From: an uncultured Pelagibacteraceae bacterium
GTDB taxonomy: Bacteria; Pseudomonadota; Alphaproteobacteria; Pelagibacterales; Pelagibacteraceae
Assembly: GCA_902572225.1 (NCBI GenBank)
Contig: CACGFJ010000005.1
Span: 1 to 49,482, forward strand
DNA length: 49,482 nucleotides
Direction of reading: 5' to 3'
Position numbers and translations under genes: made by a program
In this document: in pieces, positions 1-49,482 of the stretch
How the letters are laid out: each line of letters starts with the position of its first letter
How positions within the stretch are numbered: position 1 is the stretch's first letter
The notes under the pieces: generated by a model
Told to the model about the DNA's origin: nothing
Seen by the model: only the letters and a program-made list of their open reading frames with translations
The model's database searches: none

Positions 1-57
1 GGTGGATTAATATTTGCAGTGATTGGTTTTTTTATTATTTGGTATTTAAAAAGATGA
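1..57 (+). CDS. C-terminal fragment of a small membrane protein (DUF2065-like), truncated by window start
   Basis: Frame 1 reads GGLIFAVIGFFIIWYLKR*, a hydrophobic tail ending at TGA 55-57 that overlaps the degP ATG (ATGA). DUF2065 before degP is a common alphaproteobacterial order; family is inferred. Confidence 0.4.
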   Translation, partial: GGLIFAVIGFFIIWYLKR

Positions 58-1457
58 GATTCATAAAGCTTTTATTAGTAATATTATTTTCAATTAATAT
101 TCAAAATACTAGTAACGCAGCAAATATGCCTGCGTCTTTTGCAGATCTAGCTGAAAAATTAATGCCGTCAGTAGTAAATATCTCGACTACAACAACAGTA
201 ACCACAAGGTCTAATCCATTTCCGTTCGAATTTCCCCCAGGGTCTCCTTTTGAAGATATGTTTAAAGACTATGGAACTCCCCAAAAGAGACAGACAAGTG
301 CACTTGGATCAGGATTTATTATTGATGAAAAGGGAATTGTTATAACAAATAATCACGTGATACAGGGCGCAGAAGATGTTTTTGTTAGAGTTAATGGTGA
401 AAAAAATATAAAGGCAAAAGTAATTGGAGCTGATCCTGGTATGGATTTGGCAGTTCTTCAAATAGAGTCTGATCAGAAATTTACCCCAGTTAAATTTGGA
501 GACTCTGATACTGCAAGAATTGGTGATTGGGTTATTGCAATTGGAAATCCATTTGGCTTAGGCGGAACGGTTACCGCAGGAATAATCTCTGCAAGAAACA
601 GAAGTATCGGTCTTTCTAGATATGAAGACTACATTCAAACTGATGCATCTATAAACCAAGGTAATTCAGGAGGTCCGTTGTTTAATATGGATGGAGATGT
701 AGTTGGAATTAATACAGCAATATTAGGTCAATCAGGCTCAATTGGAATTGGTTTTGCAATTCCTTCTAATAGTGCGCAAAAGGTAATTAATCAATTAATT
801 GAATTTGGTGAAACTAAAAGAGGATGGCTAGGTGTTAGAATTCAAACAGTCACAAAAGATATCGCAGATGTTGAAAAATTAGATGAACCAAGAGGAGCAT
901 TAGTTGCGAGTGTAGCTGAAAATAGTCCATCAGATAAGGGAGGAATTAAAGCAGGAGACATAATTTTAGAATTTGATGGTAAAAAAATTAATGAAATGAG
1001 TGAGCTTCCGAGAATTGTTGCGGAAACTGAAGTTGGAAAAAAAGTAAAACTTAAAGTGTGGAGAAATAAACGTGAAATCACAAAAGAAATTATACTTGGA
1101 AGACTAGAAACATCTGAAGATTTTAAATCTCAAGGTTTAGTAACTGAAAAGCCTAAAGAAGATGCAATAGAAGGATTAAAAATAAAAGTAAGATTACTAA
1201 ATAAAGACGATATTAAAGAAAGAAATTTACCAAAAAATACAACAGGATTAGTTATCACTGAGATCGATAAAGATAGCCCAGTTAATTATCTTCAAGTAAA
1301 TAATATTATTGTTGAAGCACAAAAGAAAAAGATCAATACCATTGGAGATTTAGATAATATTGTAAAACTAGCTTTAAAAAGTAATGATAAAAGTTTACTT
1401 ATCGCAATTTACAATAACAATAACCAAAGAAGATATATTGGTGTTAAACTAAATTAA
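54..1457 (+). CDS. degP: DegP/HtrA-type periplasmic serine protease (trypsin + 2 PDZ)
   Basis: Signal peptide MRFIKLLLVILFSINIQNTSNAA; catalytic motifs NNHVI, DLAVL and NQGNSGGPLFN; PDZ-like regions. The ORF track starts at TTG 39, but ATG 54 is the better start. Confidence 0.93.
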   Translation: MRFIKLLLVILFSINIQNTSNAANMPASFADLAEKLMPSVVNISTTTTVTTRSNPFPFEFPPGSPFEDMFKDYGTPQKRQTSALGSGFIIDEKGIVITNNHVIQGAEDVFVRVNGEKNIKAKVIGADPGMDLAVLQIESDQKFTPVKFGDSDTARIGDWVIAIGNPFGLGGTVTAGIISARNRSIGLSRYEDYIQTDASINQGNSGGPLFNMDGDVVGINTAILGQSGSIGIGFAIPSNSAQKVINQLIEFGETKRGWLGVRIQTVTKDIADVEKLDEPRGALVASVAENSPSDKGGIKAGDIILEFDGKKINEMSELPRIVAETEVGKKVKLKVWRNKREITKEIILGRLETSEDFKSQGLVTEKPKEDAIEGLKIKVRLLNKDDIKERNLPKNTTGLVITEIDKDSPVNYLQVNNIIVEAQKKKINTIGDLDNIVKLALKSNDKSLLIAIYNNNNQRRYIGVKLN

Positions 1458-2377
1458 TGGACTTGAAGTCCAAAATAATTCTTATTTCAGGACCAACAGC
1501 ATCCGGAAAATCAAAATTTGCTATACAGCTTGCAAAAAAAATAAACGGAGAAGTTATAAATGCAGATAGTATGCAAATTTTTAAAGAATTAAAAATTCTC
1601 ACAGCAAGACCTCATCGAAATAATTTAAAAAACATAACTCATCATTTGTATGGATTTAAAAGTGTAAAGGAAAATTACTCTACAGGAAATTGGCTTAAGG
1701 ATGCCAAGTTAAAAATCACCAGTATCAAGAAAAAAAATAAAATTCCAATTCTTGTAGGCGGTACTGGTTTATATTTTAAAGCACTTATCGATGGTATAGT
1801 TAAAATCCCTGATATTCCACCTGCCTTTCGAAATAGAGTAAGAAAAAAACAATCAAAAATAGGACAAATTAAATTTTATACTGAACTTATTAAACTAGAC
1901 CCACTTTGCAAAAAAAAAATTAACAAAAACGATACACAAAGATCAATAAGAGCCTTCGAGGTAAAAAAGTTTACAAATAAATCTTTGTTTGATTGGTACA
2001 GTGAAACATATTCTGATTTTAATCAGGACAGTTTTATAAAGTTACATATCGATTATCCTAGAGATAAATTAATTGAGAGAATTTCTTTAAGAACAAATGA
2101 AATGTTAAGAGATGGAGCAATAAAAGAGGCTAAGAGGTTTTATAAATTAAAAGTAAAGAAAGATTTATCATCTAATAAAGTTATTGGTCTAAGTGAGATT
2201 AAAGAATATCTCGACAAAAGAATAGATCTTACTGAATTGAAAGAAAAAATATCAATAAAAACAAGGCAATATGCTAAGAGACAGTCTACTTGGGCTAGAG
2301 GACAAATGTCTGATTGGCAAAAAATAAAATTTAATACTCTTAAATCATATTTAAAAAAATTTCCTAAATCAGCATAG
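1457..2377 (+). CDS. miaA: tRNA dimethylallyltransferase
   Basis: ISGPTASGKSKFA P-loop, NADSMQIF, VGGTGLYFKAL, RQYAKRQSTWARGQ. Confidence 0.93.
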   Translation: MDLKSKIILISGPTASGKSKFAIQLAKKINGEVINADSMQIFKELKILTARPHRNNLKNITHHLYGFKSVKENYSTGNWLKDAKLKITSIKKKNKIPILVGGTGLYFKALIDGIVKIPDIPPAFRNRVRKKQSKIGQIKFYTELIKLDPLCKKKINKNDTQRSIRAFEVKKFTNKSLFDWYSETYSDFNQDSFIKLHIDYPRDKLIERISLRTNEMLRDGAIKEAKRFYKLKVKKDLSSNKVIGLSEIKEYLDKRIDLTELKEKISIKTRQYAKRQSTWARGQMSDWQKIKFNTLKSYLKKFPKSA

Positions 2378-2418
2378 ATTGCTTGACCTATTAGCACAAC
2401 TTCAGCTAGATTGTCTGA

Positions 2419-4185
2419 ATGTCAAAATTATACTCTGGAGCTGAAATTGTATTTAAGTGTATGGAAGATCAGAATGTTGATCATATTTTTGGTTATCCAG
2501 GCGGAGCAGTACTACCAATTTACGACGAATTACAAAATTTTAAATCAATCAAACACGTATTAGTTAGACATGAACAAGGCGCAGGTCACGCCGCAGAAGG
2601 ATATGCAAGATCATCAGGTAAACCTGGTGTTATTTTAGTAACTTCAGGACCAGGCGCAACAAACGTAGTTACAGCTTTGACTGATGCATATATGGATTCG
2701 ATTCCATTAGTTTGTATTTCTGGACAAGTTCCAACTCATTTAATTGGTACGGATGCATTTCAAGAATGTGATACAACTGGAATAACCAGACCTTGCACTA
2801 AACATAATTGGTTAGTCAAAGATATAAATGATTTAGCTGAAACAATACATAAAGCATTTGAAGTAGCAACTACTGGTAGACCAGGGCCAGTTTTAGTCGA
2901 CATACCAAAAGATATTCAATTTCAAAAAACAAAATATAAGAAACCCAAAAAAGAAAATAAATTAAATGGTAAATCTCATAATCATTTTAATCAAAATAGT
3001 ATTGATCAGTTGATTGATTTAATGAGCAAATCTTCAAAACCTATTTTTTATACCGGTGGAGGAGTGATTAATTCTGGACCTAAGGCTAGTGAACTTTTAA
3101 GAGAACTTGTTTATGCAACAGGATTTCCTATTACATCAACTTTACAAGGATTAGGATCTTTCCCAGGTGATGATAATCAATTTTTGGGAATGTTGGGTAT
3201 GCATGGAACTTACGAAGCAAATAATGCAATGCACGACTGTGATCTAATGATTAATATTGGGGCACGTTTTGATGATAGGATCACAGGAAAAATAGACGAA
3301 TTTTCTCCAAAATCAAAAAAAGTTCATATTGATATAGATCCATCATCTATTAATAAAAATGTTAAAGTTGATCTAGCTATTGTAGGAGATGTAAAAACTG
3401 TTCTTTCATCTACTTTAAAAAGTTTAAAACAAAAAAAATCGAAATTTTTGAAATCAAATAAACAAAAGACTTCTAAGTGGTGGGAAAAAATTCAAAAATG
3501 GAGGTCAGTTAGATCTTTAGATTATATTGGAAGTGAAGAGACTATAAAACCTCAGTATGCGATTGAAAGATTATATGAATTAACTAAAGATAAAGATTCT
3601 TACATTACTACTGAGGTAGGACAACACCAAATGTGGGCCGCACAACATTATAAATTTAATAAACCAAATCGTTGGATGACATCTGGTGGATTAGGTACTA
3701 TGGGATATGGTTTACCAGCAGCAGTGGGCGTACAAGTTGCTCATCCAAAAAAATTAGTTATTGATATTGCAGGAGAGGCTTCAGTATTAATGACAATTCA
3801 AGAAATGTCTACAGCTGTACAATACAAACTTCCAATTAAAATATTTATATTGAATAATCAATACATGGGTATGGTTAGACAATGGCAAGAACTTTTACAT
3901 GATAAAAACTATTCTGAGAGTTATACTGCTGCTCTACCAGATTTTGTTAAATTAGCTGAAGCATATAACTGCGTTGGTATAAGAGCAAAAACACCAGAAG
4001 AGTTAGACGATAAAATTATTGAAATGTTGAATACAGATAGACCTGTAATATTTGATTGTATGGTTGATAAAGTAGAAAATTGTTTTCCAATGATACCATC
4101 AGGAAAACCTCATAATCAGATGATTTTAGGGCCCAAAGATCAAGAAAGTAAGAAAATTACTGGCAAAGGTAAGTCTTTAGTTTAA
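2419..4185 (+). CDS. ilvB: Acetolactate synthase large subunit
   Basis: ThDP enzyme motifs IFGYPGGAVLPIYDEL, RHEQGAGHAAEGYARSSGKPGV, GEASVLMTIQEMSTAVQY; followed by ilvH-ilvC. Confidence 0.95.
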   Translation: MSKLYSGAEIVFKCMEDQNVDHIFGYPGGAVLPIYDELQNFKSIKHVLVRHEQGAGHAAEGYARSSGKPGVILVTSGPGATNVVTALTDAYMDSIPLVCISGQVPTHLIGTDAFQECDTTGITRPCTKHNWLVKDINDLAETIHKAFEVATTGRPGPVLVDIPKDIQFQKTKYKKPKKENKLNGKSHNHFNQNSIDQLIDLMSKSSKPIFYTGGGVINSGPKASELLRELVYATGFPITSTLQGLGSFPGDDNQFLGMLGMHGTYEANNAMHDCDLMINIGARFDDRITGKIDEFSPKSKKVHIDIDPSSINKNVKVDLAIVGDVKTVLSSTLKSLKQKKSKFLKSNKQKTSKWWEKIQKWRSVRSLDYIGSEETIKPQYAIERLYELTKDKDSYITTEVGQHQMWAAQHYKFNKPNRWMTSGGLGTMGYGLPAAVGVQVAHPKKLVIDIAGEASVLMTIQEMSTAVQYKLPIKIFILNNQYMGMVRQWQELLHDKNYSESYTAALPDFVKLAEAYNCVGIRAKTPEELDDKIIEMLNTDRPVIFDCMVDKVENCFPMIPSGKPHNQMILGPKDQESKKITGKGKSLV

Positions 4186-4733
4186 TGCCTAGCTCAAAAT
4201 CAGCGTATAGTTTTTCAAATAAAAAAGAGAAATTTGATACACATATTATAGTCGTTTGGGTAGACAATGAAGCTGGTGTATTGGCTAGAGTAGTTGGCCT
4301 ATTTTCTGGTAGAGGTTATAATATTGAATCATTAGCAGTCGCACAAGTTGATGAAAAATTAAAAATATCAAGGATAACAATTGTAACTACAGGAACACCA
4401 CAAGTTATTAATCAAATTAAGCTTCAATTAAGAAAACTTGTGCCCGTTCACAAGGTTGCAGATTTTAAAAGAGAGGATAAAGCAGTCATCTTTAAGGAGA
4501 TGGCGTTATTTAAAATTGTTGGTACAAATAATAAGTTAGAAGGTGCATTGAAAGCTTGTAAAAAATATAATCCTATATTACTAGACAAAACAAAAAAATC
4601 GAATGTTATTCAAATAACAGCTTTAAGACGGGAAATAGACAAAATGTCAAAGGATTTAAAAAAATTTGGATTGGTGAGTGTTTCAAGAACAGGAGCCGTA
4701 GCTATGACAAGAGGTGCAGATATATTTAAATAA
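4185..4733 (+). CDS. ilvH: Acetolactate synthase small (regulatory) subunit
   Basis: ACT domain: VDNEAGVLARVVGLFSGRGYNIESLAVA; start overlaps the ilvB stop. Confidence 0.94.
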   Translation: MPSSKSAYSFSNKKEKFDTHIIVVWVDNEAGVLARVVGLFSGRGYNIESLAVAQVDEKLKISRITIVTTGTPQVINQIKLQLRKLVPVHKVADFKREDKAVIFKEMALFKIVGTNNKLEGALKACKKYNPILLDKTKKSNVIQITALRREIDKMSKDLKKFGLVSVSRTGAVAMTRGADIFK

Positions 4734-5774
<1,041 letters not shown>

Positions 5775-5784
5775 GTTGATGTCA

Positions 5785-5808
5785 AAATTGGGTTAATTCT
5801 CTCAATTT
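5785..5808 (+). terminator. Small hairpin between ilvC and leuA (AAATTGGG-TTAATTCT-CTCAATTT)
   Basis: 8-bp stem (one G-U pair) with 8-nt loop, followed by ATTTTGC. AT-rich and weak; function uncertain. Confidence 0.25.
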
Positions 5809-5837
5809 ATTTTGCAATCTGAGCGAGAGCATGTATT

Positions 5838-7433
5838 ATGCTCAAGCTAAAAAATACAATGTCAGACAAAGAAAAATTATACATATTTGATACAACTATG
5901 CGAGATGGTGAACAATCACCAGGCGCATCTATGAGTGTCGAAGAGAAAATTCAGATATCAAGAGTGTTTGATGAAATGGGAATAGATATCGTTGAAGCAG
6001 GTTTTCCAATAGCATCACCAGGAGATTTTGAGGCAGTTTCTGAAATAAGCAAGATAATGAAAAACTCAATTCCATGTGGTCTTTCAAGAGCTCTTAAAAA
6101 AGATATTGATGCATGCCATGAATCGTTGAAACACGCTCCAAGATTTAGAATTCATACTTTTATTTCCACAAGTCCTTTACACATGAAACACAAACTTGAA
6201 ATGACAAACGATCAGGTTCTAGACGCAATTAAAGAAAGTGTTACATATGCAAGAAACTTCACTGACGATGTGGAATGGTCCTGTGAAGACGGAACAAGAA
6301 CCGATATGGATTTTATGTGTAAAACAGTTGAGTTAGCAATTAATTGTGGAGCTAAGACTATAAATATTCCAGATACAGTTGGATATTCTATACCTGAGGA
6401 ATTTGCTAAAACAATAAAACACTTAAAAAATAATGTTCCAAACATTGATAAAGCAATATTATCTGCACACTGTCATAATGATCTCGGGTTAGCAGTAGCA
6501 AATGCATTAGCAGGAGTTTCAGAGGGTGTAAGGCAAATAGAGTGTACAATTAATGGAATAGGTGAAAGAGCAGGAAACGCTGCATTGGAAGAAGTAGTTA
6601 TGGCAATTAAAACGAGAAATGATTTAATGCCATATAATACTGGAATTAAAACAGAATTAATTAGCAAAGCTTCAAAAATAGTTTCAAATGCAACTGGTTT
6701 TCCAGTTCAATTTAATAAAGCAATAGTTGGAAAAAACGCTTTTGCTCATGAATCAGGAATTCATCAAGATGGAATGTTAAAGAATAGAGAAACTTATGAA
6801 ATTATGACGCCGGAGAGCGTAGGTGTTAAGAAAACCTCACTTGTTATGGGCAAACACTCGGGACGACATGCTTTTAAAGATAAGTTATCTGACTTAGGTT
6901 ATTCAGATCTTACAGATGATATTATACAAGCTGCTTTTGGAAAATTCAAAGTTTTAGCTGATAAAAAAAAACATATATATGATGAAGATATAGTAGCTTT
7001 AGTTGATGATAGTTTGATTGTAGACAATAAAATTAATGCAATTAATTTGAAGTCTTTAAAAGTTTTTGCTGGTACGGGAGAACCACAAAAAGCTGAAATG
7101 ACATTAGATGTCTATGGTGATATCAAGAACACAACTGAAACAGGAGATGGTCCGGTTGATGCAATATTTAAATGTATAAAAAAATTATTTCCTCACGATG
7201 TAAAATTATCTCTTTATCAAGTACATGCAGTAACAGAAGGTACAGATGCTCAAGCTACAGTTAGTGTAAAAATCGAGGAAAATGATAGAACCACTGTTGG
7301 TCAATCAGCTGATACTGATACTTTGGTTGCTTCAGCAAACGCTTATTTAAATGCATTGAATAAAATGCTTATAAAACGTGAGAAAAAAGCACCTTCTCAG
7401 AATATTAAACATCAAAAAGTGAAAGGAATATAG
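5838..7433 (+). CDS. leuA: 2-isopropylmalate synthase
   Basis: FDTTMRDGEQSPGASMSVEEKI, HCHNDLGLAVANALAGV, GIGERAGNAALEEV, HESGIHQDGM. The start may be the internal ATG at 5859. Confidence 0.94.
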   Translation: MLKLKNTMSDKEKLYIFDTTMRDGEQSPGASMSVEEKIQISRVFDEMGIDIVEAGFPIASPGDFEAVSEISKIMKNSIPCGLSRALKKDIDACHESLKHAPRFRIHTFISTSPLHMKHKLEMTNDQVLDAIKESVTYARNFTDDVEWSCEDGTRTDMDFMCKTVELAINCGAKTINIPDTVGYSIPEEFAKTIKHLKNNVPNIDKAILSAHCHNDLGLAVANALAGVSEGVRQIECTINGIGERAGNAALEEVVMAIKTRNDLMPYNTGIKTELISKASKIVSNATGFPVQFNKAIVGKNAFAHESGIHQDGMLKNRETYEIMTPESVGVKKTSLVMGKHSGRHAFKDKLSDLGYSDLTDDIIQAAFGKFKVLADKKKHIYDEDIVALVDDSLIVDNKINAINLKSLKVFAGTGEPQKAEMTLDVYGDIKNTTETGDGPVDAIFKCIKKLFPHDVKLSLYQVHAVTEGTDAQATVSVKIEENDRTTVGQSADTDTLVASANAYLNALNKMLIKREKKAPSQNIKHQKVKGI

Positions 7434-7437
7434 TTAA

Positions 7438-8469
<1,032 letters not shown>

Positions 8470-8474
8470 ATATT

Positions 8475-9311
8475 ATGTCAACAGAATCGAGTAGAGATGA
8501 TTTTATTATTGCTATTCGTTCAGCATTTCTAAAAAAAGGGAATAGACAAAAGTTTTCTTTATTTACTCTATTAATCATATCTATTTTAGTTTTATCATTA
8601 GAGTATTTTAAGACTGGTCCAGTTAATCAATTTAGATCTATCACAAAAGATATTATATTTAGAGGATCATACGTTGTATCAAGCCCATTTAAATATTTAA
8701 AAGATAAATACTTTCTCTTCCAAGATCATATGACTATGTATGAAGAGTTTTCAGTTTTAAGAGACAAGGACCTTGATATTGATTCACTACGGAAAGAAGT
8801 TGATTTTTATAAATCGGAAAATGCTCTTTTAAAAAAATTGATAGAGGAAAGAGATCTTTTTTCAAAAGAATACATGTTAACTAAGATTTTATTAGATAAA
8901 CAAAGTCCATATTTGAAGTCTCTAATAATTAACAAAGGTCAAAAAAATGGTGTCAAATTAGGATCAGCTGTTAAAGATCGCCTATATTATATCGGAAAGG
9001 TTGTAAATGTTAACTTTTTAAGCTCAAGAGTATTACTGGCCAATGATCTTAATAGCAAAATCCCAATCATAATCGAGCCAAGTGGAATTAATGCTATACT
9101 TTCAGGTAATGGAAATGATGAGTATGCAGATCTAGAGTATTTGCCAAAAGAAAATGAAATAAAAGAAAATGAAATTGTTTATACCTCTGGATCTGATGGA
9201 ACGATTCCTGCGTCAATTCCTGTAGGAAAGATAATTATTCAAGACAATAAAAAATACGTGAAGTTTTTTAGCAACTTAAATCAACTTAATTATGTGCAGG
9301 TAAATAAATAA
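8475..9311 (+). CDS. mreC: Rod-shape determining protein MreC
   Basis: N-terminal TM, coiled coil, SLIINKGQKNGVKLGSAV, position after mreB. Confidence 0.88.
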   Translation: MSTESSRDDFIIAIRSAFLKKGNRQKFSLFTLLIISILVLSLEYFKTGPVNQFRSITKDIIFRGSYVVSSPFKYLKDKYFLFQDHMTMYEEFSVLRDKDLDIDSLRKEVDFYKSENALLKKLIEERDLFSKEYMLTKILLDKQSPYLKSLIINKGQKNGVKLGSAVKDRLYYIGKVVNVNFLSSRVLLANDLNSKIPIIIEPSGINAILSGNGNDEYADLEYLPKENEIKENEIVYTSGSDGTIPASIPVGKIIIQDNKKYVKFFSNLNQLNYVQVNK

Positions 9312-9312
9312 A

Positions 9313-9834
9313 ATGGCTAGAGGAAATATCAAACTTTACCAAATTTTATTAAATGGTTTTCCAATTATCTTATTATTTTTCTTTGCCTTGACAGGATACT
9401 CATTTTCATTCCAGATTTTCAAAATTAATATATCTTTTAATTTAATTCACTTAATTGTTTTTTATTGGGTTTTAAGGAAACCCGAAATGCTAGGTTACGG
9501 CCTTATTTTTTTTGCAGGTGTAATTAATGATGTTGTACAAAACTTACCAATTGGAGTTTCTTCAATAAATTACCTTTTACTTTGTGTAATTGCTTCTTTT
9601 TTCAGAACAAGAACTCTAGTTCCTAATTTAATTTATGATTGGATACTATTTTTTATCGCAATATTAATTGTTAGCTCAATTCATTTTACAGTATTAGCGA
9701 TTTTCTTTGATGGAAGTATTAGTTATGGGGCTTTAATGTCAACGGCCTTTTTTTCATTTTTAATTTATCCAGCAGTAGCAAAATTATTTAATCAAATTTA
9801 TTTACTAGGTTTAAAACAGGAAAATGCTGAATAG
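9313..9834 (+). CDS. mreD: Rod-shape determining membrane protein MreD
   Basis: Multi-TM small protein between mreC and PBP2. Confidence 0.78.
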   Translation: MARGNIKLYQILLNGFPIILLFFFALTGYSFSFQIFKINISFNLIHLIVFYWVLRKPEMLGYGLIFFAGVINDVVQNLPIGVSSINYLLLCVIASFFRTRTLVPNLIYDWILFFIAILIVSSIHFTVLAIFFDGSISYGALMSTAFFSFLIYPAVAKLFNQIYLLGLKQENAE

Positions 9835-11773
9835 AGGAAGAAACATAGAGAAGGGTAGAGTTATAACAAGGAGGATGTTTATACTCGCTGCAGCAAAAAT
9901 ATTACTTTTTGCGGGTATTTCATCAAGATTATATAATTTACAAATTTCTGATAGAGAAAAATATGAAATCTTATCCGATAAAAATAGAATACGCGAGTGG
10001 AAAACTCCTCCTCAGAGAGGAATAATTGTAGATAACTTTAATAAAGTACTAGCAAGTAACGATAGAGTTTTTCAGCTACACTTAATATTAGATGAAATTA
10101 ATGATTTTGATGTAACAATATTTAAAATCAAAAATATAATCGGATTAGATCAGTTTCAAATTAAAAAATTATATAAAAAGAAGGAAAGATTAAAACCTTG
10201 GGATACACTGGTAGTTTCGGATAATTTAACTTGGGAACAATTCTCAAAAATTAATTTATATTTACATGAATTAGAAGGCGCAAAACCTGTGTTATCTACA
10301 TCCAGGTTCTATCCTTATGCAAATGACTTAGTACATATAGTTGGTTATGTTGGTGACGCTAGTCCAAAAGATCTTGAAAAACCTGAGATAAAAGAAAATT
10401 TTGTTCCAGGTCTAAAAGTAGGAAAATATGGAATAGAAAATTCACAAGAGAAAATGTTAATAGGTAACTACGGTATTAAAAGATATGAAGTTAATGCATC
10501 TGGAAAAAGAATAAGCCAAATAGATTATATTAAAGAAAGACAAGGTAACAAAGTAAACTTAACTATAGATATTGAAATACAAAAATATGCCCAAGAGCTA
10601 CTTAAAGGAAAAGCAGGCTCAATATGTGCAATGGATATTTATACCGGCGAAATAGTTGCTATGGCATCATCACCAACCTATGATCCAAATAAATTTACAC
10701 ACGGAATTAATCAAAAAGATTGGCAAGAAATCAGAAATAATCCTTTAAAACCCTTAATAAATAAATCTATTGCTGGTCTTTATTCTCCTGGATCAACTTT
10801 TAAACCATTAGTTGCTCTTGCAGCACTAGAGTATGGAATATTAGATCCTAATAAAACAATAAGATGCAAGGGTCATAAGCATCCATATGAACTATACGGA
10901 GTAAAATATCATTGTTGGAAAAAAGAGGGCCATGGTTATATGAAGTTGAGAAATGCTATCAAACAATCTTGCGATATATACTTTTACGAAATGGCAAGAT
11001 TACTTGGGGTTGATAAATTATCAATAATCGCAAAAAGATATGGTCTTGGAACAAATGTACTTGGTGAGACATATAATGATGAAAAAAATGGTTTAGTTCC
11101 TGATACAAAATGGAAAAGACGTGCATTGGAACAAAGTTGGTATTTAGGAGAAACTGTAATCAACGGTATAGGACAAGGCTATATTCAGACTACACCCTTA
11201 CAACTTTGTCTGATGACTGCTCAAATCGCAAATGGAGGATATAAAATTAAACCTCATATCATAAAAGATGATTCTATAAATTTTAAGGGCGTAATTAATA
11301 AAATTAAATTGGATCAATCAAATTTTCCTTTGCATGAAAGAAATTATTTAGATGACATAAATGTTGAATATTATCAGAGAATGTATCACAAAAAGTCTAA
11401 TATTAATTTTGTTTTAGATGCGATGTTTGGATCTACAAATGAACAATATGGAACTTCATACAGATCTCGTTATGATGATCCCAAGTATCAATTTGCAGGT
11501 AAAACTGGAACATCACAAGTTAGAAGAATAACTGATCTTGATAGAGAACTAGATTTAGATACTGAACAAATTGAGTATAAAAAAAGAGACCATGCATTAT
11601 ATGTAGCTTTTGCGCCATATAATGATCCGCGATATGCAATAAGTGTTATTATTGAACATGGAGGCTCTGGAAGTAAAGCAGCTGCTCCGCTCGCAAGCAA
11701 ATTGATCAAAAGAATTATAGACAGACATAAATTAAGAGAACAATTTAATAACGGAAATACAAATTTAGCATAA
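9824..11773 (+). CDS. mrdA: Penicillin-binding protein 2
   Basis: Transpeptidase motifs SPGSTFKPLVALAALE, SCDIYFYEMA, AGKTGTSQVR; followed by rodA. Confidence 0.94.
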   Translation: MLNRGRNIEKGRVITRRMFILAAAKILLFAGISSRLYNLQISDREKYEILSDKNRIREWKTPPQRGIIVDNFNKVLASNDRVFQLHLILDEINDFDVTIFKIKNIIGLDQFQIKKLYKKKERLKPWDTLVVSDNLTWEQFSKINLYLHELEGAKPVLSTSRFYPYANDLVHIVGYVGDASPKDLEKPEIKENFVPGLKVGKYGIENSQEKMLIGNYGIKRYEVNASGKRISQIDYIKERQGNKVNLTIDIEIQKYAQELLKGKAGSICAMDIYTGEIVAMASSPTYDPNKFTHGINQKDWQEIRNNPLKPLINKSIAGLYSPGSTFKPLVALAALEYGILDPNKTIRCKGHKHPYELYGVKYHCWKKEGHGYMKLRNAIKQSCDIYFYEMARLLGVDKLSIIAKRYGLGTNVLGETYNDEKNGLVPDTKWKRRALEQSWYLGETVINGIGQGYIQTTPLQLCLMTAQIANGGYKIKPHIIKDDSINFKGVINKIKLDQSNFPLHERNYLDDINVEYYQRMYHKKSNINFVLDAMFGSTNEQYGTSYRSRYDDPKYQFAGKTGTSQVRRITDLDRELDLDTEQIEYKKRDHALYVAFAPYNDPRYAISVIIEHGGSGSKAAAPLASKLIKRIIDRHKLREQFNNGNTNLA

Positions 11774-12903
11774 TGTTAAGAGAAAGAATACAAGCGAGTA
11801 ATTATAGTTTTTTGGATAAAATAAGATCTATAGATTACTTTTTAATCTTATTAATTTTAGCAATAGGATCAATCAGTGTATTTGCAATTTACTCTACAGA
11901 AGGAGGAGAACTTTCTTTTTACACAAAAAATCATATAATTAGATTATCTGTTTTTTTTAGTTTATTTTTAGTCTTATCTTTTGTCAGAGTTTCTACCTGG
12001 TATAAAAATGCTTACTTATTTTATATTACTGGATTAATTTTATTAATAACAGTTTTATTTTTTGGAATTTCAGCATCTGGTGCAACAAGATGGATAAACT
12101 TATACTTTTTAAACTTACAACCTTCAGAATTAATGAAGATTGCAGTAATAATATGTTTCGCAAGATATTATCATAGAATTCAAAGCTCAGATATTCAAAG
12201 CTATAAATTTTTAATTCAACCGGTTATACTTTTAATCATTCCATGTTATCTTGTTATTCAACAACCTGATTTAGGAACATCTATTTTAATTGCAGGGAGT
12301 GGTATTGCTATAATCTGGTTGGCAGGATTAAACATTAAATACTTTGTTTATTCTGGATTGTTGTTATTAGTATCTTTACCTTTTGCAATCTCTATTCTAA
12401 AACCTTACCAAAAATCTAGAATTCTAACTTTCTTCAATCCAGATAGAGACCCTTTGGGTGCTGGATATCAAATAATTCAATCAAAAATAGCTATCGGATC
12501 TGGTGGTTTTTTTGGAAAAGGATATTTAAAAGGCACACAAAGCTATTTAGAGTTTTTACCTGAAAAACACACAGATTTTATATTTACATTATTTTCTGAA
12601 GAATTTGGGTTTCTTGGATCAATTATACTTTTATTTTTATATATATTATTAATCTACAGAATTATTAATGTTGGATTAGTATCCAGAAGTTTTTTTGCAA
12701 AATTATACTGTTTTGGTTTTGCTACAGCAATTTTCTTATATGTATTTGTTAATATAGCTATGGTTTTAGGAATGCTACCAATTGTTGGCGCACCATTACC
12801 TATAATGTCTTATGGTGGATCGTCATTATTATCTATTATGTTGGGATTAAGTATCGTTATGAGTTGTAAAATATATAATCAGGAACAAATATCAGCTTAT
12901 TAG
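11773..12903 (+). CDS. rodA: SEDS peptidoglycan polymerase RodA
   Basis: SEDS motifs: ATRWINLYFLNLQPSELMKIA, QPDLGTSI, PEKHTDFIFTLFSEEFGF, GMLPIVGAPLPIMSYGGSSLL. Confidence 0.95.
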   Translation: MLRERIQASNYSFLDKIRSIDYFLILLILAIGSISVFAIYSTEGGELSFYTKNHIIRLSVFFSLFLVLSFVRVSTWYKNAYLFYITGLILLITVLFFGISASGATRWINLYFLNLQPSELMKIAVIICFARYYHRIQSSDIQSYKFLIQPVILLIIPCYLVIQQPDLGTSILIAGSGIAIIWLAGLNIKYFVYSGLLLLVSLPFAISILKPYQKSRILTFFNPDRDPLGAGYQIIQSKIAIGSGGFFGKGYLKGTQSYLEFLPEKHTDFIFTLFSEEFGFLGSIILLFLYILLIYRIINVGLVSRSFFAKLYCFGFATAIFLYVFVNIAMVLGMLPIVGAPLPIMSYGGSSLLSIMLGLSIVMSCKIYNQEQISAY

Positions 12904-14193
12904 CTATTTTCCATCTATAGCAACAATCGTTAAATCATCTTTTTGTATATGACCTGCACCAAGAATATCATCAATCATTGTTTTAAGTCTATCGTTGATA
13001 GCCGTTGATTGATATTTTTTAATATAATTTTCAAAACCTTCAGATCCCAACATTTCACCATTTGGGTTTTTTATTTCAGTGATACCGTCTGTAAAAATAT
13101 ACATTGAGCTATCTTCAAAAGGAATAGTGTGTTCTGGATATTTTGTTTTTGGCATTATACCTAAAGGAGGACCAGCTTCAGAAAAATTACTAAAGGTTCC
13201 ATCAGCTGACAATATTAATGGAGGTTCATGACCTGCACTAGATAACAATAGCTCTTTTTTATTTGAATCGTATATTCCAATTAACATAGTAACAAACATA
13301 CCTCTTGATATAGTTTCACATATCTCATTATTTAATTGAAATAGTAAGTCAGACGCAGAAAAATTAGTTTTACTTAAACATCTATAAAGACTAGATGCTT
13401 TCGACATTAAGAGCGATGACTTTATGCCCTTTCCAGATACATCTGCAACTCCAAATCCATATTTTCCATCTCCTAAATCAGAAAAATTATAAAAGTCACC
13501 CGAAACAACCTTAGCTGGTATATTTATTCCCGAAATAGGAAAATCTTTTTCTTTATTTTTTGACAATAAAGATCGTTGGATTTCTCCAACGATTTCTACT
13601 TCTTTTTGTATTTTATTTTTTTCAACCATTTCTTTTGCCATTTTTGCATTTCTAATTGCTAAAGCAGCTGGTGCCGAAAGTGTTTCTAAAAGTTTTCTGT
13701 CATCTTCAATAAATAATTTATCTTCAGTTTTTTTATTTAAACAATGTATTACACCAATACATTCATTTGCAGCGATCAATGGTGAGCATAATACGGAATA
13801 AGTTGTAAAATTTGTTTTATTATCCAAATCAAAATAAAATTCTGCTATCTCTCGAACATCTTTTCTTACGTTACCAACACGAATACATTTTCTTTGCTGA
13901 ACAGCTTTACCCATAACTCCATCTTTCAAATCTAATTCATACTCATCTAAATAATCTTGATGAAGTGAGGCAATACATTCAAATTTTTTCTTCTGCTCAT
14001 TGATTAAAAAAATATTTGCGGCTTCTGCATTCAGTCTCGCAATTATAACTCTTAATGCATTCATCAGAGTATCATTTAAATCAAGAGATAATGCGAAGTC
14101 TTGATTCATTTTTGTGACAAGCTCTAAATCAACATTAACTTGTTCAGCTTCTTTTTTTGGTTCGATCGGTTTTTTTGATTTAAATAGAAACAT
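12904..14193 (-). CDS. GAF-domain SpoIIE/RsbU-type PP2C serine phosphatase
   Basis: N-terminal GAF-like region (DLNDTLMNALRVIIARLNAEAANIFL...CSPLIAANECIGVI); SpoIIE core EIQRSLLSK, VVSGDFYNF, GVADVSGKGIKSSLLMS, AGHEPPLIL, FTDGITEIKNPNGEMLG, KDDLTIVAI. Confidence 0.9.
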   Translation of the reverse strand: MFLFKSKKPIEPKKEAEQVNVDLELVTKMNQDFALSLDLNDTLMNALRVIIARLNAEAANIFLINEQKKKFECIASLHQDYLDEYELDLKDGVMGKAVQQRKCIRVGNVRKDVREIAEFYFDLDNKTNFTTYSVLCSPLIAANECIGVIHCLNKKTEDKLFIEDDRKLLETLSAPAALAIRNAKMAKEMVEKNKIQKEVEIVGEIQRSLLSKNKEKDFPISGINIPAKVVSGDFYNFSDLGDGKYGFGVADVSGKGIKSSLLMSKASSLYRCLSKTNFSASDLLFQLNNEICETISRGMFVTMLIGIYDSNKKELLLSSAGHEPPLILSADGTFSNFSEAGPPLGIMPKTKYPEHTIPFEDSSMYIFTDGITEIKNPNGEMLGSEGFENYIKKYQSTAINDRLKTMIDDILGAGHIQKDDLTIVAIDGK

Positions 14194-14238
14194 TTATTTA
14201 ACTAGTATTTTAAGCAATTTTTGATAAATTTTTCAACA

Positions 14239-14352
14239 ATGGAGATTATAATTAATACGCCTAATTTATACATTCACCTACAAGATGCAGTTCTAATGGT
14301 TCAGTATGTAATAGATGGATTAATTCACATTACATCAAACATAAAATTATAA
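14239..14352 (+). CDS. Possible 37-aa small ORF upstream of pilD
   Basis: Read directly: ATG...TAA encodes MEIIINTPNLYIHLQDAVLMVQYVIDGLIHITSNIKL; occupies most of the divergent intergenic gap. No homology evidence. Confidence 0.2.
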   Translation: MEIIINTPNLYIHLQDAVLMVQYVIDGLIHITSNIKL

Positions 14353-14361
14353 TCATATTCA

Positions 14362-15123
14362 GTGGATATAATATTTGTAATAATTCTAGGTGGCCTGTGG
14401 GGCAGTTTCGCAAATGTTTGTATTTATAGACTTCCTATAAATAAGGGAGTTGTATCAGGGAGATCATTTTGTCCAAATTGTAAAAAATTAATTACTTGGA
14501 AAGATAATATTCCTATAATTTCATTTCTATTTTTAAATGGTAAATGTAGAAATTGTAAAAAAAAAATTTCACCTCAGTATTTATTAATTGAGTTAATTAC
14601 TATTGTGTACTTCTTAGTGATTTATTACTTATTTGGTATCACTATAACTACCTTGTTGTTTTTAATTTTAGGATTGTCTTTTATTATAATCTTCTTCATA
14701 GATTTAAAGCATTATATCATTCCTAATATATTAACGTTTTCTTTGATGATTATTGGTTTTATAAAATCTTTTGATCCAAATTTAAATCCAATTTTTCCGA
14801 ATTTTATTAATTCTTTAATTGGAGGAATTTTTGGCTATTTGATTATTTGGTCTATAATTTATTTTTACAAACAAATAAGAAAAAAAGAGGGAATGGGTTT
14901 GGGAGATGCGAAACTTTTATCAGCAATCGGTTTCTGGTTTGGATGGATCTCGATACCCTTTGTGATATTTCTATCATCTATAATTGCTTTATTAAGTGTT
15001 ATTCCAAGTTTGTTAAAAAATTCAAAATCAATGTCTTCACAAATTCCTTTTGGACCATACATAATCATTGGAACATTAGTTTATCTTGTTTTTGAAAATA
15101 GTTTTAAATCACTTTTATTTTGA
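14362..15123 (+). CDS. pilD: Type IV prepilin peptidase / N-methyltransferase
   Basis: CPNCKKLITWKDNIPIISFL...CRNCKKKIS tetracysteine motif; FIDLKHYIIPN and GLGDAKLL aspartyl protease motifs. GTG start. Confidence 0.93.
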   Translation: MDIIFVIILGGLWGSFANVCIYRLPINKGVVSGRSFCPNCKKLITWKDNIPIISFLFLNGKCRNCKKKISPQYLLIELITIVYFLVIYYLFGITITTLLFLILGLSFIIIFFIDLKHYIIPNILTFSLMIIGFIKSFDPNLNPIFPNFINSLIGGIFGYLIIWSIIYFYKQIRKKEGMGLGDAKLLSAIGFWFGWISIPFVIFLSSIIALLSVIPSLLKNSKSMSSQIPFGPYIIIGTLVYLVFENSFKSLLF

Positions 15124-15165
15124 AGATTTTAATGACAAACGGTCTCTAGAACTATTCTATTAAAA

Positions 15166-17745
15166 ATGTTTAAGTATATAAGTATGAGATATTTTTTAAT
15201 ATTTTTGACCTTAATTATTCATAACCAAATATTTTTAAATATTGCCAAAGCTGAGGATATAACAATTTCATCAAATCACTCTAATCAAATTGTTATGTCA
15301 AACAATGACACGCTTACTGTTGAAAGTGGTGTTACGGTCGACACAAGTGCTGCAGAACCTGTAGAGCTAGAAGGCCATACTTTTTCAACTGGCTCAACTA
15401 CCATAACTAATAACGGTACAATTATTGGAACAACTAAAGGAATTGAAGCAGATCAATCTACAGATTTTAGTATAAATAATTCAGGCACAGTATCAGTGAC
15501 TGATAATGCTAATAGACCTGGTTCAGCACTTTCATTGCTACAATCTAGTGGCACTGTATCAATTGTAAATAGTGGCACTTTAGAATCTGAACGTGCAGAT
15601 ACTATTAAGTTACATCCATCTACTGGAACTGTAACAATTAATAATTCTGGAAGTATTACTTCATCAAAAGATAGAACAATAAATTTTGGTCAACAAGCTA
15701 ATTCAGGAACAATAACAAATTCTGGTACTATTTCGGGTAGAGCGAATACACTATATATATATTCATCAGGAACTGACAATTCAGCTGGCACTATTACAAA
15801 TTCTGGGACAATCAGTGCAACAGGAGGAAACGGCTTTGAAATTAATAATGTAAACGATGTTACTATTACTAACACTGGCACTATATCTGCTACAGCAGAT
15901 GCTATTTATAATATTGGCGAAAATAGTTCCAATGGAAACATAATTGTAAATAAAGGAACAATATCAAGTGGTTCAAGCAATCATGATTTAATAGTGACAA
16001 CTAATGTAGGTCTTGAATCTCTAACTAATGACCAAGGAGGAAATGATGCTTTGAAATTGGAAGGTTATCTTCCTGTAAATTATGTCTTCCTAGCAAACAG
16101 CACAACTGACTATGGAAAGCTAGCTGTTGATAGTCAAAATGGTGCAACTACTTTTAGTATTAGCACAGATTCTTCTTTGTCAGCAGGGACTTATAATAGT
16201 GTTATAACAGGAGTCTCTTCAAGTAGATTTACTGCTGGATCTACTGGTACAGTAACTGTAACAAATGGAAAGTTTAACTGGACACTTACGGAAACGTCTT
16301 CAGGAAGCACGAATTGGAATTTAGTTATTACAAATTTTGACAATGATGCTCCAACTTTATCATCTTCAAGTCCATCAGATAATGCAACAGAAGTCGCGAT
16401 AAATGCAAATATAGTTTTAACTTTTAGTGAAGCGGTTGATGCTGAAAGTGGAAATATTACTATTAAAAAAACTTCCGATGATACTACTATTGAAACAATT
16501 GATGTAACTGGAGCGAAAGTCAGTGGCAGCGGCTCAACAGCAATTACTATTAATCCAAGCACAGATTTAACAGCTGATATTGATTATTATATTTTAATAG
16601 ATGCTTCTGCTTTTGATGATACTAATGGAAATTCATATGCAGGCATATCCAGTACAACTGCTTTAAATTTTTCTACAAAACCAGGAGAAGTTTTTAATGA
16701 GACTGTAAAAACTCTTACAAAAAATCAAACTGTAGCTGCCATAAATTCTTTAAATCAATCATTAAATAGAATTTCAGGAAGAATGAATTATATAAGATCT
16801 ACTAACAACAATTCCTCAAATCAAAACATAAGATTAGCAATGAACTTTGACAATCAACTGTTAGCTCAACAAATAAATTCACTTTCTGCAAAACTACTTA
16901 AAAAAGAAAAAGAGACAGAGAAATGGGGAGTTTGGAGTGAAGGTAATATATCATTTGGTAGAGTAGGGCAGCAAGACGGGAATTTAGGTCAAGATATTCA
17001 CAGTGATGGAATTACATTTGGAATTGATAAAAAAATAAATGAAGATAAGACAATTGGTTTTGCAATCAATAAATCCTGGCAAGAAACCCAGGTGGGTAGC
17101 AACGAGGCAAATATGGATGCTTCAGCAATTAGTATTATGAGTTATACAAGTTTGAAAATTGAAGAAAAAAGATTTTTTGAAATGGTCACCGGTATTGGAG
17201 AAATGGATATAGATTTAAGTAGGAATGTTACAGGTGGTAAAAATAAAGGAGATAGAAAGGGAAATCAACTTTTTGGAAGCTTTACTTATTTATTAGAACC
17301 CGATGTTGAAGTTGTAGGAAGAAATTTAAATTATTATTCAAGACTTGATTTAGGATTTACTCAATTAAAGGGATATACAGAGACAGGTGATGGAACAGCT
17401 GTAGTTTATAATAAACAAAATGTTAAAAGCGCATCACTATCTGCAGGTTTAAATTTAAGTAAAGTTATTGAGAATGAAAAAGGTATATTTGAACCATCTT
17501 TTAAATTTGAATTAGGAAAAGATAAAACAATTAATTCTGTATCAGAGGCTTATTATATTAATAATTCTTCTGAAATTTATAGTAATGCTTTAGGTGATCA
17601 AAATTCTGGACATTTATTATTAAATTTCGGAATAGGGGCAAAATTAAGCAATAATTTAACTATAAATGCTTCATACGAACACTATAGAAGTAAAGATGAT
17701 ACTTTTAATAATAGTTTTTCAATTTATTTAAGAAAACCACTATAA
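15166..17745 (+). CDS. Autotransporter-like surface protein: ITNSGTI-type repeat passenger, Ig-like (Big_5-type) domain, C-terminal beta-barrel
   Basis: Signal peptide (...LNIAKAEDITISS); repeats such as TITNSGTISG/TITNSGTISA/TITNTGTISA; APTLSSSSPSDNATEVAINANIVLTFSEAVD; C-terminal ~300 aa with alternating beta pattern (GVWSEGNISFGR...ASYEHYRSKDDTFNNSFSIYLRKPL). Confidence 0.78.
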   Translation: MFKYISMRYFLIFLTLIIHNQIFLNIAKAEDITISSNHSNQIVMSNNDTLTVESGVTVDTSAAEPVELEGHTFSTGSTTITNNGTIIGTTKGIEADQSTDFSINNSGTVSVTDNANRPGSALSLLQSSGTVSIVNSGTLESERADTIKLHPSTGTVTINNSGSITSSKDRTINFGQQANSGTITNSGTISGRANTLYIYSSGTDNSAGTITNSGTISATGGNGFEINNVNDVTITNTGTISATADAIYNIGENSSNGNIIVNKGTISSGSSNHDLIVTTNVGLESLTNDQGGNDALKLEGYLPVNYVFLANSTTDYGKLAVDSQNGATTFSISTDSSLSAGTYNSVITGVSSSRFTAGSTGTVTVTNGKFNWTLTETSSGSTNWNLVITNFDNDAPTLSSSSPSDNATEVAINANIVLTFSEAVDAESGNITIKKTSDDTTIETIDVTGAKVSGSGSTAITINPSTDLTADIDYYILIDASAFDDTNGNSYAGISSTTALNFSTKPGEVFNETVKTLTKNQTVAAINSLNQSLNRISGRMNYIRSTNNNSSNQNIRLAMNFDNQLLAQQINSLSAKLLKKEKETEKWGVWSEGNISFGRVGQQDGNLGQDIHSDGITFGIDKKINEDKTIGFAINKSWQETQVGSNEANMDASAISIMSYTSLKIEEKRFFEMVTGIGEMDIDLSRNVTGGKNKGDRKGNQLFGSFTYLLEPDVEVVGRNLNYYSRLDLGFTQLKGYTETGDGTAVVYNKQNVKSASLSAGLNLSKVIENEKGIFEPSFKFELGKDKTINSVSEAYYINNSSEIYSNALGDQNSGHLLLNFGIGAKLSNNLTINASYEHYRSKDDTFNNSFSIYLRKPL
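15391..15980 (+). repeat. Degenerate coding repeats (ITNSGTI-type beta-helix rungs)
   Basis: Recurring ACAATAACAAATTCTGGTACTATTTC-like units in frame. Confidence 0.65.
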
Positions 17746-17753
17746 TTAAAAAT

Positions 17754-18632
17754 ATGTTTAATAAAATAATAGAAGATACATCTAAAGTAATTGTAGGCAA
17801 CGTAGATAAAATCAAATTAACTCTTGCTGCAATTATTTCTGAGGGAAGCATTTTAATTGAAGATTATCCAGGTTCAGGAAAAACTACATTTGCTAAAGCA
17901 ATAACATCAAGTTTAGGGCTTAACTTTAAGAGAATTCAATTTACATCTGATTTATTACCAAGTGATGTTCTTGGATTTAATATTTTATCTGATGATAAGT
18001 TAAAATTTCAAAAAGGCCCCATTTTTACAAATATTGTTTTAGCAGATGAATTAAATAGGGGCAGTCCAAAAGCTCAAAGTGCATTCTTGGAAGCAATGGA
18101 GGAAAAAAATGTCACAATAGACGGTGAAAGTTTTAATTTGCCAGAACCATTCTTCGTTATTGCAACTCAAAACCCTATGGATACTTCTGGAACAAGCTCA
18201 TTACCAGATTCACAGCTAGATCGTTTTATGATCTCTTATTCTTTGTCTGATTTAGATAAAAATGAAAAAATTGTAATGTTAAAAAAGAATATTTCTTTTT
18301 CAAATTCTGCTAATGAAACAATTAATTGGTCTCAAATTAATGATAAAAAAAATGAAATAACTATAAAAGATGAAATTTATGAATATGTCGTTGAAATAGA
18401 ACAAACAATAAAAGCTTTAGGGCAAAATATATATATTTCAGCAAGGTGCTTGAAGCAAATAATTGACTTAGCTAAAGGCTGGGCAATTGTAAATGGAAAT
18501 GAGTATGTTTCTCATCAAGATATTAAAGATACAATACCTCATATTTTAAGGCATAGAATAAAGTTTTTAAATCAACAGGATAAACTTAGCTATGTTAATA
18601 AAGAAATCCTTGAAAAAATTAATATTGGATAA
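17754..18632 (+). CDS. MoxR-family AAA+ ATPase
   Basis: IEDYPGSGKTTFAKAI Walker A, ADELNRGSPKAQSAFLEAMEE, ATQNPMDTSGTSSLPDSQLDRF. Confidence 0.92.
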   Translation: MFNKIIEDTSKVIVGNVDKIKLTLAAIISEGSILIEDYPGSGKTTFAKAITSSLGLNFKRIQFTSDLLPSDVLGFNILSDDKLKFQKGPIFTNIVLADELNRGSPKAQSAFLEAMEEKNVTIDGESFNLPEPFFVIATQNPMDTSGTSSLPDSQLDRFMISYSLSDLDKNEKIVMLKKNISFSNSANETINWSQINDKKNEITIKDEIYEYVVEIEQTIKALGQNIYISARCLKQIIDLAKGWAIVNGNEYVSHQDIKDTIPHILRHRIKFLNQQDKLSYVNKEILEKINIG

Positions 18633-19546
18633 TGGAAATCCAATCCAGACCTTTTAGCTTCAATTTCAATAGTTTCCTTAATTTTAAAAAAAATGCGAAA
18701 ATTTATATTTATCCCAACTTTAATGGTTTAGGCTTAGGTTTATTTATCTTTTTTTGTTTTTTAATCTCAGTTTTTTATGAAAATAATTCGGGACTATTAA
18801 TTTCTATAGTAATTTTCTTCGTTTTTTTTATATCAATATTTATTTCACATCAAAATATAAATAAGCTCGATTTTATATGTAAAGACGAGTATTTAGTTGA
18901 AGCAGAAACTGTAAATTCGATTAGTTTTCAAATCTTAAATTCATCAAAAGAAAAAAAAATTAATATTGACATAGAATACAATAAAAAAAACGTTGGTAAT
19001 TATAATTTTAATGACAGGCTTAATTTTTTCAAAATAGAGTATAAAAGTAAAATTAGAGGCATATCATATTTTAATCCAATAACACTTAAATCGATTTATC
19101 CTTTTGGAGTGATGAGAACTAAAGTTATTTTTAATCCAAAGAGTGAAATAATTGTTTATCCAAAAAAAGTTCTTCCAAGTGACGAATTATTAAAAGAGTT
19201 TAAAATAACTAATATCGTAAATGCAGATGAATTTGATGGTATTGATGAATTTAAAAATGGAGATAGTTTTTCTAAAATTGCATGGAAAAAATCGATAATT
19301 AGCGACAAAAGATATGTAAAAACTTTCAGTGATACCGAAAAATTGTCTAATCTAATTTTAGATTTAGATAAATACCCGCATATTGAATTTGAAAAATTAC
19401 TAAATTATTCATCTTATATAGTTAATCATTGTTATGAAAAAAAATTGAACTTGAAGATAAAACATAAAAAATATGAGTTATACCTAAATGACAACGATCA
19501 ATCTCTAAATCAAATATTAAAATATTTTGCCAATGTTAAAAATTAA
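18632..19546 (+). CDS. DUF58 domain protein
   Basis: Two N-terminal TMs; YPFGVMRTKVIF and EFDGIDEFKNGDSFSKIAWKKS (DUF58 motif R/DGD...I.W); position between MoxR and transglutaminase. Confidence 0.85.
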   Translation: MEIQSRPFSFNFNSFLNFKKNAKIYIYPNFNGLGLGLFIFFCFLISVFYENNSGLLISIVIFFVFFISIFISHQNINKLDFICKDEYLVEAETVNSISFQILNSSKEKKINIDIEYNKKNVGNYNFNDRLNFFKIEYKSKIRGISYFNPITLKSIYPFGVMRTKVIFNPKSEIIVYPKKVLPSDELLKEFKITNIVNADEFDGIDEFKNGDSFSKIAWKKSIISDKRYVKTFSDTEKLSNLILDLDKYPHIEFEKLLNYSSYIVNHCYEKKLNLKIKHKKYELYLNDNDQSLNQILKYFANVKN

Positions 19547-21428
19547 GAATTACAATTTATCAGTATTTACTTTTCTGCTTTTACTTTTGTGCACTTTTTC
19601 ATTATCAGCAGATTTAACATTAAATAATAAATTGTTTTGGTTTGTTGTATTTATTTTTAATATTCTGTTTTTCCAAATTAATATTAAATTAAAAAGTTTA
19701 ATCATAGGTATTATTGCAATAGGCACGATTTATATTCAGCTTATTTTTAATCAGTATGTGTTTTCAGAGGAATTTTTCCTAAACTGTTTAGCAATATTAT
19801 TGATCATGAAGTTTTCAGAATTAAAAAATAAAGATAACAAACTTTCATTCAGCTTGATTTGTTTAATAATATCTGTTGCAAGCCTCATCAAAGGCCAAGA
19901 TATACTAAGCACTTTATTAAGTTTTACTATCGTAATACTGGTCATAATAAATATGTATCTAATTCAGCAAAAGGAATTGTTGGATTTTAATATAAAAAAC
20001 GTTTTTAAATATTTAGGATTTGGATTAAGTATTTTCCCATTTATTATTATATTTTACTTAGTTTTCCCACGTGCAGAAATAAATTTTAGACTATTCAATC
20101 CAGCTTCAAGCTCTTTAGGTATTCCAGATAGTATTAATCTTGGATCTTTCAGTGAGTTTTCAAATTCTGATGAGGATGTTTTTACCCTTATAAATGACAA
20201 TTTTAAAAAGGAAGAGCTCTATTTTAGGGTTAAAATTTTTGATTATATGGAGGAAGATAAATCTTGGAGACCGTCTTCAAGTTACTATTTATTTGATAAA
20301 TATAAATCATCTTTTAAAGTTAAGGATGGCAAGGAACTTAATCAAACCTATCAGGTAATTTTAGAACCCTTTAAAAAGAAATGGATTCCAAGTTTAAAAA
20401 ACTCAAAATTAATCTCTAATAATATTGAAATATCAGAAGATTATTTTAATCAAATTTATATTAGCAGAGATTTAATTGATCGAAAAAAACAAATAAGTTT
20501 TAAAAGATATAAAACTAATTATTATTTAGGAGAGGATCTAAAAAACTATTATACAAAAACTCCATCCAATATATCAAATAGACTTCAAAAATGGGTATTA
20601 AATAACAACACTTCAACACCGAAAGAATTTTTAAATAAGCTATATAATAATTTTTCTGATGGATCTTACTATTATAATTTAAGTCCTCAAAATTTTTCTG
20701 GAAATAATTATGAAAACTTTTTCTTTGATCTTAAAGAAGGGTATTGCGAATATTATGCTGGAACATTTGTTCTTCTTGCAAGACTTGCAAATATACCAAG
20801 TAGAATTGTAACAGGTTATTATGGAGGTGAATTAAATGATGTAGGGGATTTTTACAAATTCAAACAAAAAGATACGCATGCATGGGCAGAAGTTTGGCTA
20901 GATGATAAAGGTTGGGTAAGAATAGATCCAACAAGAGCCATTCCTGATAGTAATGTTAGAAACACACTTAATAATATTTTCTCAAATAAACAATTTGCAT
21001 CTAAAAGTTTGTTTTCATCTAATTTTTTTAAAAAAATGAGTTATTACTTTAATTATGCTGATTTTGTATGGACTCAGCATTTATTATCATATGATGATAA
21101 TGAGAGAAAAAACTTTATTAAAGAATTGTTAAATCTTAACTTTTCTAAAATATACATTTGGGTATTTGTACCTTTATTTTTATTTTTAATATTTAAATTA
21201 TTATTCAATTTAAATAGTAAAAATATAATGAGATTTTATTTATATTTAATTTTAATTGGAAAAAGAAAAAAATTTAAAATATTAAAATCTGATACAATTC
21301 AACAAATTTATTTAAAGTTACCAGAAATACAAAAAAGTAAATATAATAAATTTTTTAAAGCATTTGAAATCAATAAATATTCAAACATAAACTTTAGTAT
21401 TATTAAATCTTTTAAATCAATTTTTTAG
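19533..21428 (+). CDS. TgpA-like membrane transglutaminase-domain protein
   Basis: N-terminal multi-TM; triad motifs EGYCEYYAGTFVLLARLANIPSRIVTGYYGG, DTHAWAEVWLDDKGWVRIDPT; C-terminal TM. ATG 19533 preferred over TTG 19527. Confidence 0.88.
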   Translation: MLKIKNYNLSVFTFLLLLLCTFSLSADLTLNNKLFWFVVFIFNILFFQINIKLKSLIIGIIAIGTIYIQLIFNQYVFSEEFFLNCLAILLIMKFSELKNKDNKLSFSLICLIISVASLIKGQDILSTLLSFTIVILVIINMYLIQQKELLDFNIKNVFKYLGFGLSIFPFIIIFYLVFPRAEINFRLFNPASSSLGIPDSINLGSFSEFSNSDEDVFTLINDNFKKEELYFRVKIFDYMEEDKSWRPSSSYYLFDKYKSSFKVKDGKELNQTYQVILEPFKKKWIPSLKNSKLISNNIEISEDYFNQIYISRDLIDRKKQISFKRYKTNYYLGEDLKNYYTKTPSNISNRLQKWVLNNNTSTPKEFLNKLYNNFSDGSYYYNLSPQNFSGNNYENFFFDLKEGYCEYYAGTFVLLARLANIPSRIVTGYYGGELNDVGDFYKFKQKDTHAWAEVWLDDKGWVRIDPTRAIPDSNVRNTLNNIFSNKQFASKSLFSSNFFKKMSYYFNYADFVWTQHLLSYDDNERKNFIKELLNLNFSKIYIWVFVPLFLFLIFKLLFNLNSKNIMRFYLYLILIGKRKKFKILKSDTIQQIYLKLPEIQKSKYNKFFKAFEINKYSNINFSIIKSFKSIF

Positions 21429-24065
21429 TAAAAGATTTCTCTCTGTTTTGAGTTTATTGTTTTCTTTAATCAATTGAATAATCATTTCTTTCATTATTCT
21501 ATTCTCTTCAACTGCTCTACCAGTTATCTCAGCTAGTCTCTCATTTTCTCTAGCTAATTGTAATTGATCAAATAATTTTTCTAGTTCTGGATCAATAGGT
21601 AGACCCTCTATTTTTTTGCCAATATTATTCTGAATTACTTTCGTTAATGAAATACTTACTTGGCTGTCTTTAAGTCCATTTTGTTCATTAAATTCAACAT
21701 TAAAGTTTAGGCCAAAATTATCAGTATTTTTGCTGATATTTAAACCAGCTTTTACTGCTAAATCATCATCCATATAATGGGCCATGTCTTTTCTTTCACC
21801 ATCTGCAACAATGTCAATTTTTTTACTCAAAGTTTGATTTAAAGCTAGTCCTGTATATGGTTTAAGCACAAAGCCATTTTCAAAAGATTTTGAATATTCA
21901 ACGTTAAATCCACCTGATAATACTTGATCCACTGCATCATCAACAGAAAGATCTCCATCTGTAAAAGATGTTAGATAAGTTGGAAGTCTTCTTAGACCAT
22001 ATTTACCATCCACTTCAATATTTAAACTTTGACTGCTATCTATCTCAAATTCTCTTGAAGCTTTATAATTTACAGCAGCAAACTGACCTAGATTTTCTTT
22101 CAAAATTATTTGTTGTGTTTCAGTTTCAAGATCTAAATATTTATTTTGTGTTAATCCCACTATTGAAACTACAGAAAATTTAAATTTTTCATATCCGCTT
22201 TCTTTTTTTATGCCAACAGCCAAGTTTTCACTATCTAAAGCTTCGCCATTATTAAATTTTGCTTGCTGACTTGAATAACTTAGGAAGGGTGTAAAGTTAT
22301 CATTTTCAATTTCAAAGTCTCCAGTAACTCCTATTGTTGCATTTTTATAAATATTATCTCTTTTTTTTACAGAATAATATGCACTAGATTTTTTTTCTTC
22401 TGAAACCGAATTAAAAATATCATTTAAATTAGATAAAAATATTTCTGATCTATATTTTTTATTATGGCTATCAATATCTAGATCTTCACCATAAACATAT
22501 AAGAAACCATTTGTTTCTGAATTATCTGCATCTGCATCGCTGTTGCTATCTAATATTTCATAGGTATCATTTCCACAAAGATTATCTGTGACAACCATAT
22601 TTGTCTTATTATGAATTTCTATTTTTTGATCTTTTGAAATACTGCAATCTAATGTCATGGTAGTATTGGTACTATTTAATTCAATTTCACCAACATATGT
22701 ACCTTCACCTTTGGTAACTATTTCTAATCCTGTATTATTTGAATTTGCCATTACAATAGAATTGTCACCCCCCGAAATAGTTCCCGAATTATTAATTGTT
22801 AAGCCATTAAAGTTTTTATTGGCATGATAATCTCCAATTTTAATTCCATCTGCATCACCAGTAGCTGCGCTAATAGTTCCAAAATTGTTTAGAACGACAT
22901 TTTCACCAGCTTCCACAGATGTTGAGTCGTTTCCAAATCCAATTCCAAAGTGATTTTGATTATGATCACCTGTTGAAGTAATCGTACCATGATTATTTAT
23001 GGTAAGGTTCTTTGTTCTACCAGCTCCAATAGCAGCTGTTGATGATTTTATTGTTCCAGTATTGTCGATAGTTGTTCCACCAGTGTTTCTAGCTATTTGT
23101 ATTGCTGCTCCAAACGCTGATTCAATTGTGCCACTATTAGTAATGGTGTGAGCAGCATCACTATCTCCTTGTCTATCAATAAGAACCGTTCCTGTATTAG
23201 AACCTGTATTTGTTGAGCTGATTGTTCCTGAATTTGTAAATGTTACTCCAGAGCACTCTCTACAATAAATAGTATTTCTATCTGAAGTTATTGTTCCACG
23301 ATTATCTATTGTAATATTTGATCCATATTCAGTTAGTATACCATATCTACCTGCACTCTCGATTGTTCCTCCCTCATAATTTATAATTTCACTGTTCGTA
23401 AGATATTTTGCGATAATTGGGTTATTACCTGATGTAGATTTGATTGTTCCTCCATCATAGTTATAAATTTTAACACCTCGACTTCGTGGGTTTCCTCCTG
23501 CTCCAGTGCCTAACAAAATTGTTCCTTGTGTTGCACTAATCATACCGTGATTATGCAATATTAGCCCAACTTCAGTAGAGCCCGAGGATGATAAACTAGA
23601 TTGACAATTTTCATTATTACCAGCCTTATCACACCAACCAACATTTCGACCCTCAATCGCATTTCCTGCTTCAGCGCTAATAGTGGCACCTGTATTGTTT
23701 GTGATTGTTATATTTTCTGCGTAATCTATATAAATCCCTTCATTATTGTCTGAGTTGATAGTTCCATTATTTGTTATTGTTGTATTTAAAGATGATTCAG
23801 CATGAATTGCTTTTTGCTTATTAGTTCCATCTTCTGTTTCAATTGTTCCGTCATTTGTAATCTGAACTCCCGTTTCATCCTCTAGATCAACAGCTTTATG
23901 ATCATTGTAAGTAATTGAACCAGCAGAAGTAACATTTAAAATATCATCATCTGCACATGCTAATTGGTTCGTTGATGCACTAGCAATTGTTGTTAAACAT
24001 GGACCAGCATAGCTTATTGATGTAAATAAAAAAAAGAAGACAATGCTAAGTAAAATCTTTTTCAT
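21417..24065 (-). CDS. Autotransporter-like surface protein with TITNNGTI repeats and a C-terminal coiled-coil tail
   Basis: Signal peptide MKKILLSIVFFFLFTSISYAGPC; many TITNNGTI/NITIDNRGTIT/LTINNHGTIT repeats; beta-rich region (TIGVTGDFEIENDNFTPFLSYSSQ...); tail ENERLAEITGRAVEENRIMKEMIIQLIKENNKLKTERNLLLKN. Confidence 0.75.
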   Translation of the reverse strand: MKKILLSIVFFFLFTSISYAGPCLTTIASASTNQLACADDDILNVTSAGSITYNDHKAVDLEDETGVQITNDGTIETEDGTNKQKAIHAESSLNTTITNNGTINSDNNEGIYIDYAENITITNNTGATISAEAGNAIEGRNVGWCDKAGNNENCQSSLSSSGSTEVGLILHNHGMISATQGTILLGTGAGGNPRSRGVKIYNYDGGTIKSTSGNNPIIAKYLTNSEIINYEGGTIESAGRYGILTEYGSNITIDNRGTITSDRNTIYCRECSGVTFTNSGTISSTNTGSNTGTVLIDRQGDSDAAHTITNSGTIESAFGAAIQIARNTGGTTIDNTGTIKSSTAAIGAGRTKNLTINNHGTITSTGDHNQNHFGIGFGNDSTSVEAGENVVLNNFGTISAATGDADGIKIGDYHANKNFNGLTINNSGTISGGDNSIVMANSNNTGLEIVTKGEGTYVGEIELNSTNTTMTLDCSISKDQKIEIHNKTNMVVTDNLCGNDTYEILDSNSDADADNSETNGFLYVYGEDLDIDSHNKKYRSEIFLSNLNDIFNSVSEEKKSSAYYSVKKRDNIYKNATIGVTGDFEIENDNFTPFLSYSSQQAKFNNGEALDSENLAVGIKKESGYEKFKFSVVSIVGLTQNKYLDLETETQQIILKENLGQFAAVNYKASREFEIDSSQSLNIEVDGKYGLRRLPTYLTSFTDGDLSVDDAVDQVLSGGFNVEYSKSFENGFVLKPYTGLALNQTLSKKIDIVADGERKDMAHYMDDDLAVKAGLNISKNTDNFGLNFNVEFNEQNGLKDSQVSISLTKVIQNNIGKKIEGLPIDPELEKLFDQLQLARENERLAEITGRAVEENRIMKEMIIQLIKENNKLKTERNLLLKN
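22760..23850 (-). repeat. Degenerate coding repeats (TITNNGTI-type beta-helix rungs)
   Basis: Multiple in-frame imperfect copies such as GTTIDNTGTIKSS, LTINNHGTITST, LTINNSGTISGG. Confidence 0.65.
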
Positions 24066-24080
24066 TAAAGATTAAGATTA

Positions 24081-27000
24081 TTAATAGTTATGTCTCCAAG
24101 AACTTCTATATATTCCAGTTTGACCTTGTCCTGCTTGAAGAGTTACTAAGTCTTTTTTGTTACCTGTAGATTGTCCAGCAATGTTTGCAAATAATTTATC
24201 GGCAAATACTACAATTTTAGATAAAACACCTTGTCCAACATAAGCACATTTATTTGATTTACCCATAGTTTGATTTAATTGAGAAGAAGTATTAGTTCCA
24301 CACTCATCATCAACACCACAAATATATGCATTACCCAAGCTACATTTGTTAACTGATTTTGTTGGCTCATAAACTGGGAAGTAAGCAGTTCCTTTATATA
24401 CCGTTGGCTCTGCTGTTATTTTTGCAAAATCTTTTAGAACAATGTACCAACCTTTGTCTGCATTCTGAGGACATTTAGATCCAGTAGTATCATTCGTTGT
24501 ATTTTTACACTTAGTTATATCATCAGCTTTTGTAGGTTTAGCAATTTCTCTATATAAAGGATAATCTTTATCTCTTATTCCTAGAAGATAGTTTTCTACC
24601 CCACGTGTTGTATCATTAATCCTTTCATAGTCTCCTGTACCTGCAAACAACCATAATTCATTTGTTGTACCACCTATTGTTGCGTCCATAGAATGATACA
24701 TGTATCTACCATTTGTTTTATTTGAACCAGCGGTAAATAAAGTTGTGCTATCAAAAATTTTAACTCTGTTTCCAAGACCATCATCTGATAAGTTTGATAA
24801 ATTAAATTTAGTTATTTTACCTTCTAGGTCACTTAAATATAATAAACCTCCAGTAAATGTAATTCCAGTTGCAGTATCTGGTGTAATTAAAACAGGAGAT
24901 CCTGGTGTTGAATTAACGATATCACTTGATGCTAAATCTTCTATTTCAATTACTTTGTAAAGACTTCCTGGATTAGATGAATCTTCTAAATTGATTATTG
25001 TTAAGTTTGAACCAACACCTTCAAATTGTGTTCCATATCCTCCACCCATTGCTGCAACATAAACATCATCTTCTATGTTTGTATCACCAGCACCGTTGTT
25101 TGGAATTCTAAATATTCTTGGATCAGACCATGTCTCTCCGAGTAGACTATAATCGTACATATCATGAGGAGCTTGAACTCCAGTCGCTTTAGCTCCTGAC
25201 TTAATAGTAAATCCTACTTCTGAAGATTCTATGTCTGGATGAGCTGAATATTTTATAGATTGTGCAAAGTTTATAATAGTATCATTAGCAGAATCAGTGC
25301 TTACAGTAAAATTAGTATAATTCTTACCATTTTTAATAATCCTTATATCGTTCTTAGAAATTCCTTGTACTGGGAAAGTCCAAGATTTTCCTTCATAACA
25401 ATAATTATCTTCATTATTTGCGCATTTTTTCTTGCTAGCGTCAACTCCAGAACCATTAAAGTCATCGTTATAATTATCCGCAACTTTTATTGATTGTCCC
25501 ATTGCAGCCAAAGAATAAGACCTAGCAATATAATCAAATGTTGAAACAACTTGATTATGATCCATTTTGTAAATTCTGTTATTAATAATATCGTTATATA
25601 TAGAGTATAGGTGCAAAGGCTTTAAAGGATTAGTTACATCTAATACACTAAATCCAGGACCACCTCTTCCATATGGAACAAATAATATCGTATGCCATTT
25701 TTTTGATGTTCCAAGTGGACTTTTGAAATACATGTCATGGACTACTATTGAACCATCTACTCCAAATACAGCATTAGTTCCTCCTTGGCCTGGTTGGTTC
25801 AAATTAGTATTCATCACATTTGGTAAATTAGGGGCTAATAATGGTGGAACAAAACCCCATTCCTCTTTACCAGTCTTAGCATCAAACGCATGTAGTATTC
25901 CACTGTTTGATCCTGCATAAATTATTTCTTTTCTACTTGCCAATGATGCTGCCCATGCATCATAACCTTTTAATTTTCTGTAATATGCTTCTTGGTTTGT
26001 TGAAACAAATGCAGTTTCAGCAGACGGAGCACCAACTACAACTAATTGAGAATGATAAATATCTCCTAAAGGATTTTTTCTAGTCTCTGTTAATTTACAA
26101 TCTGAATCATAATCAAAATAATCTTGTCCTCTTACAAAGTTTATTAAACCTTTTAGATCGTCAGATGTTCCATCAATTACACCAGGGGAATTAGCACATC
26201 TTCTATTATTAGTAGAACCATCTGCATTATTACTATCTCTATGATAATCAAGAATATCATTAGCATAAATTGCAATTAAATTTCCAATTGCAGTCGCATT
26301 TGAATCTCTAAAGTTATTGTAATCTGCTTTATAATCTGTTGTTGGAATTACACTCCAAATTTTTCTTTTTGCCGGGGCTGGCATTTGGTCAACTGCTGAC
26401 CAATTACCTTTATCTTTTGTATCAAGTGAGCCGTCAGGATTTATTTTTGTTCTGGTAATAGTTCCAGCCCATTCTTTATTTTGTCTATAATCAAATTGTG
26501 CTTGATACATTGATCCACCTTGTTCAATTGTGGCTGTAATTGCAGGTGCTGTAAATGAAAGTTTTGAGGCAATGATTTGTGAGATTGCAGCTTTTAATTG
26601 GGTTTTTAAAGACTCAGCTGTTGTTGCAACAATTGCTTTTGATGTTCCTCCAGCATTAGCAAGCTGATTAAAGTTTCTAAGTCCACTGCTACTAATTCCT
26701 GTTCCAAAAGCCACAGTAAACGTTTTTATTTTATGTTGCTGAAATAAATTCCTTGCTTTGGACATAGCCCTGCTATGATTGTACCAATCTCCATCTCCAA
26801 TAACTAATACGTAACTATTTTGACATGGTGAGTTTTTATCTACTGGTGAATAAGTTCCATTTAGATAATACTGTTGTGCAATTTTCATAAATGCATCAGC
26901 ATCAGTCCCGCCTCCAGGGTTTACAGAATTAATCATTTTAGCAATTGCAGCAGCACCGCCTTTATAGATTGGAACTCTTAAGCAATTTAAACCGTTACAT

Positions 27001-28208
27001 GGGGAAGCTTTTCCTGTTCCTGTCTTTATATTTCCTCCACTCCACCTAGAAAAACCCGCGGTACCATGTGCCCAATGAGCAAAACCATAATCAACACCAG
27101 ATGTTAAAGAAGCATCTGTTACCAACGAAAATATAGCGGAATGTGCTGCCTGCATCCTAGTTTGTGGAGCTCCTCCAAAATTTTGTATCCATGTTCCATT
27201 TGAATCGAAAACTTGAACTGAACCTTTGTTTAAGTCTGCTGCTAGCAATAAGTTATTTCCATCATCCCAACCTAATCCCCAAGGATAATAAAAGAATGTT
27301 GCAGATGCAGAGCTATTTGATCTACTTCTACTACCAAATCTAGTTGTTGAACTTATAGATGTAAGACTACTATTCATTGTCAATTTTTCCATTCGGCTGT
27401 TGTTCCAAGATAGTGTCCATAATTCTTGGTTATTATTAGGATTGAACTGAAGACCAGTAAAACTTCCAGAATTATAAATCATAGTTGAATATCCACTTGT
27501 ATTCGGACATTTGTGGTTATGTGTACTTAATTGAAACGTATATAAACGATTGTATCTTGAGTAGACTATTTTATTTCCAGAAATTGCAGCACCAAATGAA
27601 TAAGCCATATTGATGTTTGTACTACAATTATAAATCGTTCCAGTTGAAAGATTTATTGTTTTATAACCCCATGAACCACCTACATATAAATAACCCGTAC
27701 TTTTATCTATTGTCATATTGTATGGATAAATACCAAGGGAGTATTTCTTCAAACATCTACCATCACTCGCTCGTATGGCCACAACTGCTTTTTCCCAATA
27801 TGCTGTTGTGTAATAAACATCGTTATAAGTTTCTCCACTATATGAATAAGATGTTCTGCAATTTGAATTACCTTCGTATGTTCTATTCCCTTTTCCAGAA
27901 ACACCTTTATTTCCAAATCCTGTATCTAGAGTTTTAGAACCATATAGAAATTTTTTCACACCATCTCTATTATATTGTGATACTAGAACATCGCCATTGC
28001 TATCAGCATCAGCATCGTATGGGTAACGCATACTTGCAGTACCACCACTCATTCTCCATCCCATACTTCCAGATTTATCCAACATTATTAAAACATTGGC
28101 AGGTACATCACCAATTCCAGATCCTGGAGGAAGTGCTTTTGAAAAAGCTTGATTTGATAAAGCAAATAAAAACAAAATAAATGAATAAATAAAATTTTTT
28201 ATTTTCAT
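24081..28208 (-). CDS. pilY1: PilY1-like T4P tip adhesin/assembly factor (vWA + C-terminal beta-propeller)
   Basis: Signal peptide; MIDAS NVLIMLDKSGSMG, NPGGGTDADAF, SYVLVIGDGDWYN; PilY1 propeller motifs YHSQLVVVGAPSAE, EIIYAGSNSGILHAFDAKTGKEEWGFVPP, GTSKKWHTILFVPYGRGGPGFSVLDVTNP. Confidence 0.92.
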   Translation of the reverse strand: MKIKNFIYSFILFLFALSNQAFSKALPPGSGIGDVPANVLIMLDKSGSMGWRMSGGTASMRYPYDADADSNGDVLVSQYNRDGVKKFLYGSKTLDTGFGNKGVSGKGNRTYEGNSNCRTSYSYSGETYNDVYYTTAYWEKAVVAIRASDGRCLKKYSLGIYPYNMTIDKSTGYLYVGGSWGYKTINLSTGTIYNCSTNINMAYSFGAAISGNKIVYSRYNRLYTFQLSTHNHKCPNTSGYSTMIYNSGSFTGLQFNPNNNQELWTLSWNNSRMEKLTMNSSLTSISSTTRFGSRSRSNSSASATFFYYPWGLGWDDGNNLLLAADLNKGSVQVFDSNGTWIQNFGGAPQTRMQAAHSAIFSLVTDASLTSGVDYGFAHWAHGTAGFSRWSGGNIKTGTGKASPCNGLNCLRVPIYKGGAAAIAKMINSVNPGGGTDADAFMKIAQQYYLNGTYSPVDKNSPCQNSYVLVIGDGDWYNHSRAMSKARNLFQQHKIKTFTVAFGTGISSSGLRNFNQLANAGGTSKAIVATTAESLKTQLKAAISQIIASKLSFTAPAITATIEQGGSMYQAQFDYRQNKEWAGTITRTKINPDGSLDTKDKGNWSAVDQMPAPAKRKIWSVIPTTDYKADYNNFRDSNATAIGNLIAIYANDILDYHRDSNNADGSTNNRRCANSPGVIDGTSDDLKGLINFVRGQDYFDYDSDCKLTETRKNPLGDIYHSQLVVVGAPSAETAFVSTNQEAYYRKLKGYDAWAASLASRKEIIYAGSNSGILHAFDAKTGKEEWGFVPPLLAPNLPNVMNTNLNQPGQGGTNAVFGVDGSIVVHDMYFKSPLGTSKKWHTILFVPYGRGGPGFSVLDVTNPLKPLHLYSIYNDIINNRIYKMDHNQVVSTFDYIARSYSLAAMGQSIKVADNYNDDFNGSGVDASKKKCANNEDNYCYEGKSWTFPVQGISKNDIRIIKNGKNYTNFTVSTDSANDTIINFAQSIKYSAHPDIESSEVGFTIKSGAKATGVQAPHDMYDYSLLGETWSDPRIFRIPNNGAGDTNIEDDVYVAAMGGGYGTQFEGVGSNLTIINLEDSSNPGSLYKVIEIEDLASSDIVNSTPGSPVLITPDTATGITFTGGLLYLSDLEGKITKFNLSNLSDDGLGNRVKIFDSTTLFTAGSNKTNGRYMYHSMDATIGGTTNELWLFAGTGDYERINDTTRGVENYLLGIRDKDYPLYREIAKPTKADDITKCKNTTNDTTGSKCPQNADKGWYIVLKDFAKITAEPTVYKGTAYFPVYEPTKSVNKCSLGNAYICGVDDECGTNTSSQLNQTMGKSNKCAYVGQGVLSKIVVFADKLFANIAGQSTGNKKDLVTLQAGQGQTGIYRSSWRHNY

Positions 28209-28744
28209 TGACTATCCTTCATTACTTGCATTTCCATATCTTGCATATATTTCATTAATTTTTCATCTAGTTTAGGAGTTGAGATATAAATTTGTTCGTC
28301 AATAACTCCTTGGTCATTAGGTATACGTTGATAAACTATAAATTTATTTGATTTGTCTACTATCTCATAACCAGTAAATGATTTGGGATTTTGTGTCGTA
28401 TCAAATTGACCATAATTTTTCTTCATATAATTCATCAGGGTAAGTTTTTCAGAAACAGAGTTTGTTTCATCATTTAGAGCAATTAAATTAATTGCGATTA
28501 ATTCATCATTTAAAAATTTGTATTCAATAGCAATATCTTTTAAATTTTGTTCAGGACAAATGTCTTCAGCTAATATTCCATAAAAATCTAAATTTCCATA
28601 TTCTCCAGGTAATGGTGCACCAACAATTTCCTTTGATTCAAACTCTGCTCTTTTAACACCAAGCTCAGCTTTAAAGTTACATGCAGAATATGAGTATGTA
28701 ATAGATAAAATTAAAATTAATATAATTTTAGTTATTAATTTCAT
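28205..28744 (-). CDS. Secreted protein of unknown function in the minor-pilin/pilY1 operon
   Basis: Signal peptide MKLITKIILILILSITYSYSA|C; complete 179-aa ORF between pilX and pilY1; no family recognised. Confidence 0.75.
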   Translation of the reverse strand: MKLITKIILILILSITYSYSACNFKAELGVKRAEFESKEIVGAPLPGEYGNLDFYGILAEDICPEQNLKDIAIEYKFLNDELIAINLIALNDETNSVSEKLTLMNYMKKNYGQFDTTQNPKSFTGYEIVDKSNKFIVYQRIPNDQGVIDEQIYISTPKLDEKLMKYMQDMEMQVMKDSQ

Positions 28745-28803
28745 AAATTAATTATACCTTATTTTTAAAGATAATTTATTTCTAAAAACCATTTTAGACA
28801 TAT

Positions 28804-29487
28804 TTATTTTGGAAGCACAACAACGCTTTCAAGCGCAACCACCATTGGATCTTTTTCTTTTTTAATGCCACACCCGTAAACTCTATAAGCCATACCGTCA
28901 TTTCCTGTGTTATTTGCACCTTTTTTAACGCTAGACCCAGAGCCTCTATAAGGAGCTGATCCAATTCTAGTTACAAAAAATTGATAATAATATTTTAATA
29001 ATTTTTGGGCCTCTTCTTTTTCAACTGTTCCGCCTTTTGAGGAAAAACTATCTCTTATTATTACTCCAAAGTTCCAGCTCTCAGCTGTAACAACTTTAAG
29101 GCTGTCTTTATCTATTTCTGAAAATGAGTTGTAACAGATAGTACTTGGACTTAAATAATCATCTCTCCCAATAGATCTTGAGTTATAATTTTTTTGCGTC
29201 ATATTTCCTGTGTACTTAGATGTTTGATTTGCTGGCAAATTTCTTTTTGCTGTATCTCTTTTATGAGTAGAAGTATTCCAAGGTCCAAGGAACTGATTAA
29301 GAATATAACGTTCACCTTCCAATAAAGCGGTTTCAGCAACATAAAAAGTTTGTTGATAATCTTCACTTCTATTATTACTTTGATGATCACCTGCCGAAAT
29401 AACTATCAATGCTCCACCCATCAAAGACATAACAAGCATTAATACCAATGATAAAACTAATGCAAAACCTTTTTCATTTTTTCTCAT
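28804..29487 (-). CDS. pilX: Minor pilin assembly protein PilX
   Basis: EKGFALVLSLVLMLVMSLMGGALIVISAGD N-terminal helix typical of PilX; between pilW and pilY1. Confidence 0.8.
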   Translation of the reverse strand: MRKNEKGFALVLSLVLMLVMSLMGGALIVISAGDHQSNNRSEDYQQTFYVAETALLEGERYILNQFLGPWNTSTHKRDTAKRNLPANQTSKYTGNMTQKNYNSRSIGRDDYLSPSTICYNSFSEIDKDSLKVVTAESWNFGVIIRDSFSSKGGTVEKEEAQKLLKYYYQFFVTRIGSAPYRGSGSSVKKGANNTGNDGMAYRVYGCGIKKEKDPMVVALESVVVLPK

Positions 29488-30326
29488 TATTGCATGCCTA
29501 AATTTCTAGCGTGAGCTGTTACCACAATACTTTCTCTCAAGTATCTATCTGTCTTAACTTTTTTTCTAGTTTGATCATTTAATGTTTCTTGAAATCTTGC
29601 TTTAATATTTCTAAAAAAATTTTTTGTTGATCTAACTGTTAAAGCGATATCAATTGTTTTAATTTTATATAATTTACTTTTTGTTGCATTCGTTGGGGTT
29701 GGAGGAGGATTTATTATTTTTCCTTCTTCATCGATAGGTATGAATACTAAGTCTTCAATATAATCTGCGATCAGTTGTTTTTTATATGTTGCATCAACTC
29801 CGTCTGTTTCAGGATTTTTCCAGTTATTAGCATTCTTGTCCCAAATAACTTTAGTTTTATAAATTGCAAAAGCATCTATCGGAGGCTGTTTACCACCAGG
29901 TAAAGGTTTAGCATTTTTATTAGGCAATTTTGATTTTTCGCAATGATATGTGATTTTATATCTTTGATAAACATATTTTGGTGTTTTGTTTTTATTGTAA
30001 TCAACATCGCCATACACGATATCAATTTTATCACAGTCATTATTAAAATTTGATGACTTTGTGATAATTATGGGAGCATGTTGATTATTTGTTTTAACAT
30101 TATCACCATAATATTTGTATCCAGCATTTCTTATATCTCTCATCATCATTCCAATAACGTCTCTTCCTTGACTTGAAATTTTTGCTCTATCGGTTACTTG
30201 AGAGTAAGAATTATTTACAACATTGTATGAAGTAAACATCGCAGCCATCATTACTACAGAGATTACAATACCAATTAAAATTTCAATTAAGGTAACTCCA
30301 GCAATTTTACTTAATTTTTTTCTCAT
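29487..30326 (-). CDS. pilW: Minor pilin PilW
   Basis: AGVTLIEILIGIVISVVMMAAMFTSYN; position. Confidence 0.8.
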   Translation of the reverse strand: MRKKLSKIAGVTLIEILIGIVISVVMMAAMFTSYNVVNNSYSQVTDRAKISSQGRDVIGMMMRDIRNAGYKYYGDNVKTNNQHAPIIITKSSNFNNDCDKIDIVYGDVDYNKNKTPKYVYQRYKITYHCEKSKLPNKNAKPLPGGKQPPIDAFAIYKTKVIWDKNANNWKNPETDGVDATYKKQLIADYIEDLVFIPIDEEGKIINPPPTPTNATKSKLYKIKTIDIALTVRSTKNFFRNIKARFQETLNDQTRKKVKTDRYLRESIVVTAHARNLGMQ

Positions 30327-30943
30327 TATTTAATTTGGAAATATAAATATTTTTTCTTTGGCTTTGCATTTCCAGATGCATCAACACGTCCAGTACTTAC
30401 ATTAACTTCCATTCTACCAAGTACCCACTGGTCATAAATTCCTGTGCCTTTATAGTTTTTGTTATTATTATAAGTACAACTATTTCCAGCTGCCGCATTG
30501 TTACAGATATCATAAACTTTCAGAGCTTTTCTGTTATGAGCTCCCTTGCATTTTAGTCTTCTCTTTGAAAATCTATTGTCCCATTTGAATTTTTTAGCAT
30601 CTAAAGTGTTTGTGAAAGTTTTAGATGTCGATGATCCCGAGCTACATGTTGCAGAATTCCAGGATGCTTTACCTTTTTTTTCTTCTGACACCAAGTAATC
30701 AACAAAAGAAACTTTGCTTGTAGGAGAAGTTGAGTTTTTTTCTGAAATAAGGTCTTCAGCAACCATTGATATAAGCAAATTTGACTTTGTTCTTTCTCCT
30801 GATACGTCAATAGATCGTACAGAATATTGAACCATCTGAAAAATAGCAACAAAACCAATACCGATTATAACTGTTGATACTAGAGCTTCTATAAGAGTTA
30901 TTCCTTTCTGATTTTTAAAAAATTTACATCCTAGTCCAACCAT
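30326..30943 (-). CDS. pilV: Minor pilin PilV
   Basis: QKGITLIEALVSTVIIGIGFVAIFQMVQ; position. Confidence 0.8.
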   Translation of the reverse strand: MVGLGCKFFKNQKGITLIEALVSTVIIGIGFVAIFQMVQYSVRSIDVSGERTKSNLLISMVAEDLISEKNSTSPTSKVSFVDYLVSEEKKGKASWNSATCSSGSSTSKTFTNTLDAKKFKWDNRFSKRRLKCKGAHNRKALKVYDICNNAAAGNSCTYNNNKNYKGTGIYDQWVLGRMEVNVSTGRVDASGNAKPKKKYLYFQIK

Positions 30944-31577
30944 TACGACTCCATTTAAATTTATTTACATTACCAAATCTTGTCCATTCAACTAAGTAGG
31001 CAGGTTTTTCTAATCCTTTAGCATTACTAATAGGGCACTTTCCACCATTTTTTTTAGCGTTATCAAATGTACACAATATAATATATTGATCAGTAGCATT
31101 TGAAGGTTCGTCTAAAGTAACTCTTAATTGGTTTTTGATTTTACCTAAGGTTTTGTAATGTGTTCCATTTTGAGAAAAACATATTGAGCTTTCCCTATCT
31201 AAGTGTGTAGCTACATCATAAGTCTTGTTATCCACTTCAGAAGTCCAAAATGAACTTGATGTGTAACAATCCATTGGGTTGCCACTATTTAATCTATTAG
31301 TGTAAGCACTTCTAGACAATCCTCTTGTTATAATTAATGTTGAGTTACTACCATTAGGTTTGATGTAAACTTGCACAAAAGGAAGAGAGCCTCTTTGTGA
31401 TTGAGTGTTAATTGAATTAATCATATTAACAACTTTTTCAGTGGAAGCTCTTAACACTCTATCTTTGTTATAGTCCATAAAATTTGGAATACCAACAGCC
31501 GATACTATTGCTACAATTGAGATAACAACTAGCAATTCGAGTAATGTAAAACCTTTAATGTTCTGATCTTGCAGCAC
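30924..31577 (-). CDS. fimT: FimT/GspH-type minor pseudopilin
   Basis: IKGFTLLELLVVISIVAIVSAVGIPNFMDYNKDRVLRASTEKVVNMINSINTQSQRG; GspH/FimT-like. Confidence 0.72.
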   Translation of the reverse strand: MLQDQNIKGFTLLELLVVISIVAIVSAVGIPNFMDYNKDRVLRASTEKVVNMINSINTQSQRGSLPFVQVYIKPNGSNSTLIITRGLSRSAYTNRLNSGNPMDCYTSSSFWTSEVDNKTYDVATHLDRESSICFSQNGTHYKTLGKIKNQLRVTLDEPSNATDQYIILCTFDNAKKNGGKCPISNAKGLEKPAYLVEWTRFGNVNKFKWSRNGWTRM

Positions 31578-32571
31578 CTGGATCTATTTTCCCTGCTTTA
31601 GCTAATTCTTCTAATGATTTTTCCATTGTTATCATACCATCTCTTACTGCGGTTTGCATGATACTAGGAATTTGATGAATTTTAGCTTCTCTGATTAAGT
31701 TTTGTATTGGTGCAGTACATTTCATAATTTCAAATGCACCAACTCTACCAGCACCATCTCTAGTTTTTAATAATCTTTGTGTGACAACCATTTTTAAAGA
31801 CGTTGAAATTTGAGCTCTTATTTGTTCTTGTTGTTCAGGTGGAAACACATCAATAATTCTGTTTATTGTACTAGGTGCACCACTTGTATGAAGAGTTCCA
31901 AATACTAAGTGACCAGTTTCAGCAGCAGTTAAAGCAAGACTAATAGTTTCCAAGTCTCTCATTTCTCCAACTAAAATTACATCAGGATCTTCTCTGAGAG
32001 CTGCCTTTAAAGCTGCAGCAAATGTTTCGGTTTGTTTTCCAACTTCTCTGTGAGAGACAATACTTTTGTTATCTTGGTGTATAAATTCAACTGGATCTTC
32101 TACTGTAATAATGTTGGCAGTTCTCGTTTTATTTATTTCATTAACAATTGCTGCAAGTGTAGTTGATTTACCTGAACCTGTTGGACCAGTAACTAAAACT
32201 AAGCCTTTATGAAAGTCGACAATATCATAAAGAGATTGTGGTAAATTAAATTGATCCATTTCAGGAATTTTACTTTCTACTCTTCTACAAACACACGCTG
32301 GACCTTTTATTGTTTTATAAAAGTTTGCTCTAAATCTTAATCCACTTAATGTTACCGAAGTATCTAGTTCATGTGTTTTATCAAATTTATTCAATTCATG
32401 TTCATTACAGTTCATTGATAATAAATCTTTTATATCTTGAGCTGTAACCATTACATCTTGAACTTTAATAATTTCGCCTGTCTGTCTGTAAGCAAGAGGG
32501 GCACCAGCTCTAATATGAAAATCGGAAATCTTCTTGTTATTTTTTGCCAGTTCTTCTAATTTTTCAAACAT
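31555..32571 (-). CDS. pilT: T4P retraction ATPase PilT
   Basis: VTGPTGSGKSTTLAAIVNEIN, TVEDPVEFIHQ, REDPDVILVGEMRDLETI, TAAETGHLVFGTLHTSGA. Confidence 0.92.
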   Translation of the reverse strand: MFEKLEELAKNNKKISDFHIRAGAPLAYRQTGEIIKVQDVMVTAQDIKDLLSMNCNEHELNKFDKTHELDTSVTLSGLRFRANFYKTIKGPACVCRRVESKIPEMDQFNLPQSLYDIVDFHKGLVLVTGPTGSGKSTTLAAIVNEINKTRTANIITVEDPVEFIHQDNKSIVSHREVGKQTETFAAALKAALREDPDVILVGEMRDLETISLALTAAETGHLVFGTLHTSGAPSTINRIIDVFPPEQQEQIRAQISTSLKMVVTQRLLKTRDGAGRVGAFEIMKCTAPIQNLIREAKIHQIPSIMQTAVRDGMITMEKSLEELAKAGKIDPGAARSEH

Positions 32572-32697
32572 TTAATATTGATACTATAAATATTAGTAAT
32601 TTTTAGTAATTTATTTCAAAAAAACTCATTATGTACTACTCGGGCTTTTTATTCTAGTAAAAGTTGAGTATATAGATAAAATTCAAAATATAAAATT

Positions 32698-34413
32698 ATG
32701 AAAAATCCTTTTGCAAATCTTTTTAAGAAAAAGAGTAAAGATGGTGAACCAGATAAACCTGTACCAAAGCCAGATGCAGGTAAAAAGAAAGAGGGTTTTT
32801 TTAGTAAACTATTAAAAAATAGGTTAGGAAAATCCTCAATTAAAGGTGAAGAAATTTTAGGTGTTGAATTGACATCAAACGAAATTAGGCTTGCTCAAGT
32901 ATCAAGCAATAAAGCAAACCAATGGGTTTTAGATAAATTTTATGTTCATAAATTTGATGGAGTTCCTGAGGGTGGAACTGTTTTAGAAAATCAGGATAAA
33001 ATTGCAGAAGAATTAAAGTTAGCTTTATTAAAATCAAAAGTTTCAACAACAAACGCTGCAATAGCAATTCCAGTCACTAGTGCAATCATTAGAGTGGTGA
33101 CTGCACCTTTGATGACAGAAGAAGAGTTAAAAAAAGCGATTGATACAGACTCACTTTGGGAAAATTTAGTTCAACTAACAGATAACTTAGCAGATTATTC
33201 AATATTCCATCAGGTTATAAATAAAGATGAAAAAGCTAACACGATGGATATTTTGTTTGTTGCCTCAAAACTTTCAGACATTAATAGCTATACAGCAATC
33301 ATTAAAAAGGGTGGACTAAATGCTGTAATTATTGATGTTAAATGTTTCGCTTTAAAATCTGCAGTAGACCAAATAAATCAAATAGCTGGTTCAATTGAAG
33401 ACTCAAATTTAACAGCAGTTTTAGAATTTGGATTAGATGAGAACTATGTAATGATACTTTATGAAAATAATCCAATCATCACTGATATTTTTATAAGAGC
33501 TCAAGACAGAAAAACTTTATCTGAAAGTAATAATCAAGAGGAAATGGATGCTTTGGTTAGAAGATATATGACACAGGTCAAGCAAGCAGTTCAAGATTTT
33601 GAAACAAAATATGAAAAAAGAATTAGAAATTTAAAAGTTACTTCTAATTTACCTAATGTTGAGGACTATTTAGCAAGCTTTAGAAAGAATATGGTTAATA
33701 CTGGTTATAATCTTTTTAATCCATTTGATGGAATTAAAGTTCCTGCACAGATAGAAAATGAAACTAAATTAAGTAACCCTTCTTATTTTTCTACAGTTAT
33801 GGGTTTAGCATTTAGAAAGCTGGATGTATTTGGTTATTATAAATTCGTAACTGCAGTAAAGAATATAAACCTTCTTCCTAACCGAGAAAATATGATAGCT
33901 CAGAAAAAAGCAAAAGCATTCTCTAATTTTGCATTTAAAGGGATAGCAGGAATTGTTGTAGTTATATACGTTGTTCTATTTGGATTTTCATTTTGGCAAA
34001 TTACTGACTTAAATAAAAAAATTGCAGGATATGAGGAAGTAATTCAAACACACGAATTAAGAACATTAGAAAGAAATAAATATCTTAAAGAGAAAAAATT
34101 AATGGATAAATCCTTAGAATTGAGTAACTCTATCAAATCAAATAAAACAATAAGTTTTAGAGTATTAGCTCAAATAGCATCAGCAGTACCCAAAAGAGTA
34201 AAATTTGACTCAATTGAATATAACGGATCAGATTTAGTTATTATTCAAGGATCAGCATTTAGTGATCAAGATATATTAAAATTAATCAGCAATTTAAATA
34301 ATAAAAAATTAATTTCACAAGCATCCCTTGCTAGCATGACTTTGCCAAATGAACAACAAGGCTCACAAACTATGAAGGGTTTTAAAATTGCCTGTATATT
34401 GGAGAACATATAA
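32698..34413 (+). CDS. PilM-PilN fusion protein (GspL-like architecture)
   Basis: Residues ~50-350 PilM-like (GVELTSNEIRLAQVS...); then INLLPNRE (residues ~390-397, canonical PilN N-terminal motif), a TM helix (GIAGIVVVIYVVLFGFSFW) and a PilN-like periplasmic domain, all in one uninterrupted ORF. Confidence 0.82.
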   Translation: MKNPFANLFKKKSKDGEPDKPVPKPDAGKKKEGFFSKLLKNRLGKSSIKGEEILGVELTSNEIRLAQVSSNKANQWVLDKFYVHKFDGVPEGGTVLENQDKIAEELKLALLKSKVSTTNAAIAIPVTSAIIRVVTAPLMTEEELKKAIDTDSLWENLVQLTDNLADYSIFHQVINKDEKANTMDILFVASKLSDINSYTAIIKKGGLNAVIIDVKCFALKSAVDQINQIAGSIEDSNLTAVLEFGLDENYVMILYENNPIITDIFIRAQDRKTLSESNNQEEMDALVRRYMTQVKQAVQDFETKYEKRIRNLKVTSNLPNVEDYLASFRKNMVNTGYNLFNPFDGIKVPAQIENETKLSNPSYFSTVMGLAFRKLDVFGYYKFVTAVKNINLLPNRENMIAQKKAKAFSNFAFKGIAGIVVVIYVVLFGFSFWQITDLNKKIAGYEEVIQTHELRTLERNKYLKEKKLMDKSLELSNSIKSNKTISFRVLAQIASAVPKRVKFDSIEYNGSDLVIIQGSAFSDQDILKLISNLNNKKLISQASLASMTLPNEQQGSQTMKGFKIACILENI

Positions 34414-35051
34414 TGGACTTAAAAAATATTACTATGGACGACCTAAAGCAGAAATTTTCTACTATAGATAAAAAGACACTTATAAAGTTTGGAATTGGAT
34501 TTGGAGCAATAATCCTTTTCTTGATAATTTATTATGCAATCTTAAACCCAATGGTTAAAGAGAGAAAAGCAAAATACCAAGATAAAATTCAAAAAGAACA
34601 AGAAATAGTGGAATTTGAGAGCAATATAATTTCACTAAAAAAAACTATAAAAAAAATGAAACCAAAATTTGAGGAGACATCAACGTTGTTTCACTCAAAA
34701 GCTGAAGTTGAAGATCTTTATCAAAGTCTCAGTAAGCATGCAGCAGTCAATGGTTTGGTTATTTCAAAAATAGAAAAGAAAGAGCCAAAACCAGTTTTAA
34801 AAGTTGGAGTGACAGATCAATCAGAAAACAATCTTCAAAAAGAAATGGTTTCATATTACAAAATCCCTGTAGACTATGAAATTAAAGGAAATTTCTTGGG
34901 TTATATAAAGTTCAAAAGAGCAGTATCTAAGCAAAAGAAAATGTTAAATTTTGACAAAGAGACAATAAGTGTAGTACAAAACGATTCAACTGGAGCGATA
35001 GTTGCGACGGGAGAGTTAACGATAGTGGGAATGCCAGATGAATTTTTTTAA
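34413..35051 (+). CDS. pilO: Pilus inner-membrane alignment protein PilO
   Basis: Single TM (GFGAIILFLIIYYAILNPMV), coiled coil, PilO-like ferredoxin-fold region; between pilMN and pilP. Confidence 0.8.
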   Translation: MDLKNITMDDLKQKFSTIDKKTLIKFGIGFGAIILFLIIYYAILNPMVKERKAKYQDKIQKEQEIVEFESNIISLKKTIKKMKPKFEETSTLFHSKAEVEDLYQSLSKHAAVNGLVISKIEKKEPKPVLKVGVTDQSENNLQKEMVSYYKIPVDYEIKGNFLGYIKFKRAVSKQKKMLNFDKETISVVQNDSTGAIVATGELTIVGMPDEFF

Positions 35052-35487
35052 AATATTAATTTTTTTATCTTTAATGTTAATACCTACGATTTCTTTTTCT
35101 GATAGCCATGATCAAAAGAAAGAAGTTTTAGAACAGGTAAAAGAAATTGCTAAAGAAATGGAAGATGATGAAGAGGTTCCTCTAAATGATCCTTTTGCAG
35201 GAAATGAGGGAACAAGTTCGATGTCTGGGAATATACCTGAAGATGAACAGGAAAATGAACTAAGTTTATATAATTTTAAATTAGCAGGGCTTATATCGGG
35301 AAAAGATTATAGCTATATATCAATCGTTAATTCTGGTGGAGAAGTTTTAACTTTATCTCTTGGACAATATTTAGGAAAAATCCAACTTGTTGATTTAAGA
35401 TTAAATGAGGCAATATTTAAAAAAGAAGATGGAAAATACATGATTATAGATTTTAACAGTCAAGTTAGAGAGGCAGATGATTATTAA
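35038..35487 (+). CDS. pilP: PilP-like periplasmic protein (signal peptide without lipobox)
   Basis: MNFFKILIFLSLMLIPTISFSDSHDQ signal; YNFKLAGLISGKDYSYISIVNSGGEVLTLSLGQYLGKIQLVDLRLNEAIF PilP/GspC-HR-like domain; between pilO and pilQ. Confidence 0.78.
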   Translation: MNFFKILIFLSLMLIPTISFSDSHDQKKEVLEQVKEIAKEMEDDEEVPLNDPFAGNEGTSSMSGNIPEDEQENELSLYNFKLAGLISGKDYSYISIVNSGGEVLTLSLGQYLGKIQLVDLRLNEAIFKKEDGKYMIIDFNSQVREADDY

Positions 35488-37039
35488 AAAATATTATAAT
35501 ACTATACTTGTTATATTATTTGCATTTTTACTAAGTGCTTGTGGTCCAAACTCACAATTTGGAAAAAAGTATAATAAACCTTTCAAACACAATTCTCCAT
35601 TAATTAAAGATCAAAACATAGTAGATTCAGGAAAATCTGAAGTCGCTAAAACTTTAGAGATGGGTCCTAAACCACTAGAAGGAGACTCTAGAAAATTAGG
35701 AAAAAGAAAGAAAATATCATCTGAAGCTCAGAGAAACTATTTAATCATCTCTGACGATTATCCATTATTAAAGCAGAGAGTTACACTAAAATTTAAAAAC
35801 TTGGATTATAAGGAAACCATGAAGTTAATGGGCAAAATTGGTGAGATTAATATTTTAGTTGGTGATGAAGTCGCTGGAGCAATTTCAGCAGAATTAATTG
35901 ACGTTCCTTGGGATAAAGCTTTTCAGGCTTTATTAGATATGAAGAATTTTGCATCTGATGTAGATGTTGCAAGTAACTTAATCAGGATTCATTCACCAGA
36001 AACATTAACTGCACAAGAAACTTATAAATCTGAAAGAGCACAAGCCGTTAAAAAGAAAGTAGAATTAGAAGACAGTGTTGAGCCTATCTATTCTGAAATA
36101 TTTAGACTTTATTACATAACGCCAGCTCAAGCTAAACAAACAATTGAAGAATTATTTACACAATCTTCAGGTGATAGTTCTTATACACCAATACAAATAA
36201 CAGAGGAAGTTACCACTCGATCAATTATTGTTAGAGGTAAAGAAAAAGATTTAGATGTAGTTGATAAAGTTGTTAAAGAAATAGATATTAGAACGAAACA
36301 GGTATTAATTGAAGCTTTTATAGTTGAAGCTAATTCAGATTTTGAAAGAGCGCTTGGTTCTAGACTTGGAGGTTATTATAACAGAAGAGGTAAAATATCT
36401 GGTGGTACAGCAAGTACTAGTAGTGGAAGTGCATTTGGTACTGATTTAGATACAGCTGCTGGTCTAGGAGCTGCAACAGATAGTTTAGCTAATTTCCCTG
36501 TAACTGGCGCAACAAGTGGTATCGGAATTTTGAGAAGAACTGGCACAGGTGTTCTTAAAGCTGAGATTACTGCTTTAGAGAGCATAGGCATGGGTAAAAC
36601 AATTTCAAATCCAAAAGTATTCACTTTAGACAACCAATTAGCAACAGTTACACAAGGTGAAGAAATTCCTTATCAAACAACATCTGACGGAACAACTTCT
36701 ACGTCATTTAAAGAAGCTGCATTAAAACTAGAAGTTACACCAAGTATAATTGGTGATGGAAACGTTTTACTGACTATTAAGGTAAATAATGATACTCCAA
36801 ATAGATCAGCAGGAGGAGATGAGCCTCCAATTAATAAAATGGAAATTGTAACTAAATTGTTAGTTGCTGATGGTGATATTGTTGTAATTGGTGGAATTAA
36901 GAAAAATGTAGTATCTCAAAGTAAAAATCAAACACCAGGCATTGGAAATATGCCTGTAATTGGTAACCTCTTTAAAGGTAAGGCAAATTCTGATAACCTA
37001 GATGAATTATTGGTATTTATAGCACCAAGAATTTTATAA
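35477..37039 (+). CDS. pilQ: Short secretin PilQ, predicted lipoprotein
   Basis: Lipobox LLSAC (Cys22); N0/N1 domains; secretin signature VTPSIIGDGNVLLTIKVNNDTPN...GDIVVIGGIKKNVVSQSKNQTPGIGNMPVIGNLFKGK...ELLVFIAPRIL. Confidence 0.92.
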   Translation: MIIKKYYNTILVILFAFLLSACGPNSQFGKKYNKPFKHNSPLIKDQNIVDSGKSEVAKTLEMGPKPLEGDSRKLGKRKKISSEAQRNYLIISDDYPLLKQRVTLKFKNLDYKETMKLMGKIGEINILVGDEVAGAISAELIDVPWDKAFQALLDMKNFASDVDVASNLIRIHSPETLTAQETYKSERAQAVKKKVELEDSVEPIYSEIFRLYYITPAQAKQTIEELFTQSSGDSSYTPIQITEEVTTRSIIVRGKEKDLDVVDKVVKEIDIRTKQVLIEAFIVEANSDFERALGSRLGGYYNRRGKISGGTASTSSGSAFGTDLDTAAGLGAATDSLANFPVTGATSGIGILRRTGTGVLKAEITALESIGMGKTISNPKVFTLDNQLATVTQGEEIPYQTTSDGTTSTSFKEAALKLEVTPSIIGDGNVLLTIKVNNDTPNRSAGGDEPPINKMEIVTKLLVADGDIVVIGGIKKNVVSQSKNQTPGIGNMPVIGNLFKGKANSDNLDELLVFIAPRIL

Positions 37040-38787
37040 TGATTAACATAAGTAGAGAATCAGAGATTAATTTAATTAATATCCTCATAGACCAAGATAT
37101 TATTTCTGGGAAAGATTTAGCTGAAATTAAAAAAGTTTCAAGCGATGGAAACAAGTCACAGTTAGATGCAGTATTTGAATTAAATCTAACAGATGAACAA
37201 AAAATTTTAGATCTATTAGTCCATGACCAATCATTAGATGTAGTTGATTTGTCAACAATTCAAGTTACTGAAGAGCTAAAAGCTGTTCTACCTTCCAATT
37301 ATATAAATATGAATTTTATAGCACCATTTAAAATTGAAGGAAAAGTTTTACATATCGCAATTTCAGATATCTCAAAGCTAAGTTTGATGAGAAACTTAAG
37401 AACTATTACTAAAATGGATATTGAGCTTCATGCAGCAAAAGTTTCGGATATTTCAAACTTTGTAGATAAACTTTTAGCAGATGGTGAAAAAACTATTTCA
37501 GACATTAGACAAACTCAGGCAGAAAAAACTAAAACATTTGATTACGACGTTGATGAACAAGCTGAAGTTTTAGAAAGCCAACCCGAAGAAGATATAGAAG
37601 CAATCGAAAACGAGTCTGAAGTAATTAAATTTAGTACAGCTGTTGTTGCTGATGCGATTAAATCAGGTGTATCTGATATTCACATTGAACCATATAGATT
37701 TAGTTCAAGAGTAAGATACAGATTAGATGGTATTCTTACAGAGCAAGAGCATTTCAAAAAATTTTTACACTCTAATTACGGCGCAGTTGTTACAAGATTT
37801 AAAATTATGGGAAAATTAGATATTGCAGAAAGAAGACTTCCACAAGATGGAGCTATACCATTTAAAATTGATGGTAAAGTAGTTGATTTACGTCTTTCAA
37901 TTCTTCCAACAGCAACTAATGAAAGAATTGTAATGAGGGTTCTTAATAAAGATGCAGGAGATATAAGTTTAGAGCAATTAAATTTTGAAGAAACGGATTT
38001 AAAAAATTTAAGAAAAGCAATTCATGGTACACAGGGACTAGTACTTGTTACAGGTCCAACAGGTTCAGGAAAAACAACAACTTTGTACAGTATTCTTAAA
38101 GAAGTTTCTAAACCTCATCTAAATATTTTAACGGCTGAAGATCCAGTTGAGTATGAACTAGATGGTGTGGGGCAGGTTCAAATTAAAGATGATATTGGTT
38201 TTAACTTTGCAACAGCGTTGAGATCTTTTTTAAGACAAGACCCAGAGATTATTTTAGTTGGAGAGATGCGGGATAAAGAAACAGTTGATATAGGATTAAA
38301 AGCAGCGCTTACAGGACACTTAGTTTTCAGCACACTACACACAAATGATGCCCCAAGCACTATTACAAGATTACAAAATATGGGTACTCCAGATTATTTA
38401 ATAAGTGCGGCTGTTAGTTTGGTTTTAGCACAAAGACTAGCAAGAAAAACTTGCACTGAATGCAGAGAGCCAGACAATGACATTACTCCAAAAGCACTAG
38501 CTGACTTAGGCTTTACTGTTGAACAAGCATCAAGAGCAAAAGTACAAAAGGGAAAAGGTTGTCCAAAATGTAAAGATACTGGATACAAAGGTCGAATGGG
38601 AATATATGAAATATTAAATGTTACAAAACCAATAAAAGAAGCAATATTACGAAAAGCTACAACACCAGAGTTAAAAGAAATTGCATCTAATGAAGGTTTC
38701 AGAACAATGCAAGATATGGGAAGAGAACTTATATTAACTGGAGACTTAAATTTCAGAGAATTTGATAGAGTTCTTTCTATGGATTAA
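37039..38787 (+). CDS. pilB: T4P extension ATPase PilB
   Basis: GPTGSGKTTTLYSIL, TAEDPVEYELDGVGQVQI, RQDPEIILVGEMRDKET, GHLVFSTLHTNDA, zinc motif CTEC...CPKC. Confidence 0.94.
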   Translation: MINISRESEINLINILIDQDIISGKDLAEIKKVSSDGNKSQLDAVFELNLTDEQKILDLLVHDQSLDVVDLSTIQVTEELKAVLPSNYINMNFIAPFKIEGKVLHIAISDISKLSLMRNLRTITKMDIELHAAKVSDISNFVDKLLADGEKTISDIRQTQAEKTKTFDYDVDEQAEVLESQPEEDIEAIENESEVIKFSTAVVADAIKSGVSDIHIEPYRFSSRVRYRLDGILTEQEHFKKFLHSNYGAVVTRFKIMGKLDIAERRLPQDGAIPFKIDGKVVDLRLSILPTATNERIVMRVLNKDAGDISLEQLNFEETDLKNLRKAIHGTQGLVLVTGPTGSGKTTTLYSILKEVSKPHLNILTAEDPVEYELDGVGQVQIKDDIGFNFATALRSFLRQDPEIILVGEMRDKETVDIGLKAALTGHLVFSTLHTNDAPSTITRLQNMGTPDYLISAAVSLVLAQRLARKTCTECREPDNDITPKALADLGFTVEQASRAKVQKGKGCPKCKDTGYKGRMGIYEILNVTKPIKEAILRKATTPELKEIASNEGFRTMQDMGRELILTGDLNFREFDRVLSMD

Positions 38788-38790
38788 TAA

Positions 38791-40032
38791 ATGTCCTCAG
38801 AAACATTTACATATAAAGGTATTTCAGCAGGCAAATATATTGAGGGTGAAATAGAAGCCTTAAATCAAGAGGAGGCGTCATATAAGCTTAAAGAACAAAA
38901 GATAATAATCACTAATTTAGTTAAAACTAAAAAGAAAAAAGCAGCTAAAGAAAAAGGTAAAAAAAGCAGTTTTTCTTTTGGAAAGAAAAAAATTACGCCT
39001 CAAGATGTAATGATTTTCTCAAAACAATTTGCAACCATGGTTAAGGCAGGTCTTCCAATTTTAAATGTACTTTCAATGTTACGTGATCAAATTGAGCATC
39101 CAACAATGAAAGAAATTATTGAGGATATTAGAAAAAGTCTAGAAGGAGGTATCACACTTTCAAAATGCTTTGAAAAATACCCAAAGGTTTTTGATAATAT
39201 TTATATAAACTTAATAAAAGCAGGTGAAGCTAGTGGTAAATTGGATGTTTTCTTACTCAAATTAGTAGATTCACTAGAAAAAAGAGAAAAAGTTAAAAAG
39301 AAAATTAAAAGTGCATTAACCTATCCTGTTGTCATGTTTACAGTAGCAATAACTGTAATGGTATTCATGTTAATTAAAGTTGTTCCAATATTTGCTGAAA
39401 TGTATGAAGGAATGGGAGTACCATTACCAACTCCAACTGCAGTTATTATGAATGCTAGTAATTTTATGAGAGGAGCAGGTGGTTTAACTTTATTTTTTGT
39501 TTTTGCAATAGGATTTGCTATCTTTAAATACACAACAACTAAAATACCTGCCGTAAGATATAAATGGCATTATAGAGTTTTAAAAATGCCTGTATTTGGA
39601 GATATGATTTTAAAATCTCTAATTGCAAGAGTATCTCTTATTATGGGTAACCTTAGCTCTGCAGGTGTAAATTTGCTAGAGAGTATAGAAATTGCAAAAC
39701 AAGTAAGCAATAATGATGTTGTTACTCAAGCTTTAGAAAATGTTAAAAAAGGTGTTTTTTCAGGAGACACATTAACTAAACTATTTTTAAAAGAGCCAGT
39801 ATTCCCGCCAACTTTTAGTCAATTAATATCTGTCGGTGAACAAACTGGTAATTTGGATGAAATGTTTACATCAGTATCAGCTTATTATGAAGAAGAGTTT
39901 GATACAGCTGTTGATAATATGTCGAGTTTAATTGAGCCGATTATGATTGTATTTATGGGAACAATGATCGGTGGCTTAATGATAGCTATGTATTCACCAA
40001 TCTTTAATGTCGGTGCAATTATTGGAAGTTAA
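38791..40032 (+). CDS. pilC: T4P platform protein PilC
   Basis: FSKQFATMVKAGLPIL, KAGEASGKLDVFL, KSALTYPVVMF, ISVGEQTGNLDEMF. Confidence 0.94.
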   Translation: MSSETFTYKGISAGKYIEGEIEALNQEEASYKLKEQKIIITNLVKTKKKKAAKEKGKKSSFSFGKKKITPQDVMIFSKQFATMVKAGLPILNVLSMLRDQIEHPTMKEIIEDIRKSLEGGITLSKCFEKYPKVFDNIYINLIKAGEASGKLDVFLLKLVDSLEKREKVKKKIKSALTYPVVMFTVAITVMVFMLIKVVPIFAEMYEGMGVPLPTPTAVIMNASNFMRGAGGLTLFFVFAIGFAIFKYTTTKIPAVRYKWHYRVLKMPVFGDMILKSLIARVSLIMGNLSSAGVNLLESIEIAKQVSNNDVVTQALENVKKGVFSGDTLTKLFLKEPVFPPTFSQLISVGEQTGNLDEMFTSVSAYYEEEFDTAVDNMSSLIEPIMIVFMGTMIGGLMIAMYSPIFNVGAIIGS

Positions 40033-40457
40033 TAATTTATTTTTTTAGACAAAATTAAATGGTTAATCCAAGGCTTTTCGCCTTCTTTAAATACTACTGC
40101 ATCCATTATTTGTTGAATAAAAAAAGTTCCAAGTCCTCCAGGTTTAATATCATCAATTTTTCTATGTCGAATTTTATCTTTTTCAACTGGTCTTCCTTTA
40201 TCAAAAAATCCAATTTCTAAATTTCCATTTGATAAAGAAATTTTAATCTCCATTTTATCTTCAGTATCTTCACCTTGGTAAGCATGTTTTACAATATTTT
40301 GGGCTGCTTCTGCTATTGCTAGTACAAGTTCATCTTTTAAATCTTGATCAATATTTACTTTTTCAAAAACTTCTCTTGAAAAACTTCTTACATCTTTAAG
40401 ACTAGATGAACTTACAACAAAATCTCTTTGTTCTGATATTTGAGCAAGGTTATTCAT
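40029..40457 (-). CDS. RsbW/SpoIIAB-like serine kinase / anti-sigma factor (HATPase_c_2)
   Basis: N-box ELVLAIAEAAQNIVKHAYQ, G-box KIDDIKPGGLGTFFIQQIMDAVVF; adjacent STAS gene. Confidence 0.88.
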   Translation of the reverse strand: MNNLAQISEQRDFVVSSSSLKDVRSFSREVFEKVNIDQDLKDELVLAIAEAAQNIVKHAYQGEDTEDKMEIKISLSNGNLEIGFFDKGRPVEKDKIRHRKIDDIKPGGLGTFFIQQIMDAVVFKEGEKPWINHLILSKKINY

Positions 40458-40460
40458 TAT

Positions 40461-40760
40461 TTATCCTAAGTTTAAAATTTGCTCCAGTTTTGCCATCATA
40501 ATTACTTTTAAAACTGACTTACTAATATCTTTTAAAATGACTTTTGTTCCAAGTTCAGTTGCTTTTTGATGACTTTCAATTAGTACAGATATTCCAGATG
40601 AGTCCATATACTGGACTTCTTTTAGATTTAGATGAACTTCTTTTTTTGCCTCAATAAGAGGCATTATAACTTCTTTTGCCTTTTCAGTTACATCCATATC
40701 AATTTCACCATCAAGGTGAACAATTGATATTTCGCCTTCTTCTGTTACTTTGTATGACAT
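40461..40760 (-). CDS. STAS anti-sigma factor antagonist (RsbV/SpoIIAA-like)
   Basis: LDGEIDMDVTEKAKEVIMPLIE...LNLKEVQYMDSSGISVLIESHQKA; conserved phosphorylatable Ser54 in DSSG (codon 40599-40601). Confidence 0.92.
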   Translation of the reverse strand: MSYKVTEEGEISIVHLDGEIDMDVTEKAKEVIMPLIEAKKEVHLNLKEVQYMDSSGISVLIESHQKATELGTKVILKDISKSVLKVIMMAKLEQILNLG

Positions 40761-40836
40761 AATTATTAATATTTATTAAATTTCCCAATGAAATCAACAA
40801 AAATGACCCATTTTGAATATATTATGTATGTAGATA

Positions 40837-40866
40837 TTGACTTTTAAAAGATATAATTATTATGTA
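40837..40866 (+). promoter_or_regulatory. Candidate sigma70-like promoter for pilA (TTGACT-17 nt-TTATGT)
   Basis: -35-like TTGACT 40837-40842 and -10-like hexamer at ~40860 with 17-nt spacing; ATG at 40903. AT-rich context lowers confidence. Confidence 0.3.
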
Positions 40867-40874
40867 TATACATA
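40861..40874 (+). promoter_or_regulatory. 14-bp perfect palindrome TATGTATATACATA upstream of pilA
   Basis: Self-complementary 14-mer; a 12/14 match, TATGTATGTAGATA, lies at 40823-40836. Confidence 0.35.
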
Positions 40875-40902
40875 TTTTTTATTTAAAATAGGATCATAAA
40901 TT

Positions 40903-41370
40903 ATGAAAAAAAATAATAAAGGTTTTACACTTATAGAATTATTAGTTGTTGTAGCCATCATTGGTATTTTAGCTGCCGTTGGAGTAGTTGCTTATTCTGG
41001 TTACACAAAGGGAGCAAAAAAATCAGCTGTTAAATCAAATCAAGCAGCAGTACTTAAGTATGTGGCTGCTGAGCTTAAAAAATGCGAAATTGGGGAGACT
41101 GAAGTGATGGTCAAAGGCACAAAAAAATTGACTTGTGCTAACAGAAAATCTTCAGGAAATGTTGCGACGGCTACAAATGATGCTTTAGGATCAGAATTTA
41201 AAAATCCTTATACGACATCTAATTCTGCAATCAAAACAACTAAATTAACTTCTTGTGGTACAGGTGATGAAGGTTATACAAGTGTCACAGATAATGGTAC
41301 CACAGTAGAAATTATATCTTGTGAAGTCAGTGGAGCCACTTTGCTGACAGGCACTGTTACCATAGAATAA
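40903..41370 (+). CDS. pilA: Type IV pilin (major pilin candidate)
   Basis: MKKNNKG|FTLIELLVVVAIIGILAAVGVVAYSGYTKGAKKSAVKSN; four Cys in mature protein. Confidence 0.88.
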   Translation: MKKNNKGFTLIELLVVVAIIGILAAVGVVAYSGYTKGAKKSAVKSNQAAVLKYVAAELKKCEIGETEVMVKGTKKLTCANRKSSGNVATATNDALGSEFKNPYTTSNSAIKTTKLTSCGTGDEGYTSVTDNGTTVEIISCEVSGATLLTGTVTIE

Positions 41371-41385
41371 AGTAAAAAAATTCTT

Positions 41386-41793
41386 ATGACAACCAGGAGC
41401 TCAGGTTTTACCTTAATTGAGCTTTTGGTTGTTGTTGCAATTCTTGGAATAATTTCAGCAATAGGAATAGTAAGCTATAACGGCTACGTTTCGTCAGCAA
41501 AAAGGAAATCTGCAGAAAATATAATTTTACAAATTTCGCTTGCACAAAGTGAATTCTACTCCGATGAGGATGAATATTTTACTCCTGGATGCGGACCTAA
41601 TAATTCAACATCGACTACTTTAGAAACAAAACTACTTGGTGGGTCCGACGTTATTACCCCTGAGATTGGTTATGAATTTTGTTCTCAAGGATCTGCGGAA
41701 ACTTATACAATTATTGCTCAAGAAACTGGAGCTAAATCACCATGCAAAATTGAATATACAGATAAGTCTGTTTGGACACGAACAAATTGTTAA
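41386..41793 (+). CDS. Second type IV pilin / PilE-like minor pilin
   Basis: MTTRSSG|FTLIELLVVVAILGIISAIGIVSYNGYVSSAKRKSAENIIL; C-terminal CKIEYTDKSVWTRTNC disulfide loop. Confidence 0.85.
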   Translation: MTTRSSGFTLIELLVVVAILGIISAIGIVSYNGYVSSAKRKSAENIILQISLAQSEFYSDEDEYFTPGCGPNNSTSTTLETKLLGGSDVITPEIGYEFCSQGSAETYTIIAQETGAKSPCKIEYTDKSVWTRTNC

Positions 41794-41795
41794 TA

Positions 41796-42047
41796 ATGAA
41801 CATTGAGATTAGTAAATATTTAGAAAAAGTTAAATTTATTTTTTCTGGAGATCTCTCAAAAAATTTTAAGATCTATACAACTCTTAGTTTAGCATGGATA
41901 ATTTTTATTGGGTACTTGACTTGGTGGAACGGTTTAAGAAGTCCAATGTTAGACAAAAGCTTTAGATGGGATGAGTGGTTTTGGTTTGGGATTGTTCCAG
42001 CTCTTTCTCCGTATCTATTTTATTTTATCTGGAAAAAAAAAGAGTAA
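41796..42047 (+). CDS. Small two-TM membrane protein of unknown function
   Basis: From ATG 41796: MNIEISKYLEKVKFIFSGDLSKNFKIYTTLSLAWIIFIGYLTWWNGLRSP...WFWFGIVPALSPYLFYFIWKKKE; between pilin 2 and amt-spoIIE. Confidence 0.65.
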   Translation: MNIEISKYLEKVKFIFSGDLSKNFKIYTTLSLAWIIFIGYLTWWNGLRSPMLDKSFRWDEWFWFGIVPALSPYLFYFIWKKKE

Positions 42048-42114
42048 CCAACCTATTTTGACCATCTATTTTCTATGATGAACTTTAAAATAAATATAAC
42101 CTTAAGAGGATGAA

Positions 42115-44265
42115 GTGGAGAATATAGATCTGGAATCGGTTAAGTCATTTGTAGATACTCTTTGGGTTATAGATTGCGCTATACTTGTTTTTATAATGCA
42201 AGCAGGTTTCATGTGCATGGAAACAGGTTTATCAAGACATAAAAATAGCATTAACGTGGCTCTTAAAAATGCTGCTGACTTCGGTCTCGCGGTTGTAATT
42301 TTTTGGATATTTGGTTTTGGTTTAATGTTTGGAAAAAGTTTTAATGGGTATTTTGGTACTGACTTGTTCTTTTTTAAAACTGATCAAGCTGAATACATGA
42401 CATATTTTGTATTCCAAGCAATGTTCGTTGCAACTGCAGCTACAATTGTTTCAGGAGCTGTTGCTGAAAGAATGAAGTTCAATGGTTATTTAATAATCAC
42501 TATTATAGCTACTGGAATAATATATCCAATAGTTGGCCATTGGGCATGGTCATCAAGTTATTTAAATAATATTGATGCTACAAGACAATTACTTGCAGTA
42601 ACTGGGCAAGTTAAAACCACTGGATGGCTGACAGATATTGGATTTGTTGACTTTGCAGGAAGCACCATTGTTCACTCAGTTGGAGGTTGGATTGCATTAT
42701 CGGCAGTTTTAATTTTAGGTCCTAGAATAGGAAAATATTCAGATGCAAACAAAGGAAAATTCACAGGATCAAGTTTCCCTTTAGCAGTATTGGGAACTTT
42801 AATTTTATGGTTTGGATGGTTTGGTTTTAATGGTGGAAGTAATGGAGCTATGGATGATGCCGTTCCACTAATTTTAATAAATACATTTCTTGCTGCTTCT
42901 TTTGGTTTATTAACAGGTCTTGGAATTTCATTTGCATTGTTTAAAAAACCAGATCCTTACTATGTAATCCTTGGACCACTTGCAGGGTTAGTTGCAATCA
43001 CAGCAGGATGTAATTCGATGACATCAGTGACCTCGATCTTTGTTGGAATTATAGGAGCGGTTGTTGCAATTTTTGTAAATGAATTTTTAAATAAATTTGA
43101 AATCGATGATGTTGTTGGAGCTGTTCCTGTTCATTTAGCAGCAGGGGTTTGGGGAACTATTGCAGTTGGATTATTTAGCGATCTTGAAATACTTGGAACA
43201 GGATTAACTAGACTAGAACAAATCAAAGTTCAATTTATTGGAATTGTTTCAATCGGCGTATTCTCATTTTTTGGATCTTATATTTTATTGAAAATTTTAA
43301 ATTACTTTTATCCATTAAGAGTAAGTCCATTGCACGAAGAATTAGGTTTGAATATTGCTGAACATAATGCAACTTCTGTTGAACACGATTTAATTACTAT
43401 TTTAGAAAAACAGTCTGAATCTGGTGACTTAACTATTAGAGGTCCACAAGATCCATTTACTGCTGGAGGTGTGATCGGTCTTTATTACAATAGATTGATG
43501 AACAAACTAGAAACCAGTGAAGCTGAAAAGAAAGTGTGGAGAGACAGAATTTCAAATGAAGTAAAACTTGCAGTAAAAGTCCAAGAAAACTTTTTACCAA
43601 AAAGAAATTTAGAAAATTACCCTGTGCACGGAATTAATATTGCTGCTAGAGAAGTTTCTGGAGATTTCTTCAGCTTTTACCCCCACAATGATAGTGTTTA
43701 CTTTATTATTGCAGATGTTGCTGGCAAAGGAATTCATGCCGGAATGGTAATGGCAAAAGCATCAACTTTATTTGAGATTATGTCTAGAGATCAAGTAGAT
43801 CCAGATGAAATGATGTTTCATATGAATAATGATCTATTTTTAACTAAAACTGGAGGAATGTTTGTTACTAGTATTTTGGGAGAATATAATATGAGGACTG
43901 ATGAATTAAGATGGGTAAATGGAGGTCATCAACCAGCTTTAATTAGATCATCATCTGGAAATTATGAACAATTTGAAAGTAATTCACCACCAATGGGAGT
44001 AATACTTCAAAAGGATAAATCAGTTTATAAAACTCACAAAATTAAGCTAGAAAATAACAGATTTTATGCGTTCACCGATGGTTTATCTGAAAGTTTAAAT
44101 AGCTCAGGTGAAGAAATAGGAATAGATGGATCATTAAAAATAATAGAGCAAAATTTCAATACAGATTCTAGCAAACAATTATCAGATATATCAAATTCAG
44201 TAATTAATACTGCTGGGGATAATAAGTTAAGTGACGACTTAACCCTAATATCAATAGGTAAATAA
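42115..44265 (+). CDS. Ammonium transporter (Amt) fused to C-terminal SpoIIE/RsbU-type PP2C phosphatase
   Basis: Amt motifs MQAGFMCMETGLSRHKNSINVALKN, DFAGSTIVHSVGGW, LILWFGWFGFNGGS, GAVPVHLAAGVWGTIAVGLF; then KVQENFLPKRN, REVSGDFFSFYP, IIADVAGKGIHAGMVMA, NGGHQPALI, FTDGLSESLNSSGEEIG, LSDDLTLISIGK. GTG start. Confidence 0.93.
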   Translation: MENIDLESVKSFVDTLWVIDCAILVFIMQAGFMCMETGLSRHKNSINVALKNAADFGLAVVIFWIFGFGLMFGKSFNGYFGTDLFFFKTDQAEYMTYFVFQAMFVATAATIVSGAVAERMKFNGYLIITIIATGIIYPIVGHWAWSSSYLNNIDATRQLLAVTGQVKTTGWLTDIGFVDFAGSTIVHSVGGWIALSAVLILGPRIGKYSDANKGKFTGSSFPLAVLGTLILWFGWFGFNGGSNGAMDDAVPLILINTFLAASFGLLTGLGISFALFKKPDPYYVILGPLAGLVAITAGCNSMTSVTSIFVGIIGAVVAIFVNEFLNKFEIDDVVGAVPVHLAAGVWGTIAVGLFSDLEILGTGLTRLEQIKVQFIGIVSIGVFSFFGSYILLKILNYFYPLRVSPLHEELGLNIAEHNATSVEHDLITILEKQSESGDLTIRGPQDPFTAGGVIGLYYNRLMNKLETSEAEKKVWRDRISNEVKLAVKVQENFLPKRNLENYPVHGINIAAREVSGDFFSFYPHNDSVYFIIADVAGKGIHAGMVMAKASTLFEIMSRDQVDPDEMMFHMNNDLFLTKTGGMFVTSILGEYNMRTDELRWVNGGHQPALIRSSSGNYEQFESNSPPMGVILQKDKSVYKTHKIKLENNRFYAFTDGLSESLNSSGEEIGIDGSLKIIEQNFNTDSSKQLSDISNSVINTAGDNKLSDDLTLISIGK

Positions 44266-44337
44266 TAATCTAAGCAAAATAAACCCGCGATCAAATATCA
44301 TATATAATAATTATATCTTAAAAAATATATTTCCAAC

Positions 44338-45579
44338 GTGGATGAAAAAAATCTAAAAATTGGTATTATTGGCGCCGGTATACAAGGTGTTTGTAATGCT
44401 TTATTTCTCCAAAAAAAAGGTTTTCAGGTTACACTTTTTGATAGAGAAGAGCCCGGTAGTGCAGCATCATATGGAAATGCTGGTCACTTTTCTCCTTATG
44501 CGTCTGTTCCCTTAAACAGACCAGATGTCATAGCAGACGTTCCTTCAATGTTAATTAGCTCAAGAGGACCTCTTGCTTTAAAATGGAACTATGTTCCAAA
44601 AATGATCCCGTGGTTTGCAAGATTTATTTTAAATTGTAGAGAAGAAAAAATGATGCATACAGCTAAAAATATGCATCAAATTTTAGATCAATCATTACCA
44701 GCATTCGATGAATTATTTGATGAAATTGATTTAGATGGGTTAGTTGAAAATAATGGCATTCTCTATGTTTGGACAGATCAAAATATGAAAAGTAGAGAAT
44801 TAGAAATTAGAATTAGAGATCAATTGGGAGTGAAACAACAGTTAGTTAACAAAAAAGAAATTCATGATTTAGAACCAAACTTAAAACCATTTTATCATGG
44901 TGGGGTATTTTATGATTATGCAAGACATGCAAGGAATCCAAGAAAAATTTTAATAAAGTTATTTGAAAATTTTGTTAACAAAGGTGGCAAATTTTTAAAA
45001 TTAAATATCCAAGATATAGATTTTGATGAAGAAAAACCTGTATTAAGAACAGAAACACAAAGATTTATTTTTGATAAACTAGTTATTGCATGTGGAGCAT
45101 TTTCAAAAAGATTAACTGATAAATTACATGAAAACATTCCTTTAGATACTGAAAGAGGATATCACGTTCATTTTAAAGACTATGATCATTTAATTTCAAG
45201 ACCCATTGTTTACGCAAATAGAGGTTTTGGAATGACACCAATGGAACAGGGGTTGCGTGTTGTTGGAACTGTAGAATTTGGAGGTTTAGAAAACTCTCCA
45301 TCTAAATCGAGAATAAAAAACTTGATATTAAACGCAAAGGATATGTTAGATGGTTTACCAGAACATAAAGATGAGTGGCTTGGTTTTAGACCTACATTGC
45401 CAGATTTTCTACCAGTTCTAGGGCCTTCAAAAAACTATAAAAATGTTTTTTATTCATTTGGTCATCATCATTTAGGTTGGACGCTTGGTGCAATATCAGG
45501 AAAAATTATATCTAAAATGATCTCTGGTGAGAATACTAACTTAGATTTACAGCCATACAGTTCAATAAGGTTTAGTTAA
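44338..45579 (+). CDS. FAD-dependent amino-acid oxidoreductase (DadA/DAO family)
   Basis: IGIIGAGIQGVCNALFLQKKGFQVTLFDRE, GSAASYGNAGHFSPYA, LVIACGAFSKRL, FGHHHLGWTLGAISGKI. GTG start. Confidence 0.86.
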   Translation: MDEKNLKIGIIGAGIQGVCNALFLQKKGFQVTLFDREEPGSAASYGNAGHFSPYASVPLNRPDVIADVPSMLISSRGPLALKWNYVPKMIPWFARFILNCREEKMMHTAKNMHQILDQSLPAFDELFDEIDLDGLVENNGILYVWTDQNMKSRELEIRIRDQLGVKQQLVNKKEIHDLEPNLKPFYHGGVFYDYARHARNPRKILIKLFENFVNKGGKFLKLNIQDIDFDEEKPVLRTETQRFIFDKLVIACGAFSKRLTDKLHENIPLDTERGYHVHFKDYDHLISRPIVYANRGFGMTPMEQGLRVVGTVEFGGLENSPSKSRIKNLILNAKDMLDGLPEHKDEWLGFRPTLPDFLPVLGPSKNYKNVFYSFGHHHLGWTLGAISGKIISKMISGENTNLDLQPYSSIRFS

Positions 45580-45606
45580 AAGTAATCTTTTATAGTAATC
45601 TATTTA

Positions 45607-46512
45607 ATGCTTGAAAATAAAAGTAATATCATAATTGCATCTATTTTGCTTTTTTTAGCAGCTTTGTTTTGGTCTGGAAATTTTATTGTCGGAAAGATAG
45701 CGGGTTTAAATGAAATACCTCCTATATCTTTAAACATATTAAGATGGTCATTGGCGTTTCTAATTTTACTACCTTTCACTTACAAAGAGATGTTTGAAAA
45801 AAAAGAATTAATTTTTAAAAACATTTATCTCTTATGTTTTTTAGGGATAACGGCGGTAAGTATTTTTAATTCGGCTCTTTTTTATTCTTTGAAAACTACA
45901 CAAGTGATTACAGGTGTACTTATGATCTCAACTGTCCCAGTTATGATTATTTTATTTTCAATTATTTTAAAAATAGAAAAAACAAATACATTTCAAGTTT
46001 TGGGAGTAATATTTTCTTTACTAGGAGTAATATTTATAATTTCAAAAGCAGATTTTGAAGTCTTTAAAAATTTAGCTTTTGAAAAAGGAGATTTATTTGC
46101 ATTATTTGCAATGATATCATGGTCACTTTATTCAGCACTTTTAAAGAAAAAAAATTATGGATTATCTCCAATAACTTTACTTCAAGTTGTTATTGGTCTT
46201 GGTGTAATATTTCTTATACCAATGTATGCAATAGATTATATTTACATTGGTAATCGAATTATAATTAATACAAATTTCATTCTTGTTTTATCTTATGTGG
46301 TTCTTTTGCCTGGCATCATTTCATTCTTTTTTTGGATAAAAGGTGTTGCTTTGATAGGAGCTAATAGAGCAGGAATTTATTTACATTTAATGCCAATTCT
46401 TGCTGCAATTCTTGCAATGATAATATTTGATGAAGTATTACTATTTTATCATTATATCGGTGGAATATTTATTGTTTCAGGGATATTACTTTCAAACAAA
46501 AAAAATGCTTAA
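45607..46512 (+). CDS. EamA/DMT-family transporter
   Basis: Ten hydrophobic segments in two repeats; ALFWSGNFIVGKIAG, NILRWSLAFLILLP, PILAAILAMIIFDE. Confidence 0.87.
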   Translation: MLENKSNIIIASILLFLAALFWSGNFIVGKIAGLNEIPPISLNILRWSLAFLILLPFTYKEMFEKKELIFKNIYLLCFLGITAVSIFNSALFYSLKTTQVITGVLMISTVPVMIILFSIILKIEKTNTFQVLGVIFSLLGVIFIISKADFEVFKNLAFEKGDLFALFAMISWSLYSALLKKKNYGLSPITLLQVVIGLGVIFLIPMYAIDYIYIGNRIIINTNFILVLSYVVLLPGIISFFFWIKGVALIGANRAGIYLHLMPILAAILAMIIFDEVLLFYHYIGGIFIVSGILLSNKKNA

Positions 46513-47458
46513 AGTAGCTATACTCGACGATTATCAAAATATTGCAAAAGACTTTATTGATCTTAAAAAATTATCTTCAAAATATGAATTTCAGGTATTC
46601 AATGAGCCATTTGAAAACGAGGATGATGTAATTGAAAAATTAAAAGAATTTGAAGTACTTTTTATAATGAGAGAAAGAACAAAAATAACTAAAAATCTTT
46701 TAGAACAATTAAAGAAATTAAAATTAATTGTTACAAGCGGGATGAGAAATAAGTCAATAAATTTAGAAGCAGCTAAAAAAAATAAGGTTGTGGTCACTGG
46801 TACTGAAATCAATAGTAATCCAACACCAGAGTTAACTTGGGCATTAATTTTAGGACTTGCTAGAAATTTTAAAACAGAGATAGATAATATGTACCAAGGC
46901 TACTGGCAAAGTACTATTGGAGTAGAGCTTAAAGGTAAGATTTTAGGTTTACTTGGATTGGGTAGGGTAGGCTCTCAAGTTGCTAAAATTGGTAAAGCTT
47001 TTGGTATGCAAATTATGGCTTGGAGTGAAAATTTAAATTTAGATAAATGCAAAGAGCTTGATGTTCTGCCGTGCAGTAAGGATGATCTAATCCAAAATTC
47101 AGATTTTCTGTCAATTCATGTTCAAGGAGGAGATAGATATAGAGATTGTATTACTATTAAAGAATTTGAGAAAATGAAAAAAACCTCATATTTAATAAAT
47201 ACATCAAGAGGTGAAATAGTTAATGAAGATGATTTAATTATAGCTCTATCAACAAATATTATAGCTGGCGCAGGTATAGATGTTTACGTAAAAGAACCAT
47301 TGCCTGAAAGTCATAAGCTTAGATTCGTTCAGAACGCTCTATTGCTTCCTCATATTGGTTACGTAACTGCTGAAAATTATGCAACTTTCTACAATCAAAT
47401 GATTGAAAATCTTGATAGTTTTGCATCAGGCAAACCTCAAAGAGTTATAGAACAATAG
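46505..47458 (+). CDS. D-isomer-specific 2-hydroxyacid dehydrogenase family protein
   Basis: LGLLGLGRVGSQVAKIGKAFGMQ Rossmann motif, LINTSRGEIVNEDDLI, LLPHIGYVTAENY. ATG 46505 preferred over TTG 46427. Confidence 0.88.
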   Translation: MLKVAILDDYQNIAKDFIDLKKLSSKYEFQVFNEPFENEDDVIEKLKEFEVLFIMRERTKITKNLLEQLKKLKLIVTSGMRNKSINLEAAKKNKVVVTGTEINSNPTPELTWALILGLARNFKTEIDNMYQGYWQSTIGVELKGKILGLLGLGRVGSQVAKIGKAFGMQIMAWSENLNLDKCKELDVLPCSKDDLIQNSDFLSIHVQGGDRYRDCITIKEFEKMKKTSYLINTSRGEIVNEDDLIIALSTNIIAGAGIDVYVKEPLPESHKLRFVQNALLLPHIGYVTAENYATFYNQMIENLDSFASGKPQRVIEQ

Positions 47459-47514
47459 AAATCTTAGACAATTTTACCAGATAAAATTTTTTATTTTTGT
47501 GTATACTATTACCG

Positions 47515-49482
47515 ATGAGCAAAGAGCTTAAAGCTAATCAAAATCAAAAATTAGATAATCAAGAGTTAAATGATTGGTTAGATTCTTTAGACGCAGTAGT
47601 AGAAAATCATGGTAGAGATGGAGCTAAAATAATTTTAGAAAAACTTGAACAACGGGCAAAAGATTTAAGAGTATTATATTCACCTATCCCTTATTCGCCA
47701 TATAGAAATACTATATCTCAATATGATCAGGGAATTTACCCTGGTGACTTAGCAATTGAAGAAAAAATAACAGCAATTTTAAGATGGAATGCTTTAACAA
47801 TGGTTATGAAAGCAAATAAAAACTTTGGAGGTCTTGGAGGACATATTGCAAGTTATGCATCTTTTGCTGAAGTATTTGAAACTGGATTTAATCATTTTTT
47901 TAAGGGAGGAGACGAAGCAGATTTAATTTTTTATCAATCCCAGTGCACAACAGGAATTTATGCAAGATCATTTTTAGAGGGAAGATTAACAAAAAATCAT
48001 TTAGAAAATTATCGACAAGAACTTAATGAACAAGGGCTTTCATCTTATTGTCATCCATATTTAATGAAAGACTATTGGACATTCACTACAGCATCAATGG
48101 GAATAGGTTTGGTTAATGCAATTTATCAAGCTCGTTTCATGAAATATTTGGAAAATAGAAACTTATTAAAAACAGATAAAAGAGTTTGGGGTTTATTTGG
48201 AGATGGTGAAATGGATGAACCCGAAAGTTTGGCTGGATTATCTATAGCTTCTAGAGAGAAATTGGACAATTTAACATTTATAATAAATTGTAATCTTCAA
48301 AGATTAGATGGACCAGTAAGAGGTAATGGACAAATAATTCAAGAACTTGAGACAATTTTTAAAGCTAATGGATGGAATGTTATAAAAGTCCTTTGGGGGT
48401 CTGAATGGGATAAGATTTTTCAACAAGATAAAGATCACTTGTTATTAAAACGTTTTGCTAAAACTGTAGATGGAAAATATCAAACTTTAGGGGCAAGAGA
48501 TGGTGAGTATAACCTTAAAAACTTTTTTGCAGAAGATCCAGAAGTTTTAAAATTGGTTTCTTCACTTAGTAAAGATGAAATTGACAAATTAAAAAGAGGT
48601 GGACACGACTTTAAAAAACTTTATGCAGCTTTTAGTGCAGCAGTCAAAACTAAGGGGAAGCCAACAGTTATACTTGCTAAAACAAAAAAAGGTTACGGTA
48701 TGGGAAAAGCAGGAGAGTCTAAAATGACAAACCATCAACAAAAAGAATTAAATCTTGATGCTTTAAAGGAATTTAGAGATCGTTTCCAACTTGATATCCC
48801 AGATAATAAAATAGAAAATTTAGAATTCTACAAACCCTCAGAAGACTCAGATGAGATAAAATATTTAAAAAAGAGAAGAGAAATACTAGGAGGTCCACTA
48901 CCAAAGAGAAGTTTTAAAAAGGTAGAACTGAAAACCCCAAGTATAGAAAAACATTCAAATTTTTTATTTGAAAAAAATGATAGAGAATATTCAACCACAA
49001 CAGGATTAGTAAGATCTTTAGGAAATATAATGAGAGATAAAGATTTTGGAAAAAGAGTAGTTCCTATTGTAGCTGATGAAGCTAGGACTTTTGGAATGGC
49101 TAATTTGTTTTCACAAATTGGAATATATTCACCGGATGGTCAGTTATATGAACCTGAAGATGCAACATCGATTTTAAAATATCAAGAATCCAAAACGGGA
49201 CAATTACTTGAAGAAGGAATTAATGAAGCTGGTGCAATATCTTCATGGCTAGCAGCGGCTACTTCTTACAGTAATCATAATTTTCCAATGATGCCTTTTT
49301 ATATTTTTTATTCTATGTTTGGCTTTCAAAGAATTGGAGATTTGATCTGGGCTGCAGCAGATCAAATGCCAAGAGGATTTTTAATTGGTGCTACAGCAGG
49401 GCGAACTACTCTAGCTGGAGAAGGATTGCAGCACCAAGATGGACAAAGTCACATAATTGCATCGACATTCCCAAATTTAAAA
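47515..49482 (+). CDS. aceE: Pyruvate dehydrogenase E1 component (homodimeric type), truncated by window end
   Basis: Open frame to window end (absent from ORF track because it has no stop): MSKELKANQNQKLDNQELNDWLDSLDAVVENHG...GGHIASYASFAEVFETGFNHFF...FGDGEMDEPESLAGLSIASREKLDNLTFIINCNLQRLDGPVRGNG. Confidence 0.94.
   Translation, partial: MSKELKANQNQKLDNQELNDWLDSLDAVVENHGRDGAKIILEKLEQRAKDLRVLYSPIPYSPYRNTISQYDQGIYPGDLAIEEKITAILRWNALTMVMKANKNFGGLGGHIASYASFAEVFETGFNHFFKGGDEADLIFYQSQCTTGIYARSFLEGRLTKNHLENYRQELNEQGLSSYCHPYLMKDYWTFTTASMGIGLVNAIYQARFMKYLENRNLLKTDKRVWGLFGDGEMDEPESLAGLSIASREKLDNLTFIINCNLQRLDGPVRGNGQIIQELETIFKANGWNVIKVLWGSEWDKIFQQDKDHLLLKRFAKTVDGKYQTLGARDGEYNLKNFFAEDPEVLKLVSSLSKDEIDKLKRGGHDFKKLYAAFSAAVKTKGKPTVILAKTKKGYGMGKAGESKMTNHQQKELNLDALKEFRDRFQLDIPDNKIENLEFYKPSEDSDEIKYLKKRREILGGPLPKRSFKKVELKTPSIEKHSNFLFEKNDREYSTTTGLVRSLGNIMRDKDFGKRVVPIVADEARTFGMANLFSQIGIYSPDGQLYEPEDATSILKYQESKTGQLLEEGINEAGAISSWLAAATSYSNHNFPMMPFYIFYSMFGFQRIGDLIWAAADQMPRGFLIGATAGRTTLAGEGLQHQDGQSHIIASTFPNLK

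Follow-up and report, generated by a model that had tools for sequence, protein, structure and literature searches.

In type IVa pili (T4aP), PilM and PilN have been described as two proteins, and structures from Pseudomonas aeruginosa (5EOU/5EOX) and Thermus thermophilus (2YCH) show ATP or ADP bound in an intact PilM site (an adenosine-motif GG, a DIGA phosphate-2 motif and a phosphate-1 Lys). PilM is viewed as the stator socket for both PilB and PilT (reviewed in PMC11656802). The PilM of T. thermophilus is a binding partner of the motor PilF, which is stimulated by PilMN and by neither PilM nor PilN alone (PMC6325625). ATP binding is abolished in the K26A variant of PilM, yet PilM(K26A)N keeps both the binding of PilF and the stimulation of the PilF ATPase (PMC6325625).

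A PilM-PilN fusion is already known from one pilus system (Clostridioides difficile) and from a related secretion system (GspL). GspL/PulL has been described as a PilM-PilN fusion (PMC10191384), and a review that cites Melville and Craig (2013) reports the fusion in C. difficile (PMC6916266); the same review suggests that the PilN motif is different in monoderms. In the literature searched (most subscription papers lay outside the search), no report of a PilM-PilN fusion in SAR11 was found.

A single pilMN gene within a type IVa pilus locus

The window, that is, the whole 49,482-nucleotide stretch analysed here, comes from an uncultured Pelagibacteraceae bacterium, and a single ORF of 571 aa spans its positions 32698..34413 (+) exactly (ORF list and translation). 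In the protein, an actin-like PilM domain is followed by a spacer of 13 residues, the motif INLLP by which PilN docks, a single predicted transmembrane (TM) helix and a PilN domain. PilM_2 (PF11104) matches residues 55-260 at 70 bits (cut-off 27) and PilN (PF05137) matches residues 488-566 at 36 bits (cut-off 22.8); T2SSL (PF05134) gave no match at E<=0.1. The actin-like cytoplasmic domain occupies residues 50-379 (32845..33834, +). Its C-terminal signature GLAxRxxD (here GLAFRKLD) is linked to INLLPNRE (residues 390-397) by the spacer VFGYYKFVTAVKN (residues 377-389, 33826..33864, +), so that the PilM-docking motif INLLP (residues 390-394, 33865..33879, +) stands in cis. A hydrophobic helix at about residues 415-433 (33940..33996, +), the predicted single TM helix, follows, and the chain ends in a ferredoxin-like PilN periplasmic domain (residues 483-568, 34144..34401, +), delimited by the Pfam match and the secondary structure of the model described below.

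The neighbours of pilMN are pilus genes. A pilT-family retraction ATPase lies divergent from it (31555..32571, -; TIGR01420, 414 bits, over cut-off). Downstream on the forward strand are pilO (34413..35051, +; PilO, 27.5 bits), a pilP-like gene called only by its position between pilO and pilQ, with no Pfam match (35038..35487, +), the secretin gene pilQ (35477..37039, +; TIGR02515, 308 bits, over cut-off), the extension ATPase gene pilB with an MshEN domain (37039..38787, +; profile matches) and the platform protein gene pilC with two T2SSF domains (38791..40032, +). Since pilT, pilO, pilQ, pilB, pilC and pilins are found together, the locus belongs to the T4aP class, and pilMN sits within a complete T4aP locus. 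With one ORF, two Pfam domains and pilus neighbours, the initial annotation's proposal of a naturally fused PilM-PilN within a T4aP machine is borne out.

The same region holds other genes of interest. A pilin-like protein (41386-41793, +) matches ComP_DUS (PF16732; 36.8 bits, cut-off 27.3), a family of minor pilins that act as DNA-uptake-sequence receptors, and this match is a hint of natural transformation in SAR11. Genes for an anti-sigma-kinase-like HATPase_c_2 protein and a STAS protein, a possible partner-switching pair, adjoin inside the pilus cluster (40029-40760, -). Beside pilin-like genes, 24081-28208 (-) encodes a secreted protein of 1375 aa with a vWA-like start (LDKSGSM), PilY1-like by eye only.

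The fusion is not confined to this genome. A scan of genome contigs gave 255 related places, of which the best 80 loci, nearly all from Pelagibacteraceae, were read; each of the 80 carries one fused frame, on independent contigs and also in single-contig genomes, which argues that it is not an assembly error and excludes the frameshift or assembly join that the initial annotation had named among the findings that would refute its claim. The survey of pilM and pilN that it had proposed gave a consistent result: a PilN match (E<=0.001) occurs in 65 of 197 sampled Pelagibacterales genomes, in all 65 the open frame around it is 542 aa long or longer, and no stand-alone PilN was found among them. 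Orthologous PilMN ORFs that matched both domain profiles strongly were collected from two Pelagibacterales families and from G395, G575 and G338 of other alphaproteobacterial families, and all 118 are fused. Outside Pelagibacterales, fusions occur in two alphaproteobacterial groups, probably SAR116-like; in the order of G395, frames of 538-551 aa are found in 9/9 PilN-positive genomes. The two genes are separate in all 16 other proteobacterial loci read, seven of them with a 4-nt overlap and five with a 1-nt overlap. The 16 include six loci whose apparent stop-to-stop PilN frames of 500-600 aa are not fusions: reading these loci showed separate pilM and pilN. Below about 40 bits, the PF11104 survey of Alphaproteobacteria also picks up presumed FtsA/MreB-like actin-fold proteins and is uninformative there.

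Purifying selection on the fused gene is strong: compared with near relatives, dN/dS is 0.01-0.07 in the PilM half and the PilN half alike. The spacer sequence is near-invariant in the main fused clade, and INLLP is kept in all but 9 of the 118 fused sequences. SAR11 fusions of the G005 type have INLLS or VNLLS at this place, and docking may differ there. No plasmid-borne relatives of PilMN were found.

A second SAR11 pilus lineage was also observed (G001, G007, G005, G020, G026; loci L091, 2402-3670, -, and L093, 2651-3859, -), with PilMN proteins of 584-589 aa. Three of its genomes (G005, G020, G026) belong to the same genus as the window. Directly after PilMN, L091 encodes a PilP-like protein with three LysM domains, and L093 looks the same by eye. 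No pilO adjoins PilMN in L091; G001 and G007 have a PilO-like gene at another place, and PilO is apparently missing from G005, G020 and G026, although known SAR11 PilO proteins also get only weak scores with the PilO profile.

The nucleotide site and the N-terminal extension

The initial annotation had proposed that nucleotide binding was lost, citing ELTS and EFGL as degenerate phosphate motifs. Motifs were counted in an alignment of the 118 fused with 16 separate PilM sequences. In PilMN the phosphate-1 motif reads LGVELTSNEIR (residues 54-64, 32857..32889, +; key positions E57 and R64), phosphate-2 is EFGL (residues 243-246, 33424..33435, +) and S316-N317 (33643..33648, +) replace the adenosine-motif GG. 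The GG is absent from 118/118 fused sequences, which have S, T or V followed by N, D, S or E, while G occupies the two positions in 16/16 and 15/16 separate PilM. The phosphate-1 Lys is kept in only 4 of the 117 fused sequences readable there (118 in total), with R mostly in its place, versus 15/16 separate sequences; R64 of PilMN aligns with the ATP-contacting K26 of T. thermophilus PilM. DIGA has become EFGL in the main fused clade, and its Ala is kept in 2/118 fused as against 14/16 separate sequences. The alignment was also the place where intact nucleotide-binding residues might have appeared; it shows R64, EFGL and S316-N317 instead.

Loss of nucleotide binding is thus well supported by the alignment, but mainly through the adenosine GG and the ATP-contacting Lys, which the initial annotation had not cited. 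ELTS is weak evidence by itself, because T. thermophilus PilM reads ALGLEIGASALK, with E at the same position, though it binds ATP. Family-2 Pelagibacterales (L089, L090) have GIDI or GVDI at phosphate-1 (the D is kept) and EIGA/EIGS-like phosphate-2 motifs, yet are without GG; this pattern suggests that GG was the first of the nucleotide-site residues to go.

A Lys-rich extension of 49 residues precedes the PilM domain (32698..32844, +); it is modelled with low confidence except for a predicted helix at residues 34-48. The extension runs to about 46-58 residues in most members of the window's clade. As the initial annotation had said, it is present and Lys-rich, but its suggestion of amphipathic character did not hold: the hydrophobic moment of the Lys-rich stretches is no higher than that of shuffled sequence.

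Other lineages have much more at this end. Long frames of 711-853 aa occur in 31 of the 65 PilN-positive Pelagibacterales genomes, and nearly all long forms read carry a very conserved, undescribed N-domain, with 62-93% identity to that of L087 (VIHKKDGRLHIYVRQDKYKGELKSKNWVGRLYIDGKQKISSSGT..DAIPILEKWFDD; 6118-6321, -), which serves as reference (found also in L081, L082-L088, L134 and L142-L148). It is predicted as three strands and a helix (beta-beta-beta-alpha, pLDDT 90), is preceded in most long forms by an acidic low-complexity stretch and, in six genomes, is present as one copy per genome, always in the PilMN gene. About half of SAR11 PilMN proteins keep it. In the tree, it occurs in both basal branches of the family's main clade and is absent from the window's clade save for L081, and GFFSKLLKNRLGKSS of the window's extension corresponds to ESFFKAKLGKSA at the end of the long forms; the N-terminus of the window's PilMN is therefore probably what is left of an ancestral extension of greater length. 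In the long-form relative L095 (2523-4472, +) the N-domain falls outside the predicted ORF, whose first start codon comes just after the expected domain end, suggesting recent domain loss or a frameshift.

Searches of Pfam, the PDB, PHROGs, phage records, viral contigs and BFVD gave the N-domain no convincing relative. The best leads were DUF6538 at E 0.23, an HNH-endonuclease PHROG at E 0.016, an unannotated PHROG at E 5e-4 and intron-endonuclease folds at E 0.06. There are faint pointers toward AP2, integrase-arm and homing-endonuclease DNA-binding domains, so that the domain could be nucleic-acid-binding. It is conceivable, if rather doubtful, that the ancestral Pelagibacteraceae stator combined this cytoplasmic domain with a nucleotide-free PilM and PilN, and that the domain tied the pilus base to DNA or another cytoplasmic partner. 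If so, a three-part chain would make that link, for example in DNA uptake.

A proposed permanently docked stator and its alternatives

A template-free AlphaFold2 model (96 aligned sequences, mean pLDDT 81) gives an actin-like domain, then a long helix (residues 396-441), one further helix and a ferredoxin-like C-terminal part. Within the PilM-PilN portion, confidence is lowest in the spacer (pLDDT <50 at residues 377-386). The single chain of actin-like domain, TM helix and ferredoxin-like domain, seen in the Pfam matches and the model, agrees with the GspL-like architecture that had been proposed. Foldseek against the PDB places PilM on top: 5EOU chains (PilM:PilN1-12 with ATP; TM-score 0.75, E 7.9e-22) and 2YCH (PilM-PilN; 0.73) rank above PilN-free PilM (0.65-0.68) and GspL cytoplasmic domains (0.50-0.57). 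The likeness to PilN-bound PilM may reflect the training of AlphaFold on those entries. The 5EOU chain was itself engineered as a fusion (...SFD-SSG-MARINLLPWREE), and its spacer has 6 residues; as the natural spacer has 13, length does not obviously stand in the way of docking in cis.

We consider it quite probable that PilMN serves as the stator subunit in the inner membrane of a retractile T4aP whose pilM and pilN genes have merged. This reading starts from what the locus itself displays: a conserved single chain, the pilus genes, a genetic 1:1 ratio of the two halves and the loss of ATP-holding residues. The INLLP segment would dock into its own PilM domain or that of a neighbour, permanently tethered by the 13-residue spacer. 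A PilM ring, if one forms, would still seat PilB and PilT, and their ATP-driven motion would pass through the TM helix to PilN, PilO and PilP. PilMN would stay in the PilN-bound state, without the nucleotide- or dissociation-dependent regulation open to a separate PilM. Permanently docked and nucleotide-independent, such a stator would work like GspL, though descended from PilM plus PilN.

Other readings differ in how seriously they need to be taken. Because most other proteobacterial loci have pilM and pilN in different frames with a 1- or 4-nt overlap, a single indel would fuse them, and one could suppose a frameshift, stop loss or assembly join in this one genome; the 118 fused ORFs (single-contig genomes included), the purifying selection and the conserved spacer refute such an artefact, and its probability is close to nil. 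It is very improbable, too, that the gene is fused while an internal translation start or proteolysis frees PilM and PilN, so that the machine works with separate subunits. The low-confidence spacer prediction, which may mean flexibility, would suit cleavage, but the near-invariance of the spacer in the main clade is easier to reconcile with a linker that has a structure or function than with a site that is simply cut. An internal PilN start was rejected: no ATG, GTG or TTG is conserved in the 20 codons before INLLP (at most 19/109 sequences at any position).

The relation to GspL asks for more care. PilMN might be a GspL homologue, from the lineage of the type II secretion system (T2SS), or a still extant form that stands between PilM/PilN and GspL: its domain order is that of GspL, GspL-like proteins of other Proteobacteria also match the PilM_2 (weakly) and PilN profiles, and in a reduced alignment a clade of fused plus GspL-like sequences is neither favoured nor rejected (p-AU 0.42). 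However, the shorter alignment that includes GspL-like proteins sets the fused class apart from them (100/100), their matches to the PilM profile are confined to about positions 50-165 while fused PilMN keeps a full-length PilM domain, T2SSL is absent against 70 bits for PilM_2, and pilT and a pilQ-type secretin place the gene in a T4aP; we regard descent from GspL or an intermediate position as improbable. In a PilM plus PilN tree all fused sequences fall on one side of a 100/100 branch, which fits one fusion; as the fused sequences sampled are all alphaproteobacterial and none of the separate ones is, there may have been others. Somewhat less improbable, though still unlikely, is that nucleotide binding was altered and not lost, with R64, EFGLDENY and S/T-N/D forming a different ligand or protein-interaction site. 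The substitutes are themselves near-invariant in the main clade (R in 105/118, L246 in 103/118, S316 in 109/118), which could mean a new structural or binding role; dN/dS is very low, family-2 lineages retain phosphate motifs (though not GG), and R in place of K26 is conservative, so that weak nucleotide binding could persist. On the other side, no positive evidence for any ligand was found, and the conservation may be purely structural. The reading of PilMN as a permanently docked, nucleotide-independent stator bears on whether the ATP bound by PilM matters, since the ATP-site residues are lost lineage-wide and PilN is permanently joined while PilB and PilT are kept. SAR11 PilMN would then be evidence from nature that a pilus can do without ATP binding by PilM and without dissociation of PilM from PilN, in agreement with the Thermus K26A result.

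Comparison with known systems

SAR11 PilMN shares with the PilM and PilN of P. aeruginosa and T. thermophilus the PilM_2 fold, the INLLP motif, the operon neighbours and a TM helix followed by a ferredoxin-like PilN domain; it differs from a typical PilM in that it is not a separate soluble protein but one chain without GG. The engineered PilM:PilN1-12 fusion also joins a PilN peptide to the PilM C-terminus, but it is man-made, has the shorter spacer, carries PilN residues 1-12 only and binds ATP. C. difficile PilMN, known here from its description in the literature only, is likewise a fusion in a type IV pilus; that organism is monoderm and so has no secretin, unlike the diderm pilus of SAR11. 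GspL, PulL and EpsL of the T2SS resemble it in having a single chain with an actin-like cytoplasmic domain, a TM helix and a ferredoxin-like periplasmic domain. PilMN has no T2SSL match, a longer PilM-type cytoplasmic domain and a separate clade, and where GspL belongs to a T2SS gene context without a retraction ATPase, PilMN adjoins pilT, pilO, pilQ, pilB and pilC of a retractile pilus. It is PilM plus PilN, probably working like GspL, but it is not GspL. What is new is a lineage-wide fusion in a diderm T4aP of marine Alphaproteobacteria, the clade-wide loss of residues of the nucleotide site and the long-form N-domain. The GspL architecture thus also occurs in pilus lineages outside the T2SS, in one of the ocean's most abundant bacterial groups.
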